A stretch of 64,000 bases of DNA from Candidatus Poseidoniaceae archaeon (lineage in GTDB: Archaea; Thermoplasmatota; Poseidoniia; Poseidoniales; Poseidoniaceae): NCBI GenBank assembly GCA_030747695.1, contig JASLKG010000006.1, positions 62,001 through 126,000 of the forward strand. The letters run 5' to 3'. Position 1 is the first letter of the stretch. Each line of letters opens with the position of its first letter. Shown piece by piece: positions 1-64,000 of this stretch. A model generated the notes under the pieces. That model made no database searches and was not told where the DNA came from. It was given only the letters and a program-made list of their open reading frames with translations. The position numbers were made by a program, and so were the translations under genes.

Positions 1-1077
1 GCGCCTGGAAGAATTGTTGAATTTGTTGTTAATATTACAAATGCAGGGAACGTAGTAGATACGCCTTCATTACATAACCACACCTCGCAAAAAGATCCAT
101 CAACCGGTACAATTCTATGGAATACGATGCCCGGAATGGGACAATTAACTGGATGGAGCGTAGATTGGGAAATGGTCTATTATATCGGAGCAGAACTTGA
201 AGTTCGAACACCTTGTACAGAGGCCACATCACTAGATTCAGAATTCCCTGATTTTACCTGTGTTTATCTTACTGATATTGGTGAATGGCGAATGCCCCAA
301 ATGGATCCATATACCACCCATACAATGATTGCAACAGTGAACATAGCAACAGGTGCAAAATTAGATACCAGATATATTGGTTTGAAAGTAACTAGTATGG
401 CTGGAGGAATGGACGTAGATGGAGATCACGACGATAGTTTACAATGGGACGGAGAGGACTTAGATACCAATGAACTGATACTTACTTTACGTTTAAGAGC
501 TCCAAATCTAAGAATCCAAGAGGTTTCAGTAGATACTACTAGCAATGAAGTAGATAACACAATTCCAGTGCGTGTAGTATTACAAAACACAGGAAACGTC
601 CATGCAACAGATATTGAAGTTGTTCTTTGCGAGTTTTCAAGTGTTGACGATGAAGTTATGAAGGATATAAGGGATAATGGATGCCCTGAAGATAGTATTG
701 TAATGCGCCAAACAATTGGTGCATTATTACCGCCCGACGACTCTGAAACGGCAAAGGAAATCGAGTTATATCTTCTATACCCAGTTTCTGCAGGAAGCCA
801 TGAAGTAGTAGTTGTAGTAGATCCACAAAATACTATTGTTGAAGTTTCAGAAAGCGATAATACAAAATTGATTGGCGAGGAATTATCTTCAGACTCTCCA
901 TTCCTTGATGTTGCTGGTGAAATTGTTAGCGAATGGGCATTACCATTTGGTGTACTTCTATTGACCTTTTCACTCTTTGGAGTACTTTACCTTGTAGGGA
1001 AAGGACGCCGAACAGATGTTAAGAATAGATTAGCAGAACAAAGTAGCCTAATTACTGTATTACAGGATGAAAATTGA
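1..1077 (+). CDS. CARDB-type surface protein, C-terminal part (5' end outside window)
   Basis: The reading frame is open from base 1, so the start lies upstream. Two stretches look like CARDB (cell-adhesion-related) Ig-like modules: one at the left edge (VEFVVNITNAGNVVDT) and one at about 505-870 (PVRVVLQNTGNVHATDIEV, then VDPQNTIVEVSESDNT). A single hydrophobic segment at about 934-1000 (WALPFGVLLLTFSLFGVLYLV) is followed by a basic tail, so the protein is probably anchored in the membrane with its bulk outside. It resembles the other giant surface proteins in this window in style. No enzymatic motif is visible. Its ligand is unknown. Confidence 0.7.
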   Translation, partial: APGRIVEFVVNITNAGNVVDTPSLHNHTSQKDPSTGTILWNTMPGMGQLTGWSVDWEMVYYIGAELEVRTPCTEATSLDSEFPDFTCVYLTDIGEWRMPQMDPYTTHTMIATVNIATGAKLDTRYIGLKVTSMAGGMDVDGDHDDSLQWDGEDLDTNELILTLRLRAPNLRIQEVSVDTTSNEVDNTIPVRVVLQNTGNVHATDIEVVLCEFSSVDDEVMKDIRDNGCPEDSIVMRQTIGALLPPDDSETAKEIELYLLYPVSAGSHEVVVVVDPQNTIVEVSESDNTKLIGEELSSDSPFLDVAGEIVSEWALPFGVLLLTFSLFGVLYLVGKGRRTDVKNRLAEQSSLITVLQDEN

Positions 1078-1087
1078 TAATTTTCAT

Positions 1088-1843
1088 TTAGACTGGGGGA
1101 TCCATCCCAAGAGCGGCCCACCATGGCAATTCAATTGATTGTGGTGCTGCAATAAACCCCCCAGATCGTTCAGCTAATTGTCTTGTCATACGTGTTCTAA
1201 CTTCATCCATTAATCGGTCTGTAGCATCACTACCAAGCTGCAATTCTTTTGCAAACGCCTTGAAATCAAATTTTGAGCCCGGCGCTTCGAGAATATTATG
1301 AACAACAAGACGTTGTTCGTAGGAATCAAAATCAGAATCAACGGTTGCTGAGATCCGTTGTTTTATTTGTTGGTGTAAAGCGATTAATGCATCTCTTTCT
1401 CTGTCAATGGCGTCAATAGCGTTAGCAATTTTCGACAGATGATGTGCACCTTCACCTACACCGATTCGTTTTCGCCCACTCACAACTTCCGCAATTGGAA
1501 CAACCTCTCCTTTCAATTTATTTGAAAGCTTTAGAGGACCGCCAGGAGGCAAACTCCGTTGTTCACATTGAAACAAATCCGGCCCTAAATCAATTCTAAT
1601 TGAAATTGCTTGTTTTACAGTGTAAATGTTTTTTGGTGGGCCGCCTTTATTGCTTGCAGCCTTTACTTTTACAACAAAACCAGAATTTTCTAAAATCTTT
1701 AGGTGCTTCATTACAGCTTGTTGTGAAATACCAATTTGTTTTGCTAATTGCAATGGATAATGAGGCTCCCTAACTAATCGTTCTAAAATCGCTCTCCGAG
1801 CCTTATTTTGCAATACAGCCAGCGCAGCATCTAGGTCGGCCAT
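1088..1843 (-). CDS. ArsR/MarR-like winged-helix transcriptional regulator
   Basis: A 251-residue protein. Residues ~1-85 form a winged helix-turn-helix typical of archaeal ArsR-type regulators (NKARRAILERLV, then a recognition helix around SQQAVMKHLKILENSGFV, then a wing). The rest (~90-251) includes a helical region around residues 140-165 and has no recognised ligand pocket. The ATG start fits the domain boundary. It is convergent with the CARDB protein, 10 bases away, and is the last gene of a leftward run. The regulated genes cannot be read from the sequence. Confidence 0.7.
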   Translation of the reverse strand: MADLDAALAVLQNKARRAILERLVREPHYPLQLAKQIGISQQAVMKHLKILENSGFVVKVKAASNKGGPPKNIYTVKQAISIRIDLGPDLFQCEQRSLPPGGPLKLSNKLKGEVVPIAEVVSGRKRIGVGEGAHHLSKIANAIDAIDRERDALIALHQQIKQRISATVDSDFDSYEQRLVVHNILEAPGSKFDFKAFAKELQLGSDATDRLMDEVRTRMTRQLAERSGGFIAAPQSIELPWWAALGMDPPV

Positions 1844-1900
1844 TACTTCACAACCGGAGGTTAACTACCAAAGGACCCCTATGAATGCGTCGATAATTAG

Positions 1901-2764
1901 TCAAGCATCATCCCATTTCTTCCAGGCATCATCTTTAGGCGGGTTAGAATGAGTATATTCTGAAGGCGAATTAATCGATCCACTCTTATTTACGACATTT
2001 TTCACTCTAGTATCTTTATTTGAAAAGGGCGAAGGGACCTCTTCTTTAATTCCCGGATTAACAAAACCTTCTTCTGGAATATCACCCTTCATCAATCGGT
2101 AAACCTCGTCAGTTGTTAGCAAAGGTGCTTTCGAATCAACTTCATCATGCAAAGGAGTCAGTGAGGTGATTATATCATTCTGTGCCAATTCTATTTGAGC
2201 CGCTCTGCCTTTGTTAATCATAATTAACATTGCACCAAATGGAATAAGTATGAATCCAATACAACAGAACAAACCAGAAAATAGTAGTGGCAAATCGTCG
2301 AACCAAAGAAGCATAGCATCTCCATTATTTGTTAAATAAACATGAACATCACCGCAACTACTTTCTTCAGAACAATTGATCACAACTTGTACTTGTTCAT
2401 TGTCATCAATGTCCAATGTTTGATGAACTTTGAATAAAGTTCCATCTGTAGATTGCGGCTCAACATCATATTTACAATCAGTAGCAATTTCTTTTGATGA
2501 AATAGTTGAGTTTTCAATTTTATTAAACGTCAAATCAAATGTCACATCAGTGTTGATCGAACTAACAATCCAACACCCGCTTGTAAGGTTGAAAACATTA
2601 TCATCTCCATATGTTGCAACAAATTCTGAAGACTGCCTTGGGTCAACTTTTTCATTTACACTTTCAGACAATAGGAAAAACATGGATAAACCAATAATGA
2701 CCAATGTAACCCCTGCAATTAACAATCGCTTTGGCCAAGGAGATGGCGAATCAGTTGGCTGCAT
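1901..2764 (-). CDS. Two-TM membrane protein of unknown function
   Basis: About 287 residues. I chose the ATG at 2764 rather than an in-frame TTG ten codons upstream, because a GGGAG stretch lies just ahead of it. One hydrophobic helix lies near the N-terminus (LLIAGVTLVIIGLSMFFLL). An extracellular-type region of ~110 residues follows with several Cys, then a second hydrophobic stretch (LPLLFSGLFCCIGFILIPFGAMLIMI), then a hydrophilic tail of ~95 residues. Such a layout places both ends in the cytoplasm. It lies 40 bases downstream of top6A in the same direction. No family recognised. Confidence 0.55.
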   Translation of the reverse strand: MQPTDSPSPWPKRLLIAGVTLVIIGLSMFFLLSESVNEKVDPRQSSEFVATYGDDNVFNLTSGCWIVSSINTDVTFDLTFNKIENSTISSKEIATDCKYDVEPQSTDGTLFKVHQTLDIDDNEQVQVVINCSEESSCGDVHVYLTNNGDAMLLWFDDLPLLFSGLFCCIGFILIPFGAMLIMINKGRAAQIELAQNDIITSLTPLHDEVDSKAPLLTTDEVYRLMKGDIPEEGFVNPGIKEEVPSPFSNKDTRVKNVVNKSGSINSPSEYTHSNPPKDDAWKKWDDA

Positions 2765-2804
2765 ATATTCTCCCGAGGGGCGACAACCCTTCAATAAAGC
2801 GGCC

Positions 2805-3905
2805 TCAAATCAATCCCATTTCACCTAGTTTTTCAGGAAGATAAGTATCGGTTACGAAATCTAAGCCATATTTTGCAAGCGATTGCTGTTCTGCCTTTTT
2901 GCCAATTTCCAACATCATGTTGATTTGATCCTGCCACCAACCATCAGCAAATCGTGGATCAGATAATTCTGCATTTAATGCTTCAATATCCTTTTTCGAT
3001 AAATCATCAGCGGGTAAATCGTAAGCTAATATATCGTCAGCAGTGATGCCAAGATAACTTGCCGAAGGAGTCGCTAAATATTCAGAAATATGAGCTGTTT
3101 TTATTGCCCCATAAGCAATCGAAGCAAAAATTCTGAAAGACCATGGGTCACCATCAAGAAACACAACTACGGGCAAGTCCCACTCTTCATTCATCCTTTT
3201 TATGATTCTTCGTGTTGAACGAGCAGGCTGGCCTTTTAGATGAATTAATCCGCAATTGTAATCTTCATCAAATCCATTTTCAATCAACCTATCAAACATA
3301 CCGCCGGTTTCAATTGCCATTAGAAATTTCACATCATGTTCCACAAGTTGGATCTTTTCTATTTCAACGTTATATGGCACTCCATAACCAGAATCACCAA
3401 CATCGTCCCTTGCATTAATTCGCATCCATTGGCCCCTCCTGTTCAATTCATTAACAGTCACGTTACCAATCATTCTAGCACCATCTTCTTCTGGACGCAA
3501 TTTGAAATCTTCACGTAGACATGTAGTAACAACTTCAAGATCTTCTGCCAAATTATTTGACTCGTTTTGATTACTAAATTTGCCAAGGCCCCACCCTTCT
3601 GAAATATAGTACATCTCTCTTAATGTAGATGACTTTCCAGCATCAATCATTTCTTCAATGAACTCAACAACATGTAAAGCACGAAGTAGATTTTTTGCTG
3701 ATCCTAGACTTGTAGCATCCCTAATTGATCTCTTCTTTCCATATTTAAAAACTCCAAGTTTTTTGTCAAATCCAATATTATTTTTTGTTCTTACAGGAAG
3801 GGTCATTGTTGGGGGCTCGCCTTTGATAATTCTATCATACATCTCTTCAACAACAGCATGTAATCGTTCACGAGTTAATTCTGCATCATTTACTCTTGCC
3901 ATCAT
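2805..3905 (-). CDS. top6A: DNA topoisomerase VI subunit A (Spo11-like)
   Basis: The catalytic subunit of the archaeal type IIB topoisomerase, which relaxes and decatenates DNA by passing one duplex through a double-strand break. Length (366 residues) is normal. The CAP/winged-helix domain carries the active tyrosine in LREMYY (Tyr99/Tyr100). The TOPRIM domain has the metal-binding acid in AIETGGMFDRL (Glu199) and the DGD motif (Asp251, Asp253). The start ATG at 3905 overlaps the top6B stop as ATGA, indicating translational coupling. A second ATG follows at once. Confidence 0.95.
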   Translation of the reverse strand: MMARVNDAELTRERLHAVVEEMYDRIIKGEPPTMTLPVRTKNNIGFDKKLGVFKYGKKRSIRDATSLGSAKNLLRALHVVEFIEEMIDAGKSSTLREMYYISEGWGLGKFSNQNESNNLAEDLEVVTTCLREDFKLRPEEDGARMIGNVTVNELNRRGQWMRINARDDVGDSGYGVPYNVEIEKIQLVEHDVKFLMAIETGGMFDRLIENGFDEDYNCGLIHLKGQPARSTRRIIKRMNEEWDLPVVVFLDGDPWSFRIFASIAYGAIKTAHISEYLATPSASYLGITADDILAYDLPADDLSKKDIEALNAELSDPRFADGWWQDQINMMLEIGKKAEQQSLAKYGLDFVTDTYLPEKLGEMGLI

Positions 3906-5917
3906 TCAGCACCTCCAATAAGGGTAGTTTGGGTAGTTTGATCACTGACAAATCCTTCACTTTCATTATTTGCAAGAATCTCTTCTTGGCGCCTAATTTC
4001 ATCAAGCATTTTTTCATCTAATTTAGTAGCTCCAATCACATCTTGACTTCCTCTAAAGAAAACCTCAGTTTCAGTCCAATCTCCTTTTTCTAATCCTGAT
4101 AATGAATAATTAATTTTTGCAAACTCGCCAGATTCTAATGTTTCTAATTTCCAACCCCAAATGCCCATGGCCTCTTTTCTTCCACCGCGCTCATTCCTAT
4201 CCATAACTGCACCTTCTTTTTCAGGCCAATTAATTAACAAAGAATATGATCTCGCCCTTGCAGTATAATTGAACAAAGTAATGTCTACATCAACTTGTTT
4301 GGTTTCAGCATTCCAAGTCGTCAACTCATTACAAATTACAGCACTCATTATTCGTGTAATTGAACCCGAAAGATTAGGTATAGGGCGATCAAGAATCGTA
4401 GCACTTTTTTCAGCGATCGCAGGTAAAATATCATTAATCAATTCAAATTTTTCACGTGTTTTCGCCATCTTCTTTTTCTTTTCTAAATGCTTTCTCAAAC
4501 CCCGCCCCATCTCTAACATTGCCTTTCTAGCCTCTTCAAACACGATTTCATTATCTGAAAGCGCTTCCTTTGCTTCAGATGTAAATTGAACATTGGTGCT
4601 AGCAAGATGCACTAATATTGCAGCAGGCCCTTTAGGTACGCCTTTCCCTCCAGCCTGCTCAAGACCATATTGTCGCCAGTCAACACTTTCTATTGCCTTT
4701 GTTAACAAACACCCTCCTTGTTGATACATTAAGGGGACCCGATTTGCAAATCTTAAGATTTCTACGTGTTTATCTCCAGGCATCCCTTCACCAAAAATTA
4801 ATCCAACTTCTACCTGAAAGGGATTTCCATTACTAACTGTAGGAATCCTAGTCATAGTAGTGATAAATTTTGAATCAATTGTCTTCGAAAGACCCTTTTT
4901 AATTAGCATTTCTTCAATGGGCGAAAGACAATTTGTTGGAGGCGCTAGCAATTTGACAGCTTTACCAGAAAACAAGCGCTCACCCTGAAACGTTTCAAGC
5001 AACGCTCTAATGTGATCGGGCTTCAACGATTTTGGTTTTGTTGTAATATCTAATTCTGCTGCTTCACATAATTCCTTTGCAGCCCTCATTGAAACACCAG
5101 AGAAATTTTGCCTTAAGAAAACCGTCATCCTCGAATCTGAAGACTCTTTGCACATACGTTGCAATTGACCCAATTCAATACCATGTGGGTGAGGCTTAAT
5201 GGCATCAACCTTCCCAGGTAATCTTTCGGTAACGCGTGGCCAATGGTGAACTTCACCATCAGGATCAACGAATGTAATTTCAGCATGGGGGTTCACAATA
5301 CTAGTCATTCTCAGATATTGATAAACCGATTGCCGCCCTCTTTGATATTTTGCTTTCATACGAGTGGTAACCCTTAATCCATGTTCCTTCAAGGTGTCAT
5401 CATCATTTTTCCAAATGATTCGATCTTGGTCTGATTTTATTGCTTTATTTTTTCTAGTATCAAGGCCAATATTTACACTTACTGTTGTTTCATCATTAGC
5501 AACCTTTGATAAAACAGAAGTAGGTTTTCCTGTAGTTAATTGAGAATACATTACAACTCCAGTAATTCCAATTCCTTGTTGCCCCCTGCTTTGCCTAATG
5601 GCATGAAATCTAGAACCAAAAAGGAGTTGCCCGAAAACCTTCTCAATACTTTTTTGAGGGATGCCAGGACCATTATCTTCCGAAGTTAATTCGAGAATAT
5701 TCTTTTTTGCATCCAATTTAGAAATTTTTATTTGAATCTCAGGTAAAATCCTTGCTTCTTCACATGCGTCTAATGAGTTATCAACCGCTTCTTTTACTGC
5801 AGTAATAATTGATCGTTGAAGAGTATCAAAACCGAGGAAGTGTTTATTTTTTTCAAAGAATTCAGAAATAGCTATTTGTTTTTGGTTTCTTGCCATTTTG
5901 TCTGCAATACCTGCCAT
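3902..5917 (-). CDS. top6B: DNA topoisomerase VI subunit B (GHKL ATPase)
   Basis: The ATPase subunit partnering Top6A. Its 671 residues show the GHKL fold in order: N-box EAVDNSLD (~43-50), DNGPGIP (~81-87) and glycine loop GQQGIG (~112-117). These are followed by the H2TH and transducer regions; the switch lysine was not placed. A C-terminal Ig-like extension (~530-671) is of the type found in mesophilic archaeal Top6B. It precedes top6A with a 4-base overlap, so the two are almost certainly one operon. Confidence 0.95.
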   Translation of the reverse strand: MAGIADKMARNQKQIAISEFFEKNKHFLGFDTLQRSIITAVKEAVDNSLDACEEARILPEIQIKISKLDAKKNILELTSEDNGPGIPQKSIEKVFGQLLFGSRFHAIRQSRGQQGIGITGVVMYSQLTTGKPTSVLSKVANDETTVSVNIGLDTRKNKAIKSDQDRIIWKNDDDTLKEHGLRVTTRMKAKYQRGRQSVYQYLRMTSIVNPHAEITFVDPDGEVHHWPRVTERLPGKVDAIKPHPHGIELGQLQRMCKESSDSRMTVFLRQNFSGVSMRAAKELCEAAELDITTKPKSLKPDHIRALLETFQGERLFSGKAVKLLAPPTNCLSPIEEMLIKKGLSKTIDSKFITTMTRIPTVSNGNPFQVEVGLIFGEGMPGDKHVEILRFANRVPLMYQQGGCLLTKAIESVDWRQYGLEQAGGKGVPKGPAAILVHLASTNVQFTSEAKEALSDNEIVFEEARKAMLEMGRGLRKHLEKKKKMAKTREKFELINDILPAIAEKSATILDRPIPNLSGSITRIMSAVICNELTTWNAETKQVDVDITLFNYTARARSYSLLINWPEKEGAVMDRNERGGRKEAMGIWGWKLETLESGEFAKINYSLSGLEKGDWTETEVFFRGSQDVIGATKLDEKMLDEIRRQEEILANNESEGFVSDQTTQTTLIGGAE

Positions 5918-5986
5918 AATTACACCTTCGCCAAGGTCCTCCTCCGTCCTAATGACGTCGGGCCTCTAACACAGGGAGCGCGACGC

Positions 5987-6700
5987 CTAAGGTTCTTGAA
6001 CCATACCTGTGGTTTCACCATATTCTTCGGAAATATTATCCAAAGTAATTTTTCGGAAATACCAAATTATCCATATCGTTAGGAGGACAGAAAACCCCAT
6101 GGCGGCCCAATAACTCCAATCTTTATTCTCATTAATTACTGCATCACTGATTGTATTGGCCTGACTTCCCCACCATGCGTATAAACACGCGGGTACAACT
6201 AAACCAATATTTCCAATTAAGTAATCTCGCCATGAAACATTTGTGACCCCATAGCCGTAGTTAAGGAAAGGATATGGAATCACAAGCCCAATCCTCGTTA
6301 GAAATACACACTTCAATCCGTTATTACTAACTCCTTCATTAAGAGCTTTAGAAAGTGGCATTTTTTCCAATTTGCTACTAACCCATTTGTGTAATATTTT
6401 TCGACCTATGAAAAATGGTAAAATTGCCCCAATCCAAGATCCGATTAAAGCAATTAATCCCCCGCCCCAAAAACCGAAAATAACCCCGCTTACGAATTTG
6501 TGAAAACTAGCAGGCACCATTATCAAGGCGAATGCAACATATAGAATAAAGAAAAAGAAAACCCCAAGAATTCCATTCTCACCAAACCACTCCATTTTTG
6601 TAATTAATGGAGATAGTAAAGTTTGAGTCAGAAAAATAACAAATACAATACCTCCAACTGTACCTAAAACTCCTAATGAAGCATTACGCATTTTTGACAT
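5987..6700 (-). CDS. VTT/TVP38-TMEM64 (DedA-like) family membrane protein
   Basis: A 237-residue polytopic membrane protein with about five or six hydrophobic helices. The central stretch has the SNARE-assoc/VTT signature style: small-residue re-entrant segments (GFWGGGLIALIGSWIGA), FFIGR, then RIGLVIPYPFLNYGYGVTNVSWRDYLIGNIGLVVPACLYAWWGS. Related proteins act in lipid scrambling or ion-coupled transport, but the substrate here is unknown. It sits between the topoisomerase operon (70-base gap) and the aconitase-like gene (9-base gap) on the same strand. Confidence 0.75.
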   Translation of the reverse strand: MSKMRNASLGVLGTVGGIVFVIFLTQTLLSPLITKMEWFGENGILGVFFFFILYVAFALIMVPASFHKFVSGVIFGFWGGGLIALIGSWIGAILPFFIGRKILHKWVSSKLEKMPLSKALNEGVSNNGLKCVFLTRIGLVIPYPFLNYGYGVTNVSWRDYLIGNIGLVVPACLYAWWGSQANTISDAVINENKDWSYWAAMGFSVLLTIWIIWYFRKITLDNISEEYGETTGMVQEP

Positions 6701-6709
6701 TTAAGCCCC

Positions 6710-8701
6710 TCAATTGAATAAGTCAGGCCGCCACGCAGTAATCTTTCCAGTGAACGCAGATGCCATTACAGTAAGAGGACTTGCAAGATACAATTTTCCA
6801 GGACCTGATCGACCCTGGAAATTTCGATTAATTGCAGACACAGAAACTTGTTCTGAGTTGTTACTAACACCAGGACCTGCTCCAATACAAGCACCGCAAC
6901 CAGGATCAATAAGTTTCACTCCTGCAGATTCAAACATCTCAACCCATCCATTTGCCATAGCTAAATTTTTGACAGTCTTCGATCCAAATTGGATATAGCA
7001 ATCAACACCTTCAGCAACCTTTAGGCCAGCATCTAAAGCTGCTTTAGTCACCATTGCATAATAGGAGAAATCATCATCCTTTCCAGCCGTGCAAGAACCA
7101 GCATATGCAATATCAATTTTTATGTTACCAATTTCATCGATGTAAGCACCATTAGTTGGGTCTGAAGGAACCCCTTCATCTGGGTTCCCAGGATGTGCAA
7201 CCATTGGTCGAATTTCGTTAAGATTAATGGTATGGACTCCACCATCGTAATGTGCATCTGGATCAGCATGTACAAACGCAGCACGAACATCTTCTTCAGT
7301 CAAATCCTCACGTCTGGAAAGTAACCAATCAATTGTTAATTGATCAGGATCACAAATTCCGGTTTTAGCACTACATTCTGTTGCCATATTACATAGAGTT
7401 GCACGTTCATCCATTGAGATGGAAGCCAAACCTGGCCCCCCAAACTCCATTGAACGATCAAGAGTATCGGAGTGTTTTGCGTAGTGCCATAAAATATGAA
7501 GAATAACATCTTTAGCAGTACATCCAGGATTAAGGGACCCAATTAATTCGAATCGAATACTTTCAGGGACTTTAACAAATGCAAATTGGTTGTAAACAAG
7601 GTTTGCGTATTCTGTTGCACCCACTCCGTAAGTAAGCGCGTTAGAAGCCCCCCCCATACACGTATGACTATCAGTGGCTTGAATAAAATCTCCAACATCA
7701 ATGAATTCCTCTCTAGCGACTTGATGACAGATTCCAGGGCTCACACCATCCTTTGCAGAATAATCTCGCACTCCTGTATGTTTTTGGAAATCGATTTGCA
7801 AATCACGCAATGTTTGAATTTTATCAGCAAACGGTCCGAATCTCGGCACACCAGTTGCATAGAGTAAATGGTCTTCAAAAACAGCAAATTTAGGAGGATT
7901 TGGTAATGAGTAATTATCACCATATTCAGCAGCTAAGAAATTGTGTACCTGAGCGGTTGTAAATTCATGGCTGTACCCTCCATCAACCGAAGCCAGAACC
8001 GCATCACCCGGGGAAACATAGCATGCAGCACCATCTTGACCAATCAGTTTCCTTGCAATAATTTTTTCAGCCATTGTCATTCCACGTACCTCGCTAGAAA
8101 TTGCAGGTAAAATAATCTCATTAGCATCGAGCATTTTTGCAAAGGGCAAAATACCTCCGTTCTCAAGAATCAATCGGGTTACAGGATCATACTGTTTTGT
8201 AAATTCAGCAAGAGGGATAGACTCACCATTTTGCAATCGTTTTAGCACCTCATGACCGCCCATAACCTGTCCGAGATTGATATTGTTTCGTTCGTGAATC
8301 GGTGCGAAAGAAGCAGCGATAACGATTCTAATGCCCGACCATCGCTCACATTGTGCCGCGGTTTCCCGACTACTCCCCGTACCCTTTCTATGCCCACTAA
8401 CAAGTACTTCGAAACCACCATTTTTTAATGCCCCTTGTTTGAAGACCCGTTCACCTTCATGCATGAGGCCAGCATATGCATTTTCAGCAATTAAGGCGGG
8501 CTCGTGATCGAAACAAACCCAAGCAGGAGTCATAACATCGGTGTTAATATCATCAAGCAAGTCATCAATTGTCAAATCTTCCATGCGTAGATTCAAACCA
8601 TCATACAATTGACGTTTGATTAAATCAAGATCTTTTGTCAAAAATAAGACCCTTTTACCCGGAGTTAGGCTGATTTTTTGGGGCGGCCATATCTCAGTCA
8701 T
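6710..8701 (-). CDS. Single-chain aconitase-superfamily hydro-lyase (aconitase or 3-isopropylmalate dehydratase type)
   Basis: A 4Fe-4S hydro-lyase of about 663 residues. I chose the ATG at 8701, preceded by GAGG, over an upstream in-frame ATG that adds 25 unrelated residues. The small swivel domain comes first (GHRKGTGSSRETA). The large catalytic part follows, with ATDSHTCMGGASNALTYGVGATE. Cluster-binding cysteines sit in GSCTAGKDDD and DPGCGACIGAGPG. Individual motifs look closest to LeuC/homoaconitase, while the swivel-first order recalls AcnB without its HEAT domain. A LeuB-like dehydrogenase lies elsewhere in the window, so isopropylmalate or citrate are both possible substrates. Confidence 0.85.
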   Translation of the reverse strand: MTEIWPPQKISLTPGKRVLFLTKDLDLIKRQLYDGLNLRMEDLTIDDLLDDINTDVMTPAWVCFDHEPALIAENAYAGLMHEGERVFKQGALKNGGFEVLVSGHRKGTGSSRETAAQCERWSGIRIVIAASFAPIHERNNINLGQVMGGHEVLKRLQNGESIPLAEFTKQYDPVTRLILENGGILPFAKMLDANEIILPAISSEVRGMTMAEKIIARKLIGQDGAACYVSPGDAVLASVDGGYSHEFTTAQVHNFLAAEYGDNYSLPNPPKFAVFEDHLLYATGVPRFGPFADKIQTLRDLQIDFQKHTGVRDYSAKDGVSPGICHQVAREEFIDVGDFIQATDSHTCMGGASNALTYGVGATEYANLVYNQFAFVKVPESIRFELIGSLNPGCTAKDVILHILWHYAKHSDTLDRSMEFGGPGLASISMDERATLCNMATECSAKTGICDPDQLTIDWLLSRREDLTEEDVRAAFVHADPDAHYDGGVHTINLNEIRPMVAHPGNPDEGVPSDPTNGAYIDEIGNIKIDIAYAGSCTAGKDDDFSYYAMVTKAALDAGLKVAEGVDCYIQFGSKTVKNLAMANGWVEMFESAGVKLIDPGCGACIGAGPGVSNNSEQVSVSAINRNFQGRSGPGKLYLASPLTVMASAFTGKITAWRPDLFN

Positions 8702-8884
8702 ACCGGGGTCCTCGTTCCTTTCAGAAGCCCAATATGTATAACGGGTTCGGAAATAAATTATATTGAATATTTTCAACTTGGCAATATTTTCACTTATACG
8801 GGCTTATTATTACCAATATTCTTCAAATAATATAAACGCAACACTGAGAGCCATAACCATCCATATTAGTATTAACCATACCGG

Positions 8885-8899
8885 CGAACCCTTCAAATA
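8885..8899 (+). promoter_or_regulatory. Candidate BRE/TATA promoter of tfb
   Basis: A CGAACC stretch directly followed by TTCAAATA resembles an archaeal BRE plus TATA element. It would place transcription start near 8922, about 40 bases ahead of the tfb start codon. The assignment is by eye only. Confidence 0.35.
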
Positions 8900-8962
8900 C
8901 CCCCTGTTTTCACCCAATATCAATACTTCGGCAGGGTTCAATGGCCAAAGCCGAATCGAGGG

Positions 8963-9901
8963 ATGTATATGGTAGAAAATAATCAGCAAGTTGAAGACAT
9001 TGTAAAATGTAGTGATTGTGGAAGCAGAGCTCTAACAAGAGATGAAACACGTGGAGAGGTTGTTTGTGAGGATTGCGGTCTTGTATTAGAAGACAATGTG
9101 ATCGATCAAGGCGCCGAATGGCGAGTATTTAGTCCAGAACAGGGAGACCAACGTGCAAGAACAGGGGCTCCAATGACTGTAATGCTACACGATAAAGGAT
9201 TATCAACAGATATTGATTGGCAAAACAAAGACTATTCTGGAAAAACAATCAATTCCCGTTATAGATCACAATTTTATCGTATGAGGAAATGGCAAAAACG
9301 TTCCAGAGTATCAAACGCTACTGAAAGAAATTTAGCTATGGCCTTGGCAGAATTAGATAGAATGGCAAGCCGTTTAGAATTGCCAAAATCCGTAAGAGAA
9401 GCAGCAGCAGTCAATTACAAGAAAGCAGTTGAGAAGCGCCTAATACGCGGGCGTTCAATCGAGGGAGTTGCAGCAGCATCACTCTATGCAGCATGTAGGC
9501 AATGTGGCGTACCTAGAACACTTGATGAAATAGGCCAAGCTAGTAGAACAGGCCGTAAGGAAATTGGAAGAACTTACCGATTTATGGTTAGAGAATTGAA
9601 AATGAAAATAATGCCAACAGGCCCAGAAGATTACATTTCAAGATTTTGTTCAGGATTGGGGCTTGATGCAGAAGTTGAGGCAAAGGCCCACGAATTAATC
9701 AAAGCAGCTCAAGAAAAGGAACTAACTAGTGGAAGAGGGCCAACGGGAATTGCAGCATCAATAATTTACATCGCAAGTGTACTTTGTGGTAAAAGAAGAA
9801 CTCAGAGAGAAGTTGCAGAAGTTGCTGGCGTGACAGAAGTTACAATTCGAAATAGATACAAGGAATTAATTCAAAATTTGAATATAGAATTGGATATTTG
9901 A
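8963..9901 (+). CDS. tfb: Transcription initiation factor IIB (TFB)
   Basis: The archaeal TFIIB homologue that binds TBP-TATA and the BRE and recruits RNA polymerase. The N-terminal zinc ribbon has cysteines C16, C19, C35 and C38. The B-reader/linker follows ([10 protein letters not shown]). Two cyclin-like repeats come next, each with the typical phrase ([22 protein letters not shown] and [22 protein letters not shown]). Length (312) is standard. ATG 8963 is followed by a second ATG two codons later; either may be used. Confidence 0.96.
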
Positions 9902-9957
9902 ATCCTACCTTGGATTTGAGAATACAGCACTACTGGTCCCGATAAACGGGTGGTAAT

Positions 9958-11424
9958 ATGAAACAAAGAAGGAAGATTGCCGATAAGGTGTTGGAAACAC
10001 TTTGCGCATCATTAGTTGAATCCTTAGAGAAAGGATGCGAGCACTGGCCATTACCAAATCCTCCCCTAGTTGATCCAGATTTTCCTCCAATACCTCCAAA
10101 GGATTACCGCAGTTTACCAGAGAAGGGCTTGGCTTTATTGCGAGCCGATAGAGGGATGTTTGACCGTCACCTCACCATAGTCGTGGATTTGATAGTGCCT
10201 CATAGAATGAACTTGACAGATGACCCCTTCGAAGTATATGAGCGCTGGCTATTACGTAGATTAGACATCCTAACTGAAAGGCTGCAATTTGCAATTGCAA
10301 CAGAATGGCTATCGCAGGCGCTAGATCGCAGCAGCCCCGACACTGAAAGGTGGTGGTTGGCCGTAGCTCTAATCAACGGACTATCTACAAAATCTTATGG
10401 CCAACCAGTCCATCAAGGATATCATTTGGTTGAATCAATCGCACTAGGAGAAAAACCAGGGACTTGGCATACTCAACCCGAAGCCACTAATGCCAATATC
10501 GATTGGAACCCTCTTGCAGTAACACCTAGGAGTACTTCTGTAATAGCGCACAAAGCAGGCTCCGATGCAGCCAATTGGTTATTAGAACGGCTTGAAGAAG
10601 GCCCTGAAGAGCGTCGTAAACTTTTAATCGAGTGGGTTAGATTATTGCTAGAAAGAAAAGAACTGATAGGCCCATTAAATCTTTCAAAAATATTGTTACG
10701 CCGTGCAAGCGACTCATCACCAGAAATTGTCAGTAAGGTTGCATTATGTATTGCAAAACTATTAGAAAGCGATCCAGATTCTGGTAAAGATTGTATAAGA
10801 ATCATACACGCAAATAGAGAGACTTTAGTACGTCGAACAATGGCTGACATATTGACTCGATTATTCCGCCGAATAGGGGAAGGCGCCATCCCGCTTTTGG
10901 AGGATATGCTTTCTGATGATGATGAAAGCGTACTTGCTGCTGCAAGTGCAACAGTTGGAGATTTGAAATATATCGATAGTAATCTTTGGGCTAATAAAAT
11001 TAGAGAATTATGCGATCATAAAAGCGCAATAGTTCGCCGTAATTTAGTTTATACTATACGGGACTATTTGGAAGAATTCCATGAAGACTCTAGGGGAATA
11101 ATCCCTCTATTATGGGCTGATGGTGATGAAGTGATATTAACTCGCTTGAAAGAATTATTGATTCGTATGGAAGAAGTCAACACAGAACGATTCGCCTCAA
11201 CTCTAAGTAAAATAAAACATCTAGAACTTGAAACATTATGGAGCCCCATGGCCATAAAGGACAATGAGAGAACAAAAGCGTGGAAGGATTGGCTTAGTGA
11301 GAAAGGACCTCGTCCGAAAGATAATCCAAAACCAGAAATTCACATTTCCAATAAAACCGTAGGAGATTTACCTCAATTAGATGAAGCACTTTCAAAGTTA
11401 GATGATTTAGGATTCTTAGATTAG
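9958..11424 (+). CDS. HEAT-repeat-like helical protein of unknown function
   Basis: A 488-residue soluble protein with no membrane segment or signal. Residues ~190-430 are predicted to be helical pairs resembling HEAT/ARM repeats (for example VSKVALCIAKLLES, LVRRTMADILTRLFRRIGEGAIPLLEDML, SVLAAASATVGDL, IVRRNLVYTIRDYLE). Such solenoids usually bind protein partners. It follows tfb by 56 bases in the same direction and ends exactly where the convergent membrane gene ends. No catalytic motif is seen. Confidence 0.6.
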   Translation: MKQRRKIADKVLETLCASLVESLEKGCEHWPLPNPPLVDPDFPPIPPKDYRSLPEKGLALLRADRGMFDRHLTIVVDLIVPHRMNLTDDPFEVYERWLLRRLDILTERLQFAIATEWLSQALDRSSPDTERWWLAVALINGLSTKSYGQPVHQGYHLVESIALGEKPGTWHTQPEATNANIDWNPLAVTPRSTSVIAHKAGSDAANWLLERLEEGPEERRKLLIEWVRLLLERKELIGPLNLSKILLRRASDSSPEIVSKVALCIAKLLESDPDSGKDCIRIIHANRETLVRRTMADILTRLFRRIGEGAIPLLEDMLSDDDESVLAAASATVGDLKYIDSNLWANKIRELCDHKSAIVRRNLVYTIRDYLEEFHEDSRGIIPLLWADGDEVILTRLKELLIRMEEVNTERFASTLSKIKHLELETLWSPMAIKDNERTKAWKDWLSEKGPRPKDNPKPEIHISNKTVGDLPQLDEALSKLDDLGFLD

Positions 11425-11832
11425 TTATTCTTCTTCATCACTAAGTAATCCGTATGAAACAAGCCACACATATATCCCATTAGTTAGGATAAGTAAGCCT
11501 ATTCCGGTCAGAAGTAAACCAGCAGGCTCTGGAAAGAAATCAACACGGCCAGCAGAATAGGCTACAATTAGAGTTGCTATGCCAACTCCGATAACTTTCG
11601 GCGCTGTCCCAACAGGATCCTTCCATCGGTCCAAGGTAGGAACAATTCCTTTATCTCCAAACATCACTTTAAACCAAGCAATATACAATAAAAATAGGCC
11701 AACTAAACCAATAGAGCCCGAGGTAAATCTGGAGTCATTCCAAGGGCCAGAAGGCGCAATATCAAAGAATGTAATTGCAACAAGAATAATTCCAAGCCCG
11801 GCATAGTGTACCCACTTCAAATTAAGGCCCAT
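11425..11832 (-). CDS. Small four-TM membrane protein of unknown function
   Basis: A 135-residue hydrophobic protein with about four transmembrane helices (starting HYAGLGIILVAITFF; last LLLTGIGLLILTNGIYVWLV) and a short acidic C-terminus (SDEEE). Its stop codon abuts the stop of the convergent HEAT-like gene with no spacer. The start ATG at 11832 is 52 bases from the divergent nucleotidyltransferase start, so a shared promoter region is likely. Family not recognised. Confidence 0.55.
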   Translation of the reverse strand: MGLNLKWVHYAGLGIILVAITFFDIAPSGPWNDSRFTSGSIGLVGLFLLYIAWFKVMFGDKGIVPTLDRWKDPVGTAPKVIGVGIATLIVAYSAGRVDFFPEPAGLLLTGIGLLILTNGIYVWLVSYGLLSDEEE

Positions 11833-11884
11833 GTTGTACGGAGGAGGGCCACGCTTGAAAGGGATGATGCTAGTGTGACTGCTG

Positions 11885-12742
11885 ATGGCGGCAGTTGAGG
11901 ATGCAATATTAGTAGCCGGAGGAATCGGCTCGAGAATGCTACCAGCAAGTGCAGCAATTCCTAAAGAAATGCTACCATTAGTTGATGTTCCAGCACTTAC
12001 ACATCTAGCAAGAGAAGCAATAGTAGCCGGAATAAAGCGCTTACATATTGTAACTTCGCCTCATAAGGATCTATCAGGGTTAATTAGAGATAATTCACAT
12101 TTTGAAAATCACAGAGGAGATATCCCGGTTGAGCTTATTTCTCCATTAGCAGGAGTAGATGTTTTTGTACATGTACAAGAAGTACAAAAGGGTCTTGGGG
12201 ATGCAATTAATTGTGCACTACATGCAATAAAAGGCCCCTTTCTTGTATTATTAGGCGATAATTTACTAATGAATTCTCACAACAAATTGCTTGAGTATGA
12301 ACCATCTTTAGCATCTTCGAAATTAGTTGAAGTATTTCAAAGAACCCAGCTACCATGCGTGGGTTTGGCAGCAGTAAAAGATCCCGAAAATTATGGCGTT
12401 GTAAGTATGGACGGAAATTTGGTAAAAGAAATAATAGAGAAACCTAATAGAGAAACCGCTCCAAGCAATTTGGTCTTATGCGGCAGATATATTTTCACCG
12501 CGGATGCAGTAGAACTATTGAAAAAATACAATTTCAAAACATATGGTGAATTACAATCAATTGCAATTCAACAGCACTGGATAGATAATGATGGCCTTGT
12601 AGGAATTGAACTAGAAGGTTTTCAATGGTACGATTCTGGCGCCCCATTAGCATGGTTAAAAAGCCAAATAGACCATGCATTAAGAAGAGAAGAATATTCA
12701 GTGGAACTTAATGATTGGCTTAGTGAACGCACTCAGCGCTGA
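11885..12742 (+). CDS. GalU-like UTP/dTTP--sugar-1-phosphate nucleotidyltransferase
   Basis: A sugar-nucleotide pyrophosphorylase of 285 residues. The N-terminal nucleotide-binding signature is GGIGSRMLP followed by PKEMLPLVD. The conserved LLGDN motif (metal/nucleotide) follows, then KDPENYGVV and EKP, and WYDSG near the C-terminus. This order and length fit GalU (UTP--glucose-1-phosphate uridylyltransferase) or RmlA-type enzymes. It would supply UDP- or dTDP-sugars to the sugar-nucleotide cluster at 16-18 kb. The last 10 bases overlap the convergent RNase H gene. Confidence 0.85.
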   Translation: MAAVEDAILVAGGIGSRMLPASAAIPKEMLPLVDVPALTHLAREAIVAGIKRLHIVTSPHKDLSGLIRDNSHFENHRGDIPVELISPLAGVDVFVHVQEVQKGLGDAINCALHAIKGPFLVLLGDNLLMNSHNKLLEYEPSLASSKLVEVFQRTQLPCVGLAAVKDPENYGVVSMDGNLVKEIIEKPNRETAPSNLVLCGRYIFTADAVELLKKYNFKTYGELQSIAIQQHWIDNDGLVGIELEGFQWYDSGAPLAWLKSQIDHALRREEYSVELNDWLSERTQR

Positions 12743-13257
12743 CCCGGCTTCCAAAACGACAATGAAAGAGGAGTTTCAGAATTAGCAGCTCTAATTGCTA
12801 AATGATCTGCACGCTCATTCCAGCGATGTCCACTATGTGCGCGTACATGCTCCCACTCGACACTCCGAATCATTGAAACTTCATCCCACAACATTCTTAC
12901 ATGTGAAACAAGCTCGATATTTGCTTTTGCTTTCCACGCACCAGTAGCCTGATTTCCAGCATATTTAGAATCAGTTTTTATGATGACAGGACCCAAATCA
13001 TCTTGTTTTAATAACCATCTCAAAGCTTCTGCAAAGGCAGTAAGCTCAGCAGTATTATTAGACCCAACCTCTGCACCAATATACCCTTCTTCGCCCTTAG
13101 AAGTTACAACCCGTCCATTGAATTCAAATACAATATCTCCATTACCACGGCCTAGATCATTTGAACCTTCTACAATAACAACTCCCCACCCTGCAGGAGT
13201 CTCATCACTAACATTCTGATTACCAATACAAGACCCATCAACGTAGATATGCAGCAT
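12733..13257 (-). CDS. rnhA: Ribonuclease HI family protein
   Basis: Probably cleaves RNA in RNA-DNA hybrids. From ATG 13257 the protein is ~174 residues and begins on the first strand of the fold (MLHIYVDGSCIGN). The catalytic acids appear in order: Asp in YVDGSC, Glu in NTAELTAFAEAL, Asp in IIKTDSKYAGNQ and a final Asp after ERADHLA. The HVRAHSGHRWNERAD segment is typical of RNase HI with a WN pair. An in-frame upstream codon would overlap gcvH and adds no domain. The gene lies 7 bases after gcvH. Confidence 0.88.
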   Translation of the reverse strand: MLHIYVDGSCIGNQNVSDETPAGWGVVIVEGSNDLGRGNGDIVFEFNGRVVTSKGEEGYIGAEVGSNNTAELTAFAEALRWLLKQDDLGPVIIKTDSKYAGNQATGAWKAKANIELVSHVRMLWDEVSMIRSVEWEHVRAHSGHRWNERADHLAIRAANSETPLSLSFWKPGQR

Positions 13258-13264
13258 TAAAGAT

Positions 13265-13648
13265 TCACTCGCCAATTTCTGATTTGTAATCGGAAGCAGA
13301 GAGCAAAGTCCCAATAGAATCACTATTTTCTAACTCCATTTTGACAATCCACCCAGCGCCATATGGGTCATCATTCATTAATTCTGGAGCATCTTCTAAA
13401 TCAAAATTGACAGTCACAATTTTTCCAGCAAGTGGTGCAAAAATAGGAGATGCTGATTTGACAGATTCTACAATTGCAAACTCCTCCATTTCTCCAACAT
13501 CCTCGCCTTCTTCAGGCAATTCAATGTACACAATATCAGTTAATGCATTTTGTGCATGGTCTGTAATTCCAATAATTATTTGATCTCCATCAACTTTAAT
13601 CCATTCATGTTCTTTGGTGTAATACAGGCCTTCTGGAATGTCACTCAT
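13265..13648 (-). CDS. gcvH: Glycine cleavage system H protein (lipoyl carrier)
   Basis: A 127-residue lipoylated carrier of the glycine cleavage complex. The motif ESVKSASP contains the lipoyl-accepting lysine. The surrounding sequence (YYTKEHEWI, GITDHAQNALTDIVYIELPEEG, NDDPYGAGWIVKME) is standard. No gcvP, gcvT or lipoate ligase gene is in the window, so its partners lie elsewhere. It shares strand and near-contact with the RNase HI gene. Confidence 0.94.
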   Translation of the reverse strand: MSDIPEGLYYTKEHEWIKVDGDQIIIGITDHAQNALTDIVYIELPEEGEDVGEMEEFAIVESVKSASPIFAPLAGKIVTVNFDLEDAPELMNDDPYGAGWIVKMELENSDSIGTLLSASDYKSEIGE

Positions 13649-13696
13649 GTATCTTCCTCTATTGTGTTGCAGTTGGTTAAAGGAATCAAACTTTTC

Positions 13697-14323
13697 TCAT
13701 AGAGGATTAGAACAATGAGGGCATATTTTCCAACCATCTTCAGAAATTTTCCCACAATTATTGCAAGACTTGTTACTTGTTTCAGAAATCATAACTGAAT
13801 CATTTAACACAGTGTCTCCAACCTGGCCAATTTGGACAACAGGTTGATTTTGTTCAAGGAAACCCTGTCTAATTCTGCCAGCTTCTGCATAAAGTCCAGC
13901 TTCTTGATATGCTTTAGCAGCGCCGTCAAAATCCCTTGCTTCCTCAAGGTTTTTTGCTTTTTGAATTTTGATTTGTTGCTGCTGATAATTCTCCTTTTGT
14001 GCTTGTTGGCGATGTATTTGTTGCTGCCTTAACAGCGCTTCACCTTCCTGTACCGAATTAACATAAATCGGTCCGCCCTGTTTGGGTCTTTGTACTGGAG
14101 GCTGAATTTGGGGCAAATAAACAGGACTCTGCTGAACGATAATTGATTTACCCCCTTCTCCAGACGATGCAAGGGTTGTAATCCCAATCACCAACATAAT
14201 CAATCCAACACAAGCCAATGGAGGTATGAGAATCCCAATTATTAGAAAGAAAACTCCAAGAATCAGTAGGCTAACTCCTCCTCCTGACGAACCGGATCCT
14301 GGATTTCTTACCTGAACTACCAT
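13697..14323 (-). CDS. Membrane protein with coiled coil, TPR-like segment and C-terminal zinc ribbon
   Basis: A 208-residue protein. A hydrophobic hairpin spans ~15-52 (LLILGVFFLIIGILIPPLACVGLIMLVIGIT). A Gln-rich coiled coil follows (~90-130, many Q and K). A single TPR-like helix pair comes next (EARDFDGAAKAYQEAGLYAEAGRIR). The C-terminus is a CxxC...CxxC zinc ribbon (CNNCGK, CPHC). The ATG directly follows the stop of the 111-residue membrane protein upstream (TGAATG), so the two are co-translated. Function unknown. Confidence 0.6.
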   Translation of the reverse strand: MVVQVRNPGSGSSGGGVSLLILGVFFLIIGILIPPLACVGLIMLVIGITTLASSGEGGKSIIVQQSPVYLPQIQPPVQRPKQGGPIYVNSVQEGEALLRQQQIHRQQAQKENYQQQQIKIQKAKNLEEARDFDGAAKAYQEAGLYAEAGRIRQGFLEQNQPVVQIGQVGDTVLNDSVMISETSNKSCNNCGKISEDGWKICPHCSNPL

Positions 14324-14659
14324 TCATTCTTCCTCCAATTCTTTAGTTAGGACAGTTTTTTCCAATTGGGCCCACGCATCACCGACATCTTGTTCTGTGT
14401 TGAATTGTATAAGTTCAGAACTAATCCTTGATGCCATTACCTCTTGGTTTTCATCAGGAAATAATGAATTCAGGGGATTTATAGTATTACCGAGAGGGCT
14501 TGAAATAATTAGTAAAGCAAGGCCAACGATTGGAAAAATCAACTCAAACCCTGGAGAAGAAAAATCAAACATGCCAGAAACAAGACCAAAACCCGTAACA
14601 AGAATCAATCCCAGCCCAGTCCCGATTAGGATTCGATTGGCTGAACTCGCGGGGTTCAT
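14324..14659 (-). CDS. Small two-TM protein of unknown function
   Basis: A 111-residue protein with two hydrophobic helices (ILIGTGLGLILVTGFGLVSGMF and GFELIFPIVGLALLIISSPLG) followed by a ~50-residue cytoplasmic tail. It is translationally linked to the zinc-ribbon membrane protein that follows and probably forms a complex with it; that is inference from the contact of stop and start codons. No family recognised. Confidence 0.5.
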   Translation of the reverse strand: MNPASSANRILIGTGLGLILVTGFGLVSGMFDFSSPGFELIFPIVGLALLIISSPLGNTINPLNSLFPDENQEVMASRISSELIQFNTEQDVGDAWAQLEKTVLTKELEEE

Positions 14660-14706
14660 AATTACCCCGACTCACTACCAGTGCATCAATCCAGCGGCTA
14701 TTTGAT

Positions 14707-15297
14707 TTAGTAAGTTTCTCTCATCAACTTATGAATTTTATATGGCAACAAAGCTCTATTGACAGGCGTAACTTCAAGGATACGCGCATCATCTCTACGT
14801 CGAATATCTTGCAAAAGAGGATGCCTTGATTTTTTGTGCAATGCCAATAGGGTTGGCTTATCCACTTCCAAAGCAGATCTCACAGTATTTACAAACTCTT
14901 CAGATTCTACAGTAAATTTACCAATTTCATCAATCACAATTACTTCCGAGTAATCACGTGCATGCTCAATTGCTGGCACAGCAACTCGTTCTAACTCTTC
15001 AGTATCAATTCCATATCCTAAGACCCTTAAACGAGTTTCAATACTTTTGTGAGCCATTACACCCTCCTCTTCAGTATTAATATCAATTAATTTGTACCCA
15101 ACCCTTTCGGAATTTTCTGAGATTGGTTCTGTGCGCAAACCACCAATTATGTCAGTATCAAAACCACTGCCGCCGCGCGCATCAATCTCTCTTCTTCTTT
15201 CATCCTCTAGCATTTCTAATACCTTTGCGAGAACTGCGGACTTGCCTGAACGAGGTAAGCCAGTAATGCCAATCTTTGGATGTATTCCCATTTTCAT
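14707..15297 (-). CDS. THEP1-like nucleoside-triphosphatase
   Basis: A P-loop NTPase of about 196 residues of the archaeal THEP1 (nucleotide kinase/NTPase) type. The Walker A motif is GLPRSGKS near the start and the Walker B is VIVIDEIGKF, with the DEIG signature of the family. The C-terminal ALHKKSRHPLL and EVTPVNR are also typical. Two ATGs two codons apart (15297, 15291) could start it. Biological substrate of the family is uncertain. Confidence 0.8.
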   Translation of the reverse strand: MKMGIHPKIGITGLPRSGKSAVLAKVLEMLEDERRREIDARGGSGFDTDIIGGLRTEPISENSERVGYKLIDINTEEEGVMAHKSIETRLRVLGYGIDTEELERVAVPAIEHARDYSEVIVIDEIGKFTVESEEFVNTVRSALEVDKPTLLALHKKSRHPLLQDIRRRDDARILEVTPVNRALLPYKIHKLMRETY

Positions 15298-15421
15298 CAA
15301 CACAGAAGTCTGCAATAATCAATTGCGCTGATTGCTTTGAGGGAGGTACTGATGATAAAAGGATTGGTTAAAATAGCCTAATTACCCTTATCCGGAAACA
15401 ATAGACCCACTTCGAAACACT

Positions 15422-15874
15422 TCATGAGCGCAATTTGTCATCTCCGGGAATTGGAGTTGCTATTATCGCCCGACCCTCAGCTTCAATACTCCAACATTGG
15501 CCGACCCAATTTAGGACGCCCGCCATCTCCTTTTCAGTAAGTCCGCCAGCCTCAGCAATTTTCCTTAACGCAGATATTTCAGCCTCATCATAATCCCCAT
15601 CAACAGAAGCCACACGAGCCCCGTCACGAAGAGCCAATCTGATTGCAGCAGTTTCCATTCCTTCCAATATAGAATCAATTTCAGGTGGGTCAATTAATAA
15701 TTGTCGAACCTCTTCTCGACTTTCAGGATGCAGCATCATATGCCCCATTGCGGCTTCAATAGCACTCATTTCTTCTCTAACTAAAGCCCCGTCTGCAGCA
15801 GCAACCATAACTAATATGCAAGCAATTCTTCTTCGTTGCTCTTCGGAAAGAGAAAGAAGAGCGTCAGGTAACAA
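15422..15874 (-). CDS. TerB-like helical protein, copy 2
   Basis: A 150-residue all-helical protein resembling TerB/tellurite-resistance-like domains (MVAAADGALVREEMSAIE early, DGARVASVDGDYDEAEISALRKIAE later, the two-fold acidic-loop pattern of TerB). It most likely starts at TTG 15874, because no in-frame ATG is upstream and a GGTGAT Shine-Dalgarno-like stretch precedes it. It is a paralogue of the gene immediately upstream (both begin LPD and share the same pattern) and lies 10 bases after it. Confidence 0.6.
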   Translation of the reverse strand: MLPDALLSLSEEQRRRIACILVMVAAADGALVREEMSAIEAAMGHMMLHPESREEVRQLLIDPPEIDSILEGMETAAIRLALRDGARVASVDGDYDEAEISALRKIAEAGGLTEKEMAGVLNWVGQCWSIEAEGRAIIATPIPGDDKLRS

Positions 15875-15884
15875 AACATCACCA

Positions 15885-16310
15885 TCAAACTTGATTCAAT
15901 AAATCATAACCATCTCTCATCCAAGCGTAGCCTTCAACAGTCCATTCTAACAGAAGAGGGATTATTTCTGGATTGAGATCTAAATGTTCAACAATTAGTT
16001 CTAGCACTTCTCGCTCATCCTCATCAACAGTACCATCTGCTGCTGCCATTAATACTGCATCTCTAAGTGCTAGGCGTCCAGATTCTTCTCCTAAACCATC
16101 TAAACAATCTTCAAGAGATGGCGGGTGCTTTAATGTTGAACGGATTTGGTCCCGTTGTTTTGGAGAAAGTAAAGCTGTACCTAGCCTTTGTTCAAACATT
16201 GCCATTTCATCCACAGTTAATTCGTTATCTATACGTGCCATATAAGCAAGCAATTTAGCATAAGCAAACCTTTCTGCAGGCGGTAGTTTGTGTAGAGTGT
16301 CGGGCAGCAT
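15885..16310 (-). CDS. TerB-like helical protein, copy 1
   Basis: About 141 residues, all helical, with two acidic-loop motifs (ARIDNELTVDEMAMFEQ and AAADGTVDEDEREVLELI) typical of TerB-like folds. The start is ATG 16310, because GGAGGT sits five bases ahead of it; an upstream in-frame ATG would add ten residues (KDFANNGGN). Together with the next gene it forms a tandem duplicated pair. TerB domains are thought to bind metal or act as scaffolds near membranes; the role here is unknown. Confidence 0.62.
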   Translation of the reverse strand: MLPDTLHKLPPAERFAYAKLLAYMARIDNELTVDEMAMFEQRLGTALLSPKQRDQIRSTLKHPPSLEDCLDGLGEESGRLALRDAVLMAAADGTVDEDEREVLELIVEHLDLNPEIIPLLLEWTVEGYAWMRDGYDLLNQV

Positions 16311-16336
16311 GTTACCTCCGTTGTTGGCAAAGTCCT

Positions 16337-16768
16337 TCAATCCAACGCTGAGTTCCTACCCTCTTCTCCCATTTTTGGACTAGGGTTTCTAAATGCGATT
16401 TCTCGTTGTCCAAGATAATTAAGAAACCCCCAAAGACTGTTATTCAATAAGAAAACGACCCTTACGTCTAATCCCATAGGCACACTTCCAATGTAGTAGC
16501 AAGCAGTTGAGCCCACTAGGCCTATCGTATATACAGCCATAGATGCAGGAACGGTCCATCGCGGATCTCTTTTTGAATCAAAAGTCCATTTTCGATGTGT
16601 CCAATGGGCACAAAAAGAACCGATTATCCAAGCAATAGCCCAAGCAATACTCGGCCAATAATTTGACTCAGGAAGTAGCCAGAAAAAAAACTCCCAAATT
16701 ATGTAAAAAATGATTACATTGATTATTGCAGTTAACATATAACGGCGAAATGTACCATAAGGAATCAT
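16337..16768 (-). CDS. GtrA-family membrane protein
   Basis: A 143-residue four-helix membrane protein. The segment IIGSFCAHWTHRKWTFDSKRDP is the GtrA signature region (helix 2 end and basic loop). GtrA proteins take part in moving polyprenyl-linked sugars across membranes for surface glycans. Its ATG overlaps the stop of the UDP-sugar dehydrogenase gene as TAATG, so the two are co-translated, which supports a role in glycan assembly. Confidence 0.8.
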   Translation of the reverse strand: MIPYGTFRRYMLTAIINVIIFYIIWEFFFWLLPESNYWPSIAWAIAWIIGSFCAHWTHRKWTFDSKRDPRWTVPASMAVYTIGLVGSTACYYIGSVPMGLDVRVVFLLNNSLWGFLNYLGQREIAFRNPSPKMGEEGRNSALD

Positions 16769-17589
16769 TAGTCATCCTCCGTCAATACATCAGAATCCTT
16801 TCCAGTAGGAATTTCGCGCAAGCGCGAATTATCAGATTGTATTGCATTAAGAAGGTCATAAGCAACCCCCATTTCTATTGCCATCCGATGTAAAGCCAAA
16901 CTATCTTTTGGTAAGCACTTTCCACCAAAACCTCGACTCAAACCCATCATAGGCTCTAAGTGCGAATCTCCAATTATTTGATCTTGAGGCGCAGTTATTA
17001 TTTCGCGTATTTTATCCCAATTAACACCTAAATTTTCACAAATATCATACATTTGATTAGCAAAAACGACCTTCATAGCATAATAATTATTTTTTGTATA
17101 TTTTACCATCTCTGCTGTTGTAGAATCTACATGGAACATCTGATTGTTCTTTAACACGCCTGCCGACTTATGTTGCTCAAAGACTAGATCAGCAACATAT
17201 TTGTAGTCAGTACCAACAATCAATATTTGTTGATTTGAAAAATCTTCTATGTGAGTACGCTCAACTAAAAACTCAGGAGAATATGCCAATTTTAGGCTTG
17301 CAAATTTCTTTTGTAATTCTGCGGTAGTCCCTGGAATAATTGTACTTTTAATTATTGCAATGAAACCATCTGGCAATTCATCGAGTATTTCTTCAACAAT
17401 TGAAATGTCACAACCCCCATCTTCTTTTGGAGGAGTTGGAACAGCAATGTACGCCATCTTACAATTATCTGTAACGTTTTGCAAAGAAGTACCTCTCGCA
17501 GGATCATGAACAAAAACATCATGAAATTTTGAAAAGCAATGTTCAATCGCCCCTCCAACAATCCCGGCGCCAATAATTCCGATATTCAA
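16768..17589 (-). CDS. UDP-glucose/GDP-mannose dehydrogenase family protein, short form
   Basis: About 273 residues. Rossmann start [23 protein letters not shown]; and the catalytic cysteine in [11 protein letters not shown]. These are the NAD and central domains of nucleotide-sugar 6-dehydrogenases. The usual C-terminal UDP-binding domain (~120 residues) is absent: the protein ends soon after the central helix. The best start is TTG 17589, which overlaps the preceding stop as TTGA and has GAGGTGGG ahead of it; the longer frame would overlap the neighbour by 82 bases. Confidence 0.82.
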
Positions 17590-18290
17590 ATTCCCACCTC
17601 TTGTATCGTGAATAAGCCCTCCTCTATCATCTGTGCGGCTATTTGCAAACCTTCTGGTGTACCACAATCCATCCAGGTATTACTACCTACTGTAACTAAC
17701 TCAACACTGTTTTGATTAACATATTGCTTAGTAACATCACTAATTGAAAAATTTGCAATATTTTTTGCTAAATCAAATTTATTCCAGAAACTAGAATCAA
17801 ACAAGTAAATGCCTCCAATAGCAATATTGCTTGGTGCAGAAATTGGTTTTTCAACAATATCAATTAGCTCCCCCTTGTCGAAAACCGCTATGCCAAATTC
17901 AGATGGCTTCTCTACTTCTCGCGATAATAAAACAGCACCGCCCTTAAAATCAGCAACATATTTACTCAAATCAATATTTGAAATATTGTCCGAAAACCAA
18001 ATCAACAGGGGGCACCCCTCATTTCCACTTCTTGCTAATTCTAAAGCAGCAGCAACTCCTTTGGGTTCTTTTTCCAGAACATATTTCATATCCTCTCCAA
18101 CATGTGCTTTTATTTTGTCAATGAATTTATTTCCAATTATTGTGATGTCAGCAATACCAGCATTACGTATCGCAGCAAGCACATAATCAATTATTGGACG
18201 CCCACACAAAGGAAGCAATGTTTTGTGTGTATGTAATGTCAACGGATGAAGGCGACTGCCATGACCTCCAGCCACAATAATAGCTTTCAT
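17586..18290 (-). CDS. Sugar-1-phosphate nucleotidyltransferase
   Basis: A 234-residue nucleotidyltransferase. Motifs: [21 protein letters not shown], then [32 protein letters not shown] and [11 protein letters not shown]. It lacks a C-terminal beta-helix, so it is a pure pyrophosphorylase of RmlA/GalF type; the nucleotide is not readable. It is the first gene of the nucleotidyltransferase-dehydrogenase-GtrA operon, joined by 4-base and 1-base overlaps. Confidence 0.85.
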
Positions 18291-18322
18291 GCGCCCCCTC
18301 CTATACGTTAGGACTTATGATT

Positions 18323-18979
18323 TCACGGTAACTCTTCGTTCTTATTAGCAGTCTTAGCAAAAACCCCTTCTTCGGCATTTTTTTCAAAATATTCAGTTTT
18401 AACCAAATCTCCTAACCGATCAACACCATATTCAACAAGATCGCCATCATTCGCTTCAGATTTATCCCATCTCTTCTGTGCCATATCTGCATATTTTTCA
18501 TTGGCTGTAGCAACCATTTTTTCTGAAGAAGTCAACTCTCCCTCCATCCCATCATATTTTTCTCCTTCAATTATTGCATCCCTGCGTTGCGGTTCGTGAC
18601 CTAATTTAAAGTCTGTTTTGCCCCAGTCCGGCCCTGCCGGATCAACCCCCCTTTCTCGTTTAGGATTACCTTCTTCGTTTACTGAATTAATCCACTCAGA
18701 CAAATGTTCCTTGTAAGCAATAAATCGCTCTTCATCCGAATCTATATCAAGTAAATGAGTCATGTCATATTTTGATGCGAAGTCATATTCATTCGTCTTC
18801 AATACCTTTGATAGGAATAGTAAAATCATCGAGCAAGATACAGAAATTAGTAAATAATTAAACTCCCAATAAACGATGTAATAAAAAGATAACATTATGC
18901 AAATAATTGCAATTGTTAGAATAATATTTGCATGAATCATTGCAAGTCTATAGCGCAATAATATTCGCGAAGGATTCAT
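18323..18979 (-). CDS. Two-TM protein with long hydrophilic tail, unknown
   Basis: A 218-residue protein. Two adjacent hydrophobic helices near the N-terminus (ANIILTIAIICIMLSFYYIVYW and YLLISVSCSMILLFLSKVL) are followed by ~150 charged residues with no clear domain. It sits 12 bases after the next coiled-coil gene on the same strand and 32 bases before the sugar cluster. No function can be assigned. Confidence 0.5.
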   Translation of the reverse strand: MNPSRILLRYRLAMIHANIILTIAIICIMLSFYYIVYWEFNYLLISVSCSMILLFLSKVLKTNEYDFASKYDMTHLLDIDSDEERFIAYKEHLSEWINSVNEEGNPKRERGVDPAGPDWGKTDFKLGHEPQRRDAIIEGEKYDGMEGELTSSEKMVATANEKYADMAQKRWDKSEANDGDLVEYGVDRLGDLVKTEYFEKNAEEGVFAKTANKNEELP

Positions 18980-18991
18980 AATTAGACCACT

Positions 18992-19567
18992 TCAAGCCAT
19001 CTGGGCTATTATGTCGTCAGTCATCCCCGGTATTGATTCCTTCTCTTGCATGAGTACAGAATCCCGCATAGTAATATTCTGTCTTGGCTCTAAAGCTAAT
19101 TTTTCTAACACAACAGATAGAACTTCTTGAACTCTTGCAGTCTGGTGACCTTGAGCAATAATCATTCTTTCTAAAGATTCTAGCGTTTCTACAGAGCGGT
19201 CATTACTCATTTCTAAAGCCACCTTTTGGGCACCCATAGCATCCTCTTGGCGCTTTAACAATTCCCGCGCCGCCGGGCTTCCGATAGCATCCCTTCTGTA
19301 CAACTCCTCCAATGCTTGCTTCAATTCTTTTGTAGTTTGATCTAATGCTACTTTCATATCAGTTAATTGTATAATTGAAATATTCAACTCATTTTGCAAG
19401 TTTGATGCTTTGTGTTTTAATTCACCACGAATACTTGATTGCAGTATCGATTCAGACATGAATGCCGTAAATATTGAAACACCGAGTCTTATATCGTGAG
19501 GAGTATGAAATAATGACATTAATCCCCATGTAGAAATTCCAACAATTATTGTGCGTGTTATGCCCAT
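18992..19567 (-). CDS. Membrane-anchored coiled-coil protein, unknown
   Basis: About 191 residues. A short hydrophobic N-terminal region (TIIVGISTWGLMSLF) is followed by a long helical stretch with a coiled-coil pattern (~50-150: LQNELNISIIQLTDMKVALDQ, then ELKQALEELYRRDA). ATG 19567 is preceded by an in-frame GTG; either could start it. Co-directional with the 218-residue membrane protein. Family not recognised. Confidence 0.5.
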   Translation of the reverse strand: MGITRTIIVGISTWGLMSLFHTPHDIRLGVSIFTAFMSESILQSSIRGELKHKASNLQNELNISIIQLTDMKVALDQTTKELKQALEELYRRDAIGSPAARELLKRQEDAMGAQKVALEMSNDRSVETLESLERMIIAQGHQTARVQEVLSVVLEKLALEPRQNITMRDSVLMQEKESIPGMTDDIIAQMA

Positions 19568-19626
19568 CACTTGTTATATTGTTTCCGTTACATATACTGT
19601 GTGCGCCGGGAGTCCATGGGCTCCCA

Positions 19627-20241
19627 TCATTCATCTGGTATGAAGCAATCATCATCGACTTCGTGTACTTGGCCAGTCATGATTAGATGATCTAAAGCCT
19701 CATCACATTCTTCAGAGGGGATTCCTCTTTCAAGTAAGGGCGTGAATAACTCATCTAATTCAACCCAATTGGCACCAGAACCAATTCTTTCTTGTGCCAC
19801 AATCAACATTATCTGTGCAGTAACAGCAAGCAAAGGATCATCACAAGAATCATCAGGCATCAGATTGATGAATGTTCCAGCTGGGTGAATTTCCCCATCG
19901 TCAATTTCTTCAATTCTATTTACTAAATGTTTCATTGGATCCGGGATATCAAAACAGTCAAACAGATTGGTTTGACCTGTTGGAACTTCTCGTATATCCT
20001 CATCTTTCAATCGGTTTACAAGAGAATTTAACCTATGGATTCGTTGTTTAAGTTGCAACAAATCTCTTTCAATATCACTGCTTAACATTTCTAAATCTTC
20101 ATTAGCCTTTGAAACCAACCATTTTTCTAAATCGAAATTTGGATTAATACCAATCATAGTATCAACCAATCTTTTTACTGCAGTAGGCATCAAATCTAGA
20201 CGAACTCCTTCATCAGACTTCTTACGTCTATCGTCAGCCAT
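19627..20241 (-). CDS. Coiled-coil protein with C-terminal winged-helix-like segment, unknown
   Basis: About 204 residues. A coiled coil spans ~35-80 (LEMLSSDIERDLLQLKQRIHRLNSLVNRLK). The C-terminal ~50 residues (ELDELFTPLLERGIPSEECDEALDHLIMTGQVHEVDDDCFIP) read like a small winged-helix domain. Start chosen at ATG 20241; a TTG nine codons upstream is possible. It diverges from the LeuB-like gene across a 185-base gap. Confidence 0.5.
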   Translation of the reverse strand: MADDRRKKSDEGVRLDLMPTAVKRLVDTMIGINPNFDLEKWLVSKANEDLEMLSSDIERDLLQLKQRIHRLNSLVNRLKDEDIREVPTGQTNLFDCFDIPDPMKHLVNRIEEIDDGEIHPAGTFINLMPDDSCDDPLLAVTAQIMLIVAQERIGSGANWVELDELFTPLLERGIPSEECDEALDHLIMTGQVHEVDDDCFIPDE

Positions 20242-20312
20242 GGTTCTTCTCGGTGTTGTGGCGCTCAATAAAGGTACAGTATTGTGTATAGACCCTTACT
20301 TCGATTGCAATA

Positions 20313-20326
20313 CCGCGCGACTGCGC
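20313..20326. repeat. Short GC inverted repeat between divergent genes
   Basis: CGCGCGACTGCGCG contains GCGC arms around a 4-base spacer in an otherwise AT-rich divergent intergenic region. It could be an operator or chance; nothing nearby decides this. Confidence 0.25.
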
Positions 20327-20372
20327 GTATTTTTGCATAAAAACTAGTTCTACAGGACACAAACCCCCTCTC

Positions 20373-20379
20373 TATATTT
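20373..20379 (+). promoter_or_regulatory. Candidate TATA box of the leuB-like gene
   Basis: TATATTT lies about 54 bases upstream of the ATG, placing transcription start near 20403. There is no clear BRE, so the call is weak. Confidence 0.3.
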
Positions 20380-20426
20380 CTCTACTTCGGGGACGTCTTC
20401 ATTTAGGGGCGTCGTATAGCCGGGGT

Positions 20427-21608
20427 ATGAGCGAACATCGTATTGCGATTCTACCCGGCGACGGAACCGGAAGGGAGGTGGCTGTTGAAGCAATGCGAAT
20501 ATTAGATACAGTATCCGCACATACGAATTTCGGATTTGATATGAATGTAATTCCTTGTGGGGGAAAACATTACCTTGAAACAGGCGAAGAGTGGGCAGAA
20601 GGCTCGTTTGAATATTGCCGTGAGGAAGTAGATGCGATTTTTCTAGGCGCCATAGGACATCCTGGTGCTCATTTACCTGATGGAGATTTAGCAGGAGGAT
20701 CTGTAATCCTTGGCCTAAGAGCAGGATTAGAATTGTATGCAAATCTTAGACCAATCAAACTTTACGAGGGCGTACCACATAAAGTACATGGAAAATTCAC
20801 TCAAATTTGGCAACCCGGAATGGTTGATCTGACATTTTTGAGAGAAAACACAGAGGGCTTGTACCATTCTCTACTGCGTAGGAGTGCAGACCGCGCTTTA
20901 GGGCGCGAACCATACGAGCCAATTGAAATGGAATTTCCAGGAATGTCTGGCGAGTTTGCATACGACCCACGCCCAATTTCAGCTAGAGGAACAGAACGAA
21001 TAGTAAACATGGCATTTGAGATTGCACAAACACGTAATGGAGCACCAGGCGATGGAATAAAGAGAGTTTCTTGTATAGATAAAAGCAATGTAACCCGAGG
21101 ATGCCAATTATTTAGAAAAACATATGATAAAGTAGCATCCAATTACCCAAGTATAGAGAAGGATTACGGATATATTGATGCTTTTATGCAGTGGATTACT
21201 CGTAGCCCTGAACATTATGATGTAGTAGTCTCTTCAAACATGTTTGGAGATATAGCGACAGATCTTGGTGCAGTATTACAAGGAGGAATGGGAATGGCAG
21301 CATCTGGAAATATCGGAGACAATAACGCCTTTTTCGAACCCGTACACGGCTCTTCTCCAAAACACGCAGGGAAAAATAAAGTCAACCCAATTGCTTCAAT
21401 AAATTCAATTCAATTAATGTTAGATTGGTTAGGCAGAAAGAATAACGAAACAGGACTGGTTGAAATAGCTAAATTGATTGATGAAAGTGTTGCAGACCAT
21501 CTTAGAGATGGTAAAATGCTGACTTATGACTTAGGCGGAGACGCAGGCTGCACTCATGTCGGCGAAGCAATTTCTCAAATACTTAGAACAAAATTAATCG
21601 AACTTTAA
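20427..21608 (+). CDS. leuB: 3-isopropylmalate/isocitrate dehydrogenase family protein
   Basis: An NAD(P)-dependent beta-decarboxylating dehydrogenase of 393 residues. Visible motifs: [10 protein letters not shown] at the N-terminus, [13 protein letters not shown] (substrate-binding arginines), [18 protein letters not shown], then [17 protein letters not shown] (catalytic/metal Asp) and [18 protein letters not shown]. The family includes LeuB, homoisocitrate and tartrate dehydrogenases; residues seen fit LeuB best but do not exclude the others. If LeuB, the aconitase-like enzyme at 6.7-8.7 kb could supply its substrate. Confidence 0.8.
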
Positions 21609-22018
21609 TCATGAACTTCTTCATAGTTTTGCGATCTCATTAATTCAGCCGCAACAATCCTTTCGATTTCTTTCATTAGACGTTCTACTACTTCTAATTC
21701 CCATGAATCATGAGGAGAAGGTAAATTCATTCTTGATACTTCATTTCTAAGGGTCTGAACAATTCTAGCCCGAACAGGATTGCCAACTGTAAAATCGTGC
21801 GCCCCTGAAACAAAACCAACTAGAGAATCTAACCATTCTTCCTCTGAGATTTCGCCACCACAACCCGGGCAAGCCGTAGTGTCTCTACGCACTCGTCTTC
21901 TAGTACTCTTCCTCCTAGCTCTTCTTCGAACAGGAGCTTCAATATCATCGATGTCGAATGAGATGGAGGTTCCAAAACCCCCCTTTTCCATGGAGCCAAG
22001 ATTCCTCTGCTCATTCAT
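21605..22018 (-). CDS. Small protein with basic N-terminus and CxxC, unknown
   Basis: A 137-residue soluble protein. A strongly basic stretch (RRRARRKSTRRRVRR) precedes CPGCGG, a single zinc-knuckle-like CxxC. A helical C-terminal half follows (ARIVQTLRNEVSRM, VVERLMKEIERIVAAELM). The basic segment could bind nucleic acid; that is inference. Its stop overlaps the convergent leuB stop by 4 bases. Confidence 0.5.
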   Translation of the reverse strand: MNEQRNLGSMEKGGFGTSISFDIDDIEAPVRRRARRKSTRRRVRRDTTACPGCGGEISEEEWLDSLVGFVSGAHDFTVGNPVRARIVQTLRNEVSRMNLPSPHDSWELEVVERLMKEIERIVAAELMRSQNYEEVHD

Positions 22019-22075
22019 CTCTTTCGGTTTGTAGTTAAACTACCTCTATGATAAATTATACCCCTACAAATATTA

Positions 22076-22822
22076 CTATTTGGTTGGTTTTGATATAGTT
22101 TCAACAATGCGGGTAAGTGCAGATTGAAGACATTCATCATTATCCCAGTCACTAATTACAGGAGAGGAAGGAATGATCTCAAGGAGGTTAGACACTACAC
22201 GCGATAGTTCATCAACAACCGTAACACTCGCCATTTTTGCACTTCGAGAGAGTGGATTGAGATCTATTACCAAAACATCCTTGCCCATATTCACCAAAGC
22301 CTCACACCTATCTCCATCTTCAAGTGGCACAAGTATTACATCCGAATCGAAAATCCCATTTTTGTGACAATTAGAACGCGGCCCCTCCAATCCTGTTATT
22401 TTAGCATCAGGCTTGCCACCAAGAATAGTAACATTAAGCCCTAATTTTTCATTTAAACCATTAAGATGAGATAGAAGCGCATTCATACGTTCAGGTGTCC
22501 TATAAAATATATTAATTTCAATTGGGCAATTTAGTAGTGCAGCAATTTTTAGAAAACCTTCTCCAGCCAAAGCAATCGCATTTCCGTTTAGAGAAATAAT
22601 TGGATTATCAGCGTTTAATAACCTGGCAGCAATTTCCTTTGTAGCAATAAACGCGGAAGGGATTGTTTGTTCACCAAGCAAGTAGTCGTAAGCTTCTCCA
22701 CGACCATGAGCAATCATTGCAGAATTCGCTAGCATCCCTTTAGATGCAGCAACTTCTAATTTATGTCGCATCAGTAGTGAATTATATCTTGGGTGGCTAG
22801 GGTCCGCTACATGTTCTGTCAT
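22076..22822 (-). CDS. 4-phosphopantoate--beta-alanine ligase (archaeal phosphopantothenate synthetase)
   Basis: The second enzyme of the archaeal CoA route, joining 4-phosphopantoate and beta-alanine with ATP. The 248-residue protein matches the archaeal PPS (former DUF137) pattern: HPRYNSLLMRHKLEVAASKGM, IAHGRGEAYDYLLGE, ISLNGNAIALA, a lysine/Asn-rich centre, and VLVIDLNPLSRSAKMASVTVVDEL at the C-terminal side. The partner pantoate kinase is at 59,230-60,147. Here it is followed, in the opposite direction of travel, by nadC 15 bases upstream on the same strand. Confidence 0.9.
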   Translation of the reverse strand: MTEHVADPSHPRYNSLLMRHKLEVAASKGMLANSAMIAHGRGEAYDYLLGEQTIPSAFIATKEIAARLLNADNPIISLNGNAIALAGEGFLKIAALLNCPIEINIFYRTPERMNALLSHLNGLNEKLGLNVTILGGKPDAKITGLEGPRSNCHKNGIFDSDVILVPLEDGDRCEALVNMGKDVLVIDLNPLSRSAKMASVTVVDELSRVVSNLLEIIPSSPVISDWDNDECLQSALTRIVETISKPTK

Positions 22823-22837
22823 CCTAGTACACCATTA

Positions 22838-23776
22838 TTAGTCTATCAACATGGATAAATCGAGAGGAGTAGTCCCGCGATTAATATTGGAAGTAGACAA
22901 AACATCAAGTCCACACTTCCGCCAATCTTCCAAATCATTGAGAACAATTCCTCCGCTCGCCTCTAGCCAAACATGTTCTCTTAATCCCATTTCAATCAAT
23001 TCATCTGCAGTATTTTTACATCGTTCTGGATTAAAATTATCAAGCATTATTACTAATCGATTCAAATCATCAATTATTCGCCGCTCAGACCACGCAAAGG
23101 CCGCCATAATAGCTTCCTTTTCCTCCCTCACTTCTATTTCTAAAAACGCTCCAATTTCATCTACATTGACAGATCCGATAAATTTGACAATACGCGCCCC
23201 ATTTCCTTCGATATCAGGGTACATGGTAGCAAGGTCGTTTTCCTTTACCATCATCGCATCTGTCTTTGATAACCTATGCGTTAAACCGCCACCCAAATGT
23301 ACAGCCCACTTGTCTAATAATCCCCAGATTGTTTTTCGTGTACATGCGATTTGCCCTGGTGCTTTGGCAGACCATAGCCTAGCTTCAGTCGAAATACCTG
23401 ATAGTTGTCCAAGAATATTTAGTATCGGGCGCTCTAAAGCCAATAAAGCATCTTTCGCACCTGTTAAAATTGCAATTTCATCGCCACTAACCACTGTTCT
23501 ACCGTCTCCGTGGGACCAAGAAATAGAAATCCCTCCTGCCCAAATCTGTAGCATATGATCAATCACAGCACATCCTGCCAAGGTCCCATTACCTCTTGCA
23601 ATTATTTTCGCCTCAATTTGATTTTCACTTCCCATGAAAGGAAACTCAATCCCATCATCAGCAAGCATTGCTGAAACCCACCTATCGAAGCTGGAAATTA
23701 GAATCCGGGTTGGCCCTGTAGAGGCATCCCATAACTCACGCCCACGATCATGTGGGGGCTTTTTCTTCCCAGCCAT
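22838..23776 (-). CDS. nadC: Nicotinate-nucleotide pyrophosphorylase (quinolinate phosphoribosyltransferase)
   Basis: Makes nicotinate mononucleotide from quinolinate and PRPP in NAD synthesis. Motifs: GNGTLAGCAVIDHML, LNILGQLSGISTEA, CTRKTIWGLLDKWAVHLGGGLTHR (substrate-binding Arg/Lys/His segment), MVKEND, and LEASGGIVLNDLEDW toward the C-terminus, followed by a phosphate-binding STSNINRG. About 312 residues from ATG 23776; alternative ATG 23782 or upstream codons would intrude into the divergent oxidoreductase region. Two cofactor genes (PPS, nadC) lie side by side. Confidence 0.9.
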   Translation of the reverse strand: MAGKKKPPHDRGRELWDASTGPTRILISSFDRWVSAMLADDGIEFPFMGSENQIEAKIIARGNGTLAGCAVIDHMLQIWAGGISISWSHGDGRTVVSGDEIAILTGAKDALLALERPILNILGQLSGISTEARLWSAKAPGQIACTRKTIWGLLDKWAVHLGGGLTHRLSKTDAMMVKENDLATMYPDIEGNGARIVKFIGSVNVDEIGAFLEIEVREEKEAIMAAFAWSERRIIDDLNRLVIMLDNFNPERCKNTADELIEMGLREHVWLEASGGIVLNDLEDWRKCGLDVLSTSNINRGTTPLDLSMLID

Positions 23777-23830
23777 GGACATGGGTTGGGGTGCGAGGAC
23801 TTCATGGTTATGTACCGTTTCGAGATACAC

Positions 23831-24742
23831 ATGGGGCGTGTTCTTGTCATCGGAGCTGGACTAAAAGGTCTAGTAACTGGAATACGTGAACATTTGGCAG
23901 GGAACCGAGTATTTATTGTTGAAAAAAGAGAAACGATTGGAGGAAGAGGTACTAGTGAAAAGTCCCAGGGATTTGCGATTGAACATGGCCCTCATCTACT
24001 TTTAAAGGGAGGGGAATTACATAAGATGATTAAAAAAGTAAGTAAAATCAAACCATCACTCCGTCCAATAATCCCTTCAAAAATTTTGATTGCAGGAATA
24101 GGTCCCATGTATCCAATTAACGACCCAAAAGCATTGTTTCAATTAAAATCTGGAAACGACCCCATACGGGAAAATGCAATAAAATTAATTTCTGGATGGG
24201 GTATAGAAAACCCTTCGAGACGCAAGGCTTTATTGAAGCACAAATTATGCGTCATTAATGAAGGATGGGCTGGTTTAGTTGGACGGTTAGCAACTACATT
24301 AGAGGAAGTTGGAGTCCCAATACAATGCAACACAGAAATAATTATGAAAAACGGGAAACCATTTGTTAAAGATGGCCCAGAAATAGAAGCCGATAGGGTA
24401 TATTTTTGTGTTGGACCTGAAAAGAATAATCGTATAGAAGTTTCAACATACGACATCATATTGAACAACAACCCGCTAGGTAAAACTCATGCATTAATCA
24501 AAGAGGATGTTGCAATAATGAATTTAGGGGCAATACATACAAACAAACTCCCAGAAAACTATGCCCACCTGTCTTGTATTTCAATAAAGGAAGGCGTGAA
24601 AGCGATCGAAGCACTTCTAGATGAGCGACTATCTGGATGGAGAAATCATATTGTTACTCAGAGAATTAACAACAAAATTACACTCAGTGATTTATCCGGT
24701 CAACTGTCGGATGGAGTCTTAATGAAAAAGGAGGAAGATTGA
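23831..24742 (+). CDS. FAD/NAD(P)-dependent oxidoreductase, phytoene-dehydrogenase-like
   Basis: A Rossmann-fold flavoprotein-like protein of about 303 residues. The dinucleotide motif GAGLKGLVTG sits at the very start after MGRVLVI, followed by VEKRETIGGRG (the GG-type FAD signature) and HGPHLLLKGG. This fits the amine-oxidase/phytoene-desaturase superfamily, but at 303 residues it is shorter than typical members (~450), so a domain may be missing. ATG 23831 begins right at the Rossmann strand. Its stop overlaps the next start (TGATG). Confidence 0.7.
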   Translation: MGRVLVIGAGLKGLVTGIREHLAGNRVFIVEKRETIGGRGTSEKSQGFAIEHGPHLLLKGGELHKMIKKVSKIKPSLRPIIPSKILIAGIGPMYPINDPKALFQLKSGNDPIRENAIKLISGWGIENPSRRKALLKHKLCVINEGWAGLVGRLATTLEEVGVPIQCNTEIIMKNGKPFVKDGPEIEADRVYFCVGPEKNNRIEVSTYDIILNNNPLGKTHALIKEDVAIMNLGAIHTNKLPENYAHLSCISIKEGVKAIEALLDERLSGWRNHIVTQRINNKITLSDLSGQLSDGVLMKKEED

Positions 24743-25518
24743 TGCGGATAGTAACTTGGAATGTAAATGGAATACGTGCTGCAATACGTAAAGGTTTAGA
24801 CAGGTATTTTGAAGAAATCAAGGCCGATGTTTGGATGTTACAAGAAACACGATGCCTTGAAGAACAGTTACCTAAAGATTGGAGCTTACCTCAAGGGTAT
24901 GATTGGATATTACACCCAGCTACAAAAAAAGGGTATTCCGGAGTGGCTACAATATCTAAACTGAATATGATTGAAATTGGGAGAGGGAAAGGAGGAGTAA
25001 CAGACCCGATTGATTCCGAAGGGAGAGTGCTAATTACCAAACATGAAGACTTACTTTTAGTCAACACCTATCTTCCAAGCGGGTCTTCCAAAGACGAACG
25101 CCAAACTTTCAAAGAACAATGGATGAAAGAATGGCGTGAGTTTGTAACGCCCCTGTTTAAACAAAAAACACCAGTAATCTTGGCCGGCGATCTAAATATA
25201 GCGCATACCGAAGATGATATTTGGAATCCCAAGGGCAATTCAAAAATGAGTGGGTTTTTACCCCAAGAAAGAGAATGGCTAACAAATTTGTTGGAAGATG
25301 GTTGGTGTGATTTATTCAGAGAGCACACTGGCCCCGGAATTAAAGAATATTCCTGGTGGTCAAACAGAGGTCAAGCACGGGCCAAAGATAGGGGGTGGAG
25401 AATTGATTACTTACTTGGGAATAAAGCAGCAAAAGAAAGATTATCATCTTGTAGAATTATGCGGAAAGGCGGTTTAGAAGTAAGCGATCACGCGCCAGTA
25501 ATCTTGGAACTTCATTGA
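24742..25518 (+). CDS. xthA: Exodeoxyribonuclease III / AP endonuclease
   Basis: A base-excision-repair nuclease cutting DNA at abasic sites. About 258 residues with the full EEP motif order: TWNVNGIRAA, LQETRCLE (catalytic Glu), YSGVATIS, GDLNIAHTEDD (Asp/Asn pair), DYLLGN and SDHAPVI (catalytic His). A GGAGG sequence is just upstream and ATG 24742 shares bases with the previous stop, so the two genes are translated together. Confidence 0.93.
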   Translation: MRIVTWNVNGIRAAIRKGLDRYFEEIKADVWMLQETRCLEEQLPKDWSLPQGYDWILHPATKKGYSGVATISKLNMIEIGRGKGGVTDPIDSEGRVLITKHEDLLLVNTYLPSGSSKDERQTFKEQWMKEWREFVTPLFKQKTPVILAGDLNIAHTEDDIWNPKGNSKMSGFLPQEREWLTNLLEDGWCDLFREHTGPGIKEYSWWSNRGQARAKDRGWRIDYLLGNKAAKERLSSCRIMRKGGLEVSDHAPVILELH

Positions 25519-25724
25519 TCTTGATCTGATAATATTTCTAGAAGATTGTCAACCTTTGTTCGAATACTTTCCAATGTTGAATCTGTTACATAAATTATTA
25601 GTTTAGAATTATCATTGTTATTGATAACTTCAAAATTATAATTTGCAGGGATGAGTTTTGACATTTTTTCTATTATCGATAATGGGCCTGCCCATGTCAA
25701 TTCTGATAAATGACTGTCTGTCAC
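25512..25724 (-). CDS. Small protein, possible KEOPS Pcc1-like subunit
   Basis: A 70-residue protein starting at GTG 25724. The pattern of alternating strands and a final helix with STLESIRTKVDNLLEIL recalls Pcc1, the small dimerising subunit of the KEOPS tRNA-modification complex, whose C-terminal helix reads like an SLRAALNSYL consensus. Similarity is weak and by eye. It ends 7 bases inside the convergent xthA gene, and no Kae1 or Bud32 gene is in the window. Confidence 0.4.
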   Translation of the reverse strand: MTDSHLSELTWAGPLSIIEKMSKLIPANYNFEVINNNDNSKLIIYVTDSTLESIRTKVDNLLEILSDQDQ

Positions 25725-25805
25725 GTTACAATCCTTTAATCACACATTCAAATATTCTTTGCTCAATGACAGAATGCTTGAATTTGTATTAGTTGTGCCC
25801 AGTTT

Positions 25806-27119
25806 ATGGGAGAGGTGCCATATCTCGCCGGGACAGGTGGAGTTGAGTTAGGCGAAGCGCGCACTGATCATGAAGGCCGCCGTGCAATATTGCTTCATAG
25901 AGAAGGCAATCCCCAAGAATTAATTTCATTAGCCGAAACAATGGGTATAGAAGTTGTTGAAATAATCTTTCAGACTGGAAAATCTGATCCTAGGACTTAT
26001 TTTGGTAGCGGTAGGTTACAAGATATTTCGGATGATATTTCAAGTGCAATAGAGGGACACAAATGGCATGGAGTTGATTTGGCGATAATTAATACAAACG
26101 CAACACCCCGTCAACTTGTAAATATACAAAACAAAATAAAAATCGAGGTATGGGATAGAGTAAGATTACTTCTTTCATTATTTACTTCTCATGCATCAAG
26201 CGTGGAGGCAAGAATTCAAGTAAGAATAGCTAGATTGGAAGCAGATCGAACATTATTACGGGAATTAGCAAATCAAGAAACAACGGGCGAAAGAGCAGGT
26301 TTTGGAGCAGGGGGGAGGCAAGCTTTACAAAATGTAATCTTAACAGTAAATCGGGAATTAACTCAATTAAAACGAAAACAAAACCGTTATGCAAACTCGA
26401 GGAGAGAAAGAAGAAGACAAAGATCGAGGAGTGGTGCAATGACTGTCGGATTGGCAGGATATACCAATGCTGGCAAATCGTCTTTATTTTTGAAATTAAG
26501 TGGAAAAGAGGTATTAGTGGAAGACAAATTATTTTCGACACTAGAAACTACAATTGGCAGAATGGAAAAAAGTCCCAGAGTACTATTAGCCGACACAATC
26601 GGCTTCATAGACAGATTACCTTCTGAATTGTTGGATGCATTCCATGCTACTTTGGATGAATCATTACAATGTGATTTGTTACTACTGCTGGTTGACTCAA
26701 GCGATTCTATTTCTGAAATAATACGTAAACTTACTACCTCAAGGAGAGAAGTGATGGGGCGCATTGGAGATAATCCCACTTCAATATTAATTGTATTAAC
26801 AAAAATTGATGATTGTAATAATATTGATGCAGCAATAAATGCACTAAATGAAATGGGCACCGAGCCACTATGCATTTCATCATTAACTGGTAAAGGAATT
26901 GAGGAACTGAAAGAAAAAATATTGAATTCATTATATGGATCAAAGATTTCAATTGAAGTTCACGAAGGCAAAGGGCGATCGAGCGAGTCAATAATCAGTC
27001 ACTTGTATGATTGTGGAATTGTAACAAAACGGGAAGAGAACACTCTTACAATGTGGTGCAACAAAATTGAAATTGAACGTCTGATTAATGAGAATCCTCA
27101 ACGCATTTCGACTAAGTAG
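25806..27119 (+). CDS. hflX: GTPase HflX
   Basis: A ribosome-associated GTPase that splits stalled or stressed ribosomes. The N-terminal HflX domain (~1-200) includes the FGSGRLQDI signature and the helical ANQETTGERAGFGAGGRQAL segment. The G domain has G1 GYTNAGKSSLF, G3 DTIGFIDRLP and G4 TKID. The 437-residue length is typical. Archaeal and bacterial HflX share this layout. Confidence 0.93.
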   Translation: MGEVPYLAGTGGVELGEARTDHEGRRAILLHREGNPQELISLAETMGIEVVEIIFQTGKSDPRTYFGSGRLQDISDDISSAIEGHKWHGVDLAIINTNATPRQLVNIQNKIKIEVWDRVRLLLSLFTSHASSVEARIQVRIARLEADRTLLRELANQETTGERAGFGAGGRQALQNVILTVNRELTQLKRKQNRYANSRRERRRQRSRSGAMTVGLAGYTNAGKSSLFLKLSGKEVLVEDKLFSTLETTIGRMEKSPRVLLADTIGFIDRLPSELLDAFHATLDESLQCDLLLLLVDSSDSISEIIRKLTTSRREVMGRIGDNPTSILIVLTKIDDCNNIDAAINALNEMGTEPLCISSLTGKGIEELKEKILNSLYGSKISIEVHEGKGRSSESIISHLYDCGIVTKREENTLTMWCNKIEIERLINENPQRISTK

Positions 27120-27140
27120 TGCCGCTATCTTGGAGCAGAT

Positions 27141-28007
27141 GTGTCCGACCTTCTTGAAGAGGTTACAGAGCTTCCCGAGGAAGAAGCGGTTTTCACTTCT
27201 AGCGGCGTAGCATTTGAAGTAAAATCTGATGATGGCCATCCAATTCTCAAAGCAATAGGGGTTTTTGTTATAGTAATATGTTGCTTTGGTATTGCAAATG
27301 GAATCGATTTTATTAGCACAGATTCAGGACTAATTCGCCCACATGAGATGATAAACAATCAAGCAAAAGGCGCACCTTATGATTCGGCAGTATTAACAGG
27401 AACAGTCTATTCAGAAGGAGATCCTATTCCAAATGCAACAATAACTCTGGAAATTAAATTGGAAAACGGCCTTCTTTCGCAAATATCAACACTTTCAGAT
27501 AGTGAGGGCGAATTCAGATTGGAAAATGCAACGCCAGGGCTCGCTCCGATAGCGATAACTAGATGGAATGAAAACGGAGAGCACGATATTGTACAGCATC
27601 GCATAATATTGAATCCTCCTACTTTATTGGAGCCATCGGGTTATACAAATATGGATTTTGAATTACCCCCAGAATCTATGTTTGGAGACATTGAATGTAT
27701 TTCTCTCGGAAATGGTAGCTGCCTACGAGAAATAAATTATCATCCTCAGGAAATGGATTTTCCTTTGTTAGATCCAACTGCTGGAGGCCTATTTGTTATG
27801 GTAGGTTGGGGTTTTATCGGGGCCTCAATTATATCCTGCCTCCTTGCAGTAATTGGAATAAAAAACGGCTCTCGGGCCACAATCCAAATGTCCGCAGGCC
27901 TCTCTTTTTTTACAATGGGCCATTTTTATAGCGCCTGTATTTTTGGATTTATTGCCTATGCTCTTACCTTTTTCGTACCTAGAAAATCAATCATTCTAGA
28001 CACTTGA
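27141..28007 (+). CDS. Membrane protein with carboxypeptidase-regulatory-like Ig domain
   Basis: A 288-residue protein starting at GTG 27141. A transmembrane helix near residue 35-55 (GVFVIVICCFGIANGIDF) precedes an external region whose first part (~87-155: LTGTVYSEGDPIPNATITLE, DSEGEFRLENATPG) is a CarboxypepD-regulatory-like beta-sandwich. Two more helices lie at the C-terminus (GGLFVMVGWGFIGASIISCLLAVIGI and a last hydrophobic stretch). Probable surface or secretion-related protein; 21 bases after hflX. Function unknown. Confidence 0.6.
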   Translation: MSDLLEEVTELPEEEAVFTSSGVAFEVKSDDGHPILKAIGVFVIVICCFGIANGIDFISTDSGLIRPHEMINNQAKGAPYDSAVLTGTVYSEGDPIPNATITLEIKLENGLLSQISTLSDSEGEFRLENATPGLAPIAITRWNENGEHDIVQHRIILNPPTLLEPSGYTNMDFELPPESMFGDIECISLGNGSCLREINYHPQEMDFPLLDPTAGGLFVMVGWGFIGASIISCLLAVIGIKNGSRATIQMSAGLSFFTMGHFYSACIFGFIAYALTFFVPRKSIILDT

Positions 28008-28046
28008 GTCCGACACACTCTTCACTTGTTGGTATTAGCGAAGGCC

Positions 28047-29072
28047 ATGGACCTAGCCGGAGCCGCATGGATGGTTAGAGAAATTGGTCAACCAATTAGC
28101 GCCATTTATCTTTGTGAGGATGGAAGAATAATTGCTGGAGGATGGGACGGCAATCTTTCTGTGTGGGATTCGGATGGAAATAATCTATTGAGCATAGAAT
28201 GCGGCGATAGAATAGAAACAATAGCCACACTAGAGAATAGAATCATTGTAACATCCGGACTCAATTTGGTATGTATTCTTGACAAAACAATTGATTGGAA
28301 ATTCCCGCTAGAAGGCTCAGCTGATTTATTGATTATTGTAGACAAACAGATTGTGGCCACATCAAGTGTATATGATATTGAGCATGGAGATTTTATGGAA
28401 GGAGCAATTTGGAAATTTTCTTCAAACGGAGAACTAATCTCTGTTAATAGAATCGACGAACGGCCTTGGTTTGTTGCACACGAAACAAATCTTATTGTAG
28501 GTTTGGGGCGCCCACGTTGTGGGATATTAATTGATGAAAAACACTCGCTATTGCCTACAGAATCTCCTGTAACTTGTGGATATTCAAAAGACAAGGACAT
28601 ATTTTTTGGGCATGCTGATGGTTCGCTTTCCGATATTAATGGAAACATAATATGTACAGAAGACCATTCAATTGAATCAATAGATTATATGGAACAAAGA
28701 TTAGTGTTAGCACTAGATGATAACAAAATTATCTCTAAAACATTAGATGACAAATTAATGTGGTTTTCAGAAGGACCACAGATCACGTGCCACGTTTTGG
28801 GGTTTGATTTGATGCATTGGTGTGGCCGTTATAATGGGGCCATAGGACTAGTCGAAGTACGTTCTGAGAATGGAGACTTAATCGCAACTCTTGAAGACTC
28901 AAAGCCAAAAACTGCAACAGCAGATGAAAAAAGAGTCGCCATAGGATTTGAAAACGGACAAATTATGGTATGGTCTAAGGAACTATTTTCCCGTAGAAAA
29001 GATTTGAAATTAGAGTCTGAAATTCCTAGAAATTTAGAGCTTGCAGCAAAGTTACGTTCGTTACGGAAATGA
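28047..29072 (+). CDS. WD40-like beta-propeller protein
   Basis: About 341 residues from ATG 28047 (a TTG seven codons upstream is possible). The protein is made of repeating strands such as GRIIAGGWDGNLSVWDSDGNN and ends with RVAIGFENGQIMVWSKE, the pattern of WD/propeller blades. No signal peptide is seen, so it is probably cytoplasmic. It may be a scaffold. Its end lies about 90 bases upstream of the promoter-like element for the structured RNA. Confidence 0.6.
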   Translation: MDLAGAAWMVREIGQPISAIYLCEDGRIIAGGWDGNLSVWDSDGNNLLSIECGDRIETIATLENRIIVTSGLNLVCILDKTIDWKFPLEGSADLLIIVDKQIVATSSVYDIEHGDFMEGAIWKFSSNGELISVNRIDERPWFVAHETNLIVGLGRPRCGILIDEKHSLLPTESPVTCGYSKDKDIFFGHADGSLSDINGNIICTEDHSIESIDYMEQRLVLALDDNKIISKTLDDKLMWFSEGPQITCHVLGFDLMHWCGRYNGAIGLVEVRSENGDLIATLEDSKPKTATADEKRVAIGFENGQIMVWSKELFSRRKDLKLESEIPRNLELAAKLRSLRK

Positions 29073-29160
29073 ATGTTATTTTTTGTCAAAACCCTCCAGT
29101 GGAATCATTGGAAATAAGGCTCGCAACCCCTCGTTTCCAATGGAAAATAGGCCAAAAAAA

Positions 29161-29176
29161 CCGAAACATTTATGGG
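29161..29176 (+). promoter_or_regulatory. Candidate BRE/TATA promoter of the structured RNA
   Basis: CCGAAA followed by CATTTATGG resembles a BRE plus TATA element. It would place transcription start near 29195-29200, just ahead of the first stem-loops of the RNA. Assigned by eye. Confidence 0.4.
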
Positions 29177-29194
29177 CTTCGCGGACCCACGTGA

Positions 29195-29850
29195 ATAGTG
29201 CCGCTCCTCCGGGGAGTGGTGGAGGGCCTTTCGAGGCCTTCTGGGACCCTTGCCAACCGGCCCGCTCAAACCGAGCGAAGAGTTGGTCACAATTCCTGGA
29301 GACAGGAAGAGTGAAGCGATCTAAGGGATTCAATTTCTTCGGGAATTGAAAGCCTTAACGCTCACAGGAGAATTTGGAGCTTCGGCAATAAATTCGCCGT
29401 ACCTTAGGGTGCGGCACAGGTAGGGACTCAATTTCGGTTGAGTATGAGCCAATGACTGTGCAAACTGCCGGGAAGGTGTGGTAACAGGACTTGTCCGACC
29501 TCCACATATCGAACGGCACAGTACCAGTTTACTGGTGCTAGATAGAAACCGGATTATTGTAAATCTTCGGATTTAGAGTAATAACGGACTGTCAGGGACA
29601 GTTTGAGAATGTCTTCGGACAGACTCACTCTGGACCAAAGGGTGTGGAAAACGAGCTTCGGCTAACCGCAACACCCACCTGGCCGTCGGGAAGAAGGCGC
29701 ATTCAGGAATGAGTGCGTCAACGATCTTGTACGGATTCTTCGGAATCCGAATGAGTGAAGACGACTCGGCAGCCGTCAGCGGAGGCTGGCAGGGGGGCGG
29801 AAATCCTACCCGGATGAAACCCCCCTGCCAGTTCTCCCATCCTGCTTACA
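29195..29850 (+). ncRNA. Long structured RNA, possibly divergent RNase P RNA
   Basis: This is the only gap of over 300 bases; no plausible protein is coded. The plus strand folds into at least nine stems, six capped by C(UUCG)G tetraloops (loops at 29338, 29381, 29566, 29614, 29657 and 29739). Examples: 8 bp around 29222-29241, 9 bp at 29329-29350, a long hairpin at 29549-29587, and a 12-bp stem pairing 29786-29797 with 29820-29831. The stable UUCG loops exist only on this strand, which fixes its direction. The segment 29470-29545 (GGTGTGGTAACAG, GCACAGTA, a CCAG/CTGG hairpin, TAGATAG) resembles the specificity-domain core of RNase P RNA. I could not find the P4 pairing, so that identity is unproven. 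Ends are approximate. Confidence 0.55.
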
Positions 29851-29935
29851 CAGGTAATTCGTCCCCAGTCTGTTTCGTTTATGACTGTTGAGTACGCGAA
29901 TACCACTAATATGCCGTTTTCTCAGACTCCCAAAA

Positions 29936-31492
29936 TTATCCAACCATATTTTTTGGTTGCACCCATAAATCAAACTCTTTTTCGCTAACATATCCTAATT
30001 CTAAGGCCGATACGCGCAAAGTTATGCCTTTGAGGTGTGCGTTTTTTGCAATTTTTGCAGCTTTATCATATCCTATGTGATTATTTAATGCAGTAACTAA
30101 CATTAATGAATTTTCTAAGTGATTATTAATTACTTCATTATTCGCAATCAAACCTTCAATACATTTGGTCCGAAATGAATCCATAGAATCAGATAATATT
30201 CTTGCACTGTGTAAAAAATTGTAAATGATCATTGGTTTGAAAACATTTAATTCAAAATTACCCTGGCTTCCTCCTATCGTTATTGCAACATGATTTCCCA
30301 TGACTTGGCAACAAACCATTGTCAAAGCTTCAGATTGTGTGGGATTAACCTTTCCAGGCATTATTGAAGAGCCCGGCTCATTTGCTGGAAGTGACAATTC
30401 ACCTAATCCACATCGCGGCCCTGAACCTAGCCACCGAACATCATTTGCAATTTTCATGAGACTCACTGCAAGTGTATTTAGGGTGCCACTTGCAGAAACA
30501 ACCGCATCATGGGCTGCCAATTGAGAAAATTTATTTGGAGCAGTTACAAAATTAATCCCCGTCTTTTTTGCAATTTCGATAGAAACCATTTCTGCAAACT
30601 CAGGATGTGTATTCAACCCAGTGCCTACGGCAGTACCGCCTAATGCCAACTCCAATAAATCAGTCAATGCAAATTCTATGCGTTGAATATTACCTTCTAA
30701 TTGAGAAACCCATCCACTTGCTTCTTGACCAAGTGTTAATGGAACCGCATCCATCAAATGAGTTCTTCCAATCTTTACAATTTCTTTCCATTCATCAGAT
30801 TTAGATTGGAGCGCATCTCTTAATTTAACGAGACTTGGAATAAGTTTGTGAGTTAATATTTCAACAGAAGCAATATGCATTGCTGTAGGAAACGTATCAT
30901 TTGAGGATTGGCCGCGATTTACGTGGTCATTTGGATGGACAGGCGATTTAGTTCCAAGAACGCCTCCTCCAAGTTCTATACCTCTATTAGCAATTACTTC
31001 GTTTGTATTCATATTTGATTGTGTGCCAGAACCAGTCTGCCAAATTTTTAGTGGAAAATGTTCATCTAAATTGCCGTTAATAACCTCTTCAGCAGCAGCA
31101 ACAATCAAGTCAGCAATAGGTTTTTCCAATTGCCCAAGGTTATGGTTAACCTTTGCAGAAGCCTGTTTTAGTATTCCAAATGCGCGAATAATTTCTCTTG
31201 GCATTTTGTCGGCACCAATGTTGAAATTAATTATGGATCTTGCAGTTTGACAACCATAGTACCGATCATTAGGCACTTCCAATTCCCCCATAGTATCAAT
31301 TTCAATTCTCGTCCCACCTTTGATTTTTTTAGGCTTACTTTCTTCAATCTGGCGCTTCACAGCTTCTACAATCCATTGACTTCTATTTTTTGAAACACCC
31401 TCGATTTCTCTCATCGAATTTAAGATTTCAGAAGGAAATGAAACACTGACAATTCTTGCATCGTGCGTTTTGGGCCTACCCTTGCTTGACAT
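29936..31492 (-). CDS. fumC: Class II fumarate hydratase with N-terminal ribbon-helix-helix domain
   Basis: Interconverts fumarate and malate. From residue ~60 on it is a normal Fum[36 protein letters not shown]-like segment (here [13 protein letters not shown]), [17 protein letters not shown], and the [11 protein letters not shown] signature at ~374-384. The first ~50 residues ([15 protein letters not shown], then a helix to SRSQW-like [14 protein letters not shown]) have the strand-helix-helix pattern of a CopG/Arc-type RHH DNA-binding domain. No start codon lies between the two parts that would preserve the TRIEID segment, so the fusion looks genuine. Confidence 0.9.
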
Positions 31493-31697
31493 GCATGCTC
31501 CTATTATTCATTATTAATAAATATAATCTTTAGTTTTTTAATTATTTGTACGCAGTGTAGCAATATTTCCCAATTAGATCTATAAAAAACCACTATAAAG
31601 AAGAATTAGTGTAACATAAAATATTTGTTAATAACATTCTTTGAACATCTATTTTCCGACCGACAATGTCAAAGATATAGTTGTAAAAGACAATTTG

Positions 31698-32570
31698 ATG
31701 GCCGCCATAATTGATGTAGATGCCTTTATTCTCGGCGCTCCAAAATGTGGTACTACATGGTTATCAAATGCTTTAGAACAGCACCCTGGCCTCTGTATAA
31801 GTAATCCGAAGGAACCTAACATTATAGCGACTCATAAGGGTACAATGCTTCGAGATCAAGTTGAACCTGATTTGAATAAATATGCAAAATATTTCAAAGG
31901 CCCAGGTAAAAAAATAGATTGTTCAGTACACGCTTTTGCTTGCCCAGTAGCCCCCTCTCGTATTAACAAGAATTGGCCTAATGCAAAATTCATAGTTTGT
32001 GTTAGAGAACCAATATCGCGTACCATTTCACATTGGCGGATGATCAGAGAAACCGAAAAAGACATAAATTCAGGTTGTGATTGGTCAGATTTTGAAAAAG
32101 CTTGGAAAGATCCAAGATTAAATTTGGACACATTATATGGTCTAGCATTTTCTAATTGGTTAGAGATATTTGATAGAGGTTCATTTTTGGTAATCGATGC
32201 AAAGGAAATGCGAGAAAATCCAACAGCAGTATTAGAAAATGTATGTGACCACCTAAATATAGGGCAACACGCCTTTGATTTAGAACAAATCTCTAACTCA
32301 AATAAATCAGAAGATAGAAGGAAGCCAACAAAACTTGGCAGAATTATAATGAAATTATCATCATCAATTCCAAGTTTGTTCAAATTGCCAGTTGTATATA
32401 CATTAGAAAAATTACGAATTAATATTTACAATTCGAAAGGCCTATCTTCAAATTCAAAAGCAATTTTCCTAAGCGAAGAAAAAGTTTCCAAATTAATTGC
32501 ATCTGAATTAATTAGAGACATCAAACATTTTGAAGAAATATCAGGGATCGATTTTCCACATTGGAAGTAA
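31698..32570 (+). CDS. Sulfotransferase family protein
   Basis: Predicted to transfer sulfate from PAPS. The 5'-phosphosulfate loop is GAPKCGTTWL near residue 12, and the 3'-phosphate motif region is FIVCVREPISRTISHW. The protein is 290 residues from ATG 31698; a TTG 19 codons upstream would add residues without match. It stands alone behind a 205-base AT-rich gap. Acceptor unknown, but surface glycans or lipids are typical. No PAPS-synthesis gene is nearby. Confidence 0.85.
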   Translation: MAAIIDVDAFILGAPKCGTTWLSNALEQHPGLCISNPKEPNIIATHKGTMLRDQVEPDLNKYAKYFKGPGKKIDCSVHAFACPVAPSRINKNWPNAKFIVCVREPISRTISHWRMIRETEKDINSGCDWSDFEKAWKDPRLNLDTLYGLAFSNWLEIFDRGSFLVIDAKEMRENPTAVLENVCDHLNIGQHAFDLEQISNSNKSEDRRKPTKLGRIIMKLSSSIPSLFKLPVVYTLEKLRINIYNSKGLSSNSKAIFLSEEKVSKLIASELIRDIKHFEEISGIDFPHWK

Positions 32571-32634
32571 TCGATCATAATCTAATTACTCAGAATCATT
32601 TCAAGGCAAGACCCATCAATCATTAGATCGCTTT

Positions 32635-33204
32635 CTATTCAAAGTCGTAGTCTTCGTATATCTCAAGAAGCAGCTTCACTTCCTTAGAAACTAGGCCGAA
32701 TTTCCGCTTCCTACCTCTGAGGGCGAAACCCTCGAGCTCAATATCGAAGCCAAGTTCCGATAAGCACTGCTGTGCTTGGTCGTTGGTGTAGGGGTATCGA
32801 AGAAACGCGACTTTATCCAACTCCGTTTTACTCGCATATCTGAATGATTCGAGGAAATCAGCAATTCCAAGAGGATCTTGTGGGTTTGTCTCGATTAGTC
32901 GACTCATAGTGACTTCGGGCAAATCCATACCATACCGCATCTTCGTCGCATTCGCAGTAAGAAAACCTCTCCTGTCCATAGACCTGATTGCCGACTCAAA
33001 ATCACCGAAAATCACCAGAATAGGTAGATTCACTGCAGTTCCAGGATGCTTTTTGTGACAAATTAAGCCGTAGTTATCGGGCCGAGTACGAATTTGTTTC
33101 GATTCTAGGAAATCGCAGATAGCGTTCGAAGCTACGCCACCATGAGAAACAACCCATAGGTCCATTTCTTCAACGACCAAGTTGGAAGGCCCGATTTCTT
33201 TCAT
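32635..33204 (-). CDS. Unknown protein, possibly sulfotransferase-fold related
   Basis: A 189-residue soluble protein. The start of the fold (DLWVVSHGGVASNAICDFLESKQI) and the later PILVIFGDFESAIRSMDRRG loosely recall nucleotide-binding sulfotransferase-like folds, but the P-loop is not convincing. By eye the gene is richer in G and C and uses CGN and CTC-type codons more than its neighbours, which hints at recent transfer. It faces the sulfotransferase gene end to end across 64 bases. Confidence 0.5.
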   Translation of the reverse strand: MKEIGPSNLVVEEMDLWVVSHGGVASNAICDFLESKQIRTRPDNYGLICHKKHPGTAVNLPILVIFGDFESAIRSMDRRGFLTANATKMRYGMDLPEVTMSRLIETNPQDPLGIADFLESFRYASKTELDKVAFLRYPYTNDQAQQCLSELGFDIELEGFALRGRKRKFGLVSKEVKLLLEIYEDYDFE

Positions 33205-33267
33205 GTAACTCGTAAAGGGTAGGTACGTTCAACCTGTCGCATTAGGTGTTAGTTCGAATATTGTACT

Positions 33268-33795
33268 TCAAGCACGTGCAACAAACATAATTTTCTGAGG
33301 TATTCTAGGCCTATCCCCGGGTCCAGTTTGTGTTCTTTCAATTGCAGTTACAACATCCATTCCTGCGACTACCTTTCCAAAAACTGGATGTGCTGACTGT
33401 CCCGGGCCAAACCAATCTAGGAATGAATTGTGAACCGTGTTGATGAAGAATTGTGAACCACCACTGTTGGGCCCAGCATTAGCCATACTTAGCGTGCCAG
33501 GTTCATTGGAGAACTTTGCATCTGATAGGTGCTCATCTGCAATTTTGTATCCTGGGTCTCCAGTTCCGCAACGGGGACTGTTTGGATCTCTACTGTGGGG
33601 GCAACCACCTTGAAGCATGAATCCAGCAATCACTCGATGAAAATGCAATCCGTTGTAGTATCCCTTGTCCACTAAATCAAGAAAATTTCCAGCTGTGATA
33701 GGCATACTATCAGTGAAGAGCTCAATTTCAATATCGCCTGCGCTAGTTTGCATTATTACGTTCGTCATATTACCCGCGAAACATCGGTTATTCAT
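33268..33795 (-). CDS. Cyclophilin-type peptidyl-prolyl cis-trans isomerase
   Basis: Catalyses proline isomerisation in protein folding. Residues 10-175 contain the cyclophilin core: [31 protein letters not shown] (catalytic Arg in FHRV), [16 protein letters not shown], and [14 protein letters not shown]. Length is typical of small cytoplasmic forms; no signal peptide. ATG 33795 or an inner ATG at 33768 (before the first strand) may be the start. Confidence 0.95.
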
Positions 33796-33824
33796 GACCT
33801 TTTGTAGTCATAGATTAATCGGAT

Positions 33825-36800
33825 TTACTGGTTAAGCCAAGGCCGGAAGTGCTGATCAGCATATTGTCTTGCATAATCAGCAGGATATCCTGCAGCAACT
33901 AATTGTTGCTCATATTGTAATTGCTCTTGAGTAATACTTGGGTCAGCAGCCATTGTTTGAGTAGCACCCATATTGAATGCGGCGTTTGCAAAATTCTCAT
34001 CATCTACACTAGAGCGTCCACGACGAACAAATAGTAGACTTAGAAGCAATATGAATACAATACCGCCTCCGATGCCCCCGTACATCAACAGGTCATTTCC
34101 ACTTTGAGCAGAGTCACCAGTTGAGTCACTACCCCCATTATCAGTACTATCATCAGTACTATCATCAGTACTATCATCAGTACTACCACTACTACCTCCG
34201 CCATCATCTATGATGACTTTACATCCAGTTTCATCTACAGTATCTCCTAACACTGTAGAAGGACAATCATCATCAGAATCCAATACGCCATCACCATCAG
34301 CATCATCCAGACATCCATCACTGTCATTATCAAGTATCGATGCATCTTCATCAGGACATTGGTCATACATATTTTCAACACCGTCACCATCATCATCTAC
34401 GAATGGAGGAGGACAACCGTCTCCTCCATCACCATTAGGAATACCTGGAACACCAGGACATTGATCACCTAAGAATCCAGTTGAATTATCACCAAAACCG
34501 TCTTCATCTTCATCTAACCATTGAGATTCATCTAGAGGTGCAAAATCATTCGCATTCGACCATCCATCTCCATCAAGATCTGCACAACCATATCTATCTC
34601 CCCATGATTCACCCCAGCTTTCTGGGCAATCATCGACAATACCATCACCAGTATCGGTTGTGTTGTACCCGTCACGATCTACATCATTAGCCCATAATTC
34701 TTCTTCATTTTGAATGTAAAACATTTCGCCAGACATTTCATTATTTTCTATGTCTAACTCCATTACAGTCATTTCTAGATTAACAACTAAGTTACATTGA
34801 TACATTCCACTCTCAGTATCAGCATCTATGAAGTGAGAAGACCCTCTTTGTAATACCAATTGGCCATATGTTGCCCATGTACTTTCATTTGCAGAATCTA
34901 TAAACTCAACAAGATCACCATTTTCATCGACAAGGAACAATTCCCATCCAAATTCGACACTGTTTGTCGGACCTCTAAGGTTATGGATATCAAAACTGTA
35001 GAATAATTCATTTCCACTTACCATTTCAGAACCACAAGATAAATTCGACACTGTCAAATCAGCAGGGGCAGGTTCTGTCGTCATTATTGATAAGTTGTAG
35101 TACCCTTCTGAATTTGAAGAATCAATAACAAGAGTATATGTCCCATCAGTACCTTCGTACTGCGGATTATCTAGAGTCGTCCATAAACTAGAATTATAAT
35201 CCATTATTTGGGAGCCGTTTTCATCATATAATGTTGCAGAAAAAGAAGTATCTGCGTCTGGTGTGAAAGAAATCTCAACATTTTTATTTTCACTAAGTGT
35301 GAATTGATAGGCATCTGAAATATCTAAATCGCTAAGACATCCCTGACCTAAAGCATGGGCATTAATTCCAAGTACCATTGCGTTACTTAAGTCAGTCCCA
35401 CCATCTGCACCAACCCCCACATCATCATGACCTACACATGAGAATGGAGCAACCCATTCAGCAGGCGTTCCAATGATTAGTCTGTAGGTACCAGCTCCTC
35501 CATCTTCAAACCAAGATGTTGATCGATTGATAAGTACAGTGTAAGTTCCCGCAACCCCGCTCCAATTTGTATCCCAAGTAGAAGCATCATTATCTGAATA
35601 CCAGCCGCTGTCACCGTCTACATAATCTCCGTTTGCATCTAAGATAGCAAGAGTAATTGCACCACTCGGAGGGTCTACAACTGTAACATTTAACACATCT
35701 CCTTGAGATAGTGTTATTGTGTAATGATCAGCAGTATCGGTGGAATCAATACATCCTCTATATTCAGCATCCGCATATTGCCCTAGGTCATACTCACTAC
35801 CTGCTTGTTGCCCAGCATCTCCGCCCATACCAGCATCATTCTGCTGTGTACAAGCAGTTTCTTCATTACCAATAGTAAACCCACTATTCCTGCTTGCACG
35901 GTTGTTATTTTCATCTCTCTCTAGAATTAAATCATCAGGATCAGCAACTACATACAAATTATACTCACCTTCAACGATTCCTAGAGGAATTGTAGATGGG
36001 ATTGTTACTGATTGATTTGTTCCCATTGTTAATCCACTAACAGTTATAGCACCAATTTCATCATCATACCAGTCTATAGTAGTATCAACAGATAAGATTG
36101 CAACTAATTCAACACTAGCATTACCATCTAATGTCCCATCGTTTTCTAATTGAGCAAATACATCTAAAGAACTTCCTGGCTGTCCACTACCAGCTCCTGT
36201 TACAGACTCAACAATGTAGTCTGGGGCTGGAATTGAATAGTTAGTCCAAACATTTAGAGTATAATTAGAAATTCCAGACCAATGACTAACATTCACGATG
36301 TACGTATCTCCAACTCCTTCCCAAGAGGTTAATTTTGAACTGGCGGTTTCAGGATAGGATGTTGTGTATCCTCTGTCAACTTCAGATCCATTAGAAGCAT
36401 GGATGAAAATGTCGAAATCTACTGTATTATCTTCAACATCTAATTCAATTTCAATATAATGGCCCGACGGAACATCGAATGCAAGCATATCGTCTCCATC
36501 ACCCCCATCCATACAACCAGTGTAAGTAGCAGTAACATTTGATCCCATATTGGTTGCATTTGCAGCATCATTTGCAGCATCAGCCCCCAATCCAGCATCG
36601 TTTTGTTGCCCTCCCATCAAATCAGTACAATCATTGCCTACGACCATTGAATTTGCAGAAGTCATATCGTTATTTGTGGAATTACTTTCAGTAATATTCC
36701 CATAACCATCAGCCCATACAATCCAATAGTATGAATCGTTAGTCAAATTTGCAGGTAAAGTGACCGACATAGAAGTATTTCTACTTGCTCCAGCCGCCAA

Positions 36801-37601
36801 ATCAGCTTCCTTTGAAACATCATCTAGTATAGTATCAAACGCATCGTAAGTAGTGTCAGTTGAAAGAATAAAGAACACATCAAATGCACCTGTGTTTGCT
36901 GAAGAATTATTTGCCAAATTTTCTACAGTATAGTTCACATTTACAGTATCCCCAGGTTGTGCTTTAGCTGTATGTGAGATAGCAGTAATTGTCATATCAG
37001 GCCGGGGCACAGTATTATTGGTCCAAACTCTGAGCGTATAAGTCCCATCTCCACTGTATGCTGTTACATAAATATAGAAAGTAGCAGCCTGACCTGATAA
37101 ATTAGTACCAGCTGTAGTAACCTTCTCAAGAGGGTCATTGTACTCAGATCTATCATAGGCATAAGTCACTCCAGAATCAACAATGTATAGATCAAAATCT
37201 GCACCAGTAGGAACAACTAATTCAATATCAACATCTTTCCCAGTTGTAGTTGTTACTTTGTACAAATCTTCAGCATCATTTGAATCTACACATCCAGTAA
37301 CTCCACCTGTTGCGCCACTATTTGGGTTGGTTCCCAAATCCTTTGATGTAGCACTTGTATTACCAGCATCGCCAGCAGTCCCGGCATCTGATTGGATAGC
37401 ACTACATGGGGCTCTACCACTAGTTCCACTCTGAGAGAGTCTTTGTTGCACATCGTCAATATATCGAATTGGCAAATCGAATTTACTTTCTTCTTGAATT
37501 TCTTTTGAATCTACTTCTACATCACTTAATCCAGCAGAAACAACTGGGGCAAAAGTCATTGTTAACATTAGGCTTGCTAGGAGGATGGTAAGTGTACGCA
37601 T
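33825..37601 (-). CDS. Giant secreted, membrane-anchored protein with PPC-like, CARDB and thrombospondin-3-like repeats
   Basis: About 1,258 residues from ATG 37601; a TTG five codons upstream is less likely. A signal peptide (MRTLTILLASLMLTMTFAPVVSA) is followed by repeated modules. PPC-like beta domains start with D-A-G-x-D-A/N-AxxLG-type phrases (at least four, for example DAGMGGDAGQQAG). CARDB domains alternate with them (VNYTVENLANNSSANTG, VFAQLENDGTLDGNAS). Acidic DxDxDGxxD (TSP3-like, calcium-binding) repeats lie near the C-terminus. A DDST linker precedes the last transmembrane helix (LLMYGGIGGGIVFILLLSLLFV), and a ~60-residue cytoplasmic tail ends WLNQ. A probable extracellular or cell-surface matrix protein. 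Confidence 0.85.
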   Translation of the reverse strand: MRTLTILLASLMLTMTFAPVVSAGLSDVEVDSKEIQEESKFDLPIRYIDDVQQRLSQSGTSGRAPCSAIQSDAGTAGDAGNTSATSKDLGTNPNSGATGGVTGCVDSNDAEDLYKVTTTTGKDVDIELVVPTGADFDLYIVDSGVTYAYDRSEYNDPLEKVTTAGTNLSGQAATFYIYVTAYSGDGTYTLRVWTNNTVPRPDMTITAISHTAKAQPGDTVNVNYTVENLANNSSANTGAFDVFFILSTDTTYDAFDTILDDVSKEADLAAGASRNTSMSVTLPANLTNDSYYWIVWADGYGNITESNSTNNDMTSANSMVVGNDCTDLMGGQQNDAGLGADAANDAANATNMGSNVTATYTGCMDGGDGDDMLAFDVPSGHYIEIELDVEDNTVDFDIFIHASNGSEVDRGYTTSYPETASSKLTSWEGVGDTYIVNVSHWSGISNYTLNVWTNYSIPAPDYIVESVTGAGSGQPGSSLDVFAQLENDGTLDGNASVELVAILSVDTTIDWYDDEIGAITVSGLTMGTNQSVTIPSTIPLGIVEGEYNLYVVADPDDLILERDENNNRASRNSGFTIGNEETACTQQNDAGMGGDAGQQAGSEYDLGQYADAEYRGCIDSTDTADHYTITLSQGDVLNVTVVDPPSGAITLAILDANGDYVDGDSGWYSDNDASTWDTNWSGVAGTYTVLINRSTSWFEDGGAGTYRLIIGTPAEWVAPFSCVGHDDVGVGADGGTDLSNAMVLGINAHALGQGCLSDLDISDAYQFTLSENKNVEISFTPDADTSFSATLYDENGSQIMDYNSSLWTTLDNPQYEGTDGTYTLVIDSSNSEGYYNLSIMTTEPAPADLTVSNLSCGSEMVSGNELFYSFDIHNLRGPTNSVEFGWELFLVDENGDLVEFIDSANESTWATYGQLVLQRGSSHFIDADTESGMYQCNLVVNLEMTVMELDIENNEMSGEMFYIQNEEELWANDVDRDGYNTTDTGDGIVDDCPESWGESWGDRYGCADLDGDGWSNANDFAPLDESQWLDEDEDGFGDNSTGFLGDQCPGVPGIPNGDGGDGCPPPFVDDDGDGVENMYDQCPDEDASILDNDSDGCLDDADGDGVLDSDDDCPSTVLGDTVDETGCKVIIDDGGGSSGSTDDSTDDSTDDSTDNGGSDSTGDSAQSGNDLLMYGGIGGGIVFILLLSLLFVRRGRSSVDDENFANAAFNMGATQTMAADPSITQEQLQYEQQLVAAGYPADYARQYADQHFRPWLNQ
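34141..34188. repeat. Direct 12-bp repeats coding DDST
   Basis: The unit TCAGTACTATCA occurs three times in direct succession with a fourth degenerate copy, inside the giant secreted protein gene. It codes a Asp-Asp-Ser-Thr linker. Repeat number may vary by slippage. Confidence 0.75.
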
Positions 37602-37676
37602 GGCCCTCAACGCCAAACCGTGGTCACAGTCCCCTTTGAATGTAGTGTTTCCCTATCATTTGAATAATTAGCGAAA

Positions 37677-39266
37677 TTATAGCGAAGGACCGGCGGCATT
37701 AACGTCATCACTAACGCCTTCAGAATATCGTTCAAAATTCCTTTGAAACATACTAGCCAAATTATCAGCAGTTGCATCATATTGTTCTTTATCTTCCCAA
37801 GTTAAACGAGGAATCAAAATTTCTGACGGCACATTAGGGCAAGCAGTGGGGATCTCAAAACCAAATCTGCCATCAACCACATAATGCACATTATCTAATT
37901 CACCATCTAATGCAGCATTTAGCATTGCACGAGTATATCGAATTTTCATTCGACTTCCTATACCATAAGGCCCTCCGGACCAACCGGTATTAATTAGCCA
38001 GGCAGTTGCACCGTGCTCCGCCATTTTTTCTGAAAGTAAATCAGCATATACTCCCGGGTGCATTGGCATGAAAGGTTCACCAAAGCATGCTGAAAACGTT
38101 GCTTCGGGCTCAGTAACTCCAATTTCAGTCCCTGCAACCTTGGCTGTGTATCCTGAAATAAAGTGGTAAGCTGCTTGGGATGGAGTTAAACGACTAATTG
38201 GAGGAAGAATTCCAAAAGCGTCACAGGTGAGGAATATTACATTTTGCGGGTGACCGCCCTTACTATCCATAGTTCTATTTTCAATAAATTCAATCGGATA
38301 AGAACCTCTTGTATTTTGTGTTTTAGAAACATCAAAGAAATCAGGAACCCCCTCTTCATCAACTACAATATTTTCAAGTACAGTACCTTTCATTTCTGTT
38401 GTTGCAAAAATTTCGGGCTCATCTTCTGGTGAAAGATTAATCAATTTTGCATAACAACCTCCTTCGAAGTTGAAAACCCCATTAGAACCCCATCCATGTT
38501 CATCATCACCAATTAGTGCACGGTTTGGGTCAGCTGAGAGTGTAGTTTTTCCAGTTCCGGAGAGGCCGAAGAAAATTGCAGTATTTTCTCCAGTTGTGTT
38601 AGCAGAACAATGCATAGGTAAAATACCCTTTTTTGTTAATATCAAATTCATCACACTGAATATAGATTTTTTAATCTCACCAGCATAACGCGTCCCTCCA
38701 ATTATTACTTCACCTGCAGCATAATTTACAATTACAAAACATTGTGAATTTAATTGAGCATCGTTTGCTTCAAAGTGTGGCGCATGGTATACTGTAAATT
38801 GAGGCATATGTGATTTTAATTGTTCGACAGTGGGTCTAACAAACATATTTCTAGCAAATGCATTATGCCACGCATTTTGAGTAATTACACGTATTGGCAA
38901 CGATTCAGACTCTTCAGCTCCACAGTATAAATCCTGAACAAAAAGAGCATCTTGGGTAGAAAGGTAATTGATAACCTGTACTTTCAATCTCTCAAATGTC
39001 GAAACATCAGTAGAAACATTCACATCTCCCCAATTTACATCTTTAAAGGTTGAATCTTCAGCCACAATAAATTTGTCATTAGGAGATCTTCCAGTTCTCT
39101 CACCCGTCTCAGTAACTAGAGCATTATGAGTAGTCAGAAAACCTTCATCACGTTCGACAGCTAAATCGATTAAATCTAGATTATTAAGATTCCAATATAT
39201 TTGAGCATCAGTGGTGATACCGTTGTTTGCAAGGTCGCCCGAAGGGGTCCCAGCAAAGGCCGCCAT
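37677..39266 (-). CDS. pckA: Phosphoenolpyruvate carboxykinase (ATP)
   Basis: Interconverts oxaloacetate and phosphoenolpyruvate with ATP/ADP. From ATG 39266 it is 529 residues, normal for the family. Motifs: GRSPNDKFIV, RYAGEIKKSIFSVMN, P-loop GLSGTGKTTLS, GDDEHGW (metal site), ENRTMDSKGGHPQNV and NTGWSGGPYG. The longer upstream frame only adds ~100 residues that are the antisense of the neighbouring gene. With FumC it ties C4 acids to gluconeogenesis. Confidence 0.96.
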   Translation of the reverse strand: MAAFAGTPSGDLANNGITTDAQIYWNLNNLDLIDLAVERDEGFLTTHNALVTETGERTGRSPNDKFIVAEDSTFKDVNWGDVNVSTDVSTFERLKVQVINYLSTQDALFVQDLYCGAEESESLPIRVITQNAWHNAFARNMFVRPTVEQLKSHMPQFTVYHAPHFEANDAQLNSQCFVIVNYAAGEVIIGGTRYAGEIKKSIFSVMNLILTKKGILPMHCSANTTGENTAIFFGLSGTGKTTLSADPNRALIGDDEHGWGSNGVFNFEGGCYAKLINLSPEDEPEIFATTEMKGTVLENIVVDEEGVPDFFDVSKTQNTRGSYPIEFIENRTMDSKGGHPQNVIFLTCDAFGILPPISRLTPSQAAYHFISGYTAKVAGTEIGVTEPEATFSACFGEPFMPMHPGVYADLLSEKMAEHGATAWLINTGWSGGPYGIGSRMKIRYTRAMLNAALDGELDNVHYVVDGRFGFEIPTACPNVPSEILIPRLTWEDKEQYDATADNLASMFQRNFERYSEGVSDDVNAAGPSL

Positions 39267-39277
39267 ACAACGGCGAC

Positions 39278-39303
39278 CCGCGGGACCTCTTTGTCCCTTG
39301 CGG
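39278..39303. promoter_or_regulatory. GC-rich hairpin in the pckA/membrane-protein divergent gap
   Basis: CCGC plus GGGAC pairs with GTCCC and GCGG across a six-base loop (two-base bulge) just upstream of pckA. It could be an operator, or a stem in the 5' leader of the pckA transcript. The direct role is not determined. Confidence 0.35.
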
Positions 39304-39336
39304 CGCGGAAAAACCCACAAAGCCGAGAAATAGGCA

Positions 39337-42300
39337 ATGTATTGGGTTAACATACGCGATATTGAAAGCCATCCTGTATTAGTCATGTACGTGACTGATA
39401 AAGCGCCGGAAGATGAAATCCTCTCCGAAGACGAGTTTAAACGCGCTGCAGGAGTTAATTTGTCCAATTTCATTATAGATAATCCAGAAGAAAAACCAGT
39501 AGAAGTAATAGAGCCACAAAGCAAAGAAAGCGAAGAAGAAATAGATGAAGCAATTGGAGAAGTTGCAAACATATTCACCAAAGGAGATCAACCTTCCCGT
39601 ATTAATCGCGACGGAACAGTTGATGATGCCGAAGAAATGGATACAATTACAGATTACGCAGTTCATGGAGAGAAGCGACTACACTTTGGCATGATGATTG
39701 CCATGATAGTAACATATTCCCTAATTGGAGTAGTCGCAGGAATAGTTTTCCCTCCGGTTGCTGCTGCAATTAGTTTGCTTGCGCTAGCTGGACTCGGGTT
39801 TTGGCTTGGAGAAATCTGGATCCCTAAGCATAAAATGCATTTACTTGGAGTTACTTGGGTAATTATTTCAATGAAATTATTGTATGGGTTTGCTATATCA
39901 ATGAATGAGTGGGGATGGATTGATGTAAACCAATTAGGACCCATTCTTTTACTATTAGTTGGTGCCAATATTACAATTGCACAACGCCATAATAATGATG
40001 CGATTGCAGCCCAAGCGACGATAGTATTGTTGGCAATTGGAAGTGGTGCAGGAGCAATATATGGCGAAGAAGGAGTTGCAATAATGATAGGAATAGGCAC
40101 TCTTTTGATGCACGGATTAGCCTATTTCAGAACCTCAGGGAACCTAGCCTCTTTAGGAATTGCAGTTTCATATTTGTGGACTGGTTTACATTCAATTTCA
40201 AACGAATGGGTAATCGGAGGAATGCCAATAAAATCTCTAGAAGATCCGTTATTATTGTTTTTGTTGATGTTTGGAATTACTGGCATTAATGCGGTTGTTG
40301 CAGCGAAGTTTGCAAAAGAAGAAAATTGGTTTTCATCAGCATTCAAGTCACTAGGATTAGGAAAGCCAGGCCTATGGTCTGTTTCAGTAGGGTTAGGAAT
40401 GATTGGTGCATTATTAGCAATTGCATCACATAGGGGTGAAACAGGATATTCATTGGCACAAATAATTTTGTTGTTATCAGCATTTGGCCCTTCTTACCTC
40501 GTGGTTAGAGGCGTTGAATGGAAGAAATTACAGAAATACACTCTTTATCCTGCCCCGTTTCTTTTAGCTTTACTAATACTGATGGAACAACAGCCACAAA
40601 TGCAACCTCCATTTGCCCAATCATGGTCGGTATATGCTGCAATTTCTACAATAATCACTACAGTGACACTGCTAAATCACCAGAAGGCAGTTTCAGATCA
40701 TGTATTGTGGAGTGGAAGTATAGTGATAGTAATATTACTAACTTTATTGATACCTGCCGAGGAAGAATCTGGAGGAAGAATCCTACTTGGTAGTCAATTA
40801 TTCGTTTGGATTGGTCTGGGGGCACTTTCAATTTACAGAAACTCACCTTCATTGGCAGGAACCACCGTTTTAGCACCTTTGTTTTGGCTAATAATATTTG
40901 CCAGCGATGTTGAAAATAGAATAGTTTCAACAGATGTCATACCAATTCAAATTTCAGAAATAGATTTGTCAATATATTTGGCACTAATGATTACAATATC
41001 GATTCCAATTAATTTGAAGTTAGGAGATACAGGTGTCAATCTAGCATCTAGATTAGTTGGGTTATCGGAACTAGGGGCTCGGGTACGAGATAGCGGAATG
41101 ATGCGGCTCTGGAATATTAGTTTCATAGGTGCATTAATAACCATTTTATCGATTACAAGGAAAGACGCAATATCAGCCCCTGGATTGATAATTATAATGG
41201 GAATTTTGTTAATTAGCCACTCAATAATTATGAGATTGGATAGGCACCAGGGAACACCAAGAACAATACTCGTTTCGTGGGCACTATCCGCAATTATTCT
41301 TCAATGGTGGTATGGATTTGGTCCATTCTGGATTATTCTATTCGGCATATCAAGTTTGATAATTGTATCTTGGGCAGAAAACAATGCTGTTAGGAAAAAT
41401 GCAGGTGAAGCACTTTCAGATAGAGCCCTTATGCCAGGTAAACTAATTACGCTAACATTAGGCTTTATTGCATTAATGATGATAATTATGGGATTAGATG
41501 TATCAAAACCTAATTTGCTAAATTTCACAACAGATTTGCCGGGGGAAATTGACTCAGTTCGACTTTCAGCCATTGCAGCATTTGCAACAATTGGCTCACT
41601 CTACCTTCCCAGAGCAGCATCATTTGAGCGTTTACTTCCTCCTGCGATATCATCTATTGCAGTTATTGTTACCGTAGGTCTTGTAGCGGACTCAATAGAT
41701 GATCAAATTACGAAGATTGCCTCATATGGAGCATTTGTGATTACAGGCTCGTGGCTTGCTGCACAAGGAGAAATAAGATCTCGTGCCAAACAAGTAACAA
41801 AACGAGAAGAGAGAATGGCAGAACATGCAATGAAAGTGTCACTAACAGAATCTGTTATGAAACAACAAGAAACATCAGAAGAAACATCATCTAATATCAG
41901 AATTGTAGATGCAGATATGTTGTTGATGGCTGAGAAACAGAAAAAGCGTTCACGCAGAAGAGGATCAACTGGTGAATACGATTTAGTCGTTGGAGACATA
42001 CATCATAACCCTGTCATTGTTTTGAGTTTCCTTTCAGTAACCATTTTGATTGCGTGCTGGTATGCATGGAATGCCGTAGATTCGTTAGTAGTAATTGCAC
42101 TCGCCTCATTCATTTCAGTTCTATTCATAGGAATTGCTAGATGGAGAGCAGACCAAGTGAATCTTCGTTTACCAGATATGATGGGAATAGAATCTCCGAT
42201 TGCAATAACAATGATTGGTATAACGTTGATTCATATCGCTTCGCGCCTTGGTGATGTAAGAGTAGTAGCAGATGATCAATGGGGTCGCTTAATTTTGTTA

Positions 42301-43179
42301 TTCACTCTTGTAATAATGGGTGGCATATCATTAGTAGGTAGAAAAGATCTTGGCTTAAGAATCCCTTCAGTTTTGGAAGGTATAGTTTCATTGATGCTGA
42401 TAAGCCGTATGCTTACTACAGTTATGGGAAACGAATCAGGCCTGATTATAGATCCTGATTTATACGATTCCAATTCATGGTTAATTCCAGTTTGGTCAAT
42501 TGAAGCCTTCTTTGTTATTGCAGTATTATTGTTCGAATGGGTTGAAACAGAGAGAATGAAACGAGGGTTAGGAGATCATCGTGGAGCAGCAGGTAGGTTT
42601 GTCTGGTCGATGTTGGTTGTACTATGCTCATCAGGAATTGCAGGTATTTTAGCTTGCATTGTAGCAATCAAAAATGGCATCAAATGGACACAGCCAGCGG
42701 TATTAGTCTCAGTAGCAATCATCTCCCCATTCTCTTGGTTTGCATTAACTGGATGGATAGAAATCATTGAAAGTACTACAGGATGGTATTCAGTAATATT
42801 AGGATTCAGTGGATTATTTGTTGCAATATGGGCAACAATATCAGACAATGGTTTATGGATTCCTCCAGGATTATGGATTGGGCATGTATTAATTATTTCA
42901 GGACTCTTTGGCCAATACGAAGCCTCAACAGTATTCTTGATGGTTGGAATAATTATTATTTCAACAACTTCATGGCTAATTGGTGTTGTAACACTTAGAA
43001 GAGCTTGGAGAGTGATGGGTGCATTAGATTTAGTACTTGCATGGATTGTATCAGGATTCTTGATATTAGGTGGTGCAACATCAATAATGGCATTAATCAT
43101 GTTAGTTTCAACAGCAATATTACTCGGATTAGTTACAACAATTGGGCAAATTTATGAAGAAGAAATTGCTAATACTTGA
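39337..43179 (+). CDS. Giant polytopic membrane protein of unknown function
   Basis: Up to 1,280 residues. An acidic soluble N-terminus (~1-115, rich in Glu/Asp) is followed by roughly thirty or more hydrophobic helices arranged in two blocks, split by a charged cytosolic segment near 810-880 (EERMAEHAMKVSLTESVMKQQETSEETSS, then KQKKRSRRRG). Many helices are similar in length and spacing, which suggests internal duplication, but I could not verify it. ATG 39337 is uncertain; ATG 39385 is an alternative. No known transporter motif is seen. It diverges from pckA. Confidence 0.6.
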   Translation: MYWVNIRDIESHPVLVMYVTDKAPEDEILSEDEFKRAAGVNLSNFIIDNPEEKPVEVIEPQSKESEEEIDEAIGEVANIFTKGDQPSRINRDGTVDDAEEMDTITDYAVHGEKRLHFGMMIAMIVTYSLIGVVAGIVFPPVAAAISLLALAGLGFWLGEIWIPKHKMHLLGVTWVIISMKLLYGFAISMNEWGWIDVNQLGPILLLLVGANITIAQRHNNDAIAAQATIVLLAIGSGAGAIYGEEGVAIMIGIGTLLMHGLAYFRTSGNLASLGIAVSYLWTGLHSISNEWVIGGMPIKSLEDPLLLFLLMFGITGINAVVAAKFAKEENWFSSAFKSLGLGKPGLWSVSVGLGMIGALLAIASHRGETGYSLAQIILLLSAFGPSYLVVRGVEWKKLQKYTLYPAPFLLALLILMEQQPQMQPPFAQSWSVYAAISTIITTVTLLNHQKAVSDHVLWSGSIVIVILLTLLIPAEEESGGRILLGSQLFVWIGLGALSIYRNSPSLAGTTVLAPLFWLIIFASDVENRIVSTDVIPIQISEIDLSIYLALMITISIPINLKLGDTGVNLASRLVGLSELGARVRDSGMMRLWNISFIGALITILSITRKDAISAPGLIIIMGILLISHSIIMRLDRHQGTPRTILVSWALSAIILQWWYGFGPFWIILFGISSLIIVSWAENNAVRKNAGEALSDRALMPGKLITLTLGFIALMMIIMGLDVSKPNLLNFTTDLPGEIDSVRLSAIAAFATIGSLYLPRAASFERLLPPAISSIAVIVTVGLVADSIDDQITKIASYGAFVITGSWLAAQGEIRSRAKQVTKREERMAEHAMKVSLTESVMKQQETSEETSSNIRIVDADMLLMAEKQKKRSRRRGSTGEYDLVVGDIHHNPVIVLSFLSVTILIACWYAWNAVDSLVVIALASFISVLFIGIARWRADQVNLRLPDMMGIESPIAITMIGITLIHIASRLGDVRVVADDQWGRLILLFTLVIMGGISLVGRKDLGLRIPSVLEGIVSLMLISRMLTTVMGNESGLIIDPDLYDSNSWLIPVWSIEAFFVIAVLLFEWVETERMKRGLGDHRGAAGRFVWSMLVVLCSSGIAGILACIVAIKNGIKWTQPAVLVSVAIISPFSWFALTGWIEIIESTTGWYSVILGFSGLFVAIWATISDNGLWIPPGLWIGHVLIISGLFGQYEASTVFLMVGIIIISTTSWLIGVVTLRRAWRVMGALDLVLAWIVSGFLILGGATSIMALIMLVSTAILLGLVTTIGQIYEEEIANT

Positions 43180-44700
43180 TTAATTTGTTAACGCTTCAGT
43201 TAACGCTTTAACAATTAATTTTACAATTTCTAATGGCTTTTGCGTATTAATTCCAGGACTACATCTTAGTGAAACATTTGTTTTGGCTTGGGTTCCTGAA
43301 TTTCTTATACCAATAGAAACTCCTTCCGTTTTCATCATCATAAGATTCGGCTCACCCTCAATACTTTGCCGTTGAAAGCCTCCAATTATGGTCGAAGCTA
43401 TGTGCTCAATTTGATCAGCCAACTCATTATCTCCAGTCCACAATGATCTATTTGTATTATTTATTGAAATTCTACGTTTGAACCCTCTTTCAAATTCTGC
43501 AGGGCGCTCTTCTACTGAAATTGCACATATCACGGCAAGTAAACTAGCAACACCATCTCCAACGAGTGTTCTTCCTCCATGAGGGTGAGGGCATGATAAT
43601 ACTAGATGTCCAGAATCTTCAACTCCAATTACATTCCGTTCTTCATCTTTCAATGAATAAGAAAGCCAACGATCTCCAACTGCAGTTTCAATAAATTTAA
43701 CATCAGCATTTAGACGTTCTAATGAAGACGAAAGAGCCAGATCAGACTCAATGCTTGCAGCCAATGTCCACTGTCCATTCACAGCTCTCAAAATATGGTC
43801 AGCCATCCCATCACCGTCTAAAACCTTGCAACCATTCTCAGTACTTTCGATGAACAAACATCGATCACCATCACCGTCAAGAGCAGCTCCAATGATTTTC
43901 CCAGACTCTGTTTTTTGTAATGAATTAATTAGCACATGTTCACTCCGTGCAGCCTCTAACCAAGTCCACGAATCGGTGGGTGCCAATTCTCCAGCCCCAC
44001 AATTATGATTTAGTGCAGGAGCATTCTGTGATACTTCAAATGCCTCAATCCCTTGTTTCCTCAAGAAATCAGCAAGCCAATAAGAGGGTGCGCCCTTCGA
44101 ACAGTCGAGAATAATTTTGTCAAGATTTGGTGTTCCAAATAACCCTGTAAATTCGGCTAAACGTACAACAGATAATTCTTGATGAGCACTATCTGCTTCG
44201 AATAGTGAATCTGGAATACTTAATTCAACTTCATCAATTTCATCAACTTCTCTTTCTTCAGATGCTAGTTGTATTATTAATTCAGAGAGTTCAGATTCAA
44301 TATTTTTGTTAGTTTTATAGCCATGGCAATCAAAAATTTTGATTCCAGAATCAGTTACAGGATTGTGACTAGCAGTAATCATACATCCAAAGGAGGCATT
44401 CTTTTCGAGTAACGCATTATGTAATGCCGGAGTAGAACAGATTCCTGCATGACAAACCACAGCCCCACCTAAGTGCAAACCAATAGTTAAATCATTGACT
44501 AATTCTTTATTTCTTGGCCTATCGTCCCACCCAATAATTACTTCTTCACCAACAGAAATTAATCTTGTAAGAGCCTCTCCAATTAATCGCATAAACCGCG
44601 GCGAAATAGATCTCTCTTCACTAATTTGTGAAATTGCGTAATTGTCATTGCTTGGAGAATTCACTACTTTTCCTCGAATGCCGTCGGTTCCGAACAGCAA
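43180..44700 (-). CDS. glmM: Phosphoglucosamine mutase/phosphomannomutase family protein
   Basis: A phosphohexomutase of 506 residues. Domain markers in order: LFGTDGIRG at the start, the phosphoserine loop TASHNPVTDSGIK, metal loop DGDGDRC, sugar loop GVEDSGHLVL, and phosphate loop IRNSGTQAKTN. The start is TTG 44700, preceded by a GAGGTGATT stretch (strong Shine-Dalgarno). It follows the GlmU-like acyltransferase gene by 6 bases, suggesting a UDP-GlcNAc pathway, though the family also contains PMM/PGM. Sugar specificity unread. Confidence 0.85.
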   Translation of the reverse strand: MLFGTDGIRGKVVNSPSNDNYAISQISEERSISPRFMRLIGEALTRLISVGEEVIIGWDDRPRNKELVNDLTIGLHLGGAVVCHAGICSTPALHNALLEKNASFGCMITASHNPVTDSGIKIFDCHGYKTNKNIESELSELIIQLASEEREVDEIDEVELSIPDSLFEADSAHQELSVVRLAEFTGLFGTPNLDKIILDCSKGAPSYWLADFLRKQGIEAFEVSQNAPALNHNCGAGELAPTDSWTWLEAARSEHVLINSLQKTESGKIIGAALDGDGDRCLFIESTENGCKVLDGDGMADHILRAVNGQWTLAASIESDLALSSSLERLNADVKFIETAVGDRWLSYSLKDEERNVIGVEDSGHLVLSCPHPHGGRTLVGDGVASLLAVICAISVEERPAEFERGFKRRISINNTNRSLWTGDNELADQIEHIASTIIGGFQRQSIEGEPNLMMMKTEGVSIGIRNSGTQAKTNVSLRCSPGINTQKPLEIVKLIVKALTEALTN

Positions 44701-44706
44701 ACCAAA

Positions 44707-45366
44707 TCACCTCAACTTGCTTCCTTGCGGATGTATTCCAGTTATTGTGGAGTTTGGCATAACAATAGAATTCGCCCCCAACACAACTCCTGGGTTTGTT
44801 ACAGCGTTACAACCAAGTTGGCAATTTTCTCCTAGAATAGCACCAAATTTCCTAAGGCCAGTAGGTATTCTTTCATCTTCATAGATAGTGTGAACTTCTT
44901 TCCCATCGTTACGTAGATTAGATAATTTTACGCCAGCCCCTAAATTAACACCAGGACCTAGTATAGAATCTCCAACATAATTGAAGTGTGGAGCTTTAGA
45001 TTTAGGTAAAAGCACACTATGCTTGATTTCAGAAGCATGACCAACCATTGCATCTGAACAAATCCAAGAATATTCGCGAATATAGGCGCCATGCCTAATG
45101 GTTGCACCAGATCCTATGAATGCTGGGCCAATTATGTAGACACATTCCTCAATATTAACACCATCTTCAATATGAACTAGGCCCTTTTCTTCATTAGCAT
45201 TCACTCCTTCAGGAATCTTTGAGCCAATTTCTCTTAAGACATCGTCAAGCTGACCTTTTATTGTGGGCAATACAGACCATACATTGCCTAAAGGAAAACA
45301 AGGCTGACGCCCAATAGTGTGGTCAAGATTTGGCCAAAGGTCCTCTGCTCTCGGCAGACTCATCAT
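44707..45366 (-). CDS. Left-handed beta-helix acyltransferase, GlmU C-terminal-like
   Basis: A 219-residue protein made largely of hexapeptide repeats. The region after ~70 reads like the acetyltransferase half of GlmU (GSGATIRHGAYIREYSWI, VGHASEIKHSVLLPKSKAPHFNYVGDSILGPGVNLGAGVKLSN, then GENCQLGCNAVTNPGVVLG). The uridylyltransferase half is absent. Possible N-acetyl-/acyl transferase making UDP-GlcNAc-type sugars, adjacent to the mutase. Confidence 0.8.
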   Translation of the reverse strand: MMSLPRAEDLWPNLDHTIGRQPCFPLGNVWSVLPTIKGQLDDVLREIGSKIPEGVNANEEKGLVHIEDGVNIEECVYIIGPAFIGSGATIRHGAYIREYSWICSDAMVGHASEIKHSVLLPKSKAPHFNYVGDSILGPGVNLGAGVKLSNLRNDGKEVHTIYEDERIPTGLRKFGAILGENCQLGCNAVTNPGVVLGANSIVMPNSTITGIHPQGSKLR

Positions 45367-45397
45367 TACCTCGCATGATGAAGGGTGTTTTGACCTT

Positions 45398-45646
45398 TCA
45401 GGCTACAGTATACACTCTCTTGCCAGTACTGCGGTCTAAGGTAAACATTACAATGTTCTTTAGATATCTTGGAATAAAGAATCCAACCTTCCTTGCAGTC
45501 AGTCCATGATTGCGCATTCTTCTAGTGTTAGAAAGGTAATCTACAATATCAGCAGCAGAGCACCCAGGGTTCATCGAAACATATTCTATAATTTCAGTTT
45601 TTAATCTCGCTAATCTAGCACTTTTTTGTGAACCAACATTATTCAT
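45398..45646 (-). CDS. Small winged-helix-like protein, unknown
   Basis: About 82 residues from ATG 45646; the longer frame to 45724 adds a stretch without match. The core (ARLKTEIIEYVSMNPGCSAADIVDYLSNTRRMRNHGLTARKVGFFIPRYLKNIVMF) has helices and a wing typical of short winged-helix DNA-binding proteins. It lies between two co-directional genes. Likely a regulator, but the target is unknown. Confidence 0.5.
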   Translation of the reverse strand: MNNVGSQKSARLARLKTEIIEYVSMNPGCSAADIVDYLSNTRRMRNHGLTARKVGFFIPRYLKNIVMFTLDRSTGKRVYTVA

Positions 45647-45720
45647 AATAATATATTTGTAAATTACAATATTTGATTCATAGCAGGGAGGTCCCCGGGA
45701 GCCAAATGAATAGATAAGGC

Positions 45721-46515
45721 TCATAAGAAATTTAACATGTCAGACCATTTGAATGACGATCCTCTTCGAAATAACTTTTCATGAAATTCAGTTTGTGGCG
45801 AATGAACACATCGAATAACTCTTCCTCGCGAATTATAACAACCGCTTCTAGTATTGATTGGTACAATGACCGATGAAAGATCAATTGCTGGGCCATTAGC
45901 AGGAGGCAGTTTAACATTAATTTTTTCAGCAACACCGTCCCATGAGATGTCATCTAAGTTGGGAGAAGACAAATGCAAATCATCCTCTAAGCGAATAGTC
46001 CCTTCTGCTAACCGTTTTGGAACCCAAGTATTCGGATTAGGCCCATCTAACCACTGTACTAAACGCTTCATTTCAGTGGGCTCCAATAGGGTAAGGAAGC
46101 AAACTTCCCACCAACCAGGGGATCTAACAATAGTAACATGATGTATGCCAGGATTAACATCTCTAGCATCCAAACTGTCCGCCCAAGTTCTACATATATT
46201 TTCAATCCTTACAGGAATAAGTGGCATGTTTGGTGCTCCAATATCACACAATCTGTAAGGATTAGCAAGCTCTCCTGCAATAAGCAAGGGTCTACATTTA
46301 TCGGTGTTAATAAGATCTCCAACAACTCTTCCATCCTCAAGAGAAGAATTATGTATAAATTGACATAATTCTTGTAGTCCAATTTCCTCTTTTTTTGGCA
46401 TTATTGGACTAGAAAGGGGATACAAACCCTTCATTGTAAAGAGCATCGGGGTATGGGGGAACGGCAATGGAGAATTGCTAGGTGGATTTGGCCACAAACG
46501 TGGGGAATCAGCCAT
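45721..46515 (-). CDS. Unknown soluble protein
   Basis: A 264-residue protein with no membrane segment or signal peptide and no motif I recognise. It contains a proline-rich start and a C-terminal region SGCYNSRGRVIRCVHSP. ATG 46515 is clear and the gene is followed by a wHTH-like gene in the same direction. Function unknown. Confidence 0.5.
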   Translation of the reverse strand: MADSPRLWPNPPSNSPLPFPHTPMLFTMKGLYPLSSPIMPKKEEIGLQELCQFIHNSSLEDGRVVGDLINTDKCRPLLIAGELANPYRLCDIGAPNMPLIPVRIENICRTWADSLDARDVNPGIHHVTIVRSPGWWEVCFLTLLEPTEMKRLVQWLDGPNPNTWVPKRLAEGTIRLEDDLHLSSPNLDDISWDGVAEKINVKLPPANGPAIDLSSVIVPINTRSGCYNSRGRVIRCVHSPQTEFHEKLFRRGSSFKWSDMLNFL

Positions 46516-46624
46516 GTCTTCCCGACTAAGAGCATCCTGTTCAAACTTGCTACCATTGTATATTTTGATTTACCCTAATCAATAAAAGCCAACATTTAGT
46601 GGTTATAGTTACCACGGTGACAAT

Positions 46625-47053
46625 ATGCCACTATCCCAAGAAGCCCTTGAAAAACTAATCAATTTGTCAGGTTACGACAAAATGTTGGAAATGGATTCAA
46701 TTAGTCGTGTACACGGAATAAGTCTCTCAGAAATAGAGGCAGAAATCAACATTTACAAGTCCAACAAACAACAATTAAATGCATCAAATGATGTAGGCTT
46801 TGAACCTGTGGAACAGAAAGATTTTGTTAATTTAGATGAAGCTAAATCGATAACATCCAGCCCGCAATATATTTCAAATCCAGAACAATATCGCATGAAA
46901 TACAATCCTAGCCAACAAGGACTACAAAATCAGTCGCGTGTAAGCCAGGCAATAATTTGCCCATCTTGTTCCTCTCCTTTAGGAATACCAGAAATTAGAC
47001 CTATCAAGATAACTTGTCCAGAATGCATGCAAGAAACTACATTCGTATCTTAA
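46625..47053 (+). CDS. Small C-terminal zinc-ribbon protein, unknown
   Basis: A 142-residue protein. Residues 1-50 look helical (EALEKLINLSGYDKML, ISLSEIEAEINIYK). A flexible middle follows, then a zinc ribbon: CPSCSSPLGIP and CPECMQET, with about 18 residues between the two CxxC pairs. It stands alone between divergent and convergent genes and its stop abuts the DUF373 stop. Role unknown. Confidence 0.55.
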   Translation: MPLSQEALEKLINLSGYDKMLEMDSISRVHGISLSEIEAEINIYKSNKQQLNASNDVGFEPVEQKDFVNLDEAKSITSSPQYISNPEQYRMKYNPSQQGLQNQSRVSQAIICPSCSSPLGIPEIRPIKITCPECMQETTFVS

Positions 47054-48172
47054 TTAGATGCCCCAATACCGTTCAGATTGGGCTTGTCTTGCTTGAACAG
47101 CGCGTACAATTGTAGTGGTTACCCAAAGCACAGCAATCCACATTAAAGGCTCTAGTAAATCATTAAAAATAGTTTGAACTGAGAATTCATAATTAGCACC
47201 ACTCATCACATTTAGCGCAATATCTAATCCCTTATTCAGGAATGAATATACAACCATTCCAAATACTGATAATACTATTAATCTACCTGAAAATGAACCC
47301 TTCTTTAATCTAAGCAACATGAATCCAGCAGTAGAGGTTAGGAACGCAATGACAATCCACGCTAGAGATGAGTGAATAACACTAATCCAAGTGGCAGATA
47401 TACTTGAATTAGAATTAGCTTCAGTAAAGGTGTCATATCCTGTAGCAACTGCAAATATGGCACTAAAAACAGTAGCAGTCCACAGCAGTGAAGAGAACAT
47501 TGCAGCATCAGCATTATCTCTCATCTCTTGTGCTATACGCCCCACCGTAGCTTCTAATCCTAGGCCCTTTGACAGAATGAATAAACCTAGTAACAAAGGC
47601 AATGCCCCAATGACAATTCCTCCTAGATCGTCAGGAAGCATCACGCCCAATCCAAATATTGCTAAGATTGTCCCTAAAGGAACTAGCATTTTCGACCGCC
47701 ATTTTGGATCTTCTAAGGCCTTTACGATGTAATAGTAAGTTCCTTCGATACCTTTTGATTGTTTCACTATTATTTTTTGTACGTGGTCAATTCTTACTTG
47801 ACTTTGAATAATTGGTAAGACAGACTCGTCTTCTGCACCATCAGTCACAAGAATCGCCATATCTGGTTGGAATTCAGCAACTACTTCTTCAAGCTGAGCA
47901 GCAATAGATCTATCTGAAATGGAACCTACCTTTTCATCACCGGTTAGGATTGCGATTTCAACATCATCACTTTCATTATTAGAGTCTGCAATATTATCGT
48001 GCTGATTCAATGCGCCTAGAATTGCATTAGTATCACTTTCTTCCGGATCAGCAATCCCCAATCTAAGTGCAGCAGTAAGGACTTGTTTTCTGCCAACAAC
48101 CGGCCCTCTAATGGCAGTTTTCAGCCCAAGGTCATTATCGCGATCAACAGTCAAAACTAGTGTGCGCGTCAT
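47054..48172 (-). CDS. DUF373 archaeal integral membrane protein
   Basis: A 372-residue archaeal protein of the DUF373 family. The cytosolic part begins LVLTVDRDNDLGLKTAIRGPVVGR (typical start) with a Rossmann-like region DMAILVTDGAEDESVLPII. After ~165 there are about six hydrophobic helices. Biochemical role is not known for the family. ATG 48172 is 44 bases from priL's stop on the same strand. Confidence 0.8.
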   Translation of the reverse strand: MTRTLVLTVDRDNDLGLKTAIRGPVVGRKQVLTAALRLGIADPEESDTNAILGALNQHDNIADSNNESDDVEIAILTGDEKVGSISDRSIAAQLEEVVAEFQPDMAILVTDGAEDESVLPIIQSQVRIDHVQKIIVKQSKGIEGTYYYIVKALEDPKWRSKMLVPLGTILAIFGLGVMLPDDLGGIVIGALPLLLGLFILSKGLGLEATVGRIAQEMRDNADAAMFSSLLWTATVFSAIFAVATGYDTFTEANSNSSISATWISVIHSSLAWIVIAFLTSTAGFMLLRLKKGSFSGRLIVLSVFGMVVYSFLNKGLDIALNVMSGANYEFSVQTIFNDLLEPLMWIAVLWVTTTIVRAVQARQAQSERYWGI

Positions 48173-48216
48173 GTACTTGAACCTCCGTTATGGTAGTCGG
48201 ATGTGGCACCACTTCA

Positions 48217-49362
48217 TCAAGCATCGCCCGAATAGGGAGTATTTGCTGGCAACTTTTCCACATTTTGTTTACTTCGTCTACGTTGTTTGGCGCGAATATA
48301 TTTCAATGGATGATCCATCCATGGTTGGTCACAAAGTCGATCATCACCAGTTTTGACCCCACAGTTGTGATTAACTTTCAATTTCGGGCACCCTGCCGGC
48401 ACATATTCACGATCATACAAGTGATTTACTTGGTATGTGGTAGTTCCTTCATTATAATCAGGAGCACTTTTGAAAAATTCAATTGTTGTTTCAGGCGGTA
48501 GGCCAATGGTTCTAGAAATCGCTGCTAGAAAAACACGGCCAAAGTGATTAACATTGATACCTTGCGATAGTTCCGCAATAGCCTTCTTCATGCAGGGAGG
48601 CCAATCTTCTTTTCCAGCCCCAACCATAGAAATAGCATTTGCAGTTCGGCTAGCCACTAATCCCCGTATCATCCCGACTGGTTCTGAGAGCCTTATTGCA
48701 AGCCCTTCATCCATCGAATTCATTTTACTAATCGCATCATTTTTTATTTCATCTTTCATTCTTTCTCGAAGTAGCCTTGCAAGTTTACCAGAGGAAGAAT
48801 ATTTTTCATCTTCATCATGTAATAATACCCAACTATCTTTTATTTCACAATTAGGTAGTCTCCATCTAGGTCCTGAAATTCCGATACACAATTCTACAAA
48901 ATCAGCCAAACCAATTTTCCATTCACCATTTTCTTCACGCTTTATTTGAGTTATGTATGTTTTAGCAATATTTTCTAGATTAGCTAAATCCTTTGTCAGT
49001 ATATTTTGTGCACGTTCAGCTTCAGCCTGTGCCCAGCGCGAAATTAAGCGCTCATCATCACTTGCTCCTACAACTAGTCGCGCATAATAGAATGAAAAAG
49101 CCTCTAGAAGGCGCCCTTCCTCCGTATGTATATCTCCTATTGAAGCTACATCAACACCGTCTTCAGCATCCACCGAATCAATTAATCTTGATCTAGCTCG
49201 GATTCTAGCTCTTTCCATAATTTCACCATCAAGCAATATATCCAAGTCAATTTCGTGTTTCATAGCCATTTTTGTGATCCAACCGGTTGCTTGAGGAAGG
49301 AAGGGATACCTTGAGAGAGTAACCTCATCGGTCAATTCTGGAATGGCAAGAGGCTTTGGCAC
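48217..49362 (-). CDS. priL: DNA primase large subunit
   Basis: The Fe-S subunit of archaeal-eukaryotic primase, which supports RNA/DNA primer synthesis with PriS. The 381-residue protein has four candidate cluster cysteines in the order seen in PriL: PPCMKK, AGCPKL, NHNCG and RLCDQ, with the conserved HPLKYI segment downstream. The start is GTG 49362; it diverges from mptE. The small subunit gene is not in the window. The first 200 residues are helical. Confidence 0.9.
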   Translation of the reverse strand: MPKPLAIPELTDEVTLSRYPFLPQATGWITKMAMKHEIDLDILLDGEIMERARIRARSRLIDSVDAEDGVDVASIGDIHTEEGRLLEAFSFYYARLVVGASDDERLISRWAQAEAERAQNILTKDLANLENIAKTYITQIKREENGEWKIGLADFVELCIGISGPRWRLPNCEIKDSWVLLHDEDEKYSSSGKLARLLRERMKDEIKNDAISKMNSMDEGLAIRLSEPVGMIRGLVASRTANAISMVGAGKEDWPPCMKKAIAELSQGINVNHFGRVFLAAISRTIGLPPETTIEFFKSAPDYNEGTTTYQVNHLYDREYVPAGCPKLKVNHNCGVKTGDDRLCDQPWMDHPLKYIRAKQRRRSKQNVEKLPANTPYSGDA

Positions 49363-49429
49363 GATTTTGTTGATATCGGCGATGGCACTTGAACCCTCTC
49401 ATTCATGTGTATGTTTTATTTCGGCAAGG

Positions 49430-50068
49430 ATGATGGAAGCAGTATTTCCAGACCTAATGTCCATCCAAGATGGGTTTAGAGAGGAATTTGGATGGGCGCT
49501 TGAAGATGACATATCTAGTGCATTAAAACTCAAAGAAACCTGTAAGCAACCAAAAGCAATAGTTCGGTTTACTGGAACAGTAACAGTTGTCGGAGCAGCA
49601 GCATCTAGCAATGTATTTAGTGAAAATCCGATAATAGCAGCAGATGGAGCAGTTGGTTCATTGAAAACATTAGAAAATCTAAAACTTGTAGTTACTGATT
49701 GTGATGGTTATCCATACCTTACAAGAGCAATAGAAGCACATATTCCATTAGCTATACACGCGCATGGAGATAACGTAGAAGAATGGAAAAGAACTCTCGC
49801 TGAACTTGATGAAGAACACCCAGTATTATTGACTCATCAAACCCCTCTTTACATTCCTGAAATGAGCAATCCGGGTGGATTTACAGATGGAGATAGAGCC
49901 GTTTGCATAGCGTTTGCATTAGGAGCAGAACAAGTTGAATTAGTAGGATTTAGTTCGTCTGAAGTTGGAAAATGGTCTTGTGAAACAAACCCAGAAAGAA
50001 AACAGATTAAATTACAATGGATGAAAGAAGTGCTATCAATATTGAATCTGGAGGTTTTGGATGAATAA
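49430..50068 (+). CDS. mptE: MptE-like 6-hydroxymethyl-dihydropterin diphosphokinase (DUF115)
   Basis: Predicted to add diphosphate to 6-hydroxymethyl-7,8-dihydropterin in archaeal folate/methanopterin synthesis. About 212 residues from ATG 49430; an ATG follows at 49433. Motifs of DUF115: DGAVGSLKTLENLKLVVTDCDG, HAHGDNV, and NPGGFTDGDRAVCIAFALGA. Longer upstream starts overlap priL's start region and show no fold. It overlaps the following membrane protein by 8 bases. Confidence 0.85.
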   Translation: MMEAVFPDLMSIQDGFREEFGWALEDDISSALKLKETCKQPKAIVRFTGTVTVVGAAASSNVFSENPIIAADGAVGSLKTLENLKLVVTDCDGYPYLTRAIEAHIPLAIHAHGDNVEEWKRTLAELDEEHPVLLTHQTPLYIPEMSNPGGFTDGDRAVCIAFALGAEQVELVGFSSSEVGKWSCETNPERKQIKLQWMKEVLSILNLEVLDE

Positions 50069-50642
50069 AAATCAGATATATTGGGTTGTAGCAATATTAG
50101 TCATAAACGGAGGATGGGCAAGTATTGCAGGGAATACAGTATCTCAAGAAATCAATCGCCCCGGAGCAGATTTTTCATACGAGAGAGAAGCAGATATTGG
50201 TACTTTATTTTCTGAAGACAAAATTCCCATTTCGATTGAGTGTTCATTCACGTCAATTAATGGTGAAAATCACGAGGTAGGGTGGGAGCTCGTAAAAGAG
50301 GGAAAACTCATAGCGTCATGGAATGGCAACTCAAGTGAAAATTGCATAGGATGGGCAGGAGAAGTAAATGGAGGTAGTTATGTTGTGCGCACACTTTCTA
50401 ATGAGAGTTTAGAAACAACAATCACATTGAATATACAACCATTTGAACCGTTAAGATATCATGTCCATATAGCAATGACATTTTTGATGATAATTTTTGG
50501 ATTCCTTGAAGATTTAGTAAGAAAATTCTGGCCAAAAACCAAGAAAAAGGAACTAGAAAAAACCATTGTAGAGGAAATCAATGTATCCTCGGTGCGGAAT
50601 GAAGGAGTTTGGCAAGATCCAATTAGGCAGAAAAAATCATAA
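50061..50642 (+). CDS. Two-TM protein with external beta-domain, unknown
   Basis: A 193-residue protein. An N-terminal hydrophobic segment (IYWVVAILVINGGWASIAG) precedes ~110 external residues of beta character (EVGWELVKEGKLIASWNG) with two Cys (ECSF and ENCIG). A C-terminal helix (HVHIAMTFLMIIFGFLEDL) and basic tail follow. It overlaps the start of the polD gene's end convergently by 6 bases. No family recognised. Confidence 0.5.
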   Translation: MNKNQIYWVVAILVINGGWASIAGNTVSQEINRPGADFSYEREADIGTLFSEDKIPISIECSFTSINGENHEVGWELVKEGKLIASWNGNSSENCIGWAGEVNGGSYVVRTLSNESLETTITLNIQPFEPLRYHVHIAMTFLMIIFGFLEDLVRKFWPKTKKKELEKTIVEEINVSSVRNEGVWQDPIRQKKS

Positions 50643-53600
50643 GAAATCAGACAAGCTCATTTGTTTAGCCTTATCATTATTGAACAATGATTCAACACTT
50701 TCAGCTAGCCATTCAACATTTTGCTTAGTATAATCATCAACACCATATGTGGCCATAACGTGTTTTGTCACTTCGATATATTTCCTAACAGCCCCTTCTG
50801 TAACCGTTAAAGCAAGATTACCATTACATAATCCTCCTTCTGATTTACTAACTCCAAAAGCACTCATACCCCTTCCAAAATTTTTCGGTGTTTGGATACA
50901 TTTTGCTGCAAGCGGCATACGTCTGTATGAATGTCCGCATTTTAGGCAACGTACTTTTTGTCGTGTAAATGCTACCAGATTACCCCTTAAGTCTGGGAGA
51001 AAATGGGATCTGACAACACTTGACGCCACTGTTCGAACATCCACTCCACGTAACCTGTGGCCAAGAGACAATTGACCATTCATTTTGTCAATCATAGTTT
51101 CCAGGGTTTTGTATGCTGATAATGCAGGCCCTTCATCAATAGAAGTTGTTGAATGCGTGAAACCTAAACCTCTTACTGCAGCAACAGACCCAATTCTTCT
51201 TTCTACAAAATCCATTTTGTTAGCGATTTCTTTGGGATGAGGCTGGGATAGAGTTGCTTCGTAAAACCATCTTTCATAATGCCATCCAGAGTCAACATTC
51301 AGTGCTTCTTTGTCAACCTCAGTTGGATTTAATCTGGTAGTTAGTACTAGAGGAGCATCCATTTGTCCACCGCGATTTGCAGGCAATATATCTCTACTAA
51401 AATTCAACAACCCATCCATTAGCAACATAATGGCATCTTCATCCCCGTCACAATTCCTTCTTTTTGCTGCATGAAATAATGGATGTGCATATCCTCCAGA
51501 AGAGTTGGACCAACCAATTATTCTAGACAAAACTCCACCAGAAGTATGTGGCGCTAATGCACAAATCAAGTGCCCTACTAAATCAGCAGTTGTTTCAACA
51601 TGATAATAAGGTTGTAAACCATAAAATTTGACAAGTAAATCGTCTATAAAATTTGCAGTTTTTACAAAATAATCAGCTGCAGTTTTTGAAATAATAAAAT
51701 CCTGTGGAAACATTTCTAGTAATTGCGTATTACTTTGCAATTCATTCCCTTCGTAATCATGTGTGTAACCTAGGTGTTTCAACTGATTATAATCAACACT
51801 GATTTCCTTTGGCGTAAAATGAGTTACAGGGACATCACTCATATCAAACCTAATAGTTCCATCTCTAAAGACAGGTAAACCGTAATGTGCACGTAATATC
51901 CCCTTTTCTAAAGCTTCAGGTGTTTGATTTTTACTTTTTAATATCTTAGCACCTTTAATCCGTTTAGGTAATCTATCTAGATTTAATCTGATTCTAGCGT
52001 CTTCAAGTAAGTGATCGATTCTTACGGTTTGTAATTCCCCACGTCTTCGCGATTTACTAGTATCAGAATTAGATCTCATCACAGTTCTTCCATTACATAC
52101 TTCACCAGGCAAACTGTTCCCAAAACTGTCAACCTTTCTGTGGTGGCAATTTATCATTGGGGACTTTCGTTTACATTTTGTACAAAATCGAATTCCCATC
52201 TGAACTTTGATTTCACTTTTTAATTCTGCATTACTCATAAGCCTTTGATTTCCACCTTGTAATTCAAGAGGAAAAAGAGAATTAACAGTTGGTTTTTCTC
52301 TAGGCGCAGCCTTTTCTGGCCTCCCCATTCTACTGCCAATTCTAACGGGAGCACTATGTTCCCAACGGATATGTGAAACTTCTCTTATCAGTGGCAATAT
52401 CCCATCAACATTGTAATTGTCTTCCAAAATCTGTGCTTTGAGATATTCTTCTGGATTTTTTGGTCCCTTGTCAGGTAATTCAGCAGCGGCATCTTTGCCA
52501 ATTTTATCGGTTTCAGAAATCCCAAGGCCTCTTTGCCTTGCATTTGTTTCAGCTGCAATTCGTATGGCGCCCCGTTCCTTTTCCAAATTGCTTCGGCGCA
52601 AATGTTCACTTTCAAGAGTTGCTTGAGCCGTTCTAAGCGAGCTGATATGACGAGTGTAAATTTTTATGGCATCTTCTATTTTTATTAGCTTTGAATTTTC
52701 ATACGAAAAACCCAAACCATCTAACAGCGCTTCCCATCCTGATGTGATTATCAAATCATTATCTTCATGATGGTGGCTAAGGCCAAGCATGAGGGCTGAA
52801 CCTTTGATTAGCCCATGCATTTGCAAAACCCATCCGAATGGCATTCTCTTAGAGAAAATTGGTTTTTCAAGCGCGATCTTAGGCCCTGGTATATTGTTGT
52901 AATCTATCTCCACATTTTCTTCAGGCCTCAATTTGTCCATTGCACTAGAGTTCCAATTTTCTACACCATTTTTTATCCTAAAGGAATTGTTTTCAACAAT
53001 TCCGTTTTCAACGATTTTTAGTAATTCAGGGACCCATTCAATGGGCAAATCTAACCACCACGGGTTATGGGGAGAGGGTAATGATGTTGCAAAACGCAAC
53101 GCAACAGATTTTGCTTGATTCCAAGATAATTTTGTAGTGATTAAAACATCCCTCCACCTTTTGCGAATCAACGCTCTTTGACCAAGATTAATCCCCTGTG
53201 ATATTGGGATTCCTGGTACTCCTTCAGGAAGAATATCTCTATCTATCCCGCATAATCTGGAAAATTCTTCAGCGGCCTGCTCACTATCAATAGCATCAAT
53301 AAGATCTGCAGCCCACCAATCTTGAGAATATCCTGCAGGAACTAAATGCTTGTTGTTTTCCATAAACTCTCCATATCCAAGTACTAGTTCTCCATTGTCC
53401 CATACGGAGGCAACCCTTGGCTTGAGTTTGCGAAACTCAACTTCTGTATCGATCCGTTTGAAACTTCCATCTTTCAAAATCACCCATGGGCCTTCTGCCA
53501 AATCACAGGGAGTAATTGCACAAGCTTTACCCGGGCGCTCTATTTTCATCTGAGTCCCAATGGTAATGAAATCATCCATTGCAGCCATACTTGCAGGATT

Positions 53601-54686
53601 ACATGAACCAGCAGCCAATCCTGAAGGCCTAGCTCTACCATATCTCAATCTAAACCCTCCAGGTTCAAGAGGGCCGCCAAAAACAGGCCTTCCTGCAATG
53701 ATATCCCGCATAAATTTCTCATTATATCGAACCTTTCTAGATTTGAAATTAGATTTTTTATCATTTTGATTTTTATCTTTACCTTTATTTGCAAACTCAG
53801 AGATAAAATCCCATCCAGGAACACTTAATCTCTCTGTGTGTTTTTGTATTTTAGGTGCCTTTAAGCACATCCCCTCTCCAATTACTAGAAGGACACCACC
53901 TCGAATTCTTGCTTCGTCAATATTTCTTACACGGCCATAACCTGCACATTCAATAGATTCTGTAGACTCACCATTAATCATTATCGGACAAGCCCTTACA
54001 ATAGTATCAATTTCTTCTGGGGGAGGTCTATATTGCAAATTGCCACGATATAGGCCAAACTCTTCTTTGACACGTTCAACTTCAGGAGTTGTAGGATTAT
54101 AGGCATCAACACCTAATTCTCTTCGAATCATATCAGCAATTAGCACTGCAAGCGCCTGCGCAGTACCCCCTGCGGCTCTGATAGGGCCTGCGAAATGTAC
54201 TGAAAGAAATTGTGACCCATCTAAATTATTTAACAATCTTACTTCACTTATACCTTCAAGTGGTGCTACTAATACTGCTTCGGTAAGTATTGCTAATCCC
54301 ACTCGTATTCCGACATCAATACTCTTTTGTAAATCATAACCATTTTCTTTGAATTTAATTGCAACCTTTTGAGCCATCTTTATTGCTGTAGTTTCTCTGT
54401 CGTCTTCTGCTAGTAATTTTCTGATATCTTCTGCAACTTCTTCCCCTTCAAGATATTCAACCAGCAATTTTTCAGTTCGGCTAGCAAGATCTTCTGCACG
54501 CGGGATTTCCACTTCGAGCGAATGATCAAAACCCAGATTTCTTGCTTTACTAGCAATATTGTAAGCTTCATCAGTTCTTTGGTCAAACCATTCTTGATAT
54601 GATTTCATTTCTTCCTCTAAACGAGGAATATCTAAGCCAATAAGAGGGTCATGGATGTCGATTACGCCCACTCCCTCAGATGCCAT
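50637..54686 (-). CDS. polC: DNA polymerase D large subunit (DP2)
   Basis: Catalytic subunit of the archaeal replicative polymerase PolD. About 1,349 residues from ATG 54686 (the longer frame would run into pyrE antisense). The fold shows the DP2 start (PRLEEEMKSYQEWFDQRTDEAY), the RAAGGTAQALAVLIADMIRR region, zinc knuckles (RFCTKCKRKSP, and later CLKCGHSYRRMPLAAKC), and the catalytic acidic patch NCDGDEDAIMLLMDGLLN. No intein motif or in-frame insertion was seen. The small subunit is not in the window. Confidence 0.95.
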   Translation of the reverse strand: MASEGVGVIDIHDPLIGLDIPRLEEEMKSYQEWFDQRTDEAYNIASKARNLGFDHSLEVEIPRAEDLASRTEKLLVEYLEGEEVAEDIRKLLAEDDRETTAIKMAQKVAIKFKENGYDLQKSIDVGIRVGLAILTEAVLVAPLEGISEVRLLNNLDGSQFLSVHFAGPIRAAGGTAQALAVLIADMIRRELGVDAYNPTTPEVERVKEEFGLYRGNLQYRPPPEEIDTIVRACPIMINGESTESIECAGYGRVRNIDEARIRGGVLLVIGEGMCLKAPKIQKHTERLSVPGWDFISEFANKGKDKNQNDKKSNFKSRKVRYNEKFMRDIIAGRPVFGGPLEPGGFRLRYGRARPSGLAAGSCNPASMAAMDDFITIGTQMKIERPGKACAITPCDLAEGPWVILKDGSFKRIDTEVEFRKLKPRVASVWDNGELVLGYGEFMENNKHLVPAGYSQDWWAADLIDAIDSEQAAEEFSRLCGIDRDILPEGVPGIPISQGINLGQRALIRKRWRDVLITTKLSWNQAKSVALRFATSLPSPHNPWWLDLPIEWVPELLKIVENGIVENNSFRIKNGVENWNSSAMDKLRPEENVEIDYNNIPGPKIALEKPIFSKRMPFGWVLQMHGLIKGSALMLGLSHHHEDNDLIITSGWEALLDGLGFSYENSKLIKIEDAIKIYTRHISSLRTAQATLESEHLRRSNLEKERGAIRIAAETNARQRGLGISETDKIGKDAAAELPDKGPKNPEEYLKAQILEDNYNVDGILPLIREVSHIRWEHSAPVRIGSRMGRPEKAAPREKPTVNSLFPLELQGGNQRLMSNAELKSEIKVQMGIRFCTKCKRKSPMINCHHRKVDSFGNSLPGEVCNGRTVMRSNSDTSKSRRRGELQTVRIDHLLEDARIRLNLDRLPKRIKGAKILKSKNQTPEALEKGILRAHYGLPVFRDGTIRFDMSDVPVTHFTPKEISVDYNQLKHLGYTHDYEGNELQSNTQLLEMFPQDFIISKTAADYFVKTANFIDDLLVKFYGLQPYYHVETTADLVGHLICALAPHTSGGVLSRIIGWSNSSGGYAHPLFHAAKRRNCDGDEDAIMLLMDGLLNFSRDILPANRGGQMDAPLVLTTRLNPTEVDKEALNVDSGWHYERWFYEATLSQPHPKEIANKMDFVERRIGSVAAVRGLGFTHSTTSIDEGPALSAYKTLETMIDKMNGQLSLGHRLRGVDVRTVASSVVRSHFLPDLRGNLVAFTRQKVRCLKCGHSYRRMPLAAKCIQTPKNFGRGMSAFGVSKSEGGLCNGNLALTVTEGAVRKYIEVTKHVMATYGVDDYTKQNVEWLAESVESLFNNDKAKQMSLSDFL

Positions 54687-54782
54687 GTCTGTGGCTTTTG
54701 GGCGGGGGCACATAAGACCTTCACTGGCAAAGAGCGATTGTAAAAGCGAAGGTTCATGCAATGTATGCACAACGGTGTACAC

Positions 54783-55376
54783 ATGACAGTGCCACAGGGG
54801 CTCCGCAATGACCCAAGTTGGGAGCGATTGGTTGAACTGGTGAAAGAATTGGCGTTTATTGATGGAGGTAGCGATGATGCATTCCAATTGGCAAGCGGCC
54901 GAAAAAGTCGTTGGTTCTTTGATATGAAACCAATAATGATGCACCCAGAAGCAGGCCGAATAATTGGCAATTTGATGAATCTTAGAGCAGATGAGATTGG
55001 TGCAGATTTTGTGGGAGGATTAGAGTTGGGAGCGATTCCTCTTACAGCGTTAGTAGTCGCTACAGACTTTACTTCACCCCGTCGAGGCTTTATGGTTAGA
55101 AAAGAAGCAAAAGGACGAGGAGGACGCAAAACTAACAACCCTCCTGGCATAGAAGGAACATCAATTACAGAAGGAGGAAATGTGATCGTTCTTGAAGACG
55201 TTACTACTACAGGTGGCTCTGCAATAAAAGCAGTACACCGCATAGAAAAGGAAACCGCTTGCAAGGTAGTTGCAGTAATCAGTATATTGGACCGCCAAGA
55301 GGGCGGAGCAGAAGCATTTGCGGAAGCAGGAATCCCGTTTGAAAGTTTACTTGTGAGATCAGATATCTCCGGGTGA
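54783..55376 (+). CDS. pyrE: Orotate phosphoribosyltransferase
   Basis: Makes orotidine 5'-phosphate from orotate and PRPP in pyrimidine synthesis. About 197 residues. The PRPP-binding loop is VIVLEDVTTTGGSA and the N-terminal FQLASGRKSRWFFD with MVRKEAKGRG is typical. ATG 54783 fits the family start; two ATGs at 54756 and 54765 are also in frame. It diverges from the PolD gene by 96 bases and is followed 4 bases later by a methyltransferase. Confidence 0.92.
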   Translation: MTVPQGLRNDPSWERLVELVKELAFIDGGSDDAFQLASGRKSRWFFDMKPIMMHPEAGRIIGNLMNLRADEIGADFVGGLELGAIPLTALVVATDFTSPRRGFMVRKEAKGRGGRKTNNPPGIEGTSITEGGNVIVLEDVTTTGGSAIKAVHRIEKETACKVVAVISILDRQEGGAEAFAEAGIPFESLLVRSDISG

Positions 55377-55380
55377 TTTC

Positions 55381-56601
55381 ATGGAAATTAACCCAAACGA
55401 AGCAGATATATCAGGGCCTACTGTGAATGATAATACTGCACCTGAAGGATTATCTTTCCATTATGCTGAGGGAGCCAAACAACTCGCAACACCATGGCAA
55501 GTATCCATAGAAAGGGCAAAATTAGTTAGAAAATGCAACATTCATCCAGGAAAAATAGTCGATCCTGCTTGTGGAAGCGGCATCCAATTAGCTGCTTATT
55601 GTGCAATATTAGGTCGACAAGGATTAGGCATCGAACTCGATGAGGAAACAGCAAAATCAGCAGCAGCCAATTTTCGCAGAATAGCTGAGCAAGGATTCGA
55701 CTCTTCATTATTGGAATCGACAATTAGAATTGGAGATGGCACTACTACTGATGATAAAGAAAAATTTTCAATGCTTCATGTTGATCCCGCCCGACCCCGC
55801 AATTCACGTTCACATAGTCTTGAGGAAATGCAACCACAATTACCGGCAATATTTGAAAATTGGAAAGAAAAACTAATCCACGATGAGCGAGGTCCAGCAA
55901 TCCTTCTTGATTTATCTCCGCGTCTTTCAGATAAGCAAAGATTGGAAGTAGAATCAATTGTAGAAGATTTCTGGCCAAACATAGGACACACATGGACTTG
56001 GACTAGTCGAGGAAAGGGAAGAATAGACCGCCTTTCACTTTGGATTGGACAACTATCCAAGCCTTCAATATCTAGGAGATTTATCCGAATACCCCCCGAT
56101 ATGAAAGCAACACCATTAATCATTGAAGGAAATAAATCCTCCAATATAGAGCAAAATCGCCTTCCAAGGAAAGGCGATTATGTCACAATATTAGATTCAG
56201 CACTAGTCGAATCAGGATTAGCTGATGAATGGCTGAGTCAGATTTTGTGCAATCAGGAATTAACATGGATGGTAGTAAATGGACGACGGCCACAGATTTC
56301 ACATCAATCAGCAATTCCTTTGAGCAACAAAGAAGAGAAAATACTTATTCAAGCATCTGGTAGAGTAGTAAAATTGGTGCATACAGAATTAACAGAAGAA
56401 ACAATTTCTACAATAATTGCTGCAGCTAGAGAATATGGATTTGGCAAACTCACCCTACGGGTGCCTCTCCCTCCAGAACAACATCCTAGTCTACAAGGGA
56501 GTATAGATCGCCAACTATCCGCAAGGGGCGGACCTTACACCGGTTTCATAGTCAAACAACCGGGCGATTCTATGCTATTATTGTGTGTAGATAGTTCTTG
56601 A
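55381..56601 (+). CDS. Class I SAM-dependent methyltransferase
   Basis: A 406-residue protein. Motif I is VDPACGSGIQLAAY (residues ~61-74) after a helical N-terminus, followed by GIELDEETAKSAAANF and a catalytic-style DPARP. The C-terminal ~150 residues resemble a THUMP-like extension seen next to some RNA methyltransferases; that is a loose match. It follows pyrE by 4 bases and is last before the ribosomal cluster. Target unknown, RNA likely. Confidence 0.75.
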   Translation: MEINPNEADISGPTVNDNTAPEGLSFHYAEGAKQLATPWQVSIERAKLVRKCNIHPGKIVDPACGSGIQLAAYCAILGRQGLGIELDEETAKSAAANFRRIAEQGFDSSLLESTIRIGDGTTTDDKEKFSMLHVDPARPRNSRSHSLEEMQPQLPAIFENWKEKLIHDERGPAILLDLSPRLSDKQRLEVESIVEDFWPNIGHTWTWTSRGKGRIDRLSLWIGQLSKPSISRRFIRIPPDMKATPLIIEGNKSSNIEQNRLPRKGDYVTILDSALVESGLADEWLSQILCNQELTWMVVNGRRPQISHQSAIPLSNKEEKILIQASGRVVKLVHTELTEETISTIIAAAREYGFGKLTLRVPLPPEQHPSLQGSIDRQLSARGGPYTGFIVKQPGDSMLLLCVDSS

Positions 56602-56678
56602 TGGCTTACTGCACATCGAAATACAATATTTGAAACACCCAATCATAGCCGCAGTCTCGCGAATGTAGCATCGCGGTC

Positions 56679-56688
56679 TTCATATAGG
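56679..56688 (+). promoter_or_regulatory. Candidate TATA element of the rps13 operon
   Basis: TTCATATAGG lies ~60 bases upstream of the rps13 ATG, a plausible spot for a TATA box with transcription starting near 56710. By eye only. Confidence 0.4.
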
Positions 56689-56746
56689 GGCGGTTAGTCG
56701 CACAGCCGCTCGACATCACGTCTTACGCGTTATTAGGTGCTTCATC

Positions 56747-57208
56747 ATGGCAAACGACCAAGAATTGGGAGACGATTTCTCATACATGCTACGCATGGCA
56801 GATACTGATATTGATGGATTAAAACCTCTAAAAACCGCTCTTACAGCAGTTCGAGGAATCGGCGATAGAACCGCCTCCCAAATTTGCAATATTACCGGTT
56901 TTGATCCAAAGATGAAAGCTGGTTATTTGGATTCCAAACAACAAGATGTGCTTAAAGAAGCGATTGTGGATTATGCACAATCTGTACCATTGTGGATGTT
57001 AAACCGTCAACGAGATCTAGAATCTGGTGATGAAATTCATCTTTCTGGACAGGACCTAAAATTAACTCAAGAAGATGATATCTCACGACTTCGTTCCATA
57101 AAGTCATACCGTGGTATACGCCACGCTGGAGGCCATAAGGTCCGTGGACAAAGGGGCCGCTCTAATGGCAGATTTGGACTAACTCTGGGTGTACAGAAGA
57201 AGAAATGA
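56747..57208 (+). CDS. rps13: 30S ribosomal protein S13
   Basis: Head protein of the small subunit. 153 residues with TAVRGIGDRTASQI in the N-terminal half and KSYRGIRHAGGHKVRGQRGRS at the C-terminus, both hallmarks of archaeal S13. It starts the rps13-rps4-rps11-rpoD operon, order conserved across archaea. No tRNA gene is seen immediately upstream. Confidence 0.97.
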   Translation: MANDQELGDDFSYMLRMADTDIDGLKPLKTALTAVRGIGDRTASQICNITGFDPKMKAGYLDSKQQDVLKEAIVDYAQSVPLWMLNRQRDLESGDEIHLSGQDLKLTQEDDISRLRSIKSYRGIRHAGGHKVRGQRGRSNGRFGLTLGVQKKK

Positions 57209-57223
57209 TAGGAGGAGAATAAG

Positions 57224-57844
57224 ATGGGACATCCAAAATTTGCACGCCCGAAGTACGACACTCCACCACATCCATGGAAGGCTGACAGGATAGAAGAAGA
57301 GCATGCAATGCGTGCTAATCATGGCTTGAAAAATATGACTGAGATATGGAAGGCAAAATCAAAACTACGAAGAATACGTGGCCAAGCTATGAAGTTGATT
57401 GGCCGTGTAGATACTTCAGAAGGCCATTTTGCTAGAGAAAAAGAAGACCTACTTTTGTCATTAAATCGAAGAGGATTAATTACCAGTGATGCAATACTTG
57501 ACGATATACTTTCTTTGACAGTAGAAGATATATTGAATCGCAGATTACAAGCTCAGGTTTACTACAAAGGATTGGCTTGTTCGATGAAACAGGCAAGACA
57601 GATAGTCACACACGGACAGATTTGTATTGGAGACCAGAAGGTTACAATTCCATCATATCATGTAACACGTGATGAAGAAGAAGAAATACGATATCATCCT
57701 AATTCAGCATTGAATGATGAAAATCATATCATTCGCCAAACGATACTCGGAGTTAGAGAATCTGCGGAATATGCAGAAGAAGAAGAAGAATCCCCTGTGG
57801 CTGATGAAGCCGCAAAAGAAACAACTAGTGGGGGCGATGATTGA
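57224..57844 (+). CDS. rps4: 30S ribosomal protein S4
   Basis: An early-assembly small-subunit protein. 206 residues: MGHPKFARPKYDTPPHPW is the archaeal S4e/S9-type start, VEDILNRRLQAQVYYKGL and the S4 RNA-binding domain ARQIVTHGQICIGDQKV lie in the second half. The acidic C-terminal tail (EEEEESPVADEAA) is longer than in many relatives. GAGG precedes the start and the stop overlaps the rps11 start. Confidence 0.97.
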   Translation: MGHPKFARPKYDTPPHPWKADRIEEEHAMRANHGLKNMTEIWKAKSKLRRIRGQAMKLIGRVDTSEGHFAREKEDLLLSLNRRGLITSDAILDDILSLTVEDILNRRLQAQVYYKGLACSMKQARQIVTHGQICIGDQKVTIPSYHVTRDEEEEIRYHPNSALNDENHIIRQTILGVRESAEYAEEEEESPVADEAAKETTSGGDD

Positions 57845-58224
57845 TGCGCAAGGCAATCATTAACATATTTTCTAGTTACAACAATGTGTTGTTAACTGCT
57901 ACAGATTTAACAGGTGCTGAGACAATAGCCACTTGCTCTGGTGGACAAGTAGTAAAGTCTTCCAAAGATTCTGGAGGCCAATTTGCAGCAACACGTGCAG
58001 CAGAAAGAATGGCAGATCAACTAAAAGAAAAAGAATTCACTCAAGTTATTGTCAAATACAGAGGCCCTGGTGGAAACAAATCAAACAATACAGGCCCAGG
58101 AGCACAGGCAGCAATTCGAGCATTAACACGTGCTGGCGTCACAGTTACAAGGATTGAAGATGTGACTCCTATTGCACATGATGGAACAAAGAAAAAAGGC
58201 GGCCGAAGAGGGCGTCGTGTCTGA
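57844..58224 (+). CDS. rps11: 30S ribosomal protein S11
   Basis: Platform protein of the small subunit. About 126 residues; INIFSSYNNVLLTATDLTGAE at the start and GPGGNKSNNTGPGAQAAIRAL in the middle are typical. The C-terminus is DVTPIAHDGTKKKGGRRGRRV. ATG 57844 overlaps the rps4 stop (TGATG); a TTG just ahead is less likely. Confidence 0.97.
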   Translation: MRKAIINIFSSYNNVLLTATDLTGAETIATCSGGQVVKSSKDSGGQFAATRAAERMADQLKEKEFTQVIVKYRGPGGNKSNNTGPGAQAAIRALTRAGVTVTRIEDVTPIAHDGTKKKGGRRGRRV

Positions 58225-58241
58225 TTGAAGAGGTGTTGTAA

Positions 58242-59168
58242 GTGAAAGCAAAGATAGTAGATGGTTGGCCAAATGGTAACAAAATTCGTATTCACCTTTC
58301 AAAAACTAACGCAGCTCAAGTAAACAGCCTACGAAGGGCGATTTTGTCAGACGTCCCTAAAATGGCAATAACCAAAGTACGCTTTGAGCAAGGCGTAAGC
58401 CAAGATAACGATGGTGTAGTTTTTGAATCCGTCAACGTACTTCCAGACGAAGTTATTGCACATAGGTTAGCAATGATACCAGTACCTACTTTCTTAGATG
58501 AATTCGAATTTCCTGAAGATGATGTCAACAATAAAGACCTTCCAGAGGAACAATGGGGAAGTCCACTTTCTCAAATAATATACCACCTTTCAACAAGGGG
58601 ACCTGATGCAGAATCAGATGAAGAATTCAAGGTTGTTTATGCGGGCGACCTTAACGTGTTAGGAGAAACAAAGTTGCAAATTTCAGAAGACAATTCAAAG
58701 ATACCAATCACACTACTTGCTAAAGGACAATTCCTTGAATTGTATGCTTACGCTACAAAAGGCCGTGGCAGAGATCATGCAAAGTGGTGTCCAGCAGCAG
58801 CAGTAACTTTCCAACCAAGGCAAAAAGCAATATTAGCCAAACCAAAGAAAGCAAAAGCCCTTTTTGACCTTAACCTTACATCTAAGTCAGGTCGCAAAAT
58901 AGACTCTAAATTGTTTACAAATAAGGAATGTGTAGATATCGACTCAGTACTGGATTTAGAAAGAGCATTACACCAAGTTGGCTATGGGACCGGACGCGAA
59001 GATGCCTTTGATAATGCAATAACTCTAGAAGACATGGATGGAGAATATATCTTCTCATACGAATCAGATGGTTCATTAGATCCTGCAGAGATTTTCAATC
59101 AAGCAGCAAAGGAACTAGGCAATAGATTTGAGAAGATATCTTCTGAAATAGATATGGCACTCGCATAA
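58242..59168 (+). CDS. rpoD: DNA-directed RNA polymerase subunit D (Rpo3)
   Basis: The archaeal alpha-like subunit that nucleates RNA polymerase assembly. 308 residues starting GTG 58242. Domain 1 with NSLRRAILSDVP and the assembly helix is clear; domain 2 follows with FEFPEDDV and KFQISEDNSK-like phrases. The region where some archaea carry a Fe-S cluster has no CxxC set (only scattered Cys), so the cluster domain appears degenerate. It closes the ribosomal operon. Confidence 0.95.
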   Translation: MKAKIVDGWPNGNKIRIHLSKTNAAQVNSLRRAILSDVPKMAITKVRFEQGVSQDNDGVVFESVNVLPDEVIAHRLAMIPVPTFLDEFEFPEDDVNNKDLPEEQWGSPLSQIIYHLSTRGPDAESDEEFKVVYAGDLNVLGETKLQISEDNSKIPITLLAKGQFLELYAYATKGRGRDHAKWCPAAAVTFQPRQKAILAKPKKAKALFDLNLTSKSGRKIDSKLFTNKECVDIDSVLDLERALHQVGYGTGREDAFDNAITLEDMDGEYIFSYESDGSLDPAEIFNQAAKELGNRFEKISSEIDMALA

Positions 59169-59229
59169 TAGAACAATATTAGTTCTTATTTGGCGAAGCA
59201 TCATGACCCTCTAACAAGGAGGTGGCATT

Positions 59230-60147
59230 ATGGAACATGTGAAGGTGCACGTTGGCGGGCATGTTACATTGTTGTTTAGTATTCATTCTTCATCATTATT
59301 ACCTCGTAATCAGGGATCTCGTGGTGCTGGATTATGTTTGGAGCATGGCGTAGAAGCATCAGTAAAAATCTCTAGTAATGATGATATTATTGTCGTGAAA
59401 AAGATGGATGGAAAACCACTTGAAAAGGGTGAATTAATTTATTTTGAATTACTTGAAACATTCCGAGAAATTTTTAAAATATCAGAATCTGTTGATATTG
59501 AAGTAAATTTAGAATTACCCATTTCACAAGGTTTTGGGATGTCTGCAGCAGGATTAATGGCAGTAAGCTTTGCATTAGGTGAATTATTTGATGTAGGAGA
59601 CGAAGGCCAATTAGCCCGTATTGCACATAGAATAGAACGAAATAACTCTAGTGGTTTGGGAGATGTACTTGGACTTTGGGCTGGCGGTGTTGAGTTACGT
59701 ATTACACCAGGTTCCCCTCCCTCTCCAGGGAAAGCAATAGGGTTTAGTGCCGATGTACCTGCAATACTAGTTTGGATTCCAGGGGAAGAGAAACACACCT
59801 CTGGTTATATTGACAATGTTGAGTGGAAAGAAGCAATTACAGACGCAGGCGATAGAGCAGTAACTAACTTACAAATGGCACCTTGGAATAGGTCGATATG
59901 GCCAATGCTACTGAGTCAAGCAGATACCTTTGCATTAGAATCAGGACTATTAGATGACTCAAAAAGAGCAGGCTTACTATCAACTGTTTTGGAATTAATT
60001 GATGAATTAATGAGCTGTCATCTTTGCATGCTGGGTAACTCATTGATAATTGTTCCAAGAGATTTAGATGTATTATTTGATGTTGATGAAATTAGTTCAG
60101 TGTTAGAGTCACTTGAACTTGGTACAATCATTACTCATTTACAGTAA
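59230..60147 (+). CDS. Pantoate kinase (GHMP family)
   Basis: Phosphorylates pantoate in the archaeal CoA route; the partner PPS is at 22,076-22,822. A 305-residue GHMP kinase with the glycine-rich PISQGFGMSAAGLMA loop (~98-112) and an early basic start (HVGGHVTLLFSIHSSSLLPRNQGSRGAGLCL) as in PoK enzymes. It lies 61 bases after rpoD. Its stop overlaps the CDIN1-like gene by 17 bases. Confidence 0.88.
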   Translation: MEHVKVHVGGHVTLLFSIHSSSLLPRNQGSRGAGLCLEHGVEASVKISSNDDIIVVKKMDGKPLEKGELIYFELLETFREIFKISESVDIEVNLELPISQGFGMSAAGLMAVSFALGELFDVGDEGQLARIAHRIERNNSSGLGDVLGLWAGGVELRITPGSPPSPGKAIGFSADVPAILVWIPGEEKHTSGYIDNVEWKEAITDAGDRAVTNLQMAPWNRSIWPMLLSQADTFALESGLLDDSKRAGLLSTVLELIDELMSCHLCMLGNSLIIVPRDLDVLFDVDEISSVLESLELGTIITHLQ

Positions 60148-61183
60148 ATTGTTCTAATGGAGATAGATCAAGAGGGCCGCAATCCAACAATACAGTTCCA
60201 GGGACATGGATGTTAGAGCAAAAACCATGTCTGAATACAAGCGCTCCTTGACCCCAAGAATCAACATATCTTGCGGTTTGTTTCATTATTTTTTTCCGCT
60301 GAAAATCAACATCAGCACCATAGAAATGCTTTGCATCTATCCAGGAAACAGACTTTCCATTTATCTTGACATGATCCATGAACAGCAAATCAGGTGTATT
60401 TACTGGTCTACCATGCTCAATCATTTGTTCTTTTACCATCTCAGGTTGGCGCCTTAATCGAACACCTTGTTCTTCAAACCAATCAGCTAATATTTCTTCA
60501 AATAAATCAGCCCTTTCATGTGTTTCAGATTGATCAACATTACTTACTCTATCAGCAGCTTCAGCAGCTTCAAACTCCTTTCTTTCCCGTTCTTTAAATT
60601 TTGAAGGCGTCCGAAGAGTCTCCTTGATTCTAGATTTGGACCATCCCATTTCTTTTAGAATGACGCGAAAGATATTCATGGGAGGAAAATCAAATTTTTT
60701 TGAAAGGTCAACAATTCCAACACCCTCTCTGTATAACCTAAGCAACTGTCTTCCTCTCGATTGTAAAATTCCATGCGAGTATACAGTTTTTTGTTGAAGC
60801 AAAGCACTTCTTAGAGATAGAGCTTGATCAAGGGTCATATCAAGCTCATCTACCATCTCTCCAATTTCATTTACTCTACTGTCACTGAGCCATCCAAATT
60901 CGCCCTTTCGAACAACTTTAGATGCCAAATTAGCTTCAGTTTCAAGGGCTACGGGACGATTTTTCCATTTAAATGAAAACTCCTTTGGCTTTTCAAAATC
61001 TTTCGGAATTGCTATAGGGAGAGGATCCAAATTAAAACGAGAATCCGCCTTTTCACCTGCATCTTTGTCAAATTCTGCATGACGCTCAATAAGTACGGAT
61101 CTAGCAACGCCCCCATAACGCCTTGGCTTTGATCGGCGGCGTTTTCCGCCGCGGCGGTTATTCCTCTGAGGTTTGCCCGCCAT
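60131..61183 (-). CDS. CDIN1/TPD-type PD-(D/E)XK nuclease homologue with N-terminal helix domains
   Basis: About 350 residues from ATG 61183. The C-terminal ~120 residues look like the TPD domain of the human CDIN1 (C15orf41) family and its archaeal relatives: the acidic helix EEILADWFEEQ, the TPD motif in PVNTPDLLF (~263-265), and WIDAKHFYG (~281-289), which contains the D-x-K of a PD-(D/E)xK core. Residues ~115-200 read like two helix-turn-helix domains. The N-terminus is highly basic. Family function is DNA- or chromatin-related but not established for archaea. Confidence 0.7.
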   Translation of the reverse strand: MAGKPQRNNRRGGKRRRSKPRRYGGVARSVLIERHAEFDKDAGEKADSRFNLDPLPIAIPKDFEKPKEFSFKWKNRPVALETEANLASKVVRKGEFGWLSDSRVNEIGEMVDELDMTLDQALSLRSALLQQKTVYSHGILQSRGRQLLRLYREGVGIVDLSKKFDFPPMNIFRVILKEMGWSKSRIKETLRTPSKFKERERKEFEAAEAADRVSNVDQSETHERADLFEEILADWFEEQGVRLRRQPEMVKEQMIEHGRPVNTPDLLFMDHVKINGKSVSWIDAKHFYGADVDFQRKKIMKQTARYVDSWGQGALVFRHGFCSNIHVPGTVLLDCGPLDLSPLEQFTVNE

Positions 61184-61221
61184 ATTACTCGCTTCTTCGA
61201 TAGGCTCCTTGAACACACCGG

Positions 61222-61695
61222 CTAATTTATGTTCGATATATCCTCTAACAAATCATTACAATAAACTTCCATATAATTTTTTATCTGGCTAGAAAAAATT
61301 ACTAAAAAACCTGAAATTTCACACGAGGCATGAATTTCAACCCCTCCTCCTTCTTCGTTTAAGAATGTAAATATTATTTTTAAATCATCTAAGCCGCTAG
61401 CAATGGGTCTCTCATTCCGACTTTGACCAACACCTAATAGAATAATTTCTGTATAATTGATGTCTTCTTTAATTTCTCCAACCTCCCATCTACTTTCAAT
61501 AACCGATCCTTTGATTACTTGGTGTAATGCTAAATGATCCCCTTCATCTAATGACTCTGCTTTAGTTGCAATCAACGATTTGGCATTTCGATTCCATTCA
61601 GGCCAAGTACTTGGAGTTCTAAATTTATTTATTGAATTTTCAATATTACTTGAATCCAAATAAATTCGGGCAGTATGGCTGATAAGTTTACCCAT
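61222..61695 (-). CDS. SRPBCC/START-like lipid-binding-fold protein
   Basis: A 157-residue protein with the SRPBCC pattern: first strand (ISHTARIYLDSS), helix INKFRTPSTWPEWNRNAKSL with a WPEW-like signature, then a twisted sheet (LHQVIKGSVIESRWEVGEI) and long C-terminal helix (QIKNYMEVYCNDLLEDI). The fold binds hydrophobic ligands. Co-directional with and upstream of the CDIN1-like gene; ligand unknown. Confidence 0.65.
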   Translation of the reverse strand: MGKLISHTARIYLDSSNIENSINKFRTPSTWPEWNRNAKSLIATKAESLDEGDHLALHQVIKGSVIESRWEVGEIKEDINYTEIILLGVGQSRNERPIASGLDDLKIIFTFLNEEGGGVEIHASCEISGFLVIFSSQIKNYMEVYCNDLLEDISNIN

Positions 61696-61777
61696 AATTC
61701 CCGGAAACAGTGCAATCGAATTGTTGTTTTGGCACTATCAATGCATCATTTGAAGTGTGACCCGACAATGGCAAGCC

Positions 61778-64000
61778 ATGCAGCGAAGGATTATTGTAGT
61801 CATATTATTACTGATTTCAACACCATTATTTACTGTTGCAGCTAATACTGAAGGAGATAGTGCGGAGCCATTGGGTTGGATAAATTCTGCAGGAGGCCCC
61901 TTCCAAGAAACGGTTGGGGACATGATCATAATGGATGATGGAAGGATTGTAGTTGCGGGTAGTTTTTCAGGCAATATCATGTTTGAGGGTAATGGATTAG
62001 GTGCGACAGATCTTCAAGATAATCAAGATATAGATATGTTTGTTGCAACAATGAATAATAGTGGAAATTGGACTGAAATTTATTCTTTTGGCAGCACTGG
62101 TAATGACGGTATTGATTCTCTAGCATTACATCCATCCGGAGATTTGATTATTGCGGGGCATTTTTGTATAGAAAGTGCAGGTGAAGCATGTACATTAAAT
62201 TTCACGGGAGGGCATACCTTTAGTAAAGAATCAGATGAAGATGAAGGTGATGCTTTTGTGGGCAGGTTTACATTTGGAAATGGAATTCTAGAACCAATTT
62301 GGGTTAGAGTAGTTCCAAATCAAGGCCCCCAATCTGCATTTGATATTGAAATTTCAAATAATGGTGATATTGCTTTAGGCATCCTATATAATGGCGAATT
62401 AGAGGTTGGAAATGAAACATTTTTTGGTGGAGAAGGACTTAATTTGGTTATAATTAGTTATGATGAAAATGGCGCATTACGATGGGCGAATGGAGTCTCC
62501 AGCCCCTTATCACTCGAACCCTTTGGGGCTTTATGTTATGATCAGAATAATTATTTGTATGTTACAGGAACATTCATCCAATCTTTATTTTTCCCTGATT
62601 CAATAGAATCAATTGGGGGAGCAGATATATTTTTGATCCAACTTGATGACACTGGTAATTATACTTGGATTACTAGTGCTGGAGGTAGTGGTGATGATTG
62701 GGTAACTGATTGCATAGTAGATAATAATAACAAAATTCGGTTAGTTGGACAATTTGATTCTACGGCTACATTTGGAGAAATTAATGTAACATCAAATGGT
62801 TGGTGGGACCTGTTTCATGCTAAAGTAAATACCAATGGGGAATGGGATTCAATTGTAACAGGCGGAGGAACCGGGTGGGATAGTATTACATCGATAGCAA
62901 TCGATGAAAGAGATAACGCCTACTTGTCAGGGTTTTACAGCGAATCATTCACACTAGGATCGGATTTATTGCCAGCACATGATTCAGATTGGGAGAAAAC
63001 AGATATTCTAATTGCACAACTTGATGCTGATGAACAATGGTCTTGGGCGCTTTCAGCAGGAGGTAATGGGGATGATGACGGCTTACATATTGCAATGGGT
63101 GAAAACGAAACCCCAATTATAGCTTCGACCTTTTCCGAAACTGCAATATTTTCTAATCAAACACTTCACTCACAAGGAGAAGCAGATATCGCAATTTGGT
63201 TATATGCAAGAGATTACGATTCAGATGGATTTATTGATGGTTCAGACAATTGTCCAAAAGTAGCTAATCCAAATCAAATTGACACAGATAATGATCTGTG
63301 GGGAGATGCTTGCGATCCTGATGACGATGGTGATGGAGTTGGGGATGAATGGGATGATTGTTCACCAGGTGAAACCGGATGGTATGCAGACTCAATTACA
63401 GACTTTGATAGCGATGGGTGCAAAGATAGTTCCGAGGATTTTGATGACGACGAAGACGGAATCTTAGATGATTATGATGAGTGTCAAAAAGGGTCAATAG
63501 GATGGATTTCTACTATTGAAAACGATGAAGATCAAAATGGCTGTGAAGATGTAGATAGTGATGGCGATGGCTGGGTAGACCAGTTAGACGTGTGCCCAGA
63601 CATTAGCGATAATCAAGCAGATCTTGATAATGATGGTATTGGCGATGCATGTGAAAATGATACAGATGGCGATGGAATTGAAGATGAGATAGATTCTTGT
63701 ATGCTAGATAATTTTGTATGGATTAGTGATCACTCAATAGATTATGACCAGGACGGTTGTAGAGATGAAGATCGCGACACAGATGATGACAATGATGGGG
63801 TACTCGATTTTTCAGATTCTTGTCCTCTAGGGGAGATAAATTGGGATAATTCCGATTTAGCAACAGATCATGATTCCGATGGATGTAGCGATGATTATGA
63901 GGATATTGATGATGACGATGATACTTATCCAGACGTTGATGACAACTGTCCCAAAGGAATAGTGGGGATTGCTGGAACCGGAATGGATTTAGATCAAGAT
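61778..64000 (+). CDS. Giant secreted beta-propeller/TSP3 protein, N-terminal part (3' end outside window)
   Basis: The frame is open from ATG 61778 to the right edge (741 codons) and no stop is reached. A signal peptide opens it (MQRRIIVVILLLISTPLFTVAA). Residues ~30-480 consist of repeats of about 45-60 residues with W-S/T and GGxG phrases (INSAGGPFQE, ITSAGGSGDD, IVTGGGTGWDS, ALSAGGNGDDD), as in SBBP-type beta-propellers. From residue ~485 a run of thrombospondin-3-like calcium repeats follows (DxDxDGxxD...NC). It is probably surface-located. A domain order of propeller then calcium repeats is shared in style with the other surface proteins. Confidence 0.8.
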   Translation, partial: MQRRIIVVILLLISTPLFTVAANTEGDSAEPLGWINSAGGPFQETVGDMIIMDDGRIVVAGSFSGNIMFEGNGLGATDLQDNQDIDMFVATMNNSGNWTEIYSFGSTGNDGIDSLALHPSGDLIIAGHFCIESAGEACTLNFTGGHTFSKESDEDEGDAFVGRFTFGNGILEPIWVRVVPNQGPQSAFDIEISNNGDIALGILYNGELEVGNETFFGGEGLNLVIISYDENGALRWANGVSSPLSLEPFGALCYDQNNYLYVTGTFIQSLFFPDSIESIGGADIFLIQLDDTGNYTWITSAGGSGDDWVTDCIVDNNNKIRLVGQFDSTATFGEINVTSNGWWDLFHAKVNTNGEWDSIVTGGGTGWDSITSIAIDERDNAYLSGFYSESFTLGSDLLPAHDSDWEKTDILIAQLDADEQWSWALSAGGNGDDDGLHIAMGENETPIIASTFSETAIFSNQTLHSQGEADIAIWLYARDYDSDGFIDGSDNCPKVANPNQIDTDNDLWGDACDPDDDGDGVGDEWDDCSPGETGWYADSITDFDSDGCKDSSEDFDDDEDGILDDYDECQKGSIGWISTIENDEDQNGCEDVDSDGDGWVDQLDVCPDISDNQADLDNDGIGDACENDTDGDGIEDEIDSCMLDNFVWISDHSIDYDQDGCRDEDRDTDDDNDGVLDFSDSCPLGEINWDNSDLATDHDSDGCSDDYEDIDDDDDTYPDVDDNCPKGIVGIAGTGMDLDQD

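Follow-up and report, generated by a model that had tools for sequence, protein, structure and literature searches.

A large structured non-coding RNA of Poseidoniales archaea, new to Rfam and probably transcribed from its own promoter

This study describes a large structured RNA found between a WD40-like gene and fumC in a 64-kb stretch of a Candidatus Poseidoniaceae genome (contig JASLKG010000006.1, positions 62,001 to 126,000; hereafter the window). The RNA is folded, carries compensatory base changes, is non-coding and mostly single-copy, occupies one chromosomal place and belongs to no Rfam family. That it represents an autonomous structured non-coding RNA new to Rfam is considered almost certain, and the fuller statement, of a Poseidoniales-specific, autonomously transcribed RNA serving as a scaffold in trans, is reasonably probable; the scaffold mechanism taken singly (an RNP or a self-assembling particle), which is drawn from analogy, is put forward tentatively. 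The initial annotation had offered two readings of the locus, a divergent RNase P RNA or an undescribed long archaeal RNA, and the second is the one supported by covariation, a conserved promoter, a conserved position, an order-wide distribution and the lack of an Rfam match.

The RNA gene lies downstream of the co-oriented WD40-like gene and before the convergent fumC, in a gap of 863 nt that is the largest internal one in the window without an ORF of at least 110 aa; it had been called the only gap, which goes too far, given two other internal gaps of 287 and 354 nt and the cut window end. The RNA stretch has a GC content of 51%, compared with 40% in the window as a whole. C(UUCG)G occurs in it six times (CTTCGG at 29337, 29380, 29565, 29613, 29656 and 29738, reaching 29743), always on the + strand; the expected number is 16 for both strands of the whole 64-kb window and about 0.08 for the RNA stretch. 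These motifs are joined by a 12-bp GC stem (CUGGCAGGGGGG/CCCCCCUGCCAG) in which 29786-29797 pairs with 29820-29831, and the minimum free energy of 29170-29860 is -301.8 compared with -230.9 +/- 6.6 for shuffled sequences (z = -10.8), so that the hairpins, the stem and the strong fold first noted on this strand are all present as described. The boundaries initially given, 29195 to 29850, fit at the 5' end, which follows the TATA box at the proper distance, and not at the 3' end, since the alignment of same-genus homologues shows conserved sequence continuing to about 29895 (Table 1). The neighbouring fumC ORF (29936-31492, - strand) has an N-terminal extension of about 65 aa that reads like a ribbon-helix-helix domain; a Pfam search gave no match there, and the extension could alternatively reflect a wrong start codon call.

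Table 1. Features of the RNA gene and its upstream region (positions in the window).
Feature	Position	Strand	Sequence or remarks
Inverted repeat, operator/UAS-like	29109..29139	+	TGGAAA-N19-TTTCCA; upstream of promoter
Archaeal BRE/TATA box	29163..29174	+	GAAACATTTATG, BRE-like GAAA; conserved in relatives
Large structured ncRNA	29195..29895	+	start (+/-3) estimated by distance to the TATA box, 3' end estimated by extent of conservation
P1, 5' hairpin	29200..29220	+	GCCGCUCC..GGAGUGGU; most conserved signature of the RNA
P2, second hairpin	29221..29242	+	GGAGGGCCU-UUCG-AGGCCUUCU; MFE fold
Closing helix, 5' strand	29243..29252	+	GGGACCCUUG; pairs with 3' strand in relatives
P3 hairpin domain	29253..29286	+	CCAAC..GUUGG, conserved GCUC-AAACC-GAGC; alignment, MFE
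Variable arm region	29287..29680	+	UUCG-capped hairpins, ACGGAAACCG/AAACGGAC modules; alignments
3' domain helix Pa	29681..29774	+	GGCCGUCGGG / CUCGGCAGCC; 10 pairs; most species share a constant C-A mismatch
3' domain hairpin Pb	29696..29719	+	GNRA-capped in most relatives
3' domain hairpin Pc	29732..29749	+	CGGAUUC-UUCG-GAAUCCG; 4 of 5 counted pairs changed on both sides
Terminal hairpin Pd	29781..29837	+	GGAG..CUCC base, 12-bp GC stem, apical AUCC-NACCC-GGAU-GAAA conserved
3' tail	29861..29892	+	GUCCCCAG ... UUAUGACUGUUGAG; conserved, contains 3' strand of closing helix

The candidate promoter noted at the outset is kept in relatives, with the pattern GAAA-N-RTTTAT found in nearly all distinct homologues about 34 nt before the TGCCGC of P1, at near-constant spacing, and with the TATA box of the window lying some 26 nt from the proposed 5' end at 29195. 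Farther upstream, TGGAA..TTTCC begins 88-99 nt 5' of TGCCGC in 74 of the 87 distinct homologues, drawn from both the Poseidoniaceae, the family of the window, and the Thalassarchaeaceae (the background rate is 3% of random 170-nt stretches), and the exact TGGAAA/TTTCCA inverted repeat occurs a single time in the window. Taken together, the conserved TATA box and upstream inverted repeat argue against a 3' UTR and for a unit that is transcribed independently and under regulation. TFB and TBP would be expected to transcribe the RNA as its own unit from about 29195, and a dimeric regulator may read the TGGAAA/TTTCCA pair.

Compensatory changes among homologues, which the initial annotation had named as one of the checks on its reading, exceed both shuffled and slid controls, and the locus is on this evidence a structured non-coding RNA. 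Within the genus of the window, the 3' domain has 15 pairs (55 cells) changed on both sides and 95.5% of cells paired, giving a covariation score of 0.216 versus 0.124 +/- 0.007 for shuffled alignments, with none of 500 shuffles reaching it, and a maximum of 0.088 for slid ones. The Thalassarchaeaceae have 15 double-changed pairs in the 3' domain and 14 in the 5' domain, far above slid controls; these figures come from family-wise alignments, which were used because a mixed-family MAFFT alignment misplaces the stem of the 3' hairpin. RNAalifold gave -181 for 11 genus members compared with -77 +/- 6 after column shuffling (z -16.7). Protein coding was considered and rejected, as 122 of 132 indels are not multiples of three and no conserved frame was seen.

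The architecture can be followed from the 5' end. In the Thalassarchaeaceae the P1 helix is 98% paired, with 2 double-changed pairs, and the helix equivalent to P2 also covaries. A long-range helix then appears to close the molecule, its strands being GGGACCCUUG/UAAGGGUCCU in the window genus, GGGCCACAAA/UUUGUGGUCC in genus g12, GGGCCA/UGGCCC in g18 and AGGCCCC/GGGGCCU in g15. Across three types of 5' strand, the 3' strand of the same clade is always the best partner of its own type; taken one by one, however, the helices are often short, with no more than 37 of 79 scoring above the 95th percentile obtained from shuffled 3' tails, and closure therefore counts as supported but unproven. For the species of the window, GUCCC(CAG) at 29861-29868 is the probable partner, in a weaker pairing (GGGAC/GUCCC) than that of relatives. 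Between P3 and the 3' domain, whole arms are inserted or missing in other species, and by such insertion the length from P1 to Pd, the 3' hairpin, ranges from 482 to 1247 nt across homologues. The 3' domain is more constant: Pa and Pb each have 5 pairs changed on both sides, Pb being 93% paired, while in Pd the segments GCGGAG and CUCCCA are invariant in both families and the stem covaries at 7 of 8 pairs in the Thalassarchaeaceae. The RNA also contains highly conserved segments that are unpaired. Two rearranged forms were seen among the homologues. One locus (L046, about 1150-1770) holds several near-identical tandem modules, AACCGGACGCAAGGAAGGGGAAGGAAGC, within the RNA, which suggests arm growth in the manner of a repeat, and members of the Thalassarchaeaceae genus g15 (L039:1497 and 1798, L128, L140, L141 and others) have two copies of the terminal hairpin, in what appears to be a duplication of about 300 nt at the 3' end.

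For the genus of the window, a nucleotide search returned 22 homologues of full length, the window copy among them; in other genera it returned pieces. The order WD40-RNA-fumC, with the WD40-like gene upstream on the same strand and fumC convergent, recurs in both families, the same slot being occupied in another Poseidoniaceae genus (L024) and, with little sequence identity, in the Thalassarchaeaceae (L025, L026). When the 3' flank of fumC was inspected in 27 further genomes, the same kind of RNA was found in the Thalassarchaeaceae genera examined; the WD40 gene and fumC are close neighbours in Poseidoniaceae genera g3, g5 and g6, and other DNA fills the slot in g8 and g10. Models of the 3' domain (R1) and 5' domain (R2), both trained on Thalassarchaeaceae alone, matched the window at 29759-29842 (E = 0.02) and 29196-29313 (E = 0.0022), and other Poseidoniaceae at the syntenic place with E-values to 0.001 and down to 1e-8, respectively. 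A combined 5' model built from both families (R3), for which the g1 matches are not independent and those in g7, g19, g21 and g22 are new, matched 155 of 340 Poseidoniia genomes. These belong to g1, g2 and g7 of the Poseidoniaceae, with one further weak match in g10, and to g12 to g22 of the Thalassarchaeaceae. Outside the Poseidoniaceae it matched 127 of 169 genomes of the class, many being incomplete MAGs. Homologues, for the most part in this slot, are present in nearly every sampled Thalassarchaeaceae (MGIIb) genus and in three Poseidoniaceae (MGIIa) genera. An RNA kept through the larger share of one main family of the order and some of the other probably does an important job, and the lack of a confident match in 8 of the 11 sampled Poseidoniaceae genera indicates that it is not essential for all.

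When the whole phylum was searched with R1 and R3, two chance-level matches and nothing credible turned up beyond the order. The exact 5' hairpin pattern had 77 matches in GTDB, 71 of them in MGII archaea; five of the other six were dismissed as chance-like, and the sixth is a contig of an 'Acidimicrobiaceae' MAG (L176; PBPU01000093.1, Acidimicrobiaceae RS349) that carries the RNA in full together with the WD40 gene and was probably misbinned from an MGII archaeon. Copy number is usually one per genome. Two matches on separate contigs were seen in each of five genomes (G048, G378, G522, G569 and G588), which may reflect genuine second copies or strain mixtures. As to the neighbours, the WD40 protein was discounted as a partner of the RNA, its gene being present also in Poseidoniaceae genera without the RNA, and the tree of this protein is too poorly resolved for counting losses. 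In Poseidoniaceae genus g7 (L107, L113) the WD40 gene and the RNA are kept and no fumC lies within about 1.1 kb downstream, which indicates that the RNA is not tied to fumC.

These arrangements bear on a possible role in cis, in which the RNA would be a structured 3' UTR of the WD40 gene or a two-way terminator or insulator between the convergent WD40 and fumC genes. Such a role would fit a conserved position just 3' of a co-oriented gene and ahead of a convergent one, but the stretch separating the WD40 stop codon from the RNA holds a conserved TATA box and inverted repeat, the two genes nearly adjoin in Poseidoniaceae genera lacking the RNA (L033, L035), g7 does without a nearby fumC, and both the size and the conservation of the RNA are far too great for a terminator. 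Position and promoter thus disfavour a cis element, and it is judged unlikely.

The relation to known RNA families was addressed with the 4227 models of Rfam 15, which include those of OLE, GOLLD and ROOL. In the window, cmscan found no family at gathering score, and at a relaxed threshold (E <= 10) the region 29050-30000 gave no sensible family, RNaseP_arch and RNaseP_bact included; relaxed matches to mir-1246, mir-2755 and RT-13 were far below their gathering scores and were set aside as chance. Twelve homologous loci from both families likewise had no Rfam match, and nothing sensible at E <= 5 or 10. The RNase P and SRP models suggested for checking the locus thus all stayed silent there: RNaseP_arch (RF00373) did not reach its gathering score or produce a match even at E <= 10, and Archaea_SRP (RF01857) gave no covariance-model match. 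Both genes are found on contigs of this genome other than that of the window, as a complete RNase P RNA (G000:C2:27742-28037, 217 bits, E = 1e-65, spanning positions 1-288 of the model) and an SRP RNA of full length (RF01857; G000:C4:151626-151929, 110.7 bits).

The idea of a divergent RNase P RNA arose from a UUCG-rich RNA of several hundred bases on a single strand of a marine archaeon, with a resemblance to the specificity core that was seen by eye only. It was rejected given the silence of the RNase P models here and in relatives of the other family, and the complete, normal gene already in the genome; a second RNase P would moreover require the P4/CR-I/CR-V core, of which none was found. 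Either form of RNase P, divergent or second, is regarded as extremely improbable. Group I and group II introns also had no Rfam match at the locus, and the site is intergenic and conserved. A mobile or selfish intron-like element between genes might be imagined from the arms of repeated modules and the partial duplications in some genera (L039, L046), yet across two families most genomes have the RNA at a single conserved site, and it is usually single-copy and has no adjoining reverse transcriptase, homing or other endonuclease gene, making this very unlikely. A ribozyme, whether catalytic by itself or as the core of an RNP, is given little probability: the size, the closed multi-helix architecture and the conserved unpaired core nucleotides would suit it, whereas no known catalytic core was recognized, Rfam ribozyme families including the introns gave no match, and an exon or splice context is absent.

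The size of the RNA, its closed architecture, the conservation of unpaired segments and the capacity of its arms to expand point instead to a structural RNA acting in trans. It could be speculated that the transcript folds into a particle, with two 5' hairpins followed by the long-range helix closing a multi-armed body, that the conserved 3' domain and the conserved unpaired segments form the working core, and that the UUCG- and GNRA-capped arms, variably present, act as peripheral struts. Such a particle would most likely serve as an RNP scaffold or as a self-assembling RNA particle, in the manner of OLE, GOLLD and ROOL. The high conservation of the unpaired segments could also be explained if the RNA were a trans-acting regulator or sponge that base-pairs through them, and the operator-like inverted repeat at the promoter, suggestive of regulated expression, would agree with this; at 500-1250 nt, the elaborate multi-domain structure is unusual for such RNAs, and pairing regulation is thought rather doubtful.

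A virus record offers a further lead. The IMG/VR record IMGVR_UViG_3300007514_000005 (L205) is a 72 kb tailed virus with genes for a tape measure protein, a groEL-type chaperonin and a clamp loader. Its positions 1525-1660 carry AGGTTTAT, then 22 nt, then TTTGCCGCTCCTGTGGAGTGGTGTG, the same promoter spacing and P1, with an R3 score of 33.7 bits. From near 2463 runs another non-coding stretch with promoter-like and RNA-like features. The 3' domain was not found in this record and the downstream fold is not exceptional. Nine other IMG/VR records have the promoter-plus-TTTGCCGCT pattern only, with no model match; a phage record collection gave no DNA match, and the proteins of L205 yielded no host assignment. 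The viral promoter-plus-P1 module is accordingly a lead and not a result.

On balance, the RNA probably represents a class of ornate non-coding RNA, large (0.5-1.25 kb) and not described before, that is ancestral and specific to the Poseidoniales, an archaeal counterpart of OLE, GOLLD and ROOL, which was lost in several Poseidoniaceae genera and whose promoter and first hairpin a tailed virus has acquired or mimicked. Large ornate non-coding RNAs are, to our knowledge, rare and nearly all bacterial, as are those with recent cryo-EM structures. The Poseidoniales (MGII) are among the most abundant archaea of the surface ocean, and this reading, if true, would give a globally important uncultured lineage a new major RNA. 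Within the Poseidoniaceae, the split between genera that have the RNA and genera that lack it offers a natural contrast, by which its function could be tested through comparative genomics and metatranscriptomics.

Among open-licence literature, one report was found that may concern the same RNA. A differential RNA-seq study of the Red Sea, published in 2016, described Tan1 (Thalassoarchaea ncRNA 1) alongside the RNase P and SRP RNAs as an abundant, structured MGII RNA of 229 nt, with five Thalassoarchaea homologues of 75-79% identity (PMC5069720). As described there, Tan1 resembles the present RNA in being a structured MGII non-coding RNA without assigned function; it differs, in a comparison by description and not by sequence, in length (229 nt versus 480-1250 nt), and the main text of that study gives no family-wide or Poseidoniaceae homologues (PMC5069720). 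Tan1 may be a fragment of the Poseidoniales RNA or a different RNA; the Poseidoniales RNA may also explain the 'highly abundant' MGII non-coding RNA signal of the Red Sea.

The archaeal RNase P RNA (RF00373), with its conserved core, and the archaeal SRP RNA (RF01857) are likewise structured, and neither matches the Poseidoniales RNA. A closer likeness in kind is seen in OLE, which is large and ornate, has conserved unpaired segments and has an incompletely known function (PMC9723947, PMC11332333). OLE is an RNA of about 600 nt that forms a membrane RNP in Bacillota, whereas the Poseidoniales RNA is archaeal and lacks an Rfam match; no OLE-associated genes were recognized beside it. GOLLD and ROOL are bacterial and often phage- or plasmid-borne. 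They too are very large structured non-coding RNAs with arms, for which homo-oligomers have been seen by cryo-EM (PMC12286853), while the Poseidoniales RNA has no Rfam match and holds one chromosomal place in an archaeal order. The best reading is that the Poseidoniales RNA is comparable with, and unrelated to, the bacterial OLE, GOLLD and ROOL RNAs.
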